Of a DNA stretch of 54,756 nucleotides, positions 1 through 54,756 are shown piece by piece. The stretch is from the NCBI RefSeq assembly GCF_018156225.1, contig NZ_JAGTAR010000037.1, forward strand, positions 1 through 54,756, written 5' to 3'. Each line of letters begins with the position of its first letter. Within the stretch, counting starts at the first letter, position 1. Position numbers and translations under genes: made by a program. The notes under the pieces were generated by a model. The model saw only the letters and a program-made list of their open reading frames with translations, did not search any database and was not told the DNA's origin. Source of the stretch: Carboxylicivirga sediminis. GTDB taxonomy: Bacteria > Bacteroidota > Bacteroidia > Bacteroidales > Marinilabiliaceae.

Positions 1-11
1 GTTCGACGTAA

Positions 12-137
12 AATTTTGAACTCAGAACGCTTACAAATAGTGAGTTTCAAGTGTATATTGACGAAAGAATAGCGGGCTATTTTGAGTCGATTACACGAAG
101 AAAATTGCTGTTTATAAGCGGGATTGCCAAGCTTTGA
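12..137 (+). pseudogene. Possible gene remnant at window edge
   Basis: After an in-frame TAA near the window edge, one frame stays open for about 41 codons to a TGA near position 137. The translation has a protein-like composition (for example EFQVYIDERIAGYFES), like the C-terminal end of a larger protein. There is no start codon, and the upstream part is outside the window or interrupted. It could be the end of a frameshifted gene or chance. I do not recognise the family. The following 130 bases to position 268 hold nothing I can identify. Confidence 0.15.
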
Positions 138-268
138 ATAAATAACTGATTTACTGCTTCAAATTTTATCGCAATAGTTCTCTATTTCTCTAAAATTATT
201 CATTGTAAATCAGCTCTTTATTCTAATCTGAGTTTTAAATTTAAATCGAACTCAGGTTATTACTTCAA

Positions 269-859
269 CTACAAAGTTTTATCCGCATTATTATAAAAAC
301 GAATAAGCTGTTTAATTTCACTCTCCCTTAGTTTCGTAGTTCCCACTTTCTTAATGGCTTCCTGAGAATCTTTAACCAACTCATTTAATAAGGCCAACTG
401 TTTCTTTTTACTTTTACGAAGCTGAACGGCCGGATACTCAGGTAACTTCTCAAGGATAAAAACCTCTTCGTAATTAAAGCCATAACCACCACTTGACATG
501 GAACGAAGCACTGTTGAGTACAAATTAATTTTGCCTTTAATCTCAATTTTGGCAAACATGAACTTTTGCTTGCTGTTTCCAATATTGGTGCTCACTTTGG
601 TTCTTACATTTTTAAGAACAACATAATGTTCATATCCCGTTCCATACCCCAGAATTTCGTCTGCTGTATAGGTCTGTTTCTTACTGTTTTCTTTGTTTAA
701 AGGTTTTGTGGAAATACCTCCATCACTAATGTACTTAACAAGGCATTCGGTTTTAACACTATCCTTATCAATAATGTAACCTTGTCGATAATCTAATAGT
801 TGAGCAAATAAATGGCTACCCATAGCAAATAGCAGCCCTAAAAAGATAATTCTCTTCAT
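269..859 (-). CDS. Secreted hypothetical protein, 196 aa
   Basis: The N-terminus is a clear Sec signal peptide (MKRIIFLGLLFAMGSHLFAQ), with cleavage expected after the Ala-Gln region, so the mature protein is exported to the periplasm or cell surface. The remaining roughly 175 residues are Lys-rich, with alternating hydrophobic stretches that suggest beta-strands followed by a C-terminal helical part (residues about 150-196). Similar short secreted proteins of unknown function are common in Bacteroidota. I do not recognise a named domain. It reads away from, and is separated by a terminator from, the Trypco2 cassette, so it is probably a single-gene unit. Confidence 0.7.
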   Translation of the reverse strand: MKRIIFLGLLFAMGSHLFAQLLDYRQGYIIDKDSVKTECLVKYISDGGISTKPLNKENSKKQTYTADEILGYGTGYEHYVVLKNVRTKVSTNIGNSKQKFMFAKIEIKGKINLYSTVLRSMSSGGYGFNYEEVFILEKLPEYPAVQLRKSKKKQLALLNELVKDSQEAIKKVGTTKLRESEIKQLIRFYNNADKTL

Positions 860-933
860 GGATTTGTTGTTTGGTTAAAATGTGTGTGTAGACACTACAA
901 TATGCCTGATTTTTCTCGGAGAATGAAGATATA

Positions 934-971
934 TAAAAAAACAAAAGCCAACGAAATAGCATGGCTTTTGT
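934..971 (-). terminator. Rho-independent terminator of the Trypco2 cassette
   Basis: ACAAAAGCCA (941-950) pairs perfectly with TGGCTTTTGT (962-971) around an 11-nt loop. Read on the minus strand the stem is followed by a run of U (the A-run at 934-940). It lies just after the stop of the Trypco2 gene and ends the minus-strand cassette. Confidence 0.8.
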
Positions 972-1005
972 TGCTCAATTACAGTTCTACAATGTTGCAA
1001 CAGTA

Positions 1006-1353
1006 TTATACATCAGGTTCGTAGCTTGTAAGTCCTGCGCTTCGTCCTGCTATTTTAATACTATCTCTAATGCTTGCAGAATTTACAAACTTCGCCTCTT
1101 CAGGCACTTTAAGATCTAAAGTAATTTTATGTACTTGCTGTTCGGTATAGGTTTTATTTAACTTGCCATCAATTACCTTCAGGTTAACGCCTCCACTTTT
1201 GCCACTGATCTTTTCAACCACAAAATTGACTTCAATCTTAAGTTTATCGACTTCAAATAATGTATCCAATCCTTTTTGCTCTCTTAATTCTTCTGATGCG
1301 ATAAGCTCCTCACGTACTTCGTGAATAAGTTCTTTTAGGTTCAGTTCTGACAT
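1006..1353 (-). CDS. Trypco2 (trypsin-co-occurring domain 2) family protein
   Basis: This 115-aa cytosolic protein matches the Trypco2 pattern. An N-terminal helix begins LKELIHEVREEL, followed by a short acidic spacer. A beta-rich segment has alternating hydrophobics (FEVDKLKIEVNFVVEK), a Gly/Ser turn, a strand with VNLKVIDGKL, and a final strand HKITLDLKVP. Trypco2 is known from bacterial conflict-system loci, where it is found next to or fused to trypsin-like proteases and other effectors and is thought to act as an adaptor or recognition module. No protease is encoded beside it here. It is the last gene of a five-gene minus-strand cassette, separated from the previous gene by 191 bp containing an inverted-repeat element. 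The family call comes from recognised pattern, not from a search. Confidence 0.65.
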   Translation of the reverse strand: MSELNLKELIHEVREELIASEELREQKGLDTLFEVDKLKIEVNFVVEKISGKSGGVNLKVIDGKLNKTYTEQQVHKITLDLKVPEEAKFVNSASIRDSIKIAGRSAGLTSYEPDV

Positions 1354-1382
1354 AGTTTAATGTTTGATTGTTTATAATATGC

Positions 1383-1522
1383 AGCCCCCTTTAAGGGCTG
1401 AGATACAATAATGATGCACTCTTTGGGCTTCACCCACGGTTATTAGTCGTTTGTCTTTTCAGGACAATTATCAGAGTTAATCTTCTACAAACATAAGCCC
1501 TTTTCAGCCCCGCAGGGGTTGA
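1383..1522. repeat. Imperfect inverted-repeat intergenic element (MITE-like)
   Basis: The left arm at 1383-1403 contains AGCCCCCTTTAAGGGCTGA. The right arm at about 1501-1522 reads TTTTCAGCCCCGCAGGGGTT. Each arm is itself a small hairpin (AGCCC/GGGCT and CCCC-GCA-GGGG), and the two arms are related as imperfect inverted copies. Between them lies TTGGGCTTCACCCACGG. Such short GC-rich palindromic units are common between genes of Bacteroidota. It fills the gap between the DUF5675 and Trypco2 genes and could split the cassette transcript. Confidence 0.45.
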
Positions 1523-1544
1523 ACACATATCACTCACCCGACAA

Positions 1545-2222
1545 TCACCGTAAAAAACGATCACTCAACCAACCTTCGACCATTACTTTACTCCAGCCCA
1601 TCTTTGTTTGCTTAACAATTACCTGGGTATTCTCATTTAATACACCCAGTAACGGTCCTTTGGGCACTTCCCGAAAATTTAGCTTTGTTGTATTCACCAC
1701 TTTGGGCTGGCCCTGCTCAATGTGCGGGATGACCGTTGGCGATCCTGATGTCAAATTCTTACTTATCGGCACATTATCCAGGTATGTGATAGTGACCTCT
1801 TCACCACTAATCAAAGCATTGGCTACCTTGGGGTACATTCGCACATAAGCTTGTGTACTGTTTTTGACCTTTCCGGACTGAATGGCATTATTATTCACCT
1901 CATCACCAACCAGCAGGCAGCCAGAGGTATCGTCATCGGTATTACCTATATGAATAAGGATATCGGTAAACTTGGGTACATTCATTACCTGCAACATACC
2001 ATAATGCCAATCTGCACCATACTTCTGAAGGTAATCTGTATGATGCCGGCCATGGGTGCGCAGCTGCAGCTTATAGGTACCTGCATCTATGCGTGTTTCA
2101 TGCATCTTTTTCACGTCGCGGTGCTCATCTTCGAGCGTGTAACACTCAAATACACCATCAATCAGTAACATGCCCAGCGTACTATCCGTTGAGCTGGCAT
2201 ATCGTACAACGGTTAATTTCAT
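1545..2222 (-). CDS. DUF5675 (L,D-transpeptidase-like) protein with C-terminal SH3 domain
   Basis: Residues 1 to about 140 match DUF5675: a short start MKLTVVRYASSTDSTLGML, the segment YTLEDEHRD, and the signature IHIGNTDDDTSGCLLVG. That signature resembles the HxG...SxGC active site of YkuD L,D-transpeptidases, so His and Cys are candidate catalytic residues. Residues about 175-225 form a bacterial SH3 domain (LNFREVPKGPLLGVL ... GWSKVMVEGWLSDRF), a type that often binds cell wall or peptides. There is no signal peptide, so reaching the wall would need lysis or a partner such as the holin-like protein 3 bp upstream. DUF5675 proteins are often found in phage-like and toxin-linked loci. Peptidoglycan activity is inferred. 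Confidence 0.7.
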   Translation of the reverse strand: MKLTVVRYASSTDSTLGMLLIDGVFECYTLEDEHRDVKKMHETRIDAGTYKLQLRTHGRHHTDYLQKYGADWHYGMLQVMNVPKFTDILIHIGNTDDDTSGCLLVGDEVNNNAIQSGKVKNSTQAYVRMYPKVANALISGEEVTITYLDNVPISKNLTSGSPTVIPHIEQGQPKVVNTTKLNFREVPKGPLLGVLNENTQVIVKQTKMGWSKVMVEGWLSDRFLR

Positions 2223-2225
2223 AGC

Positions 2226-2705
2226 TTATCCTTTTGGCTGATCCTTTGTCACTTGCTGGCTCTCTCTTCTGCTGGCATTCATCTGGCTCACCAAAGGAAT
2301 CACATTCTTTAAGGCTCGTTCACCAAATAAGAAGCCCAGTACAAGGAAGTTGATCACATTAAACACAAATTCAAGATTAGAACCATCGTGTATGATGATG
2401 CAATCAAAAAACACCATTAAATCAATAAACAATACGGCAAAACCCCATAGAGGGCGCTGTGCACCACGCAAAAAGCGGATGAAGCGTCCCCACCAACCAA
2501 ACTGTTTCAGGTCGGCGGTGGTACCTTCCAGCTCCCTAATGCGTTCCAACAGTTCTTCTTTTGCTTCACACTCTTTCAGCTGGTCTTCCAGTTCCTGCTC
2601 ATAGATGGCCTCCGATAAAAGACGTTTCATTTTCTCCTTTTCGGCATCACTGGCAGTAAACTCATCCACCAGGTTTAAAATATCAAATTTGTCACTCTCT
2701 TTCAT
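2226..2705 (-). CDS. Holin-like membrane protein with N-terminal coiled coil
   Basis: This 159-aa protein has two parts. Residues 1-70 are charged and helical with heptad character (EQELEDQLKECEAKEELLERI). Residues about 80-140 contain an amphipathic/hydrophobic stretch RPLWGFAVLFIDLMVFFD and a second span FVFNVINFLVLGFLFGERAL. The RPLWG motif before the first span recalls 3TM-type (GTA-like) phage holins. The gene ends 3 bp before the DUF5675 gene, the pairing expected of a membrane pore and a wall-acting enzyme. No phage structural genes are nearby, so a domesticated lysis or effector-release role is only inferred. Confidence 0.55.
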   Translation of the reverse strand: MKESDKFDILNLVDEFTASDAEKEKMKRLLSEAIYEQELEDQLKECEAKEELLERIRELEGTTADLKQFGWWGRFIRFLRGAQRPLWGFAVLFIDLMVFFDCIIIHDGSNLEFVFNVINFLVLGFLFGERALKNVIPLVSQMNASRRESQQVTKDQPKG

Positions 2706-2732
2706 TACAATACGATTTAGTTTGGTTAGTTA

Positions 2733-5048
2733 CTAAGCTCCAAAAACAAGAGCTTCGTCCTTATTGCCGGTTGTGGTTTGAATGGTAAATGTGCAGCTAA
2801 TGGCATCGGCCTTATCGGGGTAATGCATTTCAATCAGCTCAAGTATCATGTAGCCAAACCATTTCTGATTAAAGCCCCGCTTATCGTTAACCACCGATTC
2901 GATAAAACCGAAAAGCTTGGCTATCTCCGATTTTCGCGCATGATCTACATCTATCTTTAAAGCTTTTGATTTGCTGATTTTCTCATCGAAATTGTTAAAG
3001 GCCTTTAAGAGCTCCTGGTAGCTCTTGAGGCTTTCGTCAAAAGGAATACCGCCAAAATAACTTGGCCGATTAACCGGGTTCAGACTAAGCCGGTTTGTTT
3101 CGAAGTTACGCCACTTTTTATAGGATCGGCGATACTTATTGTGTGCAAACAAATTATTGGTACTGCGCGTATTGTAAAAATCCAGGATGGGCTGATAGTA
3201 GAAGTCTTCGCGACTGGCCATACGTGCACTATCCTCATTTTTATTTTCATACACCGATGCGGCCATTGAACGCGCTAAAATTTCGTAGCCCATTGACGAA
3301 CGCATGGCGTTTGCCAGGCATACAAACACCTCCGATGGCACATGCAGCTTACATTCGTATTCTACATCATCACAATGCTTAATCTTATTCCAGAGCTCAC
3401 TTAGTCGCTTCTGCGAGTCGGTGTGGCTAAGGTCGGCCAAAGCGCCCCACACAACTGCCAGCTGGATAAACGCATTTAAATCTTTTACATCGCCCTTCTT
3501 CTTGTTTTTGCGCTCCTTTATGCGTCCTTTGATTTTCCCATCTTCCTTGCCGGCTATCAGAGTGAGGGTGTAATCTAAATCATCGTAATGCAATTCCTGG
3601 GCCGGATGCTTTGTTTCGGCATCCAGCGATATGGCTATTTTAGATTGCTCGGCAAAAACAAAAGCACCCTTTTCTTTCAGAGAAGAAATACTGATGGCTT
3701 TTTTACCATTAACACCTATCTCTTTCTCCTCAACTTCCAGTTCTTTTTGGGTATATGAGCTAAGGGTCCAGTTGCCAATACTCAAACCAAGGGCGAAACG
3801 ACGACTGAATTCCAATCCCTTTTCTGAGAAGTAGTTGTTCACTTTAAATGGTGCATCATCGGCGTCTCTGTGGTGAACTAATAAACTGGCAACTTTTAGC
3901 TTAACCACATCGCCAAAATTCGCCATCAGGAAATCCTGTTGCACAGTTGCTTCGAGCAATACACCTGTAGTCATCGTTTTGCGGTACTCATACTCCAAGC
4001 CTATCTCCACTTTGGCCGAAAGCAGTGCAATGACTTTTTCTTTTACATCAGCTATCTTATCCTTGTATTCGTTGTAATGCGCTTTTAATTCCTCATAGGT
4101 ATCACCAACAAAATCAATCTTTTCAATGATGGTTGCTATCGTTTCATCAGAAAGGTAATCATCAGTTTGTGCAATTAGTTCATCAAGCTCACCAGTGGGT
4201 TTGCCAAGATAATTTTCGTAATACTTATCAATGATCTGAATAATTTTCTCCTTCTCAACATCCAGTGATTCAATTGACACCCCCGCATTAATGCCCAATT
4301 CCTTGCTTGATGATTTGGCTTTCCCAAGCTTAAGCGCAAATACCTTATCTTCCACCTTACGCACCAGGCACTCAAAATTGTCCTCGCGCTTAAACGAGAA
4401 GGAAACACTTATGCTCGGATCGATTGAAACAGGCAGTTGGGTTCCGCTTTTAGTGAGTGTAAACACTGGTGCTAACACTGTAGATAAGAGCTGTACCACA
4501 TCCACATCAATTTTACCACTCACCTGTCCTTTTAAGGCATACGAACAGGCCTCATTGGGTAAAAATCCATCCCAAAATTCAGCCTTGGCCGAGTCATTTA
4601 AAAGGCTTTTAAAGTCAAGTAAATCCTGGTAAACAGCCTCTGAGGTTTTGGTCGATAAATCGTGCAGGCGGTACATCGACACATCCAGCTCTCTGTTGGC
4701 ACCAATTTCAAAACCCAGTATCTCTTTGATACTTCCACCTGCTTTGGCTCTTAATTTAGCACCTATGGAATAGCGCACCACCGCCTGCTCCTTCATCACC
4801 TTTTTGCAGTCGTCATCACTAAGGTAAAATCCATCGAGATCGTCGTTTCTTAAATCATCGGTATTGTTATACACCCATATATTAGCGGCAGCAGAAGTTT
4901 CAAAGTCAAGCACTGCATTGTTTAATAGTGGTACATCAAAACTTCCATTTTTACTGATTTCGGCGTTCTTCAATAGTTGCAATTCTGCCTCATCAAGTGG
5001 CATCAGACCTACCTTGGCGGCCTTCGGAATAAGTGGATATAGATTCAT
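2733..5048 (-). CDS. Large protein of unknown family, 771 aa
   Basis: There is no signal peptide, lipobox or strong membrane segment. Residues about 1-250 look beta-rich with repeated short strands (for example GKIDVDVVQLLSTVLAPVF, SISVSFSFKREDNFE). Residues about 265-350 are strongly helical and charged (DELIAQTDDYLSDETIATII, YEELKAHYNEYKDKI) and probably form a coiled coil. Residues 350-510 return to strands, and a Lys-rich segment (IKGRIKERKNKKKGD) precedes a helical C-terminal third. No family or catalytic motif is recognised. It is the largest product of the cassette, 27 bp upstream of the holin-like gene, so it could be a structural or effector component. This is the least explained large gene in the window. 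Confidence 0.7.
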   Translation of the reverse strand: MNLYPLIPKAAKVGLMPLDEAELQLLKNAEISKNGSFDVPLLNNAVLDFETSAAANIWVYNNTDDLRNDDLDGFYLSDDDCKKVMKEQAVVRYSIGAKLRAKAGGSIKEILGFEIGANRELDVSMYRLHDLSTKTSEAVYQDLLDFKSLLNDSAKAEFWDGFLPNEACSYALKGQVSGKIDVDVVQLLSTVLAPVFTLTKSGTQLPVSIDPSISVSFSFKREDNFECLVRKVEDKVFALKLGKAKSSSKELGINAGVSIESLDVEKEKIIQIIDKYYENYLGKPTGELDELIAQTDDYLSDETIATIIEKIDFVGDTYEELKAHYNEYKDKIADVKEKVIALLSAKVEIGLEYEYRKTMTTGVLLEATVQQDFLMANFGDVVKLKVASLLVHHRDADDAPFKVNNYFSEKGLEFSRRFALGLSIGNWTLSSYTQKELEVEEKEIGVNGKKAISISSLKEKGAFVFAEQSKIAISLDAETKHPAQELHYDDLDYTLTLIAGKEDGKIKGRIKERKNKKKGDVKDLNAFIQLAVVWGALADLSHTDSQKRLSELWNKIKHCDDVEYECKLHVPSEVFVCLANAMRSSMGYEILARSMAASVYENKNEDSARMASREDFYYQPILDFYNTRSTNNLFAHNKYRRSYKKWRNFETNRLSLNPVNRPSYFGGIPFDESLKSYQELLKAFNNFDEKISKSKALKIDVDHARKSEIAKLFGFIESVVNDKRGFNQKWFGYMILELIEMHYPDKADAISCTFTIQTTTGNKDEALVFGA

Positions 5049-5113
5049 GGTATATTTGTTTTTTAATAGCGATTCATCATTAAAAAAAGTACTGTCATCC
5101 CCCTTCTTCTCAA

Positions 5114-5833
5114 CTAGCTTTCAATATTGGCCCGGTCGCTCAGCGACTTTGATAAACGGGCACTGGTCATGCTTGAGTCAATGAGGTTATTCAAATGATT
5201 GACCAGGGCATTTAAAGCATCCGATGCCTTAATCTGCTGCTGTAGTTCAATCATCATTAATAAATTCTTAAGCGCTATAATTAATGGCCTTCGGGTTTCA
5301 GTCAGGGTCTTGTCATTACCTGTATCCTGACTATTGCGCTGTTGCACCAGGCTTTCAAAATGACTTTGATCGGCATTTAGCTCATCCAGCCAGTCAGTGG
5401 CTTCAACTATTGCACAATCCGACTTGAGAGGTTCCTTTCCAAGATCTGTAAGCAGGTTTTGCATAGCAGCCGTTTGCTCCGGGTACGACAAACGATAAAG
5501 CTCATTGCCATATCGCTCGATAACTGCTTTTATGTTATGAGCCGCCTGTTGTTTGCTTTGCTCTTTACGATAAGTACACGCTTCAATATAGTTTTTGAAG
5601 CCTAAAAAACGAAGATCCCGTTCCCTGTCAGCATCATTAATCTTAATAGTAAACGGATTCACATCATCACGTGTTAGAGCCTTATCGAACTCTTGCAAGC
5701 TACTTTCTGATTTCTCAACAAAGCTGCTGAATGGAGTTACATCTATACCGGCCGTTTTAATTATAGCTAATACTTCACGTGCGAATGTATAAAGAACCTT
5801 GTTTGATAATAAGGAATAGGCAATTTTATGCAT
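5114..5833 (-). CDS. DUF6261 family helical protein
   Basis: This 239-aa all-helical, soluble protein has the character of DUF6261, a family largely confined to Bacteroidota with no known function. Features include the N-terminal start MHKIAYSLLSNKVLYTFA, a middle segment RERDLRFLGFKNYIEACTYR, and the C-terminal helices LLMMIELQQQIKASDALNA and LVNHLNNLIDSSMTSARLSK. There are no catalytic motifs. It is the first gene of the minus-strand cassette, 65 bp upstream of the 771-aa gene. A 42-bp tandem array lies about 125 bp further upstream, in the region where the cassette promoter should be. Confidence 0.65.
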   Translation of the reverse strand: MHKIAYSLLSNKVLYTFAREVLAIIKTAGIDVTPFSSFVEKSESSLQEFDKALTRDDVNPFTIKINDADRERDLRFLGFKNYIEACTYRKEQSKQQAAHNIKAVIERYGNELYRLSYPEQTAAMQNLLTDLGKEPLKSDCAIVEATDWLDELNADQSHFESLVQQRNSQDTGNDKTLTETRRPLIIALKNLLMMIELQQQIKASDALNALVNHLNNLIDSSMTSARLSKSLSDRANIES

Positions 5834-5958
5834 GGTATTTTATTTTTAGTTAATAAGTAATAATTACAAAACGTGTCTATCAGGCTGATAGCCCAACATT
5901 TGATTAAAACCAGACAGATGAAGTAGTTTCTGCGACTATTCGAAATACAATTATCAAG

Positions 5959-6200
5959 GGTTAGTGAATTGTTCTGCAAGTTGCAGGACTCTTCCAAAGA
6001 AGCTGGCGAACTGTCCTGCAAGTCTCAGGAGTTTCCCATAAAGGCTGGCGATAAGCCCTGTAAGTCGCAGGAGACTTCCATAGAAGCTGGCGATAAGCCC
6101 TGCAAGTCGCAGGAGACTTCCATAGAAGCTGGCGAACTGTCCTGCTAATTGCGAGAGCTTTCAATAGAAGCTGGTCAATAGCACAGACACTCGTGTAATG
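5959..6200. repeat. 42-bp tandem repeat array (about 5.5 units)
   Basis: The motif AGCTGGCGA recurs at 6001, 6043 (one change), 6085, 6127 and 6169, an exact 42-bp spacing, and a diverged unit begins near 5959. Each unit holds an inverted repeat of the type CCTGC-AAGTC-GCAGG, and the stems vary between units (TCTGCAAGTTGCAGG, CCTGTAAGTCGCAGG). On the minus strand the array is open for 84 codons because 42 is a multiple of 3 (14-residue repeat around LLWKSPATCR), but this is probably chance. 42 bp is four helical turns, so all units face the same side of DNA. It sits upstream of the DUF6261 cassette. Confidence 0.85.
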
Positions 6201-6215
6201 CGAAATGACAGACAC

Positions 6216-6804
6216 GTACTAAATTCTGCCTGGTTTAATATGATTTAGAAAATAAAAATTGAAGGCTTAAGAAGGGGGATTACAGTATGTCAAAGAACGT
6301 TTAAACAGACAATTGCACCTTGCAATAACCTGATTAATACTGTATCCCTATTAGTTTTTTGGAGTTTATCTGGCTAACTATTGCTTCCCGACAACAGTTA
6401 GCAGACAACGATAAGCAATTTACGGTAGGATATTTTAAAGTTCAATAGCCATTGGGAAATATTTTGGTATTATAAGGCTTTATAGCACCATGTTTAAAGT
6501 TTAGAGAATTGATATACAAAGTGAATAGTATCGAAAAAGTTACTATTACAATTACATTCACTTTCTTAACCAATTTTATTAAGCAATAATAGTACCATAT
6601 AATTTTATTACAATTAGCGTGTAATAGATTGCTTTTACTAATTTTAACATGTAATGATTAAGTAAAAAATATACAGTATCTTAAATAGCAATAGAATATA
6701 ACGCAATTAACAAAGTGAAATGCAAAGTGCAAAACCTAAAATTAACATTTAACAGGTTAGACAGTAGATAACAAACAACCTATCACCCTCAATAACAATA
6801 GACT
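6216..6804. other. AT-rich gene-free stretch with a nested hairpin
   Basis: This 590-bp gap has no convincing open frame on either strand. It contains a nested inverted repeat: AAAGTGAAT near 6519 pairs with ATTCACTTT near 6555, and inside it AATAGTA pairs with TACTATT. A second inverted pair, GCTAACT/AGTTAGC, lies around 6373-6403. The remainder is mostly A/T and probably holds the promoter of the gene starting at 6805. Confidence 0.4.
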
Positions 6805-7413
6805 ATGAAACAAATATTTTCAATCTTAGCATTTATTTGCATTTATAACCTTGGTTTTTCTCAACATGATTTTTTATTTGAAAAAAAGTGTCTTGGTGAT
6901 ATAAGAGCACATGAAAAATCGATTAATTCGATTTGCCTTGGATTTGTAAAATATCAAGTTCCTAATGACTTTTTTCAAACAGCTAAAAAAAATCATGACT
7001 ATTACCCATTATGCTATAAGCGAACAAATGATGATTTTTCTCCACAGCTAATAATAAAATACTATTACGATGAGCAGGACTCAACATTACTAGTCACCAG
7101 TTATGACTGGAATATAATGGATCATGTAGATTATCTAAAAACAGATGGAGATAAATTTGAAGTTGAGAAAAAACGAAAGAACGAATACTTGAACAAATAC
7201 AAAACAATTAAGCAAGAACTAATTAATAAATACGGAGAACCAACTACAATCAAAGAAACTATTTCTACGGATGGGTACCTCTACCGCCTAAGCTGGGAAA
7301 ATGGATCTAATAATATTCATGTGTTATTAAATTTTTCTACAAAGTTGAAAACTCTGCTGGGAAATATGAAATTTGGCTTATACAATATTAGAGTAAAGAT
7401 TGAGTATATTTAA
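6805..7413 (+). CDS. Secreted hypothetical protein, 202 aa
   Basis: A signal peptide (MKQIFSILAFICIYNLGFSQ) is followed by a mature part of about 180 residues with many Lys, Asp and Tyr. The base composition is unusually AT-rich, even for this window, which continues from the AT-rich upstream gap and could point to transfer. The middle contains a charged helix (EVEKKRKNEYLNKYKTIKQE) followed by YGEPTTIKETISTDG, a pattern seen in several small Bacteroidota exported proteins. No domain is recognised and no operon partner is evident; the next gene starts 91 bp downstream. Confidence 0.65.
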   Translation: MKQIFSILAFICIYNLGFSQHDFLFEKKCLGDIRAHEKSINSICLGFVKYQVPNDFFQTAKKNHDYYPLCYKRTNDDFSPQLIIKYYYDEQDSTLLVTSYDWNIMDHVDYLKTDGDKFEVEKKRKNEYLNKYKTIKQELINKYGEPTTIKETISTDGYLYRLSWENGSNNIHVLLNFSTKLKTLLGNMKFGLYNIRVKIEYI

Positions 7414-7504
7414 AATCACATGCTAACATGAATGCCCTCGCTCGGTGAAGTAGGTGAGGCCAGTGATTACAAAAAGCAGTTCTAATTAATGCCAAATCTA
7501 ACTT

Positions 7505-8068
7505 ATGAAACAACTTTTTACGCTTTTATTAATCTTTGCCGCAACACTAGGTTTTGCGCAGGAAGAAACATTCAACAGCAATAACGGTTTAATCATTGAT
7601 ATTAAAGGCTCAATCCTCTTTGAATCAGACTTTACCATAGCGCCACTATTGGGTTATAAGTTTGGACGATTCATTGTATTTACCAGCTATGAAAAAGCAA
7701 ATGATGATTTGGAAATGGATATGTCAACCCCTGATGATAATATTCAATATAAACGTGAAGTACTTAAAATAGGTGTACAGATATATCCGCATAAAAATCA
7801 AAAAAAAGTTAAGCTCTTCTATCAGGCACACTATAGTTACAAATGGTCTGATGAAATAAGAGCGTCTGAATATTCAATGATTAATGTAGGGACAGGGATA
7901 CAATATTCAATTACGCATGCATTATCTGCCGGAACCAATGTGTTTATTGGATTTGGCAATGAAAAAACGCCACGGGGTGAGACACTTTTCCCTACCTATG
8001 ACTTGGGTGGGACCATATTTATGCGCTACCATCTTGATTGGTCACATTTCAGAAAATCGGGCAATTAA
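7505..8068 (+). CDS. Probable small outer-membrane beta-barrel protein
   Basis: This 187-aa protein begins with a signal peptide (MKQLFTLLLIFAATLGFAQ). The mature part alternates aromatic and polar residues in short strands with turns (TIAPLLGYKFGRFIVFTSYE, VKLFYQAHYSYKW, SMINVGTGIQYSITHALSAG). It ends with a strand-like segment containing GGTIFMRYHLDW, as expected of a small 8- to 10-stranded outer-membrane barrel. The exact family is not recognised. It converges with the acetyltransferase gene on the other strand; a GC-rich hairpin (8092-8113) lies between them. Confidence 0.55.
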   Translation: MKQLFTLLLIFAATLGFAQEETFNSNNGLIIDIKGSILFESDFTIAPLLGYKFGRFIVFTSYEKANDDLEMDMSTPDDNIQYKREVLKIGVQIYPHKNQKKVKLFYQAHYSYKWSDEIRASEYSMINVGTGIQYSITHALSAGTNVFIGFGNEKTPRGETLFPTYDLGGTIFMRYHLDWSHFRKSGN

Positions 8069-8091
8069 AACCTCCCAGTTTGGCCCCGCAA

Positions 8092-8113
8092 CCACGCTAA
8101 TCCTTTCGCGTGG
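8092..8113. terminator. GC-rich hairpin between convergent genes
   Basis: CCACGC (8092-8097) pairs with GCGTGG (8108-8113) and flanking CGC/GCG bases extend it. No U-run follows on either strand, so it may be a weak bidirectional terminator or an unrelated structure. Confidence 0.3.
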
Positions 8114-8134
8114 CGCGGCATCATGCGGTTACAG

Positions 8135-8917
8135 CTACTTCATCAACTTATCCATTATATTCTCAAAGCGCTTATTACTAATGGGGTGATGGCTAATGAC
8201 CTCACCATTGTAAATAATGCAGAAAGTACCAAAAGCACAGGGTGTGGCCTGCGCAGCTGGTGCATTATCAAGGTCAATTAACTGAGTGGGTACTTTGTAT
8301 TTCTTTTGTGCCGTATCAATAATAGCGTGCACGTTTTTCTCGGTATAGGGGCATTGCGGTGAGCGCAGTATGGCGAGGCCTTCTTTGTATTGTTCCGGCA
8401 TCGTCTGTATGCTTGTTTTAAAGTCAGGAATAGGTGCACTATTGTTGAACTTGTAAACCAATAGCTCAAAGTCGGGCTTAGCTTTTGCCACCACTTCAAA
8501 ACCATTCTTTAAAAACAGCTTATTATCAGCCATAAAAGAGCCTTTGCGCGTTACCACTGCAACACCATGCTTGTGTTGTGCTTTGGCATCCTGCAGGCAT
8601 TCATCGAGCATGGCCGAGGCATAGCCTTTGCCTTTATGCTCCTTTTTAAAACCAACAAACAGGCAGTGGATAAACAGGTAGCCCTGAGCATTAACAGGAC
8701 GATGCGCCAGTTCGCCCGGCAGATATTCAATCATGCCCTGATACGTGCCATCTTCAGCCAGCAGAGCTTTTATCTTTAGTCCTTGCGCATGGTAGGTACT
8801 AAACCATTCAATCTTATTGCGAAGCTCTTTGTGCTTGCTGACATCTTTATAGCCACACACACCATAATCGGCAATGGTTTCAGGCGTCAGGTCAATGATT
8901 TTAAAAGTTGTAGTCAT
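8135..8917 (-). CDS. GNAT acetyltransferase with C-terminal YoaP-like domain
   Basis: Residues about 1-150 are a GNAT N-acetyltransferase: IHCLFVGFKKEHKGKGYASAM provides the acetyl-CoA binding loop (HKGKGYA), followed by LFLKNGFEVVAKA. Residues about 165-260 match the YoaP-like domain found after GNAT modules, with thioredoxin-like features: a Cys in ILRSPQCPYTEKN and the segment TPCAFGTFCIIYNGEVISHHP. Members are annotated as N-acetyltransferases of unknown substrate. The protein is cytosolic. It is divergent from the ubiquitin-like gene, with 342 bp between the two start codons. Confidence 0.85.
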   Translation of the reverse strand: MTTTFKIIDLTPETIADYGVCGYKDVSKHKELRNKIEWFSTYHAQGLKIKALLAEDGTYQGMIEYLPGELAHRPVNAQGYLFIHCLFVGFKKEHKGKGYASAMLDECLQDAKAQHKHGVAVVTRKGSFMADNKLFLKNGFEVVAKAKPDFELLVYKFNNSAPIPDFKTSIQTMPEQYKEGLAILRSPQCPYTEKNVHAIIDTAQKKYKVPTQLIDLDNAPAAQATPCAFGTFCIIYNGEVISHHPISNKRFENIMDKLMK

Positions 8918-9259
8918 GTTAGTGAATTGGTTAGTTTATTCAAATATAGTGAATGTTGCTTAGCTGGTAATGCTAGCCTGCAGTCTATTACTGATGGAGT
9001 TGTCCAAAAACATTACTATTTCTCGCAAAGTGCGCAAAGCTCTCAATAATTACATTCTACAGTTTGGCTCCTTTTCGCAATTCTTAGCGGTGAGATAACT
9101 ATCGCACTTAGCGTGAAACTCTATTTTAGGGCACCCTCATCAATACAATCCACAATAATTGAAAAGAAGCAGAAATTCTTTGCTTATAAAAGGCAACTAA
9201 ACCCGTCTTCATCCGTAGTAAACCAGGTTTATTGTATATCTAATCTAAAATTAACACAC
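8918..9259. other. Intergenic region upstream of the ubiquitin-like gene, with inverted repeat
   Basis: The gap contains an imperfect inverted repeat: TTTCTCGCAAAGTGCG (about 9019-9034) against the reverse complement of CGCACTTAGCGTGAAA (about 9103-9118). Such cgcaaag-type palindromes are frequent between genes in this phylum. An open frame from a GTG at 9113 runs into the ubiquitin-like gene, but it overlaps the repeat arm and is not considered translated. No consensus TAnnTTTG element is obvious. Confidence 0.4.
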
Positions 9260-9799
9260 ATGACAAGCCGAAGAATTGTTTCATTACTACTCCTTTTTAT
9301 ATGGTCAACATCGATATTTGCCATGCAGATTTTTGTAAAAACGGCATCAGGCAAAACAATTACACTTGATGTTGAAGCCAGTGACTCTATAGAAAATGTA
9401 AAGGCTAAGATTCAGGATAAAGAGGGCATCCCTATTGACCAGCAGCAGCTAATTTTTGCGGGTAAACAACTGGAAGATGGACGAACCTTATCGGACTACA
9501 ACATTCAAAAAGAATCGATCCTTCATTTAGTCCTCGGCACACCCACATCCATTGATGACAATACGATTGCATCGATACAGGTTTACCCAAACCCGGTTGC
9601 CGAGCAATTACACATTAAAGGCTTGAAGAATACTAAGGATATAACTTATAGCATTTTTAATTCAACTGGAGAATGTATTACAAAAGGTATCATAACAGAC
9701 AATAAGGCCATAGATGTAAATTCGCTATCTGCAGGTTTATACTTTGTACATTTTAAAGGAGATAATGCTTACACTCCTGTTAAGTTTATAAAAAAATAG
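9260..9799 (+). CDS. Secreted ubiquitin fused to a T9SS type A sorting domain
   Basis: The ATG at 9260 gives a 179-aa protein. Residues 1-21 are a signal peptide ([21 protein letters not shown]), and predicted cleavage leaves the ubiquitin Met1 as the mature N-terminus. Residues 22-92 match human ubiquitin 1-71 with only eight changes (L8A, T9S, E16D, P19A, T22S, P38I, R42Q, T66I). All seven lysines (6, 11, 27, 29, 33, 48, 63) and Ile44, His68 and Val70 are kept. The tail LRLRGG is absent: after Leu71 comes GTPTSIDDN, so C-terminal conjugation is impossible without processing. Residues about 107-179 are a T9SS type A sorting domain ([15 protein letters not shown], final KFIKK), which directs export across the outer membrane. 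No E1, E2, E3 or protease genes are nearby. The frame can be extended upstream to a GTG at 9113, but the signal peptide fixes the start at 9260. Confidence 0.95.
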
Positions 9800-9881
9800 C
9801 AACACATTCATAAGCCACAGTTGCATTAACTATATAAAATAGCCCTGACAGTATTTCAAATCCTGACAGGTTTGTAAGTTC

Positions 9882-9909
9882 AAAAAAGAGGGAGCCGTAG
9901 CTCCCTCTT
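9882..9909 (-). terminator. Terminator of the mannoside operon
   Basis: AAGAGGGAGC (9886-9895) pairs perfectly with GCTCCCTCTT (9900-9909) around a 4-nt loop. The A-run at 9882-9887 becomes a U-run on the minus strand, directly after the last gene of the operon. It may also stop transcripts from the ubiquitin-like gene. Confidence 0.85.
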
Positions 9910-9928
9910 CTGCATTTATATATAATTA

Positions 9929-12900
9929 CTACTTAAGGGGCTCTGGTCCCATTTCCAGCTCCAGCTTGCCACCTTTGAGCAGCTCAGCAGCCGGAAACTT
10001 AAAATCATTCAGTACTTCACCGTTCAGCTTAGCCGACTGCACGTACTTATTCAATCGCGAGGCATTTTTGGCCTCAATTGTAAAGGTATCGCCACGCCCA
10101 TAGCGGCCGCCCAGGTCAATCACCACCTGCTCATACAAGGGGCTGGCAATTTCGTAAACCGGCTCAACGCTGCAGCCTCCATCGGTCTGAAACAAGCCCA
10201 TGGCTGCCATCACAAACCAGGCACTCATCTGCCCCTGGTCTTCGTCGCCCAGGTAGGCATTTGATACGCCATAGCCATAGTAACGATCCATAATGGCGCG
10301 GCTCCATTTTTGCGTTAGCCATGGCTGGCCCACCCAGTTAAACAGGAAGGCAAAATGCATCGACTGCTGGTTACCCTGCACCACCGGATAATCCCAATAC
10401 TGGTCGTTGATGCCATTGTAGCGTGTTTTATCACTTTCTTCAAAGCCCCAATCGAGGCGTTCAATAAAGCGATCCTGACCAATCATTTCGGCTAGTGCAG
10501 GCACATCCTGCGGTACAAAATAGGTCAGCTGCCAGGCATTACCCTCCACATAGTGGTGGTTAGCACCCGATTTATACGGATCAAAGTCGTCTTTCCAATT
10601 GCCTTTGGCATCGCGCATGCGGGCATAGCCCATCTCCTTATCAATCACATTGCGCCAGTTGTAGCCACGCTCTAAAAAGTACTGGTAATCGGCTTCTTTA
10701 CCCAAAGCCTTGGCCAGCTGCGACACCGTCCAGTCATCGTAGGCATACTCCAGCGAATTAGAGAAACGCCCCTCATCGTATGGCACGTAGCCATGCTCAA
10801 GGTAAGTCACCAGGTCGCGGTTGCCGGCATAGCCACCGCCTACCTCCTGCCCCGGTGTGGTTTGCATCTTCTTCACGGCTTCATAGGCCTTCTCCACATC
10901 ATAATCGCGTATGCCCATCTGATAGGCCCCTACAATCATGGGAATCTCGTGTTCGGCCACCATCACCGGGATGTACTCCATGCCTGCCGGTCCTTTGGCC
11001 AGCCAGCCACCGGCATCGTACATGGCCAGCTGCGATTGCACCCAGCGGTTGCTCCACTCCGGTGTCACCAGATTCCAAAACTGGTTAAGGTTCCAGAAGG
11101 TGTTCCAAAAGGCATCGCATCCCAATGCCGGCGATGAAGGATCATCCAGCTGACAGATGTTCTCATCGGCATCACGCCACTGCCCATTCACATCACTATA
11201 GGTGTTACGGCTGCACAGCGAGCGATACATACTGTTATAAAAGCGCATCTTCTCCATGCTGTTGGTAGTGGATATGGTGACGCGGCTCAGGAGCTTGTTC
11301 CACTCCTGCACATGGTTGTTGCGCACCGCTTGAAAATCCCAGCCGAAAGGCTCAGTAATCTCAGTCTGCAGGTTTTCGGCCGCATTGGCAATACTTACAT
11401 ACGAGATACCGGTGCGTGCCTGCACCTGCTTGTTGTCTTTAGTATCAAACTCCACAAAACAACCAGCCTCATCGGGACGCTCATAGCTCATGCTGTTTAC
11501 ATCCAACACCTCATCGTTAATCCAGCCACCCATCTTGGCTATAGGCTGATCAAATTCAATCACAAAGAAGATGATGTACTCCTGATCAATGCCACCTGCC
11601 CAGGTGTTTTCGGTGAGCTGATGACTATAGCCCTCGATGCGGTAATCGCTCACCTGCTTCCATTCAACAGCCAGGTTCTGATACCAGTATTCAGCCGGTA
11701 TATGCAAATCAATCATCACCCGCGACTGCTCATTATCAGGGAAGGTATAGCGCTGAAATCCACAACGTGTGGTGGAGGTTAGCTCCGCCTTGATATTATA
11801 ATCGGTCAACTGAACGCCATAATAACCAATGGGTGCCTCTTCAGTGGTTTTATCAATGCGCGAGCGATAGCCACTGTCAGGGTCGCGCTCATCTCCCACC
11901 TTAATCTGCAGTGGTCCGTTAACAGGCATCATGCCCAGGCCGGCCAGTGTCCATTCATGTATATGACTAAAGCACCCAATAGACTCAAAATTAGGCTCGT
12001 AGCCACCCTGCCACGAGGGATTCTGGTTATCGGGACTCAGCTTCACCATGCTGAAGGGCATCCATGGTCCGGGAGCAATCATCCAGCGCGAGTGGCCGGT
12101 ACCCACCTTCGTATCCACGTATTCGGCCGGTGTAATAAGCGCTTGAGGCTGTCGTACCACTTTGCCTGTTTCAACTTCCTGCCCATCTACACGGATGGAA
12201 TAGGTACTAACCTGTTTCTGGCTAACGGCCGGCATGGGCGCTTCAAACACATAGCGTCCCTTCTCCACCACCTCCTGAAAGATGGGGGTGTTATCCACCA
12301 GCACTTCCAGCTTAGGCAGGTCGTTAAGATGTTCTACATCTACCAGTAATGGCTGATAGTTTTTGCCATCCAGCACAATCTCATACGCAGCCGGCTTGAC
12401 CTCTCGCAAATGGATGTCTTTATCGATGCGCAACTTCACCCCTTTAGACCCTTCCAGGCGAATCTGTCCGTATTTCAACCATGAGCCTTCAAGAGTAGTC
12501 ATCTTGATTTCGTTACCTCCTGTACGCAACAGCTTATGTGGTACAGGTATATCAATGCTATAGCCCGCTCCCGCTTTGGGCAGTTCATCAATAGAGCTGG
12601 CAGCCTTGGCAGGTAACTGGTATTTCCACTCCCTGCCATTAATGGTCACTTTAAATAAGGGCAAATCTTCGGCGTTATAGTCGATTAAATCAACCACCAG
12701 CGTCCAGTGGCCTTTTTTAGGCAACTTATCCACCCCGAACAAAACCGTCAGTGTACTTGAGCGCCAGCCCGAGGTGCCCCAGGTACCGCCCCAGGTATCG
12801 CTGATACCCGGCATAATATAAGGCCAATCGGTTTTGGCATCAGATGTACCTACCAGGTAGTAGGTATCTTCCCACCCAAAATCGTTGGCTATGTAATCGT

Positions 12901-13030
12901 TATACCCATCAGGATACAAAGCAAAATCTGCTCCTGTTTTATCGCCGTCGCCTATTTGCCACACAACATGTTGCGCGTTAGAGTTAAAAGTCAATAAACA
13001 CAGGAACGAGAGTATTACGGATATCTTCAT
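9929..13030 (-). CDS. GH92 alpha-mannosidase with N-terminal lyase-type accessory domain
   Basis: A signal peptide (residues 1-20) is followed by a domain like the beta-sandwich domain III of rhamnogalacturonan lyases (about 22-195: WQIGDGDKTGADFALYP, LVVDLIDYN, NGREWKYQLP). A short Ig-like linker follows, then a GH92 module from about residue 303 to the end (YVDTKVGTGHSRWMIAPGPW, CFSHIHEWTLAGLGMMPV). GH92 enzymes are calcium-dependent inverting exo-alpha-mannosidases. EGNAWQ (Glu about 829) corresponds to the proposed general acid, and GDEDQGQMSAW is the conserved late motif. The usual GNEP motif is GNQQ here, suggesting a linkage preference other than classic alpha-1,2. It is the last gene of the operon, 20 bp after the isomerase-like gene. 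It is likely periplasmic or surface located. Confidence 0.88.
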   Translation of the reverse strand: MKISVILSFLCLLTFNSNAQHVVWQIGDGDKTGADFALYPDGYNDYIANDFGWEDTYYLVGTSDAKTDWPYIMPGISDTWGGTWGTSGWRSSTLTVLFGVDKLPKKGHWTLVVDLIDYNAEDLPLFKVTINGREWKYQLPAKAASSIDELPKAGAGYSIDIPVPHKLLRTGGNEIKMTTLEGSWLKYGQIRLEGSKGVKLRIDKDIHLREVKPAAYEIVLDGKNYQPLLVDVEHLNDLPKLEVLVDNTPIFQEVVEKGRYVFEAPMPAVSQKQVSTYSIRVDGQEVETGKVVRQPQALITPAEYVDTKVGTGHSRWMIAPGPWMPFSMVKLSPDNQNPSWQGGYEPNFESIGCFSHIHEWTLAGLGMMPVNGPLQIKVGDERDPDSGYRSRIDKTTEEAPIGYYGVQLTDYNIKAELTSTTRCGFQRYTFPDNEQSRVMIDLHIPAEYWYQNLAVEWKQVSDYRIEGYSHQLTENTWAGGIDQEYIIFFVIEFDQPIAKMGGWINDEVLDVNSMSYERPDEAGCFVEFDTKDNKQVQARTGISYVSIANAAENLQTEITEPFGWDFQAVRNNHVQEWNKLLSRVTISTTNSMEKMRFYNSMYRSLCSRNTYSDVNGQWRDADENICQLDDPSSPALGCDAFWNTFWNLNQFWNLVTPEWSNRWVQSQLAMYDAGGWLAKGPAGMEYIPVMVAEHEIPMIVGAYQMGIRDYDVEKAYEAVKKMQTTPGQEVGGGYAGNRDLVTYLEHGYVPYDEGRFSNSLEYAYDDWTVSQLAKALGKEADYQYFLERGYNWRNVIDKEMGYARMRDAKGNWKDDFDPYKSGANHHYVEGNAWQLTYFVPQDVPALAEMIGQDRFIERLDWGFEESDKTRYNGINDQYWDYPVVQGNQQSMHFAFLFNWVGQPWLTQKWSRAIMDRYYGYGVSNAYLGDEDQGQMSAWFVMAAMGLFQTDGGCSVEPVYEIASPLYEQVVIDLGGRYGRGDTFTIEAKNASRLNKYVQSAKLNGEVLNDFKFPAAELLKGGKLELEMGPEPLK

Positions 13031-13050
13031 AATATCACTTTTTAAAAAGT

Positions 13051-14814
13051 TTACTTCATGTAGGCTTTAACTACCTTGGCCTCATTACCCCCTTCGTTGA
13101 TGATTTTGTATGCACCGGCAGCAGCTGGAATCACAAACGTTTCGGCGTAATTAAAACGTTGACGCATGCCATTTTGTGTTTCCACAATAATGCTGCTTCC
13201 TTCCACAAGCGACAATACATTACACTTGTTCGCAGTATCAATCTCAATGCTTGAATTGAAATGGTAACGCTCCACGTCATAGGTATGCTTGGCGTGGGTT
13301 GCCAGGTGGTAGTGTTTCCAGTCATCACCTTCGGCCAATAAAGCAGGCTTGGCAACCAGCTTCTCCGTCACATACTCACCTTTACGGTCGAAACACAGAT
13401 TCTCCATACCTCGCTCCACATTAATTGGTCGAGGCTGGCCATCTAAATCCACGCGCAACCAGTCATACATTTTGAAGGTAAAGATGTAGGGCGTGGTGCT
13501 GATTTCAAGCACCAGGTTCTCGGTTCCTGAGCCATGAATCGTGCCCGGAGGAATCAGAAATAAATCGTGCTTATGGCTGTCGAGCACCTGCACGTGTTTG
13601 GTAATATCAATTGGCTCCTTATTATCGAAGCTGTACTTTAAATCGGCCTCAAACCCTTTCGGATCGATAGACTCCTGGAAGCCCAGGTAGCACTTCGCAT
13701 CCTTACCGGCATCCAGTATGTAATAGGTCTCTTCCTGCGTAATGGTTTCGCCAAAGTGCTGCTGTATATAATCCACCTGCGGATGGCATTGAATGGAAAG
13801 GTTGCCCCCATCGAATGTATCCAGAAAATCGAAGCGAAGAGGAAACTCATACATAAACTGCTCGGCATGCTGCCCCATCACCGCCTTATACTCCTGAAAC
13901 ATAATAGAATCGAAAGACACCTCCAGCATCAGCCCATCGCTTTCGAACAGCAGACCATTCTCCGGCACAATCAGTTCAAAGGACCAGGCGTAGTTAATCA
14001 CATCCGGATTCAGCTGCTTGATTTTGTCTTTGATCCATTGACCGCCCCAGGCCCCCGGCTCAAACCACGGACGCACACGAAAAACGTTTTGCGCCATATT
14101 GTGTAAGCCCTGGCGAAGCTTATCGCCACTCATCCATACCAGCTCTTCGGTTTGTTGACCGTCAATCACTATATCAATAGCAGGCAATAACACTGCCTTG
14201 TGACTGTTGAGCACCACCCAATCGACAAAATAAAAGCGTTTGTACATCACCTTACCGGCAGCTGGCTCCTCAGCTCCCAGGTTACATACCGATTTGGCAC
14301 GCGCCCTGAACTGCAGCTCATTCTTAGGCAGATCGACATACACCAACAGGCCTTCAGCACCTGATAAAGCCGCACCCGGCCCGTAAATAATGTTGATATC
14401 CGCACTGGCATCCAGCGGCAGGTTCTTCAGCTTTTCCTCCTGATAAAAGTCTTTTAACTGCAAACTGGTGCGCTTGCCGAAAATGGGGTCGTCACCACCC
14501 AGGAAAGGCGCAATCATAGCATCAATCACATTAGACGGCTTTAAGGCCTCCTGCATTGAGATGCTGTTAACCACCTTACCTTTCTGGCGAAGTGCTTCTT
14601 CCAGCTCCTTTACTATCTCCTCGTAAAATACACCCACATAACCATCAATAATGATTACTTTCTCATTGGCCATGCGCTCAACCAATGCCTTGCTACCTGC
14701 CTGAATAGCACCTTTATCCAACCTGGCGGTTGGATAAAGATCATAATTCCCTTTAGTTACATTTGCCTTCTGCAAAGGCAGTAAAAACTGTTTTGTTTCC
14801 CTTATCTTACTCAT
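13051..14814 (-). CDS. Mannose-6-phosphate isomerase-like protein with degenerate kinase-like N-terminus
   Basis: At 587 aa this is much longer than ordinary ManA (about 320-400 aa). The C-terminal half is a class I phosphomannose isomerase cupin: [10 protein letters not shown] (about residue 340) gives the Gln/His zinc ligands, [10 protein letters not shown] a Glu, and [10 protein letters not shown] (about 428) the last His. These interconvert mannose-6-P and fructose-6-P. Residues about 40-230 resemble a phosphoribulokinase/uridine-kinase fold, but the P-loop position reads [14 protein letters not shown] without the GK(S/T), so this part is unlikely to be an active kinase. Its start overlaps the stop of the preceding glycosidase gene. 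It supplies the step after the ROK kinase in the same operon. Confidence 0.8.
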
Positions 14815-16112
14815 TACTCTTCAATAACCTGTTCCAACATTTCAATTGCCTTATACAGCACACCAGCCGAACCACGGAAAGTACCTGAACCGGTAGGTTC
14901 GTTATTCACCGTGTACCACTCAAAGAAACCATCGTTCTTCACCACACGCTCAGTCATTGGTAACAGCTGCTCATAGGCTTCCTGGTAGAAACCGTAGTCA
15001 ATCAGCTGCTGTATTATACGTGCCCCAAACCAGGTCCAGTCACCACCATTCTGGTAGCCATAAGGGTACATGCCCTTGTTCTCGAAGAAACCTTCAGGAT
15101 ATGGTGGGTACATAGTCAAACCAATAGAACCTGCACCTGATGCTTTTACATTGGCAATCATCTTATCCAGTGATATTTTGATTTGCTCATTACTCAGTAA
15201 ACCGGCCTCGATGGCAACGGCCGTACCTCCATGATAATAAATCTCGTTCTCGTCAAAATCAGCCGGGAATGGCGAACCATCGAGGTACACGTGTGGGATG
15301 AACTTGTCATTCTCCGTATCCCACAGGTGAAGCATGGTATTTTGGGCCAATCCATCGCGAATGGGTTCCCATTTGGCTTTTGACTCAGGCACTATCTCCA
15401 TCATGTTATTCAACGCAATGATGAACATGGCATTGTCGTAGATATCCAAGCTAAACTTGGTATCCTCATCGATGAAAACACCCCATGGATGACTTTGCTG
15501 CACATCGCCCCAGTCGGCAGTAGTAGCACCCCAAATCAAACCATACTCATTGCTCCAGCGATGATTTAACAAGAACTCCATTGCCCATTCCATGCGCTCG
15601 GCTACTGTTTTATCGCCAATCTTCTCTTTTAAGAAAGCGGTATCGCCTGTTTTGGTAACATACTTGTAAACGGCCTGCACCAATGATGTCTCATGGTCGG
15701 TCTCCACATCGTTTTTATGACCGCAATAGGTAGGTTCCAGCTCATTGTAGTAATACGTGTAGCCCCCTTCGGATTGAACTGCCTTACTTTGAGGAATAAA
15801 ACCATCAAGAATATTGCCATCGTCACCTTGTAAACGGAAGAAGACGCGCAGGTTTTCCTTCAACTCATCGTGTGGATACACTTCGGCCGACAATTCGATA
15901 AAGGTATTGTAATCGCGAATCCACACCTCACCGTAACCATCACCGGCATTAAACCCGGTCTTAACCACTTCCAGTGCCTTCGTTTTAACAAACTTGAAAC
16001 TCTCATTGGTCTGAATAGATGTCTTTAACTCTTCGCTCACCTTTGGAGCTTTTCCACATCCCATTAAAGCAATGGCCATGAGGCCAATCATTAGTTTATT
16101 TCTCATTGTCAT
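14814..16112 (-). CDS. Lipoprotein (alpha/alpha)6-barrel glycosidase, family unassigned
   Basis: The N-terminus [20 protein letters not shown] carries a lipobox (LMGC, Cys19), so the enzyme is anchored in a membrane. The body is helical with glycosidase-like motifs: [39 protein letters not shown], and a C-terminal [16 protein letters not shown]. The WIRD motif recalls the WLRD of GH125 alpha-1,6-mannosidases and related (alpha/alpha)6 families (GH63, GH15), but the overall match is not good enough to name a family. The operon context points to a mannoside or mixed-linkage glycan. The start overlaps the end of the GH92 gene by 17 bp; a second ATG at 16106 would remove two residues. Confidence 0.7.
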
Positions 16113-18477
16113 ATAATGTTTCTGTTGTTTTTTCTAATTCAATAAACGCACCGTTCACCAGGTCTTTAAAGGCCACTTCGTACTTATCAAGCTTCTTGCC
16201 ATTGAGCTTTGCCGACTGCAGCAACTTATTGTCTGGTGTGTTGTTTTTTGATTTGATCACGATTTGTTTCCCAGAGTAATAATCCGGATTGAGGCTGATG
16301 CACACCTCATCAAAAGCCGGACTGCCAATCTGCATGGTTGGTACTTCATTGGTTAAGCCAGCTACATCGAACAAGCCAATGGATGCCATTACGTACCAGG
16401 CACCCAGCTGTCCCTGGTCTTCATCCTGCCCGTAGCCATAGCCATGAATAGGATTAGTACCATAAAACTCATCGCAGATGGTGCGTGTCCAGTACTGTGT
16501 TTTCTCAGGCTGACCAGTGAAGTTGTATAGCCATGAGATGTGCAGGCTGGGCTGGTTACCATGATTATAAATGGTTTCCACACCCGCAAAGGCATCAATT
16601 TCGGTACCACCGCCAAAGTTATTGGCGCGCGACGAGAGGAAAAGCGTATCCAGTCGTTCCACAAACTCAGCTTCCCCCATCTTATCTACCAATTGCTTGA
16701 TGTGATGGGGTATATAAAAACTGTACTGCCACGAGTTGCCTTCCTGAAATCCTCTCCAGGCCTGAAATGGTTTAAAATCAGAAATAAAGTTGCCCACACT
16801 GTCCCTGGGGTGAATAAAACCACTCTCTTCGTTAAAAATATATTCCCAGGCCGATGACAGCTCTTTCAATTGTTTGTATTCTTTTAGCTGTCCCAGTGAT
16901 CTGGCCATCTGTGCCACGGCATTTGCACTAAATGAATACTCGAGCATGTGAGAGGCACAAAAAGCTGTAGCTTCGGGTATATCACCCCAATCGTCGGTAT
17001 GCGCGATGTAACCATTCTTCACAAACTGTTCCACATCAAGCTTTCCCGCTCCCATGGGTCGGTTTTTCCATTCCAATTCGTTCTTGAGAGCCGCCTCAAG
17101 GGCCAAATTAACATCGTAATTACGAATGCCACAATTATAGGCCGCTGCAATGATAAGTCCCACAAAGTTGGTACCCACACCCGATACGTAGCGGCTGTTA
17201 GCCAGGCCATCGCCCAACCAGCCCGTATCCTTATATACCAGCAAGTGCGACTGCACATAGTCGTTATAGTACTCAGGCCAGGCCAATGCCCAAAGCTGTG
17301 TCAGGTTCCAGAAAGCGCCCCATATAGCATCGGTGTTATAGAAATTATATTCAGGTTCACCGGCTGCATTCAAAGGAATTTGCCCAACTGAACCATCATT
17401 CTTGGGATAAGCCCCGTTCACATCACTGGCTAAGCCACGCCCCAGTATAGCATGGTATAAGCCCGTGTAGAACTTAGTCTTATCAGCCTCAGTGCCGCCC
17501 GACACCTTTATTTTATTCAGTTCATTGCCCCATATTTCCGTGGCTGCCGCTTTGGCATTATCAAAACTTAAGCCTTCGCTTGTGCGATTAAGGCGGGCAT
17601 TGTCAATGGATGTGTAGGATAAGCCTACCTGTATTTCCACCTGTTCGTTTGCATTGGATTTAAATGTTACATAAGCCCCCGCACCTTCACCACTGATTAG
17701 ATCAGCTCCTGCATAAACGGTATCACCTCTGAACATCCCAAACTCATCAATTGCCCGGTCAAGCTCTGCAGAGAAATAAATATCGATGAAAGCGCCGCTT
17801 TGGTATTTCTTCACATACTCAGGCTCTGTTCTCACCCATCCTTCAATGGTGTTGGTGCCTGCTTTTCGTACCATGGCATCCACTACTTTACCGCTTTCGC
17901 CTTGCCTGCGACCAATATCAAATAAAATATGAGCATGCTCACTCTGCGGGAATGTATAACGATGAACGGCCACCCGCTTAGTGGATGTCAGTTCGGCTTT
18001 GATGCCATAATCATCCAGCATTACACTATAATACCCTGGCTGTGCCACTTCATTTTCTTTTGCAAAACGTGAGCGATAGCCCGCATCCGGCTCTTCCAGC
18101 AAGCCTGGTTGAGTCAACAATTTCCCAACAGTAGGCATCATGGCAATGCCTCCCACCTGGAATTCATGCACATTAACAAAGCTCTCAATGGAGGTATGCC
18201 TGTCATCGTAGCCCACAGCTTCCCAACCCCATTTATTTCCATAATGCCCGTTGGTTGATGGTGCAGGCTTGGCCATCCCGAAAGGCTGTGCTGCCGGTGT
18301 ATAAAAAAACCAGCGACTATGAGCCGTTCCAATATTCGGATTGACATAGTCATAAGCCGCCTTTTCCGATTTGTTACAGGCAAACAGAGCCGTTGCCAAT
18401 AAGCCGGCTGTGACGAATCGCTTAATCCTTGTTGATATGTTTGAACATATGTATAGATACATCTTTATTTGATTCAT
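16096..18477 (-). CDS. GH92 family alpha-mannosidase lipoprotein
   Basis: This 793-aa GH92 enzyme has YVNPNIGTAHSRWFFYTPAA at the start of the catalytic module, then SFVNVHEFQVGGIAMMP. The general-acid motif is EGNSWQYSFYIPHH, and GYGQDEDQGQLGAWYVMAS lies near the end. As in the other GH92 of this operon, GNEP is replaced by GNQP. The hydrophobic segment VTAGLLATALFAC supplies a lipobox (Cys34), giving a membrane-anchored enzyme. The stretch before it (residues 1-21) is unusually long, and codons 10-15 are formed by a perfect copy of the operon's palindromic operator (18435-18450). No better ATG or GTG lies downstream of the operator. It starts 5 bp after the permease gene. Confidence 0.88.
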   Translation of the reverse strand: MNQIKMYLYICSNISTRIKRFVTAGLLATALFACNKSEKAAYDYVNPNIGTAHSRWFFYTPAAQPFGMAKPAPSTNGHYGNKWGWEAVGYDDRHTSIESFVNVHEFQVGGIAMMPTVGKLLTQPGLLEEPDAGYRSRFAKENEVAQPGYYSVMLDDYGIKAELTSTKRVAVHRYTFPQSEHAHILFDIGRRQGESGKVVDAMVRKAGTNTIEGWVRTEPEYVKKYQSGAFIDIYFSAELDRAIDEFGMFRGDTVYAGADLISGEGAGAYVTFKSNANEQVEIQVGLSYTSIDNARLNRTSEGLSFDNAKAAATEIWGNELNKIKVSGGTEADKTKFYTGLYHAILGRGLASDVNGAYPKNDGSVGQIPLNAAGEPEYNFYNTDAIWGAFWNLTQLWALAWPEYYNDYVQSHLLVYKDTGWLGDGLANSRYVSGVGTNFVGLIIAAAYNCGIRNYDVNLALEAALKNELEWKNRPMGAGKLDVEQFVKNGYIAHTDDWGDIPEATAFCASHMLEYSFSANAVAQMARSLGQLKEYKQLKELSSAWEYIFNEESGFIHPRDSVGNFISDFKPFQAWRGFQEGNSWQYSFYIPHHIKQLVDKMGEAEFVERLDTLFLSSRANNFGGGTEIDAFAGVETIYNHGNQPSLHISWLYNFTGQPEKTQYWTRTICDEFYGTNPIHGYGYGQDEDQGQLGAWYVMASIGLFDVAGLTNEVPTMQIGSPAFDEVCISLNPDYYSGKQIVIKSKNNTPDNKLLQSAKLNGKKLDKYEVAFKDLVNGAFIELEKTTETLYDNEK
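18434..18451. promoter_or_regulatory. Predicted GntR operator, internal copy
   Basis: ATATGTTTGAACATAT is a palindrome with 7-bp arms around TG. Its 14-bp core TATGTTTGAACATA is identical to the site in front of the gntR gene at 21344-21361. It lies inside the first codons of the GH92 gene, implying either an internal promoter or a roadblock site. Confidence 0.7.
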
Positions 18478-18482
18478 TTTAT

Positions 18483-19658
18483 CTATGATTTTTTAACGCG
18501 TGTTAGCAATAGAATAAACACCAGCAGACCGAATATGATCCATAAACCACCGTTCAGGTGTGATCGCATAGCCAGGCCAACCAACAGTGGAAAAATGGCA
18601 CCTCCTGAGATGGCCATCATCATCAGACCAGATATCTCATCGGACCTGTCGGGATAATTACCTACTGTAATGGAATAGATCAACGGAAATATATTGGAAA
18701 CGCCCAGACTGATAAGCCCCACAAGAATCCAGGCCGCAATGCTATGCTGCACAAAAGTGAGTGCAAATACAAATACCAACGCCAATAAGGTGGACCATTT
18801 CAGGAATGTGTTGGCATTGCCTTTCATCAGTAAAATACCGCCTACCAGTGTACCCAGCATCTTGGCAAAAAAGTAAACTGATTTGCCGTATTTGGCGGCC
18901 TCTTCGCTAACACCAATCTTTAGCTGCAGAAATGTGCCAATATTAGAGTTGATGGCCACATCAATACCCACAACAGCAAAGATGCCCAATACCATCAATG
19001 CGATGTAACGATTACCCAACAGCTTTAGGCAAGAGCCTATGGTCACCTGCGTATCTGCATTCTTTTCCTCCGCTACAGGCGTTAGGCTAAGCCACAACCA
19101 TGCCATAAAAGCAACAATACCAAATAAATACAAGCCAAACCGCCAGGTTCCCTCTCCTTCAAAACCAATGGCGCTGGCTACCAATGGCCCAACTACAGCA
19201 GCCACATACGGTCCCACCATGGAACCAAGGGACTTGATAAACTGCGACAGACTCAGGTAACCGGAACCTTTCTCAGCGGGTACCACACTCATCAATAACG
19301 GATTGGCAGCCACCTGCATAATGGTATTGCCAATACCCAATAGAGCGAATGATACCAGTATAACCAGCAATGTGTTACCCAACAGCGGGACAAACAATCC
19401 CAAAACTGTTATGAGGATGGCTATATTCAACACCCGCTTTTTGCCATAACGCGCCTGCCAAATTCCAGCCGGAACCGAAATAAGAAAGAACCAGATAAAT
19501 GCCACGAAGGGAATAAGCTGTAACAAGTAATCGGGCGTATCAGCACCTTGCTTTAACTCATCCACACCGGTACCCACCAGGTCGACGAAGCTGACCACAA
19601 AAAATGAGAATAACACCGGCCATACGGCCTTCGATTTAGTGATTTGCGTATCTGTCAT
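18483..19658 (-). CDS. MFS sugar permease, FucP-like
   Basis: This 391-aa, 12-span inner-membrane protein begins WPVLFSFFVVSFVDLVGTGV. It shows the MFS loop 2-3 pattern IWQARYGKKRVLNIAILI and the FucP-type segment GIGNTIMQVAANPLLMSVVP, in which the NxxNP-like element is typical of the fucose/glucose/galactose proton symporter family. The second half begins near LKLLGNRYIALMVLGIFAVV. The position between the ROK kinase (3 bp upstream) and the GH92 gene (5 bp downstream) indicates uptake of the released monosaccharide, most likely mannose, by proton symport. The exact substrate is inferred from context only. Confidence 0.88.
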   Translation of the reverse strand: MTDTQITKSKAVWPVLFSFFVVSFVDLVGTGVDELKQGADTPDYLLQLIPFVAFIWFFLISVPAGIWQARYGKKRVLNIAILITVLGLFVPLLGNTLLVILVSFALLGIGNTIMQVAANPLLMSVVPAEKGSGYLSLSQFIKSLGSMVGPYVAAVVGPLVASAIGFEGEGTWRFGLYLFGIVAFMAWLWLSLTPVAEEKNADTQVTIGSCLKLLGNRYIALMVLGIFAVVGIDVAINSNIGTFLQLKIGVSEEAAKYGKSVYFFAKMLGTLVGGILLMKGNANTFLKWSTLLALVFVFALTFVQHSIAAWILVGLISLGVSNIFPLIYSITVGNYPDRSDEISGLMMMAISGGAIFPLLVGLAMRSHLNGGLWIIFGLLVFILLLTRVKKS

Positions 19659-19661
19659 GGC

Positions 19662-20600
19662 TTACATGTATTTGAGCTGTTCACTAATCGAACTATAGAA
19701 CTCATCATTCAGCAAGGCACCTGCTCCAATGAACGCTGCATCCTCCAGCAGTTGCGACTGAACCACATCTACTTCGAGCCCCTGAGCTAATAACGCTTCA
19801 TTTAATACCTCATTAAATAAAGAGAAGGCTTTGGAGATATTCCCACCGATGAGCAATCTATCCACCTGAAAACTTTCGAACCATGGGGACAGGAATGCCG
19901 CCAGCTGCTTACCAAAATCAGTAAATACTCGTTCGGCAGCAAGGTCATCGTTATATAATTCGGCAATATCTTTCACACCAGACACCCGTTTGTTCGAATG
20001 CGCTTCATACCTTTCAACCAAACCGCGAGTGGAGAAATAATCATCAGCTATACCATTTTCGAAAGGTAAATACCAAAGACAGCCTCCTTCGGGCACTCGC
20101 TCGTCGTTAATAACAGGAATACCATTTTGCAGAAAAGCAGAGCCAAAGCCGGTTCCAAGGGTAATTGCCAGCGAATTATGACTACCCTTTAAATTGCCAC
20201 TAAAGAACTCACCTATGGCAAAAGCTGTGGCATCATTCACAAATCGAATGTTATCAGGACGAATGTTGAGCCTTTGACTCAAGGCTTCTTTCATGTCAAC
20301 ATTATTCAGGTTTACATACTTTGCGTTCTCACCTGAAAACAAGCCAATGCCCTTCACATAATCGAATGGACCTGGCATTGCCAAACCAACACCAGCCAAC
20401 TCAGAAGTTGCTAACTGTTCAAGCGCAGGCTTAATCAAAGCTTCAAAAGCATCCAAAATAGCCTCCATGCTGCCCATATTATCAATGGGCAGGTGCCTTT
20501 CCTTTTGATTTAAAAGTATGTTCTCATTAATATCAAATACCTTACAACTGATATGGCTGCCGCCAACATCAACACCAATGGCATATCTTTTAGTTTGCAT
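19662..20600 (-). CDS. ROK family sugar kinase
   Basis: The 312-aa protein has the actin-like ATPase fold of ROK kinases. The N-terminal phosphate motif is YAIGVDVGGSHISCKVFD, the glycine-rich GVGLAMPGPFDYVKG follows, the catalytic Asp sits in RFVNDATAFAIGEF, and ITLGTGFGSAFLQNG is the phosphate-2-like loop. The usual zinc-binding CxCGxxGCxE motif is missing; the equivalent region reads VPEGGCLWYLPFENG. It would phosphorylate the imported hexose at C6, feeding the isomerase-like protein of the same operon. It has no DNA-binding domain, so it is a kinase and not a NagC-type repressor. The gap to gntR is 9 bp. Confidence 0.85.
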   Translation of the reverse strand: MQTKRYAIGVDVGGSHISCKVFDINENILLNQKERHLPIDNMGSMEAILDAFEALIKPALEQLATSELAGVGLAMPGPFDYVKGIGLFSGENAKYVNLNNVDMKEALSQRLNIRPDNIRFVNDATAFAIGEFFSGNLKGSHNSLAITLGTGFGSAFLQNGIPVINDERVPEGGCLWYLPFENGIADDYFSTRGLVERYEAHSNKRVSGVKDIAELYNDDLAAERVFTDFGKQLAAFLSPWFESFQVDRLLIGGNISKAFSLFNEVLNEALLAQGLEVDVVQSQLLEDAAFIGAGALLNDEFYSSISEQLKYM

Positions 20601-20609
20601 ATCGTATAA

Positions 20610-21338
20610 TTATCGTGTGATTGTGATCGAATAGGTAAATTTCTCAGCATGATAAAAGCCAATATTGTATTCAATGGGCCGCCCGCCTGGATCGGATACA
20701 TAGCGCTCGCGCACCAACACAGGTTCACCTGGTTTTATAGCTAAGCGTTTAGCCGTTATAACGGTTGCAGACCGTGCTTTTATCTTTTCTCTGGAGGTGG
20801 TAGGAATAACATTATAGTCATTCTCCAATATCTCATATAGAGGACGGGTAAAGTCCTCATCAGGGCTCACCTGAATACGCGGATGAAAGTAACTCTCGAA
20901 ATAAACAAATGGCCCTTCCTTATCGCCTCTTAATCTTGACAAACAAAGCACTTCGGTACCTTCATTAACATCAAAGAAAGATGCCACTTTAGCATCCGCC
21001 TTAACCATCTTTACCTCCGATGAGTAGTTTTTAAAGCTCACCCCTTGTACTGACATTTCCTGAGTGAAGCTCATCCAGTTGTCGAGATTCGTGGTAATGC
21101 TTTTTTCGGCCACCTTGGTACCAATACCCTTTTTTCGAATAAGCAGCCCTTCGTACTCCAGTTTATTTGTTGCCTGCCTTAAGGTATTGCGTGAAATGCC
21201 AAGGCGTTTAGCCAAATCCACTTCACGGGGTAATAAGCCACCGTTCTTGTATTCAGGCAACTCAATCATCTTTCTTAACAGCATTTCTACCTGTGCGTGC
21301 AAAGGAATCGGGCTGTTGTGGTCAATTGCTAGCTTCAT
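20610..21338 (-). CDS. GntR family regulator with UTRA sensor domain
   Basis: The 242-aa protein has a winged helix-turn-helix (residues about 8-75; PLHAQVEMLLRKMI, LAKRLGISRNTLRQATNKL, GLLIRKKGIGTKV). A UTRA ligand-binding domain follows (about 90-240; EVLCLSRLRGDKEGPFVYFE, PGEPVLVRERYVSD, IEYNIGFYHAEKF). UTRA regulators (HutC subfamily) sense small metabolites, commonly sugar phosphates. It heads the mannoside operon and its start codon is 5 bp from a palindromic site that recurs inside the operon, so it likely represses its own operon until a sugar or sugar phosphate binds. Confidence 0.9.
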   Translation of the reverse strand: MKLAIDHNSPIPLHAQVEMLLRKMIELPEYKNGGLLPREVDLAKRLGISRNTLRQATNKLEYEGLLIRKKGIGTKVAEKSITTNLDNWMSFTQEMSVQGVSFKNYSSEVKMVKADAKVASFFDVNEGTEVLCLSRLRGDKEGPFVYFESYFHPRIQVSPDEDFTRPLYEILENDYNVIPTTSREKIKARSATVITAKRLAIKPGEPVLVRERYVSDPGGRPIEYNIGFYHAEKFTYSITITR

Positions 21339-21343
21339 TTGTG

Positions 21344-21361
21344 CATATGTTTGAACATACG
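21344..21361. promoter_or_regulatory. Predicted GntR operator in front of the mannoside operon
   Basis: CATATGTTTGAACATACG is a near-perfect palindrome (TATGTT-TG-AACATA core) immediately upstream of the gntR start codon. The same core occurs at 18435-18450. The placement would let GntR block transcription or translation initiation of its own operon. Confidence 0.7.
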
Positions 21362-21388
21362 AATGTATTTAATGGAAACATCCAGTCC

Positions 21389-21435
21389 AATGGTGATAGC
21401 AAGAATTCTGCCAGTTTTAAACATTTGTCACCATT
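21389..21435. other. Inverted repeat in the divergent intergenic region
   Basis: AATGGTGA (21389-21396) and TCACCATT (21428-21435) form a perfect 8-bp inverted pair separated by 31 bp, between gntR and the divergent NAD(P)-binding gene. It may be a site for a second regulator or a leader hairpin. Confidence 0.3.
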
Positions 21436-21529
21436 AAAAGAACGATTGAACGGCTTCCTGCAACCACAATCCTGCAACTATTGCATGGAAAGCACTACAT
21501 TTGGTTATAACAACACTAACCAATCATTT

Positions 21530-22393
21530 ATGATAGAACCAACACAAAGAGTACTTGTGGCAGGCGCCACCGGTTACCTCGGACGCTTTCTTGTGCAAGA
21601 ACTAAAAAACAGAGGCTACTGGGTAAGAGTACTTATACGCAAGGAGGCACAGCAATCTTTATTTACTGATGTTGATGAATTTGTTATTGGTCAGATTACC
21701 CAACCTGATAGCATCAGAGGAATTTGTGACACAACAAACTACGTAATATCAACAGTGGGCATAACCCGCCAAAAAGATGGCCTCACATATATGGATGTTG
21801 ACTACCTGGGGAATGCTAATTTACTGGCTGAAGCGAAACAATCACAGGTAAAACACTTTATGTATGTATCGGCGATAAATGGCGATAAGCTGAGGCATCT
21901 GAAAATATTTGAAGCCAAAGAACGCTTTGTTGATGAACTGAAAGCATCAGGTATAGACTACACCATTGTAAGGCCCAACGGCTTTTTCTCTGATATGCAG
22001 GATTTTCTGAGCATGGCAAAAAAAGGAACCGTCTACTTATTTGGGGATGGACACTACCAACTCAACCCCATTCACGGTGAGGATTTAGCGCATGCCTGCA
22101 TTAATGCCCTCGAAACCGGTGAACACGAAGTATTGGTGGGCGGACCTCAGATTTTGTCGCAGAAAGAACTGGCGGCCATGGCATTAAAGGCGTGGAATAA
22201 ACCCATAAAAATTCGACATTTACCCGATTGGACTCGCCGATTAAGCATTTGGTTACTACGAAATTTTACTTCATCAAAAATCTATGGACCGTATGAGTTC
22301 TTTTTAAGTGCCATGGCCATAGACAACGTTGCTCCATTGCATGGCAGACACCGCTTAAATGATTATTTTGATGAAGTTGTAAAACAAAGCTGA
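21530..22393 (+). CDS. NAD(P)-binding atypical SDR / NmrA-like protein
   Basis: From the ATG at 21530 the protein is 287 aa and begins MIEPTQRVLVAGATGYLGRF, a Rossmann GxxGxxG nucleotide-binding loop right at the N-terminus, as usual for the family. Further features are VRVLIRKE, CDTTNYVISTVGITRQKDG, KHFMYVSAINGDKLRHLKIF, and YTIVRPNGFFSD, typical of atypical short-chain dehydrogenases (NmrA/complex I NDUFA9-like). The frame is open back to 21293, but that extension crosses the GntR operator and has no protein-like character. An ATG at 21485 is also possible. Substrate unknown. It is divergent from the mannoside operon. Confidence 0.8.
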   Translation: MIEPTQRVLVAGATGYLGRFLVQELKNRGYWVRVLIRKEAQQSLFTDVDEFVIGQITQPDSIRGICDTTNYVISTVGITRQKDGLTYMDVDYLGNANLLAEAKQSQVKHFMYVSAINGDKLRHLKIFEAKERFVDELKASGIDYTIVRPNGFFSDMQDFLSMAKKGTVYLFGDGHYQLNPIHGEDLAHACINALETGEHEVLVGGPQILSQKELAAMALKAWNKPIKIRHLPDWTRRLSIWLLRNFTSSKIYGPYEFFLSAMAIDNVAPLHGRHRLNDYFDEVVKQS

Positions 22394-22433
22394 TATTTAT
22401 TTTTTCAATACTATATATTACTGGTATTTTAAA

Positions 22434-22441
22434 TACATTTG
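22434..22441 (+). promoter_or_regulatory. Candidate -7 element for speA
   Basis: TACATTTG matches the Bacteroidota -7 consensus TAnnTTTG, 43 bp before the start codon of the decarboxylase gene. No clear -33 TTTG is seen at the proper distance. Confidence 0.4.
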
Positions 22442-22483
22442 CTGCGATATAATATTAATAAAATACTACTTGGGATTACCTAA

Positions 22484-23896
22484 ATGAAGAACACGTATTT
22501 TGATTTGATTGAGCAAAGTTTTTACTTTCCTCAGGAAGGTTTCGACCTTAAGAATGATTATCTTACTTTTCACGGTGTATCGTTAAAATACCTGATAGAA
22601 AAGTATGGTACCCCATTCCGATTTATTTACCTACCAAAAATTGGTGACCAAATCAAAAAAGCACGTAACCTATTTAACCGTGCGATTAAAAACAATGCCT
22701 ACAAGGGCAAATACCATTTTTGTTACTGTACGAAGTGTAATCACTTTAACCATGTGATAAATGAAGCCCTTAAGCACAATGTTAATATCGAAACATCTTC
22801 TTCATTCGATATTGACCTGGTGCGCTATCTTCATAAAAAAGGTAAAATCAACAAAGATATTATCACCGTTCATAATGGTTACAAAACCGAGGAATACCTG
22901 AAGAAGATTATCAAGCTGCAGGAGTCGGGTTTTACAAACTCTATCATTGTGCTGGACAGCATTAACGAGTTTGAGCGCCTGATGAAACTGAAATCAAAGC
23001 AAAAGATTAAAATCGGGCTACGCATGGCCATTAATGAGGAGGCTCAATCGGCCTATTATACTTCGCGTCTGGGCATTCAACACAATAAGATACTTGACTT
23101 TTATAAAGAGAAAATCAAGCCAAGCGAAAAGGTTGAGCTGAAGATGCTGCACTTTTTCGTTGATTCGGGTATTAAAGACACGCCATATTACTGGGGCGAA
23201 TTCCAGAAAGCCCTGAAATTGTATGTGGAGTTGAAAAAAGAATGCGCCGATCTCGAATCGTTCAACCTGGGAGGTGGATTTCCTATTCGTAACCACTTAG
23301 GCTTCGAATACAATTATGAGTACATGATTCATGAAATCATTTCAAATATTAAAACCGCCTGTACAAAGGAAAACGTGATGGAGCCGGATATTTATACCGA
23401 GTTTGGTAAATATACCGTTGGCGAAGCCGGGGCGATCATTTTTGAAGTGCTGGAACAAAAACAGCAGAACGATACAGAGAACTGGTACATTATCAACAAC
23501 AGCCTGATGAATACCATCCCTGATGCCTGGTCGATTCAGGAGAAATTTATTTTGCTGCCTGTTAACAAATGGAACAATGAATATGGCCGGGTAAATATTG
23601 GTGGCATCAGCTGCGATCACTCCGACTATTATAACTCTGAGGATTTTAACCAGGAGGTGCTGCTACCTAGTTATAACGATTCAGATGAAGAGCCTTTATA
23701 CCTGGGCTTCTTCCACACGGGTGCCTATCAGGATTCGGTGAGTGGCTATGGAGGTATAAAACATTGTCTGATACCTGCACCCAAGCATGTTATTATCGAC
23801 CGCGATGATACGGGCAATATTGTAGATACTGTGTATCGTGAAGAGCAATCAGTTCGTGAAATGTTGGATATTTTAGGCTATTTAGATGAAGAATAG
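22484..23896 (+). CDS. speA: Arginine decarboxylase (PLP, alanine-racemase fold)
   Basis: This 470-aa protein belongs to fold-type III PLP decarboxylases in the compact Bacteroidota arginine decarboxylase form, shorter than E. coli SpeA (about 630-660 aa). YCTKCNHFNHV contains the PLP lysine (Lys84), ETSSSFDIDLVRYL and TVHNGYKTEEYL are barrel strands, FNLGGGFPIRN is the glycine-rich phosphate-binding loop, and the C-terminal sheet has FFHTGAYQDSVSGYGGIKHC. It converts arginine to agmatine and CO2. The stop overlaps the start of the agmatinase gene by 11 bp, so the two are co-translated as a putrescine pathway. Diaminopimelate decarboxylase is less likely given the agmatinase partner. Confidence 0.85.
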   Translation: MKNTYFDLIEQSFYFPQEGFDLKNDYLTFHGVSLKYLIEKYGTPFRFIYLPKIGDQIKKARNLFNRAIKNNAYKGKYHFCYCTKCNHFNHVINEALKHNVNIETSSSFDIDLVRYLHKKGKINKDIITVHNGYKTEEYLKKIIKLQESGFTNSIIVLDSINEFERLMKLKSKQKIKIGLRMAINEEAQSAYYTSRLGIQHNKILDFYKEKIKPSEKVELKMLHFFVDSGIKDTPYYWGEFQKALKLYVELKKECADLESFNLGGGFPIRNHLGFEYNYEYMIHEIISNIKTACTKENVMEPDIYTEFGKYTVGEAGAIIFEVLEQKQQNDTENWYIINNSLMNTIPDAWSIQEKFILLPVNKWNNEYGRVNIGGISCDHSDYYNSEDFNQEVLLPSYNDSDEEPLYLGFFHTGAYQDSVSGYGGIKHCLIPAPKHVIIDRDDTGNIVDTVYREEQSVREMLDILGYLDEE

Positions 23897-24743
23897 GATT
23901 TTTGGAGATATAGACGATAAATACATATCGCTGGAGGAGGCAGAAATAGTACTTCAACCCATCCCATACGATGGCACCAGCACTTGGGGTAAAGGAGCTG
24001 ATAAGGGCTTTGAGGTATTTATGAATACCACGCCTAATCTGGAGTTTTATGATATTGAAACCGATTCGGAAGTATACAAGAAAGGTATCCATATTCTGCC
24101 AACCATTGACGAAAACCGAAGCCCTGAACAGGTGTATGAAGCAGTGTATGCGAAAACAAAAGAGCTGCTGAAACTTAATAAGTTCATCACCTTCTTTGGT
24201 GGCGAGCACTCGGTAAGCATTGGCGCCATTGAGGCCTATCGCAAGAAATACGATAACCTGACAGTACTGCAACTGGATGCGCACTCAGATCTTCGTCCAT
24301 CATACATGGGAAGTGCATACAATCACGCATGTGCGTTGCACAAGGCCTCCAAAACAACTAACCTGGTGCAGGTCGGTATCCGCAGCATGGATGTGGTGGA
24401 GAAACCATTTATAAATAAAGAAAAGTGTTTCTTTGCTGAAAATATATATGGTACCGAAGAATGGATGGATAAATGCATTGAATTAATGACTGATGATGTT
24501 TACCTCACCATTGATCTGGATGCTTTTGATCCATCAATAATGCCATCGACAGGTACACCTGAGCCGGGAGGTTTGTCGTGGGATACCACCATTCGTTTCC
24601 TTAAAAAGGTATTTGAACGAAAAAATGTTGTGGGGTTTGATATTGTAGAGTTTGCGCCCATTGATGGTTTACATGCACCTGATTTTTTAGTGGCTAAACT
24701 CTACTACAAGTTATTATCCTATAAGTTTTTTGCTAAACGATAG
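23886..24743 (+). CDS. speB: Agmatinase family ureohydrolase
   Basis: The 285-aa protein shows all manganese-binding motifs of the arginase/agmatinase family: GGEHSVSIGAI (His108), LDAHSDLRPSY (Asp131, His133, Asp135), and TIDLDAFDPSIMPSTGTPEPGG (Asp210, Asp212). It hydrolyses agmatine to putrescine and urea in the cytosol. The 11-bp overlap with the arginine decarboxylase gene supports agmatine as substrate. Arginase activity cannot be excluded from the sequence alone, but no urease or arginine catabolic partner lies beside it. A strong 12-bp hairpin follows 51 bp after the stop codon. Confidence 0.88.
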   Translation: MKNRIFGDIDDKYISLEEAEIVLQPIPYDGTSTWGKGADKGFEVFMNTTPNLEFYDIETDSEVYKKGIHILPTIDENRSPEQVYEAVYAKTKELLKLNKFITFFGGEHSVSIGAIEAYRKKYDNLTVLQLDAHSDLRPSYMGSAYNHACALHKASKTTNLVQVGIRSMDVVEKPFINKEKCFFAENIYGTEEWMDKCIELMTDDVYLTIDLDAFDPSIMPSTGTPEPGGLSWDTTIRFLKKVFERKNVVGFDIVEFAPIDGLHAPDFLVAKLYYKLLSYKFFAKR

Positions 24744-24794
24744 TTGGCTGACCGGCCATAAACTCATATACTAGAAACTTCTTGAGGTACTGAA

Positions 24795-24831
24795 TCAACT
24801 TTTCCAGAGTTTTGAACTTTGGAAAAGTTGA
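24795..24831. other. Perfect 12-bp inverted repeat after speB
   Basis: TCAACTTTTCCA (24795-24806) and TGGAAAAGTTGA (24820-24831) pair perfectly around a 13-nt loop. No U-run follows, so it is more likely a 3'-end stabilising or processing hairpin than a classical terminator. It borders the 41-bp array. Confidence 0.6.
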
Positions 24832-24840
24832 CACATAGTG

Positions 24841-25120
24841 CCAATGGTCATTTGAAAGCTGAATAAGGGCTCCACTAAAATTGAACGCTCATTTGACACA
24901 TGAATGAGCCTTCCATGAAAATTGAAGGGTCATTCTATATCAGAATAAACGCTCTGTGTATATTGGATGGTCGTTTGATAACTGAATGAGCGGTCCATGG
25001 AAATTGGACGATCGTTTGACAGTTGAATGAGCGCTCCATGAAATCTGAACGGTCATTTTATAACTTAATAAGCGCTCAATTGAATTTGAACAGTCAATCG
25101 ACATCTGATTGAGACCTTTT
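24841..25120. repeat. 41-bp tandem repeat array (about 6-7 units)
   Basis: The motif TGAATGAG and its variants recur with the G at 24861, 24902, 24943, 24984, 25025, 25066 and 25107, an exact 41-bp spacing. Each unit has two related halves of about 20-21 bp: one around TGAATGAGCGCTCCATGAAA, the other around TTGAACGGTCATTTGA. The palindrome GAGCGCTC occurs in the best-conserved half. Units are 60-80 percent alike by eye. 41 is not a multiple of 3 and no open frame runs through. It has no constant-repeat/variable-spacer pattern, so it is not CRISPR. Confidence 0.85.
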
Positions 25121-25136
25121 AATCCATAAACATATA

Positions 25137-25170
25137 AATGCCACAGCTCAAAATGAACTGTGGCATTCTT
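25137..25170. terminator. Bidirectional terminator
   Basis: AATGCCACAG (25137-25146) pairs with CTGTGGCATT (25158-25167) around an 11-nt loop, followed on the plus strand by CTTTTATT. It lies between the speAB/repeat region and the minus-strand lipoprotein gene and could serve both. Confidence 0.65.
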
Positions 25171-25188
25171 TTATTAATACACTATGGC

Positions 25189-25869
25189 TTAATCAGCATA
25201 CACCAGCAATTTTGATTGCTCAATATTGCGTATGATCTGCTGATACAATTGTTCGTTTTCTGTTTTGCTAACCACTACAATCCCATCTTCATTGGCTATG
25301 CCTGACGAGAACTCAACACTTTTAAACCACTCATTAAGTTTAAACTCCATAACAATGTTGATGTTCTCACCCTCAATTACTTCAAATAGGTAAGCCTGAC
25401 CAACATCTTCGGCCTCAGCCTCAGCCTCAAAATCAATATCCTCATCGGCCATAAATACGAAATCAATTGAATTTTCGTCATCAATGTACTGACTACCGGC
25501 CACCTGAATATTTGGTGATACATCATCATCTAACTCCACTTCTACTTCTTCATATTTACCTGGTAGCAGATAAGCAGTCGGGATTTTGGGCTGACTAATA
25601 CCGGTCAACAAATCAATTGCAAATGGGCCTTCAAAATCAACATCAAAATCATCACCATCAATTTCCAATGACTCAAATTCAACCTCTTCAACATGTATTG
25701 TCGCCTCTGCGAAGGTTATTTCGTAAGCCGTTTTAAGGTTCACAGCTGATGATTTCATCAACAATGTAGCGTTTTTTGATTCAGGAGATTGGTTATCATC
25801 ATCTGAACAAGCTAATACACCCAGCGTAAGCAAAGCCAATACACTTAGGTTGATAAAATTATTCTTCAT
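25189..25869 (-). CDS. Acidic lipoprotein, DUF4382-like
   Basis: The 226-aa protein starts with a lipoprotein signal (NLSVLALLTLGVLACSDDD; lipobox LACS) and has an acidic tether rich in Asp and Asn after the Cys, a pattern linked with surface export of lipoproteins in this phylum. The mature part is beta-rich (YEITFAEATIHVEEVEFESL, AYLLPGKYEEVEVELDDD) and resembles DUF4382 carbohydrate-binding-like proteins. It is extremely Asp/Glu-rich (DVDFEGPF, ADEDIDFEAEAEAEDVG), which suggests calcium or cation binding. Function unknown; single-gene unit. Confidence 0.7.
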   Translation of the reverse strand: MKNNFINLSVLALLTLGVLACSDDDNQSPESKNATLLMKSSAVNLKTAYEITFAEATIHVEEVEFESLEIDGDDFDVDFEGPFAIDLLTGISQPKIPTAYLLPGKYEEVEVELDDDVSPNIQVAGSQYIDDENSIDFVFMADEDIDFEAEAEAEDVGQAYLFEVIEGENINIVMEFKLNEWFKSVEFSSGIANEDGIVVVSKTENEQLYQQIIRNIEQSKLLVYAD

Positions 25870-25980
25870 ACTAAATCAGTTTTAACGCGAAGTGATTATC
25901 AAAGCCTGTGCCATATATTACGTCATTAACGTTCATTGGCTTTTATTAATGGATAATGCTTAATGAACTACCTGATCTAC

Positions 25981-26391
25981 TTACGAATTATCTTCACTAA
26001 AGTGCTCCATATCATTTAAATGCAGATCGAGCGCCCTTACCGATATCTTTATTTCCCAGCCCGATAGCAACAGGGAGATAATTAAAAGAAGTAATCCCAA
26101 TCCGAAAGCATAGGCTGCCGGTAGAAACACCTCGATATAGATCAGGAACATGGATAAGACACAAAACATGAGACTGGCCACCCCAAGCAGCTGCATATTC
26201 TTAATCAGGTACAGGCGTTTGCGCAGGTTCATTATCTGATCTAGTAATACCTGATCGGGGTTGGCTTTCAACTTTTCGTATAGCTGACGAACCAGGCTGG
26301 CATAGCCCAGAAAACGGTTGGTATAAGCTAATAAAATCAATGACACCGCAGAAAACAGCAGGGCCGGCGTTGTTAATGTTAAGGCTTCCAT
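25981..26391 (-). CDS. DUF2721 family membrane protein
   Basis: The 136-aa inner-membrane protein matches DUF2721. An N-terminal span (TTPALLFSAVSLILLAYTNR) is followed by a conserved cytosolic helix (QIMNLRKRLYLIKNMQLL) and two further spans (GVASLMFCVLSMFLIYIEVF and the segment after AAYAFGLGLLLLIISLLLSG). It ends with the charged LDLHLNDME. The family has no assigned function. It stands alone, with about 110 bp on the downstream side and 197 bp to the HAD gene. Confidence 0.75.
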   Translation of the reverse strand: MEALTLTTPALLFSAVSLILLAYTNRFLGYASLVRQLYEKLKANPDQVLLDQIMNLRKRLYLIKNMQLLGVASLMFCVLSMFLIYIEVFLPAAYAFGLGLLLLIISLLLSGWEIKISVRALDLHLNDMEHFSEDNS

Positions 26392-26588
26392 AATTATATA
26401 TTTTATTAGGGAGAAACCAAGGCCTGAAGGGCTTTGTTCGACATTGGAGTTGTTTTTAACAAAGTTTTAGAAAGACGAGAGACCGATGAAGGAAAGCAGA
26501 AAGCAGATGACAGAAGAAACAAAATTTTAAAAATACATTATCCGACATGGGTATAACTGATTGCTAGCTGGTAGCCTCAGTTATCTCT

Positions 26589-27287
26589 TCAAAAAACCAA
26601 CTCCGGTAACTGCTTTATAGATGTCAGTTCATAGAACTGATTGGAGACGATCTCTTCAGTCACCAACTCATGATGCCAGGTGGTATGAAACGGAATATGT
26701 GCACCCCACCCGCCACATTCCAAAATTGGCAATACATCTGACTTGAGCGAATTACCTACCATAAGCACTTGCTTGGGCTGACAGTCAAGGTGAGCTATTA
26801 ATGATCGATAGGCCTCTGTATGTTTATCGCTCATCACCTCTATGTGATGGAAATAACTGCCCAATCCGGATTTTTCCAGTTTCCGCTCCTGATCCAGTAA
26901 ATCGCCTTTTGTGGCTACTATCAGCTTATAATGTCCATGTAACTGCTGCAATACCTCTTCCACGCCTTCAAGTAACACAACCGGCTTTTTCAGCATCTCT
27001 TTGCCCAGGTCAATTAATTCGCTAGTTTGGCGCGCCGTAATGCGAAAACCAGATAAGAGCTGGGCTGTTTCAATCAGTGATAAAATAAAGGCCTTAATAC
27101 CATAACCGTACACCGGCATATTAGCCATCTCTACTTCGTATAAAATTCGAAGCACCTCGTCCCGGCCAGCATAGTCTTTTATCAGTTCCGCAAATTGATT
27201 TTCGGCCTCTCTGAAGAAGGTTTCATTTTCCCAGAGTGTATCATCCGCATCAAAAGCAATCACTTTTATTCCCGGTATCTTATTCAT
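26589..27287 (-). CDS. HAD superfamily hydrolase
   Basis: The 232-aa cytosolic protein has the HAD motifs in order: motif [17 protein letters not shown] (nucleophile Asp and general-acid Asp), motif [18 protein letters not shown] (Thr), a Lys of motif III in this region or in [11 protein letters not shown], and motif [20 protein letters not shown] (Asp). The cap is helical and lies between motifs I and II, as in subfamily IA. Substrate unknown. It is divergent from the SUI1 gene. Confidence 0.88.
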
Positions 27288-27340
27288 ACGCTACTATAAA
27301 GAATGGTTCGTAGAATTTAAACTAATCCTTCGTTTGTTAT

Positions 27341-27348
27341 TACATTTG
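27341..27348 (+). promoter_or_regulatory. Candidate -7 element for the SUI1 gene
   Basis: TACATTTG fits the TAnnTTTG consensus, 18 bp before the ATG at 27367. Its position argues that translation starts at 27367 and not at the upstream in-frame codon at 27334. Confidence 0.45.
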
Positions 27349-27366
27349 CAAAAACACATTACAAAG

Positions 27367-27717
27367 ATGGCAAAGAAAAAGAAGTGGAAAAACCTGGATG
27401 GCGTAGTTTTCTCAACCAATCAGGATTTTGATTACCAATATAACGAGGATGAACAGGAAGAAACGCTTGATCCTCAGGAACAGGATTTACGAGTGATGCT
27501 TGACAAGAAACAACGTGGTGGAAAAAAAGTAACCCTGATAACCGGCTTTATTGGCAATGAAGATGACCTGAAAGAGCTGGGTAAAATGCTTAAAAGTAAA
27601 TGCGGCGTTGGTGGCTCTGCCAAGAATGGTGAGATATTGATACAGGGTGATTTTAGAGATAAAGTAGTTGAGTTACTTAAAAACGATGGCTACAAAGTCA
27701 AAAAATCCGGTGGTTAA
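27367..27717 (+). CDS. SUI1/eIF1-like translation factor (YciH family)
   Basis: From the ATG at 27367 the protein is 116 aa: a Lys-rich start ([18 protein letters not shown]), an acidic stretch of about 30 residues, then the SUI1 domain (about 45-113) with [40 protein letters not shown] and [17 protein letters not shown]. YciH/SUI1 proteins bind the small ribosomal subunit and influence start-site fidelity. Single-gene unit; a bidirectional terminator follows. Confidence 0.9.
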
Positions 27718-27734
27718 TCACCTGATTAAGAACA

Positions 27735-27772
27735 AAACCGTTCCTGTCAAACATTAACTACAGGAACGGTTT
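27735..27772. terminator. Bidirectional terminator between SUI1 and the efflux operon
   Basis: AAACCGTTCCTGT (27735-27747) and ACAGGAACGGTTT (27760-27772) form a perfect 13-bp stem with a 12-nt loop between two converging genes. Confidence 0.85.
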
Positions 27773-27792
27773 ATTACATATCTCACGCTTTA

Positions 27793-28971
27793 TCAGTTTA
27801 TCTGGAAAGCATTCATTTGTGCCACACTCAGGTAATAATCCAGTTCGGCATTAAGCGCATTTTCCACAGCCTCATAGTAAATACCTAACTCCATCATATA
27901 TTCCAGAATACTTATCTCCCCATTTTCAAGGGCTATCTGCAGCAATTCAGTATTGTTCAGTGCATCCATGGCACTTCGGTAATCTGCAGCAACAGCCTGC
28001 ATGTTACCGGCTTTTAAATAAATTGCTTTTAACCCGTGATAAAGTTGTAAACGCGTATCAGCCATCTGATTTTCTAATGCCAGTGTAGTTAGCCTGGCTT
28101 CTTTTACTGTATTCTTATTTTCCCACAACGGAATCGTTAATCCTACATTTACCCCGCGGAATTTATCTACAGCGCCCGTTTCGGCACTATAGCCACCTGT
28201 TAGTTTAGGCAAGGACATCGCTTTGTTTAGCTTCTCATTATATCGGTTAGCTTCCAGTCCATCTTGCAAACTACCAAGTACCGGTATGATATCGGCATTA
28301 GCATTAAACCAGTCATCGTAATTTTCGGGTAGTTGCGCTAATGGCCAAAACTTTGTGTTAAACTCAATAGCTATTCCACCATTGATTTGCTGCAGCTGCT
28401 CTTCCTGCAATTGCTTGTCGGACTGAATCCGGGCAAGAGCATTGCGGGCATTAAGCAAATTAATATTGGCCTTGTTTAGCTCCAATATATTGGCATCCCC
28501 TTCATCAAACTTCAGCTGGTAAGCCTTCGCAATCTGTTCAGCATGCTTCAATCGCTTCTGAAACTCCTCTTCCAGTGCATTCTGGTAGATCAACCTGTAT
28601 AGGATCTGCTGAGCAGAGAGCATCACTCTATTATAAGCATGGAGGTATTGCATTTCGGCCTGCTCATTAAGATTTTCTCTCATTTGCCTGCGATAGCGAT
28701 AAGCAGTAGGAAAGTCAAAACTCTGTCTGACATGAAACTCCTGCTTATTACCCAACTGGCTGGTATTACCCCACTGGTAGATGTACTCCACTTCAGGATT
28801 GGAGGGATTCATCCCAGTTTTATTGCCCATAATAAGCGCGTCAGTTTGTGCCCGCAGCGATTTCAACATCAGATTATTCAGCTCAACCTGCTCAATCAAC
28901 TGCGGAATGGAATTTTGACCTGCCAGGTGTATAGATACCAATAGTAAGTTTAAAATTAATAAACGCTTCAT
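27793..28971 (-). CDS. TolC-family outer-membrane metal efflux channel (CusC/CzcC-like)
   Basis: The 392-aa protein starts with a signal peptide (MKRLLILNLLLVSIHLAGQN). It has the two helical TolC repeats (IPQLIEQVELNNLMLKSLRA; later KAYQLKFDEGDANILELNKA, the conserved GE/DxxxLELNxA-type segment; then VGLTIPLWENKNTVKEARL and ALENGEISILEYMMELGIYY). The product would form the outer-membrane duct of a tripartite heavy-metal pump. The start overlaps the stop of the RND pump gene by 4 bp (ATGA type). It is slightly shorter than typical CusC/CzcC proteins, as is common in Bacteroidota. Confidence 0.85.
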   Translation of the reverse strand: MKRLLILNLLLVSIHLAGQNSIPQLIEQVELNNLMLKSLRAQTDALIMGNKTGMNPSNPEVEYIYQWGNTSQLGNKQEFHVRQSFDFPTAYRYRRQMRENLNEQAEMQYLHAYNRVMLSAQQILYRLIYQNALEEEFQKRLKHAEQIAKAYQLKFDEGDANILELNKANINLLNARNALARIQSDKQLQEEQLQQINGGIAIEFNTKFWPLAQLPENYDDWFNANADIIPVLGSLQDGLEANRYNEKLNKAMSLPKLTGGYSAETGAVDKFRGVNVGLTIPLWENKNTVKEARLTTLALENQMADTRLQLYHGLKAIYLKAGNMQAVAADYRSAMDALNNTELLQIALENGEISILEYMMELGIYYEAVENALNAELDYYLSVAQMNAFQIN

Positions 28972-31900
28972 AACAAACCTCCTTTCGCTTCACTAGCTGA
29001 TTTTCTTTTTTGTAACAGGTAATACACAATTGGTATCACATACATATTTAATAAAGTAGAAGTGAGCAGACCGCCCAATATGACTTTAGCCATCGGGCTT
29101 TGTATTTCGTTTCCGGGTTGATCGCCATTAAGCGCCAATGGTATCAGGGCCAGTGCAGCTGTAAGAGCTGTCATGAGTATCGGATTTAAACGATCAACCG
29201 AACCATGTACCACCAGATCAGTTAATCCCAACTTATCCGTCTTCATGTGCTGATAATTGGATATCAGCAATATGCCATTACGCGTAGCAATACCAAACAG
29301 GGTAATAAATCCGATGATAGCAGGAATACTAACAATACCCGATGTGAACTTAATGGCAAATACACCTCCAATCAAAGCCAGTGGCAGGTTTATAAGTATA
29401 ATAGCCGCCAACTGCATGTTTTTAAATTCCTGATACAGCAAGAGGAAGATAATACAGATTGCCATAAAAGACGTCAACATCAGTGTTTGCGATGCTTTTG
29501 CTTCACTCTCAAATTGCCCGCCATACTCTATGCGGTAGCCATCAGGCAGACTTACTTTTTGCTTCACCTTTTCCCTGATATCATTTACCACACTTCTTAA
29601 ATCACGTTCAGCCACATTCGCAGATACGACCAGCTTGCGCTGCACATTTTCCCTGGTGATAATACCAGGACCTGCTGCAGAGCTGATATGAGCCACTTCT
29701 TCGAGTGGCACTTTTTTGCCATCACCGGCATCAATCAAAGCCTTCTTTAACCCTTCAATTGAATTGGTATAATCATGATTGAAGCGTAACAACAGATCAT
29801 AACTCTGCTGTCCTTCATATATGTCAGCCAGCTTTTCTCCGGCAAAAGCCACATCTACAAATTCATTGAACTCATTAAGTGTGATACCATACATGGCCAG
29901 CTTTCCTCTATCAGCCTTAATCTGAATCTGCGGAACTTCGGTTTGTTGTTCAACATTTACATCCACCAATCCTTCAATATCACTTATTGCTGCCTTAAGC
30001 TGGTTACCTAACACAAACAGTTGATTTAAATCCTGCCCAAACAGCTTTATGGCAATATTAGCTCGTGTGCCCGACAACATATGATCAATGCGGTGCCCCA
30101 ATGGCTGGCCAACAGTAGTGGCTACTCCAGGCACATTAGCCAGCCGATGACGTACTTCAGCCATAAAAGCCTCCTGCCCACGTTCACCAACAATAAAATT
30201 AACATCAATCTCTGCACTATTGGTTGTTTGTGAGTGCTCATCCAGTTCTCCACGCCCAGTACGACGAGCTGTACTGGTGACCTCAGGTATATCCAGCAAT
30301 TCGGTTTCGATGAGATTACCAAGTTCATTACTCTTCTCTAAAGAAACACCAGGCTGACTGACAGCTGAGATAGTAAGGGCACCTTCGTTAAATTCAGGTA
30401 AAAAGCTACGTCCCATAGTGCCTAATACACCCATTGATATAACAAACACTATAACAGACACTATCAGAAATCCTGCTTTATGCCTCAACGCCCAATGCAA
30501 TGATGCCTGATAGCCGTTTTGTAGAAATCGCGTTAAGCGACTGTCTTTTTCTTTACGGTTCAAATAATTATCGCCCGTCAACAATAAGCGACACAATAGA
30601 GGAGTAATTGTCATGGCTATGATTAGCGACATGAACAGTGCAACAATATAAGCAATACCCAGTGGTCGTAACATACGCCCTTCCATACCAGATAAGAAGA
30701 ATAACGGCACAAACGCCACTATAATAATCAACGTCGCATTTAATATGGAAGCCCTTATCTCTTTCGATGCTTCATAAACGATTGTAAGCGTTGATTCACG
30801 TTTTTCTTTGGCCAACTGATGATTCTGTCGCAGGCGTTTGTATACATTCTCAACATCAATAATGGCATCATCTACCAACGAACCAATGGCAATGGCCATA
30901 CCACCAAGGCTCATTGTATTTATGTTCAGGTTCAGGTACTTCAACGTGATCACTGCGCCCAGCAGAGACAAAGGAATGGCCAGTAATGAAATTACTGTGG
31001 TTCTGAAGCTTCCTAAAAACAAAAACAGGATGATAACAACAAACACCCCCCCCTCAATAAGAGCGCGTTGCACATTGTTTACTGATGTTTCAATAAAATC
31101 AGCCTGGCGAAATATTTTTGTATCCAGCCTGACATCAGCGGGTAAGGTTTCTGACAGTGTCTGCAGGTTAGCTTCAATCCTCTCGGTTAATTCGAGTGTA
31201 TTGGTATTTGGTTGCTTTGATATTGACAAAATTACCGCCGGTGTAGCATTCTGAGAAGCATACCCCATCTTGACAGCAGGCTCTATAACAACATCAGCCA
31301 CATCATATACGTACACAGGCTGCCCGTTATTTTGTCTGATAAGCGAATTACCCAATACCACAAGGTCATTACTCCGCCCGACTCCGCGAACAACATATTC
31401 ATTACCATATTCCCGAATAACTCCTCCGGTACTATTTTGGCTAATACCACGACACACATTGGCCAGTTCATCTAATGTCACACCATAATGCATCATCTTA
31501 TGCGGATCGGCCAGTACTTTATACTGTTTATAGTCACCACCAATAATTGTTACCTGAGAAACTCCACCGGTTGCCAGCAACAAAGGCTTCACCTGCCAAT
31601 CGGCAATTGTCCTCAATGTCATCTTATCCGTACTATCAGATTGCAAACCTATAAACAGGATTTCCCCCATAACACTTGACTGAGGTGCCAGAACCGGCTG
31701 AGAAATACCCAGTGGCAGTTGACCAGCCAAAGTTACCAGCTTCTCACTGACAATCTGCCTTGCCCTAAACACATCTGTTCCCCAATCGAACTCAACCCAT
31801 ACAAACGAAAAGCCATGTGAACTGGCCGAACGTACTCTTCTCACATCAGTAGCCCCATTTACCGCCGTCTCAATTGGGAATGTCACCAGTCGCTCAACCT

Positions 31901-32078
31901 CTTCAGCTGCCATGCCATGGGCATCGGTCATCACCACCACTGTAGGGGCAGTCAGATCCGGGAATACATCCACATCCATATTGTTGGCCGTATACAGGCC
32001 ACCCAACATTAAGATAGCTGCCCCCAACAGCACCATAAGCTTATTGTGGAGCGAAAATTTTATGATCGTATCTAACAT
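28968..32078 (-). CDS. Heavy-metal efflux RND pump (CusA/CzcA-like)
   Basis: This 1036-aa inner-membrane pump has the full RND layout: a first span near LVLLGAAILML-like residues 14-27, two large periplasmic loops, and twelve spans. HME-RND features include GSLVDDAIIDVENVYKRLR (proton-relay Asp pair in TM4), PLGHRIDHMLSGTRANIAIK, and GITTLNEF-like porter segments (GITLNEFNEFVDVAFAGEKL). The family exports Cu/Ag or Co/Zn/Cd from the periplasm. The His-rich companions favour Zn, Co or Cu, but the metal cannot be fixed from sequence. It lies 11 bp after the adaptor gene and overlaps the TolC-type gene. Confidence 0.92.
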   Translation of the reverse strand: MLDTIIKFSLHNKLMVLLGAAILMLGGLYTANNMDVDVFPDLTAPTVVVMTDAHGMAAEEVERLVTFPIETAVNGATDVRRVRSASSHGFSFVWVEFDWGTDVFRARQIVSEKLVTLAGQLPLGISQPVLAPQSSVMGEILFIGLQSDSTDKMTLRTIADWQVKPLLLATGGVSQVTIIGGDYKQYKVLADPHKMMHYGVTLDELANVCRGISQNSTGGVIREYGNEYVVRGVGRSNDLVVLGNSLIRQNNGQPVYVYDVADVVIEPAVKMGYASQNATPAVILSISKQPNTNTLELTERIEANLQTLSETLPADVRLDTKIFRQADFIETSVNNVQRALIEGGVFVVIILFLFLGSFRTTVISLLAIPLSLLGAVITLKYLNLNINTMSLGGMAIAIGSLVDDAIIDVENVYKRLRQNHQLAKEKRESTLTIVYEASKEIRASILNATLIIIVAFVPLFFLSGMEGRMLRPLGIAYIVALFMSLIIAMTITPLLCRLLLTGDNYLNRKEKDSRLTRFLQNGYQASLHWALRHKAGFLIVSVIVFVISMGVLGTMGRSFLPEFNEGALTISAVSQPGVSLEKSNELGNLIETELLDIPEVTSTARRTGRGELDEHSQTTNSAEIDVNFIVGERGQEAFMAEVRHRLANVPGVATTVGQPLGHRIDHMLSGTRANIAIKLFGQDLNQLFVLGNQLKAAISDIEGLVDVNVEQQTEVPQIQIKADRGKLAMYGITLNEFNEFVDVAFAGEKLADIYEGQQSYDLLLRFNHDYTNSIEGLKKALIDAGDGKKVPLEEVAHISSAAGPGIITRENVQRKLVVSANVAERDLRSVVNDIREKVKQKVSLPDGYRIEYGGQFESEAKASQTLMLTSFMAICIIFLLLYQEFKNMQLAAIILINLPLALIGGVFAIKFTSGIVSIPAIIGFITLFGIATRNGILLISNYQHMKTDKLGLTDLVVHGSVDRLNPILMTALTAALALIPLALNGDQPGNEIQSPMAKVILGGLLTSTLLNMYVIPIVYYLLQKRKSASEAKGGLL

Positions 32079-32089
32079 AGCCTGCCCTC

Positions 32090-33595
32090 CTAATGTACAT
32101 GCCCGGCATGGGCGTCAACAGTATTGGATACAGCTGCCAGCTTCACCAAAGTAGCTCCTTTGGTTACAATACGCTCCCCGCCTGTCAAACCCGCTTGGAT
32201 AACACAATTCCGGCCATCACTTTTTCCAGGCTTTACCTGTTGGCGTTCGAACAGTTCAGGTGTTAACTGCACGTATACAAAAAATAAACCTTGAATCTCA
32301 ACGAGGGCAGTTTCCGGGACAACTAACTCTTCATTTGTTTCATCAGATTTCAAGTACACGTTTACAAAACCACTACTTAAAAGCTCTTGATTGTAGTCAA
32401 CTTCAATGGTGACAGGTAATAGATAAGCCTCTTCATTAATTGATTGGGCAACAGAAACAATACGCCCGTTTAAATCCTGCAGCTTATACACCTTTCCGCC
32501 ATTCGTTTCGATGGTAGCGTCATTAATGGCAGACAGTTCGGCCACCTTACTTAGTCTTACCATTGCGGTTAACAGCATTCGTTTATTTTCAACCATAGTA
32601 AATAAGGGTGTACCGGCCGATACAAACTCTCCATTCTGTACATGAACCGCATGAACGAATCCTTTACCGGGAGCCTGCACCTTCTCACCCGTTGTTCCAA
32701 TAGCACTTTGAAGATTATTCCATTGTGTTGATGCCTTTTCATAACGCGCCTTTGACTCAAGCAGTGAGCGTTCCGAAACGATTTTTTTCTCATACAAGCG
32801 CCTATCCCTGTCATAATCAGATTTCGCAGTCTCATATTCCACTTTGGCCTCTTGCAGGCGCAGAACAGAATTATTCTCCGTTAAACCTTGTCCGGCGATA
32901 GTAAGTGCCCATTCCCCTTTGTTCAGTTTTTGACCAATAGATATAATATCGGAGGTAAACTGAATAACACCTGATGATTTGGCCACCACAATTCGCTGAT
33001 TAATGGGCGATGCACTTACTTTAGCCGGCACCTTTATAACAGCACCAAAAGGGATGCGTTGCACCTGCCGGGTTTCAAACTCAACCTTCCATGATTGTTC
33101 CTTAGTAAATGCAATGGCATTGGGTGATGAAGGCAGATCTTCTTCTGCCAGGTGAACAGCATCGTGTTCATTAGAATATACTTTTACATCAGGAATAAGC
33201 ACCTGATGCACTGCCCCATCCTTATTAAATTCAAACCGGAGTTGCCCCGCACCAGCGGTTGTTGGTTGAATTACAACTTTGAATATACCCTGCTGAACAG
33301 GTGATTCACTTTTAACCCTCACACCTTTTGCTCCAATAACTAGTGATATCGTTACATCCTGAATATCAACAGGCTTAAACGACTTTAGGTCCGTTATATG
33401 CACAATCAGCTGCGAATTAGCACCAACAGCTAAAGGTTGTGCATCTACAAAAATCTCCACACTCTCTGAATAACCGGTGTATGGAATAGTCATATCATCA
33501 TGACTATGTGTATCATGTGTTGACTTGGAACTGTTGCTACAGGCTGATAAGATAAACGCCATCAACAGGTACCCAATTATATAATGTATTTTCAT
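32090..33595 (-). CDS. RND periplasmic adaptor lipoprotein (CusB/CzcB-like)
   Basis: The 501-aa membrane-fusion protein has a lipobox (FILSACSN, Cys19) and a His-rich segment just after it (HDTHSHDD). An N-terminal Ig-like domain of about 100 residues (VEIFVDAQPLAVGANSQLIV) precedes the adaptor. The adaptor core has barrel-sandwich halves (VVAKSSGVIQFTSDIISIGQ, VQAPGKGFVHAVHVQNGEFV), a helical hairpin (EAKVEYETAKSDYDRDRRLY) and a beta-barrel/MP domain. It ends with a His-containing tail (VDAHAGHVH), another metal-ligand cluster. It bridges the RND pump and outer-membrane channel encoded next to it. Confidence 0.9.
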   Translation of the reverse strand: MKIHYIIGYLLMAFILSACSNSSKSTHDTHSHDDMTIPYTGYSESVEIFVDAQPLAVGANSQLIVHITDLKSFKPVDIQDVTISLVIGAKGVRVKSESPVQQGIFKVVIQPTTAGAGQLRFEFNKDGAVHQVLIPDVKVYSNEHDAVHLAEEDLPSSPNAIAFTKEQSWKVEFETRQVQRIPFGAVIKVPAKVSASPINQRIVVAKSSGVIQFTSDIISIGQKLNKGEWALTIAGQGLTENNSVLRLQEAKVEYETAKSDYDRDRRLYEKKIVSERSLLESKARYEKASTQWNNLQSAIGTTGEKVQAPGKGFVHAVHVQNGEFVSAGTPLFTMVENKRMLLTAMVRLSKVAELSAINDATIETNGGKVYKLQDLNGRIVSVAQSINEEAYLLPVTIEVDYNQELLSSGFVNVYLKSDETNEELVVPETALVEIQGLFFVYVQLTPELFERQQVKPGKSDGRNCVIQAGLTGGERIVTKGATLVKLAAVSNTVDAHAGHVH

Positions 33596-33768
33596 GTGTA
33601 TACTTTACTTCAATTGTCACATGAAACTCGCCTATAGAATAATCGTCTTCATCGCTAAAAACTCCTAGTTATGGCTCGTTTCATCAAAACATCTTTTAAT
33701 TCAATCTTTGTCGTGTGTAAAGCAAACTTAAAACAGGTACAAATCCTGCTTAAGTTTGCTAATACCTT

Positions 33769-34053
33769 CTACTCGTGTGAATGATCATGAGCATGATCGT
33801 GATCATGGCCATGGTCGTGATCGTGATCCTCTTCCGATTTTGTTACGCTGTCACAACTATCTTTGGCACATTCAGCAGAGCAACCTTTCTCTTTCACTTC
33901 GAAAGTTTCCTGCTGAGGAGCTGCATGCTCATGTGCCCCATGAACGGTTCCGTCTTCATGAACATGAGTACCTTCTTTGTTATCTGCTTTTTTGGTTCCA
34001 CACGATGATAGAATTAAGGCTGATACAGCCAGAATAAATAGTAATTTCTGCAT
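33769..34053 (-). CDS. His-rich metal-binding lipoprotein
   Basis: Starting at the ATG at 34053 gives a 94-aa lipoprotein (MQKLLFILAVSALILSSCG, lipobox SSCG). A longer frame from 34095 has no signal-like start and is not used. The mature chain holds EGTHVHEDGTVHGAHEHAA, a Cys pair in KEKGCSAECAKDSCDSV, and a C-terminal run of alternating His and Asp (about 20 residues). This is a metal sponge or chaperone typical of zinc/cobalt/copper resistance loci. It lies between the second His-rich gene and the adaptor gene on the same strand. Confidence 0.85.
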   Translation of the reverse strand: MQKLLFILAVSALILSSCGTKKADNKEGTHVHEDGTVHGAHEHAAPQQETFEVKEKGCSAECAKDSCDSVTKSEEDHDHDHGHDHDHAHDHSHE

Positions 34054-34136
34054 GATTAAAAGATTGAATGTTAGTAAATAGAAAGTTGCAACCATCCTAT
34101 ATTGAATACAATGGTTGATAATTTTTTAGAAACAAA

Positions 34137-34619
34137 TCATACAGAGAAAGGCGGTGCCCTCAACGGGACCGCGAAATTGTAGCCCTCAGGAAACTTAATT
34201 GGGCTGTGATCAATATCGTATTTAGGAAGTTCTTTTACTGTAACCTGAAGTTGAAAAGTGTGATTAACAACGAGGAAAGGATGAAAATCAAGTGATTTAG
34301 CTGCCACAGGTCGCACATCAAAATGACAAGCGGCATGCTCCTCATTCTCGTGTTCATGCTTCAGGCATGAATCACTATACTGTGAATCAGCAAAAGAGTG
34401 ATGATGTTGATGAACGTCATGGCCTTCGTGGTGATGATGTGCTTCATCTTCGTCACAAAACAATGCCACCACATTGGCCCCCAAGTCCATATGATGATGA
34501 TGGGGTATAACATTATGAGCGAAAACCACACTGTATATCGCCAATAGAAAAAATGCCATATGTGAACGCCATTTATACATCGCTGCAATAATACAATTTT
34601 TTAACGTGTCTTGATACAT
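34137..34619 (-). CDS. His-rich membrane-associated protein of the metal efflux locus
   Basis: This 160-aa protein has one hydrophobic segment near residues 20-40 (MAFFLLAIYSVVFAHNVIPH), which may be a signal anchor or cleavable signal. Clusters of His follow (IPHHHHMDLG, DEAHHHHEGHDVHQHHHSF, KHEHENEEHAACHFD), and the C-terminus LRAPPF recurs in small proteins beside CusA/CzcA operons in Bacteroidota. It is the first gene of the efflux operon and probably captures metal in the periplasm. The start could be the Met at residue 14 or 21 instead. Confidence 0.7.
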   Translation of the reverse strand: MYQDTLKNCIIAAMYKWRSHMAFFLLAIYSVVFAHNVIPHHHHMDLGANVVALFCDEDEAHHHHEGHDVHQHHHSFADSQYSDSCLKHEHENEEHAACHFDVRPVAAKSLDFHPFLVVNHTFQLQVTVKELPKYDIDHSPIKFPEGYNFAVPLRAPPFSV

Positions 34620-34737
34620 TTTAATAACTTATTAACAAGCATAGCGCAGCAGTAGAATGTATTAAATTTTATTATTCTCAATCTGCAGCTGCTATTTCGG
34701 TAATAAAAAGTTATTTTCGGGATCTAAATTGAAAATC

Positions 34738-35448
34738 ATGGGGCTTTTGCAATCTCTAATCGAACTCGATAAGGAACTACTTCTATTTTTAAACAGTTTT
34801 CATAATGGTTACTGGGATAATTTCTTCTGGATGTTTACCAGTAAAGAAGTATGGTTGCCTCTTTATTTAGTCATTGCCTATGTGATTTTTAAAAACCATG
34901 GAGCCCGCGGCTTAGTGACCATGCTTGCTGTGGCCGTATTAATCGTATTGTGCGATCAAATATCCTCAAATGTATTTAAGAGTGGTTTTGAACGATTACG
35001 CCCCTCGCACGATGAGGAACTAAAGTACCTGGTACATCTTATAAACGGTAAAAGAGGTGGTTTATACGGTTTTGTATCTTCCCATGCTACTAATTCTTTT
35101 GGTTTAGCCATGTTTACCTCACTCCTTTTCAGAAATAAGGCTTACACACTATTTATTTTCCTCTGGGCAACGGTTAACGCATACTCGCGCATTTACATGG
35201 GTGTGCACTTTTCGGGCGATATCATTGGAGGTTTCTTATTGGGTATCATTCTGGGACGAATCGTCTATGGCCTTTACCTGAGAGTTATACCACGGTTTGT
35301 GGTTATATCGCATCATAATAAACGGCTGCTTAAATCTGGTTTGGCTGAATCGTTTGGCACCGATGCCAGGTTGATTTTCTTTACCATCATTATCATGACA
35401 GGCACTTTACTAACAGCAGCCAAAGTGATGCTGAAGATTACAGGTTAA
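34738..35448 (+). CDS. PAP2 superfamily phosphatase, membrane-bound
   Basis: From the ATG at 34738 the protein is 236 aa; a TTG three codons upstream is less likely. PAP2 motifs are intact: KSGFERLRPSHDE (C1, KxxxxxxRP), YGFVSSHATNSFG (C2, SSH), and NAYSRIYMGVHFSGDIIGG (C3, SRxxxxxHxxxD). At least five hydrophobic spans place it in the inner membrane with the active site periplasmic. Likely substrates are lipid phosphates such as undecaprenyl pyrophosphate or phosphatidylglycerophosphate. It is a single gene converging on the EamA transporter gene, with a 4-bp overlap at the stops. Confidence 0.88.
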   Translation: MGLLQSLIELDKELLLFLNSFHNGYWDNFFWMFTSKEVWLPLYLVIAYVIFKNHGARGLVTMLAVAVLIVLCDQISSNVFKSGFERLRPSHDEELKYLVHLINGKRGGLYGFVSSHATNSFGLAMFTSLLFRNKAYTLFIFLWATVNAYSRIYMGVHFSGDIIGGFLLGIILGRIVYGLYLRVIPRFVVISHHNKRLLKSGLAESFGTDARLIFFTIIIMTGTLLTAAKVMLKITG

Positions 35449-36353
35449 AACCAAAATAGCACAGCCACACCCAAAACTGCTAATGCCGCTCCTGCCACCT
35501 CTTTTAGTGATACTTTTTCTTTAAACAGTAAGATGGCTGGTGGAATGATCAACACAGGCACAATTGACATAATGGTGGAAGCAACACCTGTTGTGGTATA
35601 TTTGATGGCCAACAGCGAAAACGAAACACCCAGAAATGGGCCAAAAAAAGCACCAATGGAAATGCGCACCATGGCAGCTCCGTATGTGATTGCTTTAATA
35701 ACTCTTGGCCAGTGACCGGTAAAAATAAAAAGCACTGCAAAACCAATAGTACCGGCTATAACGCGTATCATAGTGGCCGATGCCGGATCATAATCGCCCA
35801 TACCTAATTTACTTAGTACCAATCCTAATCCCTGGCCAGTTGCACCGCCAAAAGCCAGTAAAACTCCACGAACCGGATACTTAACCTCAATACGTTTGCC
35901 TTTGACAGGCTTTCCTAATATTACCAAGGCAATACCGGATATAGTAACCACCATGCCCACAATGTGACTCATCAATAGTTGCTCGCCCAGTAATAACCAG
36001 CCAAACAACGCTGCTAAAGGTGGCGACAATGACATAACCAGCATCGAAATACGAGCCCCTACCACTACAAAGGCCTGAAACAGCAACATATCACCTATCA
36101 CAAAACCTACCAGGCCACTTATCGATAACCATATCCACTGATAGCTGGTAGCTCCTTCAGGAAAAAAGTAGCCAAAACGAATATATTGTAGTGTGCCCAA
36201 CAAACCAATGGCCATTACCAATCGAATGATATTAACGGACATTGAACCTACCTTTTTACCGGCTGACTCAAATGAAAGTGAGGTAAACGTCCAGCATATA
36301 GCTGTAATCAGAGCTGCCAGCTCTCCCAGATGCGATGTAATATATTGATTCAT
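35445..36353 (-). CDS. EamA/DMT family transporter
   Basis: The 302-aa protein has ten predicted spans in two EamA repeats (residues about 8-145 and 155-302), including LAALITAICWTFTSLSFESA, PPLAALFGWLLLGEQLLMSH (the conserved E at the end of the first repeat), and PVLIIPPAILLFKEKVSLKE (the equivalent in the second). Drug/metabolite transporters export amino acids, nucleobases or other small molecules. The substrate is not predictable. It overlaps the PAP2 gene tail-to-tail. Confidence 0.85.
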   Translation of the reverse strand: MNQYITSHLGELAALITAICWTFTSLSFESAGKKVGSMSVNIIRLVMAIGLLGTLQYIRFGYFFPEGATSYQWIWLSISGLVGFVIGDMLLFQAFVVVGARISMLVMSLSPPLAALFGWLLLGEQLLMSHIVGMVVTISGIALVILGKPVKGKRIEVKYPVRGVLLAFGGATGQGLGLVLSKLGMGDYDPASATMIRVIAGTIGFAVLFIFTGHWPRVIKAITYGAAMVRISIGAFFGPFLGVSFSLLAIKYTTTGVASTIMSIVPVLIIPPAILLFKEKVSLKEVAGAALAVLGVAVLFWF

Positions 36354-36401
36354 GAAGCTAGTAAAGTTGCAAATGTAAATAGTCTGATAATCGTAGCAAA
36401 T

Positions 36402-36429
36402 AAAAAAGGAGTGTCATTCACACTCCTTT
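36402..36429 (-). terminator. Terminator after nhaA
   Basis: AAAGGAGTGT (36405-36414) and ACACTCCTTT (36420-36429) form a perfect 10-bp stem. The A-run at 36402-36407 is a U-run on the minus strand. It closes the DUF554-AmgK-MurU-NhaA transcript. Confidence 0.85.
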
Positions 36430-36443
36430 AGTTTATATTAATA

Positions 36444-37823
36444 TTATCTGGTGGTTATTGGCTTTCGCTCTTCGTCTTTTTTCAACGAGTATTTCAGCAA
36501 ATAAAAACCAAACAGACCGGCCACAATTGAACCAACGAAGATACCTATCTTAGCTTGGTTGAGTAGTTCGGCGCTCTCTTTGAATCCAAGACTGGCAATA
36601 AAAATAGACATGGTAAACCCAATACCTCCCAAGAAACCTAACCCCAGGAATGACATCCATGATGACCTTTTAGGCTTTACGGCAAAGCCCAATCTAACTG
36701 CCAACCAAGAGAATACTGTGATACCAATACCCTTTCCGGCCACCAGACTAAAGGCTATGGCAAACGATAAAGTTGTAAATACATCACCGTTTCCATCGCC
36801 ATGATGCACCAAAGTAACACCCGCGTTTGCCAAAGCAAATATTGGCAGTACGAATAGGCTTATAAAACCGTGGAATTGGTGCTCGATATATTGCAAAGGA
36901 CTCTGAACCTTTTTTACACTGTACTCAACATCATTAATGGCGTACAACTGATCATCGGTCAACACACGTTCGTTTTCACTCTTAGGAACCGAATCGAAGC
37001 GTGTCAGCCCGGACTTGATGCGCGCTAAAAATTCATTGATATGTACCTTTGGACGAGCAGGAATGGTAAAGGCAATAAGCACACCAGCAATGGTAGCATG
37101 CAATCCTGAACCTGGCCCGTCAACACCTGACTGCAAAAACAGATACCAAATAATAAAGCCTAAGAAAGTGTAGATCTTCAGGTCTTGAATATTTTTTAGA
37201 TTGGCAACTGTTAAAACCAACAATAAAATACCTGCAATCATCAGGTACGTCCAGTTTAAATCGCCACCGTAAAACAGTGCTATAACCAAAACAGCTCCAA
37301 GGTCATCAACAATGGCCAATGCGGTTAGAAACACTTTTAGAGCCAGTGGAACACGTTTTCCCAGAAGGGATAATATACCTAATGAAAATGCAATATCGGT
37401 AGCCATTGGAATACCCCATCCTTTAGAGGCTGTACCTTCAAACCCAAAACTGAAGTATAAAATGATTGGTACAACCATACCTCCAATGGCAGCGAATATT
37501 GGCAAAGAAGCCTGCTTAAAAGAACTCAGCTCACCAGCCAAAAACTCACGTTTGATTTCCAATCCCACAACAAAGAAGAAGATAGCCATTAGACCATCAT
37601 TAATCCAGTGCGTCAGTCCCATTTCAACAGAAAACAATCCTGATGATATACCAAAAGTACTATGCCAGAAATGGTGGTAGCTGTCATGATCAACATTAGC
37701 CCAGATAACGGCCACTGCAGTTGCCATCATTAATAAGGCACTACCATTAGTGAAAAACTTAATAAATTGCTGAAGCGGGTCGCCTAACCTCCGCCTCCCG
37801 GTTCCACTTTGAATTTCGTTCAT
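36444..37823 (-). CDS. nhaA: Na+/H+ antiporter NhaA
   Basis: The 459-aa protein follows NhaA throughout: HWINDGLMAIFFFVVGLEIK, MATDIAFSLGILSLLGKRVP (the TD-assembly Thr-Asp), and LTALAIVDDLGAVLVIALFY containing the paired Asp residues of the Na+ site. The family exchanges two protons for one sodium ion across the inner membrane and supports salt and alkali tolerance. It is about 70 residues longer than E. coli NhaA, mostly in a loop between the halves (residues about 255-310). It begins 10 bp after the MurU-like gene and so appears co-transcribed with amino-sugar recycling genes. Confidence 0.93.
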   Translation of the reverse strand: MNEIQSGTGRRRLGDPLQQFIKFFTNGSALLMMATAVAVIWANVDHDSYHHFWHSTFGISSGLFSVEMGLTHWINDGLMAIFFFVVGLEIKREFLAGELSSFKQASLPIFAAIGGMVVPIILYFSFGFEGTASKGWGIPMATDIAFSLGILSLLGKRVPLALKVFLTALAIVDDLGAVLVIALFYGGDLNWTYLMIAGILLLVLTVANLKNIQDLKIYTFLGFIIWYLFLQSGVDGPGSGLHATIAGVLIAFTIPARPKVHINEFLARIKSGLTRFDSVPKSENERVLTDDQLYAINDVEYSVKKVQSPLQYIEHQFHGFISLFVLPIFALANAGVTLVHHGDGNGDVFTTLSFAIAFSLVAGKGIGITVFSWLAVRLGFAVKPKRSSWMSFLGLGFLGGIGFTMSIFIASLGFKESAELLNQAKIGIFVGSIVAGLFGFYLLKYSLKKDEERKPITTR

Positions 37824-37833
37824 TTTGTTCTAA

Positions 37834-38559
37834 TTATTTCCCTGATTTATAATATTGTTCTGCTTGTCTTAATTTTTCAATAGTCCCTACATCAAACCAG
37901 GCGTCATCATCTGCGACAGAAAAGCCCCTGATTTGCATATCCTGCGCCAATTGAAGGTAAGCTTTGATGATTGAAAAAACCCGCTTGCCTCCTAACTTAT
38001 CAAGCAAATGTGGTTCAATCATGTGTATCCCGCTAAAGGCCATTTCCTTTATGTGATCACAAGCCAACACTTCAATGTGCTCACTTGTTTTGGCATTTCG
38101 CCAACCACACAGTTGCATATCATTATTAAACTGTAGGTAACGTGATGTATTACGATTCTTTACCATCAAAGTTGCATCATTGGCATTTTGTTGATGCGAA
38201 TATATGAAACTTTCTAGATTTGTAGATGTGACAATATCTACATTTCTTACTAGTATTGACTTATTTGGAATGAATAAAGATTGGGCTCGCAATAGTCCAC
38301 CCCCGGTATCCAGCAGTTCATCTGATTCATTGGAAATGAGCACTTCAGTCCACCAATCATTGCTTTCAATGTAATCAATAATTTGGGTTGCAAAATGGTG
38401 TACATTCACCACAATGCGCTCAATACCGAGGCCTTTGAGGCTATTGATGGCATGACCCAACAGAGGTTGCCCGTTAAAAGGAGCCAGTGCTTTAGGGAGT
38501 TGATTGGTAAGAGGTCTCAGACGGGTACCAAGACCCGCCGCAAAAATCATGGCATTCAC
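37834..38559 (-). CDS. MurU-like sugar-1-phosphate nucleotidyltransferase
   Basis: The 241-aa protein starts at a GTG that overlaps the TAG of the small upstream gene (TAGTG). MNAMIFAAGLGTRLRPLT is the nucleotide-binding loop, followed by LPKALAPFNGQPLLGHAI, and the Asp of VRNVDIVTSTNLE is the metal ligand. The C-terminus has WFDVGTIEKLRQAEQYY. It resembles MurU, which makes UDP-MurNAc from MurNAc-1-phosphate during peptidoglycan recycling; other NTP-transferases (mannose-1-P or glucose-1-P) are possible. The AmgK-like kinase two genes upstream supports the MurU reading. Confidence 0.8.
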   Translation of the reverse strand: MNAMIFAAGLGTRLRPLTNQLPKALAPFNGQPLLGHAINSLKGLGIERIVVNVHHFATQIIDYIESNDWWTEVLISNESDELLDTGGGLLRAQSLFIPNKSILVRNVDIVTSTNLESFIYSHQQNANDATLMVKNRNTSRYLQFNNDMQLCGWRNAKTSEHIEVLACDHIKEMAFSGIHMIEPHLLDKLGGKRVFSIIKAYLQLAQDMQIRGFSVADDDAWFDVGTIEKLRQAEQYYKSGK

Positions 38560-38699
38560 TACTTCTTAATTTTTTTTGGCTTGCACAGGTTTTCCTCTTT
38601 TTTAGAGCCTAGCCCACACTTTTTGCATTCGTACTTATGACTGTCTTTAATAATCGGATTTTTCAACTTATCCGCATCTTTACATTTCTTCTTTCCCAT
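38559..38699 (-). CDS. 46-aa zinc-ribbon-like small protein
   Basis: A short open frame starts at the ATG at 38699 and ends with a TAG at 38559-38561. The product is very basic and contains KYECKKCGLGSKKEENLCKP, with Cys-x-x-Cys plus a third Cys that could bind zinc, flanked by Lys-rich ends. It lies 7 bp after the AmgK::RapZ-C gene, and its stop overlaps the GTG of the MurU-like gene, which argues strongly for real translation and coupling. Similar tiny Lys/Cys-rich proteins exist across Bacteroidota. Function unknown; a nucleic-acid or ribosome-binding role is an inference from charge and the CxxC motif. Confidence 0.75.
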   Translation of the reverse strand: MGKKKCKDADKLKNPIIKDSHKYECKKCGLGSKKEENLCKPKKIKK

Positions 38700-38706
38700 A
38701 TCAAAA

Positions 38707-40143
38707 CTAACGCTTCTTCATATCTTGCTCTACGTGTTTTAATTCAACATTTAACTTGTATTTATGTTGAAGATGAGACGCCAACTGCTCGGCACTATAG
38801 ACTGAACGATGCTGTCCGCCAGTACATCCGAAATTAACCATCAGGTTTTTAAATCCTCTGGAGATATATTTCTCAACCGACTTATCTACGAGGGAAAACA
38901 CATCAGTCAGAAAATCGGCCATCTCGGGCTCTTTGCCAAAAAAAGCAATCACCTCTTCATCTTTACCAGTTTTATCAGCATATTCGGGATAACCACCTGG
39001 GTTGTGAATAGCACGACAATCGAATACAAAGCCACCTCCGTTGCCTGATACATCAACCGGAATACCTCTTTTATATGAAAAACTACTAATGCGCACCGTT
39101 AACAGAGAACTACGTTGTCCGATGGTCATTAGCTCCTCCGATTCGGTAACATTGGTAAGAGCTGCAAAGAGCGTAGGCAACTCAATACCTAAATCAATTG
39201 TCTCCAGCAAATATTTCAGATTATTAATAGCATAAGGTATACTCTTTAGAAAGTGCTCTTTCTTTTCATAAAAGCCCCTGAAACCATAGGCTCCCATAGC
39301 CTGCATAATTCTAATTAATACGTAACCCTGATAATGTTGTTTAAACTCTTGCTTATCAACCACTATGTGATTTTCCAGCTCCTCAACATAAAAATTAAGT
39401 AGCTCTTCACGGACACTATTCGGTATATCAGCCTTGGCATCAAATAATAACGAAGCCAAATCATATTGCAAGGCACCTTTACGACCACCCTGATAATCAA
39501 TAAACCAAGGCTCATCATCCACCACCATCACATTACGCGACTGGAAATCGCGGTAGAGAAAATAGTCATGATCAGCCTCCAATAAAAAGTCGATCAAACG
39601 ATGGTAATCATCTTCCAGCGCCTGCTCATCGAAAGGAACCCGTGCCAGCTTTAAGAAATAGTATTTAAAATAGTGTAAATCCCATAACATCGATTGCTTG
39701 TCGAATGCCTGTCGTGGATAGCACTTGCTATAGTTAAGTCCTTCTCCTCCTTGTACCTGAAAGCAAATGAGTTTGGTTATGGTTTTCTTATAGAAGTTAA
39801 CCAGCTCTTCAGGAAAAGCTTTGCCTTTGCGTATACCTTGCAAAAAACTATAGAGCGTTACATCGCCCAAATCTTCCTGCAGATAGACATGATGGTCCAT
39901 ATCAACACCGTAAATAGCAGGCACTGGCAGTTGTTTATTCTTAAAGTGCTCTGAAAATTCCAAAAATGCCTGATTTTCCTTTGCATCGGCATTATATGCC
40001 CCCATGGCTGATTTGGTGCGACCGGCAATCCGGTAATATTCACGATAAGAACCAGAAGGAGGTAACATAACAAAAGAGCGTGCTTCTTCACCAGCCCATT
40101 TCTCAAATAGCCCTATCAATATTGACTTTGTATCTTTTTCCAA
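38707..40143 (-). CDS. AmgK-like amino-sugar kinase fused to RapZ C-terminal domain
   Basis: Residues about 1-330 form an APH-fold phosphotransferase: LPPSGSYREYYRIAG is the nucleotide loop, LYRDFQSRNVMVVDDEPWFI contains the catalytic Asp and Asn, and IDYQGGRKGALQYDLAS the Mg-binding Asp. This pattern matches AmgK, the anomeric MurNAc/GlcNAc kinase. Residues about 345-475 match the C-terminal domain of RapZ: ISSFSYKRGIPVD, FVFDCRAIHNPGGY, VNFGCTGGQHRSVYSAEQLA. RapZ senses glucosamine-6-phosphate and controls GlmS in enterobacteria. Fusion of the two suggests an amino-sugar kinase with a metabolite-sensing module. The RapZ N-terminal P-loop domain is absent. It is 23 bp downstream of the DUF554 gene. 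Confidence 0.85.
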   Translation of the reverse strand: MEKDTKSILIGLFEKWAGEEARSFVMLPPSGSYREYYRIAGRTKSAMGAYNADAKENQAFLEFSEHFKNKQLPVPAIYGVDMDHHVYLQEDLGDVTLYSFLQGIRKGKAFPEELVNFYKKTITKLICFQVQGGEGLNYSKCYPRQAFDKQSMLWDLHYFKYYFLKLARVPFDEQALEDDYHRLIDFLLEADHDYFLYRDFQSRNVMVVDDEPWFIDYQGGRKGALQYDLASLLFDAKADIPNSVREELLNFYVEELENHIVVDKQEFKQHYQGYVLIRIMQAMGAYGFRGFYEKKEHFLKSIPYAINNLKYLLETIDLGIELPTLFAALTNVTESEELMTIGQRSSLLTVRISSFSYKRGIPVDVSGNGGGFVFDCRAIHNPGGYPEYADKTGKDEEVIAFFGKEPEMADFLTDVFSLVDKSVEKYISRGFKNLMVNFGCTGGQHRSVYSAEQLASHLQHKYKLNVELKHVEQDMKKR

Positions 40144-40166
40144 GGTGTGTTGTTTTATTAATCTAT

Positions 40167-40856
40167 TTACAGATAGGCATTAAGCCAAATCAATACTACC
40201 ACCACAATTAACGATGGTAGCATATTCATTATTCGTATTTGCTTTATTTCTAAAATATTAATCCCCAATCCAACTAACAAAATACCGCCAACAGCCGTTA
40301 ATTCAGTGATGATATCCTTGCCGATAAAGTCGCCCAGCCAATAGGCCAGTAAAGTTATACCTCCCTGAAAAATAAGCAGAGGTACCACTGACATACAAAC
40401 CCCAACTCCAAAAACAGAAGCCAGAGCTATGGATGAAAAGCCATCCATAAGTGCCTTTGTCATTAATACCTCTGACCCATTGCCCATACCTTCATCTATT
40501 GCGCCCACAATCGTCATAGATCCTACACAGTAAAGCAAAAAAGCAGTTAGCATACCTTCGGCAAACTTTGGATTTTTTAAGCGGAACTTTGTTTTAAGTA
40601 CTCCTGATAACCCATCAACCTGTTTGTCCAGCGACATCAACTCACCTAAAATGGTACCAATAATAAGACTAAACACAATAATCAATAGCATTTGACCTTT
40701 AATAGCCATACCAACGCCCAAAACAATGGTAAAAAGCCCAATAGCCTGAAAAACACTTTTCGTCATTTTTTCAGGAATGCGATTTCCTATCAGTATTCCA
40801 ATGGCGCTTCCTGCCAGCACTGTTAACACGTTTACCAGTGTTCCTCCAAACAGCAT
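40167..40856 (-). CDS. DUF554 family membrane protein
   Basis: The 229-aa protein has about seven hydrophobic spans and the Gly-rich DUF554 pattern: GTLVNVLTVLAGSAIGILIG, IPEKMTKSVFQAIGLFTIVL, GTILGELMSLDKQVDGL, and GEGNGSEVLMTKALMDGFSS-type loop (here EGMGNGSEVLMTKALMDGF). DUF554 members are putative inner-membrane transporters without known substrate. It is the first gene of the apparent operon leading to the AmgK-like kinase, MurU-like transferase and NhaA, so import of a wall-derived compound or ion coupling can be imagined but is not shown. Confidence 0.85.
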   Translation of the reverse strand: MLFGGTLVNVLTVLAGSAIGILIGNRIPEKMTKSVFQAIGLFTIVLGVGMAIKGQMLLIIVFSLIIGTILGELMSLDKQVDGLSGVLKTKFRLKNPKFAEGMLTAFLLYCVGSMTIVGAIDEGMGNGSEVLMTKALMDGFSSIALASVFGVGVCMSVVPLLIFQGGITLLAYWLGDFIGKDIITELTAVGGILLVGLGINILEIKQIRIMNMLPSLIVVVVLIWLNAYL

Positions 40857-41069
40857 TCTATTAGCTTTTCGTGATTAATCCGATAAAAATAAATTAATAT
40901 CAACTAAATGCGAAATTGTTTTTCATTTCAGAGCATCTATTGTACGTGATGCAATCTCATCGAATATGATAAAACTCAGCTTTTCAAGGCATTTTTTTCT
41001 CACTAATTCTCCTATTTTTGCTAGCAAACCAAATAAATTAGAGAATAATAACCTTTTTAAATCTTTGTT

Positions 41070-42296
41070 ATGACCGACAAGAAAATGACACCTGCAGATT
41101 ATATTGCTCGTGAAGATAAGTACGGTGCACACAATTACCACCCACTACCAGTTGTACTTGAAAAAGGCGAAGGTATATATGTATGGGACGTTGAAGGCAA
41201 GCGCTATTTTGACTTTCTTTCAGCCTACTCGGCGGTAAACCAGGGTCACTGTCACCCTAAAATCATTAATGCACTAACTGAACAAGCCCAACAGCTGACG
41301 CTCACATCAAGAGCTTTCTATAGCAGTGTATTAGGAGAGTTTGAAGAATACATGGCTAAATATTTTGGTTATGATAAAGTATTACCGATGAATACCGGTG
41401 CAGAAGCTGATGAAACTGCACTAAAACTTTGTCGTCGATGGGGATACGATAAAAAAGGTATTCCTGAGAATCAGGCAAAAATCATCGTTTGTGCCGATAA
41501 CTTCCATGGCCGTACTATTACAATCATATCAATGTCAACCGATCCGGATTCGTACAAAGGATTTGGTCCTTATACACCTGGATTTGTAACGGTACCTTAC
41601 AATGATTTGGACGCATTAGCCAAAGAATTAGAAGATCCTAATGTAGCTGGTTTTCTGGTAGAACCAATCCAGGGTGAAGCTGGTGTATTTGTACCGGATG
41701 AAGGCTACCTGAAGAAAGCCTATGAGATGTGTAAGGCGAAAAATGTACTGTTTATTGCGGATGAAGTACAGACTGGTATTGCTCGTACGGGTAAATTACT
41801 GGCTTGCGATCACGAAGGTGTTAAACCTGATGTACTGATTTTAGGTAAAGCTATCTCAGGTGGTGTATTCCCTGTTTCAGCAGTATTGGCCAATGATGAT
41901 GTGATGCTGGTAATTAAACCAGGTGAACATGGCTCAACATATGGCGGAAATCCACTTGGATGTAAGGTGGCCATTGCAGCGCTTGACGTTATTAAAGACG
42001 AGAAACTAGCAGAAAATGCTGAGCGTCTTGGTAAGATATTCCGCGAAGAAATGCTAAGCATCGAATCTGATATGATAGAGCTGGTACGTGGTAAAGGGTT
42101 GTTAAATGCTGTGGCCATCAAGCCTAAAAATGGCAAAACAGCCTGGGATGTATGTGTGGCTATGAAAGAAAATGGCCTGATTGCCAAACCTACACACGAA
42201 CACATTATACGTTTTGCTCCTCCATTGGTAATTAACGAAGAACAATTGCGCGAAGCTATTGATATTATTAAGAAAACATTAGCACAGTTTGCTTAA
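41070..42296 (+). CDS. rocD: Ornithine aminotransferase
   Basis: The 408-aa PLP enzyme is a class III aminotransferase of the ornithine-oxoacid type. [20 protein letters not shown] binds the cofactor phosphate, [20 protein letters not shown] and [19 protein letters not shown] are family signatures, [11 protein letters not shown] has Asp231, and [16 protein letters not shown] contains the PLP Lys260. It converts ornithine and 2-oxoglutarate to glutamate semialdehyde and glutamate. Length and start ([20 protein letters not shown]) agree with family members. Acetylornithine aminotransferase is less likely given [13 protein letters not shown]. Single gene with its own terminator. Confidence 0.93.
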
Positions 42297-42304
42297 ATGA
42301 ATGT

Positions 42305-42332
42305 AAAGCCGACCTCCATGGTCGGCTTTTTT
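42305..42332 (+). terminator. Terminator of rocD
   Basis: AAAGCCGACC (42305-42314) pairs with GGTCGGCTTT (42320-42329) with a 5-nt loop and is followed by a T-run, 9 bp after the rocD stop. Confidence 0.92.
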
Positions 42333-42336
42333 CTTG

Positions 42337-42753
42337 TCAGAAATTCAGCTGCTTCCAATTGGCTTTTAACCGATCGGTTAAAGGCTTGCCCATTCCTTTG
42401 ACATCAACACCCAAGGCTTTCAACTCATCACTAACGCCGTACATATCGGCACAATTAACGCAGGCTTCAACCACAACACCATTTTTCTGCATTATTTTCA
42501 ATTGCTCCTGCAGCTCTTTATCATTCGACAGCAACTGCGCCGAAGGTCCCCACACAATCAGGTACACTTCTTCAAACCACTGCATTTTTTTCGCAGCATT
42601 AGTATACATAAAACACACCTTCAGTGCCACATCTCTGTCGCCACTGCTCCAAATTATCATTAGCTTGTCTGCTTCCCTCATCTCCTTTTTATTAGCTGTC
42701 ATCCCAAATAAAGGTACCGTCATCAAAAACAAAGTAACAATTAAATGCTTCAT
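42337..42753 (-). CDS. Exported DsrE-like protein
   Basis: Starting at the ATG at 42753 gives 138 aa with a signal peptide (MKHLIVTLFLMTVPLFGMTA); the longer frame to 42807 overlaps the divergent gene and adds no signal. The mature part has the DsrE/DsrF-like fold pattern: DKLMIIWSSGDRDVALKVCF, VYLIVWGPSAQLLSNDKEL, and MQKNGVVVEACVNCADMYGV, whose CxxC-like Cys pair may carry sulfur or act in redox. Family members handle sulfane sulfur, but this exported version has no characterised substrate. It is divergent from the 175-aa protein gene, 41 bp apart. Confidence 0.8.
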   Translation of the reverse strand: MKHLIVTLFLMTVPLFGMTANKKEMREADKLMIIWSSGDRDVALKVCFMYTNAAKKMQWFEEVYLIVWGPSAQLLSNDKELQEQLKIMQKNGVVVEACVNCADMYGVSDELKALGVDVKGMGKPLTDRLKANWKQLNF

Positions 42754-42794
42754 CCTATAATTTTTTAATTTAGAACTCAATATCATTGTATTAA

Positions 42795-43322
42795 ATGAAA
42801 AACGCAATTATGAATACGGCTGCCTCCTATTTGAATTTATTGCAACAACAGCTTTCTAAAATTGACGACCGTGAGTTTGATTTAATCTCATGGAAGAAAG
42901 CAACGATTCTTTTAACAGCCTCGTGCTTTGGCAGCAATTCGCCACAGGTAGCGGCGCTCGACAAAATAGATTATGCATACAGCAGCTGGGCATTGAGAGA
43001 CGAATCAGGCACTACAGATCCGGTTAAAACCGATTGCAAAACAACTCTTTCTACAATCATTGAGGAACTAAAAATAAAGCTGGAATCATCAACAGAATTG
43101 AGTAGTGCAGGAGATTTAAACAATCTTAGCTTTTTGTGGTTACCCTTTGAAGATGAATTAACCGGCGCCTCCTTAAAGCGGTTAAAAGCTTTAATAACAA
43201 AAGCCAATGTATCAGAAGACGAAGTACAAATGTTTCTAAAAGATCTGCCTAACCAAACACTCATCAATATAATCCAGCAAATGCTTATGTCCAAAGAGTT
43301 TAAGCAATGGATAACACAGTAG
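42795..43322 (+). CDS. Cytosolic hypothetical protein, 175 aa
   Basis: This soluble, mostly helical protein has no signal peptide. Notable segments are LNLLQQQLSKIDDREFDLIS, KKATILLTASCFGSNSPQVA, FLWLPFEDELTGASLKRLKA and LINIIQQMLMSKEFKQWIT. I do not recognise the family. Its end overlaps the start of the following SpoIIAA-like gene by 16 bp, so the two are probably translated together and may interact. A second possible start lies five codons in (ATG at 42810). Confidence 0.65.
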   Translation: MKNAIMNTAASYLNLLQQQLSKIDDREFDLISWKKATILLTASCFGSNSPQVAALDKIDYAYSSWALRDESGTTDPVKTDCKTTLSTIIEELKIKLESSTELSSAGDLNNLSFLWLPFEDELTGASLKRLKALITKANVSEDEVQMFLKDLPNQTLINIIQQMLMSKEFKQWITQ

Positions 43323-43711
43323 AACCAATACTTATAGCGCGACCTATGATTTCATACGCCTTTATTAATGATATACTTCACGTTTCCATCGATGGCCCTT
43401 CAACAATTTATGATTTATATGACTTTCTGGATGAGATAGGGAGTCTGCATACTTTACCCGATGATTTAAAGGTGTTTTATGATCTTAGAAATGCGGTGAT
43501 TGATTTAAGGCTGGATGAAATAAGCCTGCTATCGAAAAAAGCTGAAGAAAAAACATTAAACTGCAAATCTGTTAAAACGGCTTTTTGCGTGCAGGATCCC
43601 AAAGTAACCGCCTATGCCATGCTGTTTTCGTGGTTGCCAGAGAACTCGAAAATCAAACGTGAACAATTCTCCACCAAAGAGGCTGCTCTAGAATGGCTTA
43701 ACGCTGATTAG
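43307..43711 (+). CDS. SpoIIAA/STAS-like small protein
   Basis: The 134-aa cytosolic protein has the alternating strand/helix pattern of SpoIIAA-like (STAS-related) proteins: ISYAFINDILHVSIDGPSTI, LPDDLKVFYDLRNAVIDLRL, VKTAFCVQDPKVTAYAMLFS, and the ending FSTKEAALEWLNAD, which closely follows the usual C-terminus of this group. Such proteins are often annotated without role. There is no phosphorylatable Ser in the classical DxS context that I can place. It overlaps the preceding gene. A start at the internal Met (codon 14) is possible. Confidence 0.65.
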   Translation: MDNTVEPILIARPMISYAFINDILHVSIDGPSTIYDLYDFLDEIGSLHTLPDDLKVFYDLRNAVIDLRLDEISLLSKKAEEKTLNCKSVKTAFCVQDPKVTAYAMLFSWLPENSKIKREQFSTKEAALEWLNAD

Positions 43712-43765
43712 GAGACCATTAACGATTCTTAATATAAAAAACACTAGAAAACTTAATCTCATTAT

Positions 43766-43773
43766 TAACTTTG
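43766..43773 (+). promoter_or_regulatory. Candidate -7 promoter element for the LTA-synthase-like gene
   Basis: TAACTTTG matches TAnnTTTG and lies 30 bp before the ATG at 43804. A good -33 element is not evident upstream. Confidence 0.4.
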
Positions 43774-43803
43774 TCCAAATTTTTTAGACAAGCTTAAGTT
43801 AAT

Positions 43804-45747
43804 ATGAAGATTTCTGTAAAAGAAGGAAAGCAGCTGAACGAATACCTTGTACTCACCTACAGATTGCTGCTAATAATGGCATTCTACAGTGCATTTCGTA
43901 TTCTTTTTTACCTTTTTAATACCGAACTATTTCCTAACATCACCTTTAATGGCTTTTTAACCATTATGAAAGGTGGGCTCTTGTTCGATTTAAGTGCCAT
44001 GTTGTACTTAAACGGGCTGTATGCCTTACTGTTTTTACTACCTCTTCCATTTAAGTTTCATAAAAGCTACCAGATTTTCTTAAAAACCTTATTCGTGCTG
44101 TTTAACAGCATTGGTCTGGCACTTAACAGCATCGACCTGATTTATTATCGATTTATTCTGAAACGTACCACCTACAATGTGATTAATATACTGGAAAACG
44201 AAACAAACATGACCAAACTATGGGGCCAGTTCATCATTGATTACTGGTATGTGGCCATTATTTTCATCGCTTCAGTATTTCTATTGGCCAAAAGTTATTC
44301 ATTCATTAAGCCAAGAGCCATTAAGTTTTCGAATCGCTGGTTTTATCCGGCCCTATCTGTCGTAGCCCTTACTATATTTACTGGTTTTTCGATTGTTGGA
44401 ATGCGCGGCGGCTACCGTCATTCAACCCGACCAATTAACATGGCTAATGCAGGTAAGTACGTTAATACACCTGACGAGATGGCTATCGTTCTAAACACCC
44501 CATTTTGTATGATTCGCACCTGGGGCAAAAAGAGTTTTACAGCCTATGATTACTTTGAGACAGAGGAGGAGTTAAACGAAGCATTCAACCCGCTTGTCTT
44601 AACCGATAGCATTGCTGATAAACCTAAGAAGAACATTGTCATATTTATTCTGGAAAGCTTCAATAAAGAGTTTCTGGGTTCATTCAACCCCGAACTTGAT
44701 AATGGGAACTACAAAGGTTATACACCATTTCTTGATTCTTTGGCTCAGCATGCACTGATTTTTCCGAACACTTATGCCAATGGCCGCAAGTCAATTGATG
44801 CTATGCCATCGATATTAGCCAGCATACCGGCCCTGGTATTGCCATACGTTGTATCTGAATATTCATCCAACCACATTAATGGCTTACCCTTTTTATTGAA
44901 GAAGGATGGTTATAACAGTGCCTTTTTCCATGGGGCACCCAATGGTTCAATGGGATTTGACTCCTTTGCTAATGTTGCTAATTTCGATGCCTATAAGGGC
45001 ATGACTGAGTTTAACAACGATGATGAATTTGATGGCATGTGGGGCATTTGGGATGAACCATTCTTCCAGTTTTTTGCCAATGAGATGAATAAAATGCAGG
45101 AACCTTTTATGACCTCGGTCTTTTCATTATCATCGCACCACCCATTTAAAGTACCCGATCAATATACCGATGCATTCCCCAAAGGCACATTACCAGTACA
45201 TCAAGGCATTGGCTACACCGATTATGCATTGAGAAAGTTTTTTGAAAGCGCTAAACAGATGCCGTGGTATAGCAATACATTGTTTGTTATTACAGCTGAC
45301 CATAGCACACAGGCACATTACGATATTTCGCAAACCAGCGTTAATAAGTTCCAGATTCCGCTGATATTGTATAGCCCGGGCGACAGCACCTTAAGAGGTG
45401 TTAACAACGAACTGGCACAGCAGATTGACATTATGCCAACGCTACTTAACTATATTGGTTTCAATAAAGAACCATATATAGCATTTGGTAAAGACTTATT
45501 GCATCCTGAAAATGACAGGTTCGCTATTAACTATACCAACAACAGCTATCAGATGGTGCATGGGGATTACGTGCTGCATTACGATGGTGAGAACCTGATT
45601 AGTGCATTTAATATTGCAGAAGATCCTTACTTAAAGCACAATCTTAAAAATACCGAAAGCGGCTACAAAAACAGCTTACCATTATTAAAAGGGATCATTC
45701 AGCAATACAACAACCGGATGATTGAAGACAGGCTGGTTGTAGAATAA
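43804..45747 (+). CDS. LTA synthase family sulfatase (phosphoglycerol/phosphoethanolamine transferase-like)
   Basis: The 647-aa protein has five N-terminal spans (residues about 15-205) followed by an extracytoplasmic alkaline-phosphatase-superfamily domain. Key residues are in IVIFILESFNKEFLGSF (metal-binding Glu about 283), NGRKSIDAMPSILASIP (probable nucleophile Ser about 330) and LFVITADHSTQAHYD (Asp/His about 499). In Gram-negative Bacteroidota such proteins do not make teichoic acid; they probably transfer phosphoglycerol or phosphoethanolamine to surface glycans or lipids. Gram-positive LtaS uses Thr as nucleophile where this protein has Ser. Single gene with its own promoter candidate. 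Confidence 0.88.
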   Translation: MKISVKEGKQLNEYLVLTYRLLLIMAFYSAFRILFYLFNTELFPNITFNGFLTIMKGGLLFDLSAMLYLNGLYALLFLLPLPFKFHKSYQIFLKTLFVLFNSIGLALNSIDLIYYRFILKRTTYNVINILENETNMTKLWGQFIIDYWYVAIIFIASVFLLAKSYSFIKPRAIKFSNRWFYPALSVVALTIFTGFSIVGMRGGYRHSTRPINMANAGKYVNTPDEMAIVLNTPFCMIRTWGKKSFTAYDYFETEEELNEAFNPLVLTDSIADKPKKNIVIFILESFNKEFLGSFNPELDNGNYKGYTPFLDSLAQHALIFPNTYANGRKSIDAMPSILASIPALVLPYVVSEYSSNHINGLPFLLKKDGYNSAFFHGAPNGSMGFDSFANVANFDAYKGMTEFNNDDEFDGMWGIWDEPFFQFFANEMNKMQEPFMTSVFSLSSHHPFKVPDQYTDAFPKGTLPVHQGIGYTDYALRKFFESAKQMPWYSNTLFVITADHSTQAHYDISQTSVNKFQIPLILYSPGDSTLRGVNNELAQQIDIMPTLLNYIGFNKEPYIAFGKDLLHPENDRFAINYTNNSYQMVHGDYVLHYDGENLISAFNIAEDPYLKHNLKNTESGYKNSLPLLKGIIQQYNNRMIEDRLVVE

Positions 45748-45907
45748 GTAACCTGTCCATATCATTAAATTTAGAGCCTAACCTTGCAAATGAAAAATCC
45801 GGAAGAACAAATGATATATGTATCGGATCGACACTGCAAGGTTGAGTTTGTCATTAGTCTGGTGATGTCATCCTCTAAGTAGAAAGGAACGTCCTTTTGA
45901 TTATGAT

Positions 45908-45938
45908 ACAAAAAAAGGAGGCAATTTGGGCCTCCTTG
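45908..45938 (-). terminator. Terminator of the coiled-coil protein gene
   Basis: AGGAGGC and GCCTCCT form a 7-bp stem with loop AATTTGG near 45917-45937. The A-run just before it is a U-run on the minus strand, about 30 bp beyond the stop of the 197-aa gene. Confidence 0.8.
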
Positions 45939-45965
45939 TATATTTATAACTAATCGTTCAACAGC

Positions 45966-46559
45966 TTAAAATTTATGCTTCAGGCGTTCATCCATTAACT
46001 CACGGGCCAACTTCTGCTCACGCTTTAAAGCTGATTTGCGATGCGTCTCAAATTCTTCTTCAACCTCGCTTAAGCGGTGCTTTGTTTCATTTGTAACGGC
46101 ATGGCTACGCTTAAACATCAGGATTAAAATAACGGCCAATGCGAGTAAGCTAAAAACCAAACCCCACATCATTGAGTTATAAGCACCTTTAGCTAACTCT
46201 GCACCTAAAAACTGCATACTATCTTTACTATTCCTTGTCGACTCTAAATTGGCAGTTAAGGTACTAATCGTCTCATCCTTTGCCGCCAGCGTTTTTTCCA
46301 GTCCCGCAATATCATCAATTCGTTTTGTCAAATCACTTCTATACACATTGACACTATCAAGCGAATTACTCTTAAGCAGGTTATAAGTACCAATTTTTAT
46401 CACCTTATAGCGCTCATACGTTTCTGATTTCTCATAAACGTACTCAAACTGTGCTTTTAAGGATAACGAGTCGAACCTTGAAGACAAATCACTCTGTGCA
46501 AGTAAATTAGTTGATTGAACAACCAACATAGTAGTAAAAACCAGCGAAAAAAATTTCAT
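45966..46559 (-). CDS. Exported coiled-coil protein with one membrane span
   Basis: The 197-aa protein has a signal peptide (MKFFSLVFTTMLVVQSTNLLAQ) and a periplasmic helical region with heptad pattern (IDDIAGLEKTLAAKDETIST, LTANLESTRNSKDSMQF). One span follows (MWGLVFSLLALAVILILMFK, about residues 132-150), then a charged cytosolic tail that is again coiled coil (LSEVEEEFETHRKSALKREQ). No catalytic motif is seen. The topology, periplasmic coil / span / cytosolic coil, would suit a scaffold or sensor. Family not recognised. Confidence 0.7.
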   Translation of the reverse strand: MKFFSLVFTTMLVVQSTNLLAQSDLSSRFDSLSLKAQFEYVYEKSETYERYKVIKIGTYNLLKSNSLDSVNVYRSDLTKRIDDIAGLEKTLAAKDETISTLTANLESTRNSKDSMQFLGAELAKGAYNSMMWGLVFSLLALAVILILMFKRSHAVTNETKHRLSEVEEEFETHRKSALKREQKLARELMDERLKHKF

Positions 46560-46699
46560 TATAAACAGTATTATTTGTGGGTGTTAATATACTCTGCAAA
46601 CGGGCTGACACGGCGGTTTATTGCTCTTGCCACATTAGGTTAACCAAATATATTGATTATTCCTTAATAATTAGCCATTAAAAAAAGTTGAACTATAAT

Positions 46700-46726
46700 A
46701 AAAAAGCCTGCAAATAGCAGGCTTTT
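46700..46726 (-). terminator. Terminator of argS
   Basis: AAAAGCCTGC and GCAGGCTTTT (46703-46726) form a perfect 10-bp stem with a 5-nt loop, flanked by A/T runs, 20 bp after the argS stop on the minus strand. Confidence 0.88.
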
Positions 46727-46745
46727 ATCTCGTTTTCAATTATTT

Positions 46746-48539
46746 CTACATCCTTTCGGGCACATTAATACCCATCATCCACATCGCATTTTTAATAACG
46801 GTTCCTACTGATTGACAAAGAAGCAAACGCATGGCACGCTTAGCTTCATCCTCTTCAACCGCAATTGGCGATTCGTGGTAGAACTGATTGAACTCTTTGG
46901 ACAAATCATAAACAAAGTTGGCTATTAAAGCCGGACTATAAACCTTACCGGCCTCAGCTACAACAGATGGGAAATTGCTAATCATGCGCATTAACTGAAT
47001 TTCCTTCTCAGACATAGCCGTATCAACACTTATCGCTTCAGGCAATTCAATACCATTGGCTTGGGCTTTGCGATTGATGGACTGTATACGGGCATAAGTA
47101 TATTGAATAAACGGTCCTGTATTACCATTAAAATCAATCGATTCTTTAGGATCGAAAGTCATATTCTTCCTTGGGTCAACTTTAAGGATAAAGTACTTTA
47201 AAGCACCTAGCGCAATGGTTTCATAAACGCGTTCGGCTTCTTCTTCACTATAGCCTTCCAGCTTACCTAGTTCCTTTGACATATCACGGGCAGTATTGAT
47301 CATGTCTGCCATCAAGTCATCGGCATCGACAACTGTTCCTTCACGCGACTTCATTTTTCCTTCGGGTAACTCAACCATTCCATAGCTAAAGTGCACCAAA
47401 TCTTTACCCCACTCAAGACCTAAACGGTCCAGCAGGATGGCCAACACTTTAAAATGGTAGTTTTGCTCATTACCAACCACATAAACCATCTTATCAATAT
47501 TGTAATCATCGTAGCGCAGTTTGGCTGTACCAATATCTTGTGTCATATACACACTGGTACCGTCAGAACGCAGCAACAGCTTTTCATCCAGGCCATCATT
47601 CTCAAGGTTAGCCCACACACTGTTATCTTCACGACGATAAAACACCTGTTTATCCAAGCCTTCCAGTACCATATCACGACCTACCTTGTAAGTATCCGAT
47701 TCGTAATAAATCTTGTCGAAATCTACACCCATTTGCTTGTAGGTAACATCAAATCCCTGGTAAACCCATTGATTCATTTGCTGCCAAAGTGCATACACCT
47801 CAGGATCGTGAGCCTCCCATTTCAGAAGCATTTCACGCGCTTCCTTCATCAAAGGAGAGTTCGTTTCAGCCTCTTCTTTTGACTGACCGGCTGCCATTAA
47901 CTCTGCCTGTTCTTTCTTATATTCCTGATCAAATTTCACATAGAAATCTCCAACCAGGTGATCTCCCTTTTTGCCTGTCGTTTCTGGTGTTTGTCCTTCG
48001 CCCCACTTTTTCCAGGCCAGCATCGATTTGCAAATATGTATACCGCGGTCGTTTACAATATTGGTCTTTACCACTCTATTACCATTTGCCTCAACAATGC
48101 GGGACAATGAATAACCCAAAAGGTTGTTACGAATATGTCCCAGGTGAAGTGGCTTATTGGTATTGGGCGATGAATATTCAATCATTACCAAGGGCGACTT
48201 GTCCGTTGCTTCGGTTTTTCCATACTCGGCATTATGCACATGTAAATTTAAAAGCCCCAACCAGTATGCTGTTGATAATTGCAAGTTCAAAAAGCCTTTC
48301 ACTACTTCGAATTCGGCCACTTCAACACATTCCTTCTTGATATAGTTTCCAAGATCATTACCTGTTTCAACCGGATTCTTCTTAGAGATTTTCAAAAGCG
48401 GAAAGACAACAACGGTATAATCGCCCTTCATGTCTTTACGTGTCAACTGCAATTGAACGGCCTCTTCTGTAATGCTGGCTCCATATAAATCATTCACTGC
48501 TTTTACTACCGAAGCTTTTATCTGACTTTCAATTATCAT
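46746..48539 (-). CDS. argS: Arginyl-tRNA synthetase
   Basis: The 597-aa class I synthetase has the N-terminal additional domain (residues about 1-100), the HIGH-type motif in SSPNTNKPLHLGHIRNNLLG, and the KMSK-equivalent EGKMKSREGTVVDADDL. DLKKV-like tRNA-binding segments follow, and the C-terminal DALR anticodon-binding domain (LMRMISNFPSVVAEAGK to the end NAMWMMGINVPERM). It charges tRNA-Arg with arginine. Length is normal for the family (about 560-600 aa). A candidate -7 element (TAACTTTG on the minus strand, 48578-48585) lies upstream. Confidence 0.97.
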   Translation of the reverse strand: MIIESQIKASVVKAVNDLYGASITEEAVQLQLTRKDMKGDYTVVVFPLLKISKKNPVETGNDLGNYIKKECVEVAEFEVVKGFLNLQLSTAYWLGLLNLHVHNAEYGKTEATDKSPLVMIEYSSPNTNKPLHLGHIRNNLLGYSLSRIVEANGNRVVKTNIVNDRGIHICKSMLAWKKWGEGQTPETTGKKGDHLVGDFYVKFDQEYKKEQAELMAAGQSKEEAETNSPLMKEAREMLLKWEAHDPEVYALWQQMNQWVYQGFDVTYKQMGVDFDKIYYESDTYKVGRDMVLEGLDKQVFYRREDNSVWANLENDGLDEKLLLRSDGTSVYMTQDIGTAKLRYDDYNIDKMVYVVGNEQNYHFKVLAILLDRLGLEWGKDLVHFSYGMVELPEGKMKSREGTVVDADDLMADMINTARDMSKELGKLEGYSEEEAERVYETIALGALKYFILKVDPRKNMTFDPKESIDFNGNTGPFIQYTYARIQSINRKAQANGIELPEAISVDTAMSEKEIQLMRMISNFPSVVAEAGKVYSPALIANFVYDLSKEFNQFYHESPIAVEEDEAKRAMRLLLCQSVGTVIKNAMWMMGINVPERM

Positions 48540-48577
48540 TTTCGTATATTTAATATGCTCGTTAATTTTCTGACTGG

Positions 48578-48585
48578 CAAAGTTA
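48578..48585 (-). promoter_or_regulatory. Candidate -7 promoter element of argS
   Basis: On the minus strand this reads TAACTTTG, matching TAnnTTTG, about 39 bp before the argS start codon. No clear -33 TTTG is visible. Confidence 0.4.
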
Positions 48586-48679
48586 ATAAAGTTAACGTTT
48601 ATGGACTGTAAGAATATTCGAAATATCTGTATAATTATGGGTTTTTAAGTTGACTTTGATTTTTTTTCAAACGCTTTTA

Positions 48680-48709
48680 TTGTAAGCAGTCTATAAAAAA
48701 ATACTTTTG
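48680..48709 (+). promoter_or_regulatory. Bacteroidota-type promoter of the histidine kinase gene
   Basis: TTG (48680-48682) and TACTTTTG (48702-48709) are separated by 19 bp, an exact fit to the Bacteroidota sigma factor consensus TTG-N19-TAnnTTTG. The start codon is 40 bp downstream. Confidence 0.75.
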
Positions 48710-48748
48710 TTGCTTATTTTGATAGTTCACAACTGAAAATATTTATTG

Positions 48749-50743
48749 ATGTTCAACCGACAGGCTGTTCGCTACTATAACTTATTCTTATTTCTGGCAA
48801 CTTCTACCAATGCTATAGCCAACAATGGCCAACTGGACGTAGAAGATGTCCAAAGTTTGTTTTACCAAATTATTGCTCTTCTGGGATTATCACTGATGGT
48901 GTATCTGTATATCAATTTCAGAAACAACAATAAAAAACAAAGCACGAGAAAAGCCCATATTAATATCAATCATGAAGCCCAAACAATTGCTGGTAACCTT
49001 CAGCAGATGATTGAGCTTATTCCCTACCCAGCTTGCATCTCAAATGAAAAACAGAAAGTCATTTATTGCAACTCCTTATACAAACAGTTAGTAAAGCATC
49101 AAAAAATTACTGAATCGCATCACTGGGACAAACAACTAAAACTGAATTCGCAGCAACTGCAACTGGACTCTTCTGGTGATGTAATTGCCCAAAGTGAAGA
49201 TACGAGGTATTATAAAATTGCGATACGACCTGTACAAGTAAGTGATGTAAGCATCCAGCTATTTACCGTTATCATTGAAGAGATTAGCCATCAGTATATA
49301 AGCGAACAGAAACAACATCAACTCACAGCTAGCATTGCGAATGTTCAATTACCCATACTACTGCTTAATCAAGACAATACTATTACTGATTTTAACCACA
49401 GTGCCATACATCTATTAAAAACTGATTCGCAGGCCTTACAACAAAAGGCACTGACTGATATTATTATTGAGGATGAACATGCCGCAATCTCTCAACTTCT
49501 TAATCGTGATTTTTCGCATAAGTCACCTTTTGTATTTCATTTACTTACCCCCAATAATACCACCCAGCCAGTAGAGGTCTTTAAAATAGAACTTTTAAAC
49601 CATGGTAAGCCTAACAATTTACTCATTCTAATTGATATCTCGGAACGAGTACAAATGCAGAATGAGGTCAAAAAAGCCACACAGCGTGCTGAGGAATCTG
49701 ATCGTCTTAAATCTTCATTTTTGGCAAATATGTCTCACGAGGTTAGAACGCCCCTAAACAGCATCATGGGATTTACGGAACTTATGTGCGACGACCAACT
49801 CACAGGCACTGAGCGAAAAGAGTTTCATAACATTGTTAAAACAAGTTCGAATGAATTGTTGCGACTCCTCAACGACATTATGGAATTTTCTAAAATTGAG
49901 TCGGGCTTAATAAGCCTTGATTTAAAGAGTACATATGCCCATGAAATAGTTAATGAGCTGAGTGAATATGCAGCCCCTCTTGTGGCGAACAACGCCAACC
50001 TGCAGTTTCGGGTACAAGAGCCAATTGGTTTTGATACTCCTGCCATCATTACCGATAAAGAGCGTGTTAAACAAACGCTCAGACACTTAATTGATAATGC
50101 GTTGAAATTTACATACAGTGGTACTGTTACCTTAAGCTATCAGTACCGAAAAGATAATTCAGTTGAGTTCATTGTGTCGGATACCGGAATTGGTATTCCG
50201 AAGCATAAAATACCCAATATCTTTCATAAGTTCAGACAAGCAAATGATGAAAATTCAAGAGATTTTGGCGGTGCAGGACTGGGGCTTAGTATTTGTAAGC
50301 ATCTTGCAAATGCACTTGGCGGCTTCCTATGGGTAACATCAGTTGAGAAAGTAGGCTCTGAATTTCATTTTGTTATACCGGCTGATGGACATTCTGCACA
50401 GGACAGTAAAACAGCTAACACAATACTGTTTTACTCCAACAAGCCACAGGATGCACCCGTTACTATCGAAGACACAAAGGTACTTTGCCTGTTTCAGTTT
50501 CAGGCGCTTTTGAATGTACCACTCGCTCACACTAGTCCAGTCATTCTAATTGATGCAAATTTAAAGTCGGAAGAGATGAATCTGCTACTTACTATTCCGC
50601 AAGTTAGAAAAGCTTCGTTGATTAAAGTAGGACAATACGAATCCGAAATAATTTATAGTCCTGCAGAAGGAGAAACAGGCCGCTTACTGACTGATAAACA
50701 AAAGCTCAAGAAATACATCAGTAAGTGCATCGAACGAATTTAA
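48749..50743 (+). CDS. Membrane sensor histidine kinase with PAS domains
   Basis: From the ATG at 48749 the protein is 664 aa. A short N-terminal periplasmic part with a signal-like start precedes one span (ALLGLSLMVYLYINF, about 50-65). Two PAS-like regions follow (about 85-190 and 195-305). The HisKA dimerisation helix FLANMSHEVRTPLNSIMGF has phospho-acceptor His330. The HATPase domain has LRHLIDNALKFTYSG (N box), SDTGIGIPKHKI (G1) and GGAGLGLSICKHLANALGG (G2). The last roughly 105 residues look like a degenerate receiver (VILIDANLKSEEMN). No response regulator gene adjoins it, so its partner lies elsewhere. Confidence 0.92.
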   Translation: MFNRQAVRYYNLFLFLATSTNAIANNGQLDVEDVQSLFYQIIALLGLSLMVYLYINFRNNNKKQSTRKAHININHEAQTIAGNLQQMIELIPYPACISNEKQKVIYCNSLYKQLVKHQKITESHHWDKQLKLNSQQLQLDSSGDVIAQSEDTRYYKIAIRPVQVSDVSIQLFTVIIEEISHQYISEQKQHQLTASIANVQLPILLLNQDNTITDFNHSAIHLLKTDSQALQQKALTDIIIEDEHAAISQLLNRDFSHKSPFVFHLLTPNNTTQPVEVFKIELLNHGKPNNLLILIDISERVQMQNEVKKATQRAEESDRLKSSFLANMSHEVRTPLNSIMGFTELMCDDQLTGTERKEFHNIVKTSSNELLRLLNDIMEFSKIESGLISLDLKSTYAHEIVNELSEYAAPLVANNANLQFRVQEPIGFDTPAIITDKERVKQTLRHLIDNALKFTYSGTVTLSYQYRKDNSVEFIVSDTGIGIPKHKIPNIFHKFRQANDENSRDFGGAGLGLSICKHLANALGGFLWVTSVEKVGSEFHFVIPADGHSAQDSKTANTILFYSNKPQDAPVTIEDTKVLCLFQFQALLNVPLAHTSPVILIDANLKSEEMNLLLTIPQVRKASLIKVGQYESEIIYSPAEGETGRLLTDKQKLKKYISKCIERI

Positions 50744-50752
50744 CCGATTACA

Positions 50753-51454
50753 CTATTCCAGTTGAAATTCAATGGCAATATGGTATTCACTAGCAACTGG
50801 ATGGCCCATGTTAGTTGCTGCAATGAAACGCCATTTATCGGGCATTGTTTTAGCCACTTCTACTACGGCCCTGTCAATGATTGGATGTAACCTTTCGGCT
50901 ATATAAAAGCCGATTACCTGACCTGTTTCATCAACCCTTAAAGCTAAAACCACCTTACCTTCTATAGACTCTTTAACTGCACTTCGCGGATAACTTAAAT
51001 TATTTACTAAAAACAGATAAGGTATTAAAGGGCTCCCCATGAACAGGCAAGGTGTTTTCAATTTTAATTCATGCCTATCCTGACCACTCATCATAACAAG
51101 TTCATTCCTGTCAAAATCATATTCATAATCAAGGATACTCTCCAGGTTATAAAAGCGCCATCGTCCAACTCGGGTATTTTTCAAGTATCGGCCCTGCTCA
51201 ATAACTTTACCCTTGTAATACGTTGTACTTTGTCCATTGCGAATAGCTGTATCATTGACATCTACCCAGCAAACCTCTTTGAAAAGCCCCCGCTCTTTTG
51301 TTACCAATTCTCTATCCTGCGCACTAACAACAGTGCTGGCCAAAGCCATTAAACTAATGCAAAAACACATATATAACCAGCCTGTTTGCTTCACTTTAAA
51401 TACATTTTGGTAGTCATTTGCTGAATATACAACAATTTTGGAAGGCTCATGCAT
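50753..51454 (-). CDS. TonB C-terminal domain protein with MORN-like repeat
   Basis: The 233-aa protein has a hydrophobic segment at about residues 27-45 (LYMCFCISLMALASTVVSAQ) that reads like a signal peptide or anchor after a longer cytosolic start. The Met at residue 29 may be the true start. Residues about 70-115 contain MORN/toxin-antitoxin-like strands (YYKGKVIEQGRYLKNTRVGR). Residues about 145-233 are a TonB C-terminal domain (NLSYPRSAVKESIEGKVVLA, VDETGQVIGFYIAERLHPII). This combination occurs widely in Bacteroidota beside regulators or proteases. It converges with the histidine kinase gene, 9 bp apart. Confidence 0.78.
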   Translation of the reverse strand: MHEPSKIVVYSANDYQNVFKVKQTGWLYMCFCISLMALASTVVSAQDRELVTKERGLFKEVCWVDVNDTAIRNGQSTTYYKGKVIEQGRYLKNTRVGRWRFYNLESILDYEYDFDRNELVMMSGQDRHELKLKTPCLFMGSPLIPYLFLVNNLSYPRSAVKESIEGKVVLALRVDETGQVIGFYIAERLHPIIDRAVVEVAKTMPDKWRFIAATNMGHPVASEYHIAIEFQLE

Positions 51455-51554
51455 TAAGCCAGTAAATACTGCTTAATATGCAATTGCCAATCAATAATTC
51501 CTAACTTAGCCGGGCGCAATAGTGCAACCTATTTAAAAATAAACCTTCAAAATT

Positions 51555-51797
51555 ATGAAACATTCGATTGTTAGTGTATTGATTTTTGCCCTTCTCGGTC
51601 TTGTTATCGGCTACCTCTTTTTTGGTAAAATTGCGGGTGAATATGTGAGCATAAGCACTTTACTAAAGCCTGCATCTAACGAACTCGTGTCACTGGGGCA
51701 AAAAATATCGGGCATCGCAAAAGTCAGAAATAATATTGCTATCTGTGGTGGTATCGGCGCTGTAGTTGGGATAGTTATTCGCTTGGTAAAAAAATAA
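51555..51797 (+). CDS. Small membrane protein, 80 aa
   Basis: The protein has an N-terminal span (VSVLIFALLGLVIGYLFFG) and a C-terminal one (NNIAICGGIGAVVGIVIRLV), joined by about 35 polar residues. It ends with a Lys-rich tail. The two Gly-rich helices suggest a small inner-membrane hairpin. No family recognised. There is no obvious operon partner. Confidence 0.6.
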   Translation: MKHSIVSVLIFALLGLVIGYLFFGKIAGEYVSISTLLKPASNELVSLGQKISGIAKVRNNIAICGGIGAVVGIVIRLVKK

Positions 51798-51848
51798 TGC
51801 ATCATTGTTACTTTTTGTATAAATATGCAAAAACAAAGCACTATATTC

Positions 51849-51946
51849 GCTTTTGGCTTTTGACTGGAATTTCCTTCTGGCAAGGACATTTCCATCACAG
51901 CAGCCCGTGGGTCGATTTCGGCCAAAAGCCGCTTTATTTTTTTCTT
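51849..51946 (+). other. Long-range hairpin after the small membrane protein gene
   Basis: GCTTTTGGC (51849-51857) pairs perfectly with GCCAAAAGC (51921-51929) across a 63-nt loop, and the second arm is followed by a T-rich tract. It may be a terminator with a long loop or part of an unrecognised RNA. A 61-codon frame overlapping it looks non-coding. Confidence 0.35.
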
Positions 51947-52076
51947 CTATTACAATACTTCCTAATTATCAATTCAATATAAATAATGCGATTCAATCGT
52001 TAGAATCTAATTAATTATACCTCAATATTTATCATTTTTTGATAATTTTACGCCTCCATTCAAAAAAGCATATAAC

Positions 52077-52634
52077 GTGTCAAAAACAGATAGTCAATTC
52101 AATCACGTCATTAATATTTGTAAAGACATCTTTGAGAAAAAGATGAAAGATTACGGAACAGCCTGGCGCATCCTCAGGCCATCAAGCATGACCGACCAAA
52201 TATTCATTAAAGCACAGCGTATCAGAAGTATCGAAACAAAGGGCACCTCAAAGGTGGATGAAGGCATCAGGGATGAGTTTATTGGCATTGTTAACTACTG
52301 TGCTATGGCTCTTGTTCAGCTCGAACTTAAACCCGCCGAACAACCAGAGATGGACCACGATGAAGCTCTGAAAATGTACCTCAATAATATACACAGTGCT
52401 AAGGCACTCATGGAAAATAAAAACCATGATTATGACGAAGCATGGCGAAAAATGCGCGTAAGTTCATTCACCGATCTTATTCTTATGAAGCTTCACCGCA
52501 CCAAACAGATTGAGGATAATCAGGGGCAGACAATTATTTCTGAAGGCATTGATGCCAACTATATGGACATGATTAATTATGCCATTTTTGCCCTTATTAA
52601 ACTTGAATTTCCGGAAGACGAAGAAAACTTATAA
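52077..52634 (+). CDS. DUF1599 family protein
   Basis: The 185-aa cytosolic protein begins at a GTG and has two copies of the DUF1599 unit. Each unit starts with a KxxDYGxAWR-type motif (KMKDYGTAWRILRPSSMTD; NKNHDYDEAWRKMRVSSFTD) followed by KAQRIRSIE / KLHRTKQIED and a helix ending in NYCAMALVQLE / NYAIFALIKLE. The internal duplication is clear. The family is of unknown function, possibly related to nucleotide-binding helical proteins (MazG-like). It lies 13 bp upstream of the DoxX-like gene. Confidence 0.85.
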   Translation: MSKTDSQFNHVINICKDIFEKKMKDYGTAWRILRPSSMTDQIFIKAQRIRSIETKGTSKVDEGIRDEFIGIVNYCAMALVQLELKPAEQPEMDHDEALKMYLNNIHSAKALMENKNHDYDEAWRKMRVSSFTDLILMKLHRTKQIEDNQGQTIISEGIDANYMDMINYAIFALIKLEFPEDEENL

Positions 52635-52647
52635 ACACCATAATTAG

Positions 52648-53856
52648 ATGCTCAAGCTGATAAGTCGCCTGCTAACAGGGGCAGTATTTGTTTTTTCAGG
52701 GTTCGTTAAAGCTGTTGATCCCAAAGGAAGTGCTATTAAAATAGCTGAATACCTTGAAGTAATAGGAATACATAACAGCAATGGAATTGCCATTATCTTA
52801 TCAATTGCTTTGTCATCTATTGAGTTTATTTTGGGTTTTCACTTACTACTCGGCTTCAGATTAAAGCGAGTAGCCTTGCCTGCATTGCTCTTTATGGCTG
52901 GGTTTACTATCATCACTTTTTTCATAGCTATATTTGAACCGGTCTCGGATTGCGGCTGCTTTGGCGATGCTATCAAGCTAAGCAACTGGGAAACATTAAG
53001 CAAAAACCTTATCATTCTTCCATTCAGTATAATTGTCTACTACAGAAGAAATGATTATAAATCTAATTTGTCTGGCGGGCGACAATTTCTACTTACCAGT
53101 ACAGGACTACTTTTTATCATTGGTATCTCAGTGTATAGTATGTATTGCCTGCCTCTTCTTGATTTCAGGCCTTACCACATTGGCGCTAATATACCTGAAA
53201 AAATGAGTATACCAGAAGGGGCCGATGAAGGTGAATACGAAACCACATTCATACTGGAGAAAGACGGAGAAAGAAAAGAATTTGATGTTGACGATTATCC
53301 GTATAATGACAGTACTTGGATTTTTATCGATAGCAAAACAAAAATAATTCGCGAAGGTTATCAACCACCTATTACGGCCTTACATTTCACATCTACTGAA
53401 GGAGACGACATTACTGATGCCATTATTAATAATGAGCAGCCTGTATTTTTAATGGTGGCGCCTAAACTAGAAAATACATCAACAGATAATATCCAACAGT
53501 TTATCAATATTAAAAGTGTAGCTCAAAAACATAGTAGCTATTTTTACTTGGCCACAGCTTCATTAACGGAGGATTGCTACAAATTTGATATGGCGCATCA
53601 GGCTGCCTTTGAATATGCCCAATGTGATGAAACCACCCTTAAAACCATTATCAGAGCCAACCCCGGTTTAGTTATTATTCAAAAGGGTACAATTATTGCA
53701 AAATACAGCTACACCCAACTACCCGATGCAGAAACCTTAAAGAATCCACTTTCACAATCGATTCAGTCAATGCAAAGGGCCCATGATAAAACATGGCTTT
53801 GGCTATGCTTATCAGTTATAACAGGGTTAATCATTATCATATACAAATTCAAATAA
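52648..53856 (+). CDS. BT_3928-like DoxX/MauE-type membrane protein
   Basis: The 402-aa protein has a DoxX-like N-terminal half with four spans ([60 protein letters not shown] and a later one), including the Cys-Gly-Cys motif [11 protein letters not shown] fifth span follows near [20 protein letters not shown]. Residues about 190-380 form a periplasmic domain with a thioredoxin-like appearance ([31 protein letters not shown]), and a C-terminal anchor ends it. The family is conserved next to tpiA and DUF1599 genes in Bacteroidota and may act in redox or methylamine-utilisation-like chemistry, but no function is proven. Confidence 0.82.
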
Positions 53857-53872
53857 ACTTAAATTTTTATCA

Positions 53873-54628
53873 ATGAGACAAAACATTGTTGCAGGGAACT
53901 GGAAAATGAACAACACCTTAGAAGAAGGTGTGGCATTAGCCAAAGAAGTGAACGAAATCTTGAAGGCCAACAAGCCTAATTGTCAAGTTGTATTGGGTGC
54001 ACCATTTATTCACCTGACTGAAGTCGTTAAAACTGTTGATGCAGAATTAGTAGGCGTTGCAGCTCAGAACTGTGCTGATAAGGTAAGCGGTGCATACACT
54101 GGTGAAGTATCAGCTTCAATGGTGAAGTCAACTGGTGCGCAGTACGTTATTCTGGGTCACTCAGAAAGACGTGCTTATTATGGTGAAACAAATGCCATTT
54201 TAAAAGAAAAAACAGATTTAACTTTAGCTAATGGTCTGACACCAATCTTCTGTATTGGCGAAGTATTGGAGGAGCGTGAATCTGGTAAGCATTTCGAGGT
54301 TGTTAAAGAGCAAATCGAAGAAGCTTTATTCCATCTTTCAGCAGAAGAATTTGGTAAAGTTGTATTGGCGTACGAACCTGTATGGGCAATTGGAACAGGT
54401 AAAACTGCTTCCCCAGAGCAAGCTCAGGAAATTCATGCATTCATTCGTCAGACTTTAGCTAACAAATATGGCGCTGAAGTTGCTAATGAAACAAGCATCC
54501 TTTATGGTGGAAGCTGTAAGCCTTCAAATGCCAAGGAATTATTCGCAAACCCAGATGTAGATGGAGGATTAATTGGTGGTGCTTCGTTGAAGGCTGAAGA
54601 TTTTCACGGAATTATCGCCGCATTTTAA
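53873..54628 (+). CDS. tpiA: Triose-phosphate isomerase
   Basis: The 251-aa protein is a complete [12 protein letters not shown] with catalytic Lys11, [17 protein letters not shown] with His96, [20 protein letters not shown] with the catalytic base Glu168 and flexible loop 6, and [16 protein letters not shown] plus [13 protein letters not shown] for phosphate binding. It interconverts glyceraldehyde-3-phosphate and dihydroxyacetone phosphate. It starts 16 bp after the DoxX-like gene, making a DUF1599-DoxX-tpiA operon that is seen in many Bacteroidota. Confidence 0.97.
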
Positions 54629-54664
54629 TTAGAGTATAATAAGCTCAAAATAGTTTTTCAGAAT

Positions 54665-54700
54665 AAAGAGGGTGTCCAAAATTGAGACATCCTCTTTTTT
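54665..54700 (+). terminator. Terminator of the DUF1599-DoxX-tpiA operon
   Basis: AAAGAGGGTGTC and GACATCCTCTTT form a 12-bp stem with one G-T pair around a short A-rich loop, followed by T residues, about 37 bp after the tpiA stop. Confidence 0.88.
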
Positions 54701-54756
54701 GTGTTTTAAAATAGATTTGCTTTTGCATTATTGCTATGCTGCTATGAAGTTGTGCA

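Follow-up and report, generated by a model that had tools for sequence, protein, structure and literature searches.

A ubiquitin domain joined to a type IX secretion sorting domain in Carboxylicivirga sediminis, and its secreted-looking bacterial relatives

Introduction

Ubiquitin is taught as a hallmark of eukaryotes and, as far as our searches show, the secreted bacterial ubiquitin in print comes, among the matches listed, from one gut species. A 54,756-nucleotide stretch of Carboxylicivirga sediminis DNA (contig NZ_JAGTAR010000037.1, positions 1 to 54,756; hereafter, the window) contains a gene in which a nearly human ubiquitin is set between two bacterial export elements, raising the questions of where such a protein would go, how it came to be in this genome and what it could act on. 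A literature search, drawn mostly from papers outside subscription, returned no ubiquitin-T9SS protein and no wide bacterial ubiquitin family among the matches listed.

A ubiquitin domain between two export elements

The open reading frame at window positions 9260–9799 (plus strand) encodes a 179-residue protein of three parts, namely a putative signal peptide, ubiquitin and a sorting domain of the type IX secretion system (T9SS), type A (Table 1). The putative signal has a hydrophobic core and ends in IFA directly before the ubiquitin methionine, as read by eye and from alike junctions in relatives. The ubiquitin part equals human ubiquitin in 63 of 71 residues, the substitutions being L8A, T9S, E16D, P19A, T22S, P38I, R42Q, and T66I, and all 7 lysines (K6, K11, K27, K29, K33, K48, and K63) are present. 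The place of R72 to G76 is taken by GTPTS, and the RLRGG needed for E1 activation and conjugation is absent. Comparison of the sequences thus confirmed the 63 human-equal residues and the 7 retained lysines of an earlier, sequence-only reading of this DNA, and likewise bore out its replacement of the Gly-Gly tail by a linker and a sorting domain; its placement of the signal end right before Met1 is supported by visual inspection and by the way in which relatives are joined at this point.

Table 1. Parts of the ubiquitin gene and the segment that holds it (window positions).
Feature	Position	Strand	Basis
Putative Sec signal peptide, 21 residues, IFA end abutting ubiquitin Met1	9260..9322	+	By eye; like junction in relatives
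Ubiquitin residues 1-71 (protein residues 22-92)	9323..9535	+	PF00240 (Pfam): E 1.9e-28, residues 24-92, 98.5 bits against a cut-off of 25.4, profile positions 1-69 of 72; 63/71 equal to human
Linker replacing the RLRGG tail; TPTS common to L062	9536..9580	+	Sequence comparison
T9SS type A C-terminal sorting domain (residues 108-179)	9581..9796	+	PF18962 Por_Secre_tail (Pfam): E 1.8e-14, residues 108-177, 54.2 bits against 27; TIGR04183 (NCBIfam): E 3e-13, residues 108-179, 49.5 bits against 23
Variable segment holding the ubiquitin gene	6475..9843	.	Different sequence (1.56 kb) at this place in G007, a genome of the same genus

Identity to solved chains at this level implies a beta-grasp fold for the ubiquitin part. 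Judged by its missing RLRGG, and by R42Q besides, the protein is a ubiquitin domain but no protein modifier. L8A and R42Q, to which the sequence-only reading does not refer, affect functional surfaces of ubiquitin, L8 and R42 being among the residues of the main binding patch and of the E1 contact. The genome (5.8 Mb in 133 contigs, completeness 100, contamination 3.16) contained 1 ubiquitin match. An E2 profile search of the same genome gave no match, but its positive control was also without any match, and the search is hence uninformative.

The fusion in other genomes, and ubiquitins of the Bacteroidota

A search for other ubiquitin-T9SS fusions, as the sequence-only reading had advised, found 4 more (L062, L060, L059, and L132) and brought the total to 5, each with a sorting domain above the Pfam cut-off. 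The three-part plan recurs, down to TPTS at the junction, in the sibling L062/L090 (genome G029, Marinilabiliaceae bacterium MAG16), which belongs to a different genus of the family; the ubiquitin part of this sibling stands at pS 0.85 and pN 0.12 from that of C. sediminis and carries the substitutions L8P, I44V, and V70I. An assembly error, for which absence from relatives together with uneven read coverage had been named as the sign, is ruled out by the same protein and junction in another genus. Eukaryotic contamination or a chimeric assembly was rejected on the grounds of this sibling, the fusion to bacterial parts and the 89% to 95% likeness of the flanks in G007.

Ubiquitin matches were found in 1/14 genomes of the genus, 6/71 of the family, 4/393 of the order, 2/395 of the class, and 6/395 of the phylum, these samples overlapping and each count including the C. 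sediminis genome itself. The Bacteroidota genome searches yielded 15 sequences, 2 of which (L090 and L099) are also among the best 80 loci of the wider scan described below, with 23 to 67 of 71 residues human-identical and from 7 lysines down to 1 retained. The signal abuts Met1 in 11 of the 15 (12 with L091, read by eye), down to an identity of 38/71 in L094, and L096, L114, and L115 do not fit this pattern. Two arrangements in this group are of a different build. A secreted-looking protein of the same family (L091:1360-2496, genome G059) has 4 diverged ubiquitin repeats in tandem, matched as 4 stretches by Pfam and resembling polyubiquitin. In a one-contig genome of the same class (G386), 2 bare secreted-looking ubiquitins are adjacent (L113:3893-4183 and 4524-4817), with genes for an ABC transporter upstream and a dihydrolipoamide dehydrogenase downstream, as judged by eye; one of the pair ends in RTPPCN, a Cys near the end being also reported for BfUbb, the ubiquitin of Bacteroides fragilis.

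Probable export by the type IX secretion system

The C. sediminis genome encodes SprA (2637 bits) and 1 protein with a C25 peptidase match (357 bits), taken here as the PorU-type peptidase; neither profile matched any of 14 control genomes. In addition, 29 further places in the genome resemble mainly the C-terminal half of the ubiquitin protein (17 with E of at most 0.001, the rest with E no higher than 1) and are candidate T9SS domains. Because of SprA, the C25 peptidase and these 29 matches, export of the ubiquitin protein by the T9SS is likely. In known T9SS type A cargo, mostly enzymes and adhesins, the sorting domain is cut by a PorU-type peptidase and the remainder is joined to surface lipopolysaccharide or released. 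The C. sediminis protein resembles such cargo (TIGR04183, PF18962) in having a putative signal and a C-terminal sorting domain in a genome with SprA and a C25 peptidase, and differs in that the cargo is ubiquitin.

We propose that Sec would export the precursor and that the signal would be cut after Ala-21, leaving ubiquitin Met1 as the mature start, as the sequence and the junction in relatives suggest. The T9SS would then move the protein over the outer membrane and the PorU-type peptidase would remove the sorting domain, whereupon the linker would be joined to cell-surface lipopolysaccharide or the protein released. Outside the cell, the folded ubiquitin core would act through noncovalent binding, E1 activation not being expected in a protein without RLRGG. 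Surface display, or shedding, of a ubiquitin that would escape conjugation is in our estimation highly probable. Both corresponding proposals of the earlier reading find support at the sequence level, that of a protein outside the cell with an authentic ubiquitin N terminus in the signal, sorting domain, SprA and C25 peptidase, and that of a C terminus incapable of conjugation in the missing RLRGG.

Secreted-looking ubiquitins across bacterial phyla

Scanning genome_contigs yielded 377 confirmed matches. The best 80 were examined and are labeled to many phyla, the species labels on metagenome-assembled genome (MAG) records being possibly wrong. We read 68 of the best 80 of 377 as secreted, 64 by a simple script that required a run of hydrophobic residues with small ones at −1 and −3, and 4 by eye (L027, L046, L057, and L074). 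Alanine occupies −1 in 54 and −3 in 44 of the 64 script-positive loci. The 12 loci not counted as secreted include 8 with RLRGG and some that look eukaryotic (polyubiquitin in L010). Record titles without MAG among the 68 name Verrucomicrobia bacterium IMCC26134 (a complete genome), 3 Dyella, Ruminococcus albus 8, Paracidovorax valerianellae, Cohnella, 2 Saccharibacillus, Conexibacter, Rhodoferax lacus, Loktanella, Pseudohaliea rubra, and Rhodopirellula maiorica.

Together with the C. sediminis protein, the 68 form set A1 (69 proteins, a few of them cut by contig ends). Pfam matched ubiquitin in 69/69, and the export parts that it recognized were autotransporter barrels (24 proteins), T9SS domains (4) and SLH (S-layer) domains (4); NCBIfam matched IPTL-CTERM in 3, the remaining proteins having other or no recognized parts; in some relatives, fn3, Ig, SdrD-type, or repeat domains follow the ubiquitin. 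We count the occurrence of unrelated export parts on one cargo in favor of display, and ubiquitin appears to have become linked in different lineages, on separate occasions, to export of type V, of type IX, by the S-layer and of CTERM type (possibly sortase).

Several members depart from the common plan. The ends of L019 and L032 look like those of sortase substrates by eye, and L076 and L079 stop at LRL. A signal followed by a full 76-residue ubiquitin with RLRGG and nothing more is encoded at L029:5905-6228 (Dyella sp. OK004) and in L133 near 3001 (an IMG/VR contig). Four loci with actinobacterial labels (L034, L068, L082, and L089) have ubiquitin without a clear signal, in some cases with extensions that look alike by eye. 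Mobile-element records contributed few matches: 3/72,556 plasmid records and 10 loci of mixed kinds in viral contigs. One of the viral contigs, with a DnaB-like helicase gene, encodes a signal-less ubiquitin heading an unknown protein (L142:3001-3741). Plasmid records of Pseudoalteromonas (NZ_CP077771.1 and CP076682.1) have a ubiquitin-like stretch (48% to 50% identity) inside Ig-like or tandem-95 proteins, and an R. albus 7 plasmid record already bears the label “ubiquitin family protein.”

Selection on the ubiquitin core

In set A1, conservation averages 0.93 over residues 1–71 and falls to 0.74 at R72, 0.46 at L73, 0.29 at R74, 0.23 at G75, and 0.17 at G76, the figure for the core being inflated by the ranking of the best 80 by likeness to the query and the tail lying outside the query. 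The Gly-Gly pair is present in 5/69 proteins, all 7 lysines in 60/69 and the complete L8/I44/H68/V70 set in 55/69; identity to human ubiquitin averages 92% over 64 loci. Within A1, lysines showed no significant advantage in conservation over other polar residues (p 0.057).

Across 2346 A1 pairs, the median pN was 0.090 and the median pS 0.892 (Nei-Gojobori counts, own script). Ubiquitin had a lower pN than its own extension in 45 of 46 alignable pairs, the exception being L036/L081, and in 11 of 12 disjoint hand-chosen pairs (p 0.003). Little-saturated pairs mostly gave a ubiquitin dN/dS of 0.02 to 0.17, and the pair L011/L017 gave 0.57 for ubiquitin, above the 0.11 of the extension; with pS at or beyond saturation and GC differing between loci, all these rates are rough. 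The GC content at third codon positions (GC3) of ubiquitin tracks that of the flanks (rho 0.85, 64 loci). Because near identity persists while synonymous sites are saturated, the likeness to eukaryotic ubiquitin is best explained by selection inside bacteria, as opposed to recent eukaryotic transfer. The sequence-only reading had favored such a transfer, against which stand the pS and pN of the sibling and the width of the family. Nor did the ubiquitin tree that it had suggested lead to a eukaryotic donor: in a tree made by a quick method (89 rows, 71 columns), 0 of 86 inner branches were starred, and label changes numbered 15 against 15.9 in shuffles, with 145/500 shuffles as low. No donor lineage could therefore be named from this tree, nor from the nearest solved chains, which differ too little.

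Probable arrival in C. sediminis

The ubiquitin gene lies in a segment that we regard as variable because conserved flanks enclose other DNA in G007, the locus of which (L130) matches window positions 5054–6474 (89% to 94%) and 9844–11200 (95%) with no match between; the replacement DNA has 2 open reading frames of its own. Besides the ubiquitin gene, the segment holds 2 small open reading frames, exported-looking by eye, and an acetyltransferase gene, which together with its upstream sequence to position 9040 is found at a different place in genome G004 (91%). The right flank is a glycoside hydrolase family 92 (GH92) cluster, and GC3 is 0.59 in the neighboring GH92 gene but lower in the ubiquitin stretch (0.38) and lowest in the linker and sorting domain (0.30). 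The stretch beside the ubiquitin gene (9929–18477) encodes 2 GH92 proteins and a GH94-superfamily match, and at the edge of the segment (5966–6180) a repeat recurs about every 42 bases, G007 having a larger number of copies (L130:3176-3766). A promoter and terminator scan scored no better than shuffled sequence, a search of the window for further copies of intergenic stretches found none, and a search for a phage origin gave 0 matches in 50,697 phage records.

Within the genus, the gene is present in the C. sediminis genome only (1/14), and it is probably a new arrival in the species. Because the sibling has the same signal-ubiquitin-T9SS plan, the nearer source was probably another bacterium, from which the gene would have been delivered ready-made.

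Discussion

What would a displayed ubiquitin act on? The most likely targets would be ubiquitin-binding or deubiquitinating proteins of eukaryotic cells that come into contact with the bacterium or take it up, since it is for these that selection would keep a near-unchanged ubiquitin surface, and we accordingly hypothesize an action on the ubiquitin enzymes of eukaryotic neighbors. A eukaryotic target, and with it the explanation as a whole, is nevertheless held tentatively, at somewhat less than an even chance. Several observations count against it: the altered main binding patch in this lineage (L8A and R42Q here, and the 3 changes of the sibling), which may allow it to bind other partners; the lysines of set A1, without a significant excess of conservation; the pair L011/L017, in which ubiquitin has the higher dN/dS; the Bacteroidota sequences that descend to 23/71 identity and a single lysine; and the action of the tested relative BfUbb on bacteria. 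Among candidate targets, we place eukaryotic ubiquitin-binding proteins first and bacteria second.

BfUbb is said, in a report of 2024, to act on a peptidyl-prolyl isomerase. According to a 2017 paper, which calls B. fragilis one of a few bacteria with a ubiquitin gene, the secreted BfUbb begins with Met1, is devoid of Gly-Gly and has an inhibitory effect on some other strains of B. fragilis, and the synthetic mature protein gives a zone of inhibition from as little as 250 ng (PMC5705921). Another study describes recombinant BfUbb as inhibiting ubiquitination in vitro and as joining human E1 in a covalent complex, which was absent under reducing conditions (PMC3352274); B. fragilis itself is reported to be without E1 and E2. 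The C. sediminis protein, also from the Bacteroidota, resembles BfUbb in the putative signal abutting Met1, the missing Gly-Gly and a gene in a variable region, its export being predicted here, whereas BfUbb is a bare protein of 76 residues with 63% human identity and a Cys end, and the C. sediminis protein combines 63/71 identity with a T9SS type A domain. A secreted effector of the plant-parasitic nematode Globodera rostochiensis likewise joins ubiquitin to a signal and a C-terminal extension and acts outside its producer, but that producer is eukaryotic, and the 12-residue extension is cut off in the plant and is no export domain (PMC5705921).

The likeness to BfUbb makes an antibacterial agent, a secreted ubiquitin that binds some molecule of related strains and thereby inhibits them, the foremost alternative, although we think it unlikely. 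The shared start at Met1, predicted for C. sediminis, and missing Gly-Gly are joined by a variable gene on both sides, BfUbb being found in 13/97 genomes (PMC5705921) and the C. sediminis gene in 1/14 genomes of its genus, and a review lists an oyster ubiquitin without the 2 glycines as bacteriostatic (PMC10892293). Yet bovine ubiquitin was inactive on the B. fragilis strain tested (PMC5705921), and the C. sediminis protein lies nearer to bovine ubiquitin than BfUbb does. Anchoring by way of the sorting domain would also hamper diffusion, and the 69 aligned proteins, a sample biased toward likeness, have kept the eukaryotic sequence to a far greater extent than a repurposed toxin would seem to require.

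Less probable still is a passive role, in which ubiquitin serves as a stable small domain, tip or spacer of surface proteins and is constrained by folding alone. The presence of ubiquitin at the N terminus of surface-type proteins that are otherwise unrelated, and that in some cases continue into fn3, Ig, SdrD-type, or repeat domains, would suit such a role, as would the 4 tandem repeats of L091 and the strongly diverged members among the 15 Bacteroidota sequences; folding, however, hardly accounts for the lysine set complete in 60/69, a 92% mean human identity at saturated pS and the sharp drop at the tail. A recent eukaryotic capture fused by chance to export parts, without settled function, is very improbable: the human identity, the 1/14 genomes and a GC3 that suggests a segment incompletely adapted to the genome speak for it, but it is largely contradicted by the same fusion and junction in a sibling of another genus with a ubiquitin pS of 0.85, by a GC3 that follows flank GC over 64 loci and by a ubiquitin that changes less than its own extension.

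The secreted-looking ubiquitins may, on a reading to which we give rather less than half our belief, constitute a class of surface protein that has gone unrecognized in bacteria of many phyla. In this class, a nearly unchanged, nonconjugatable ubiquitin would serve a general mimicry aimed at protist, fungal, algal, or animal neighbors, and selection would preserve its eukaryotic surface on account of the eukaryotic partner. The data suggest that a wide range of bacteria, from the environment and the gut, export ubiquitin by unrelated routes, with the conjugation tail mostly gone. The purpose of extracellular ubiquitin would thereby become testable, and natural tail-less variants of ubiquitin would be gained.
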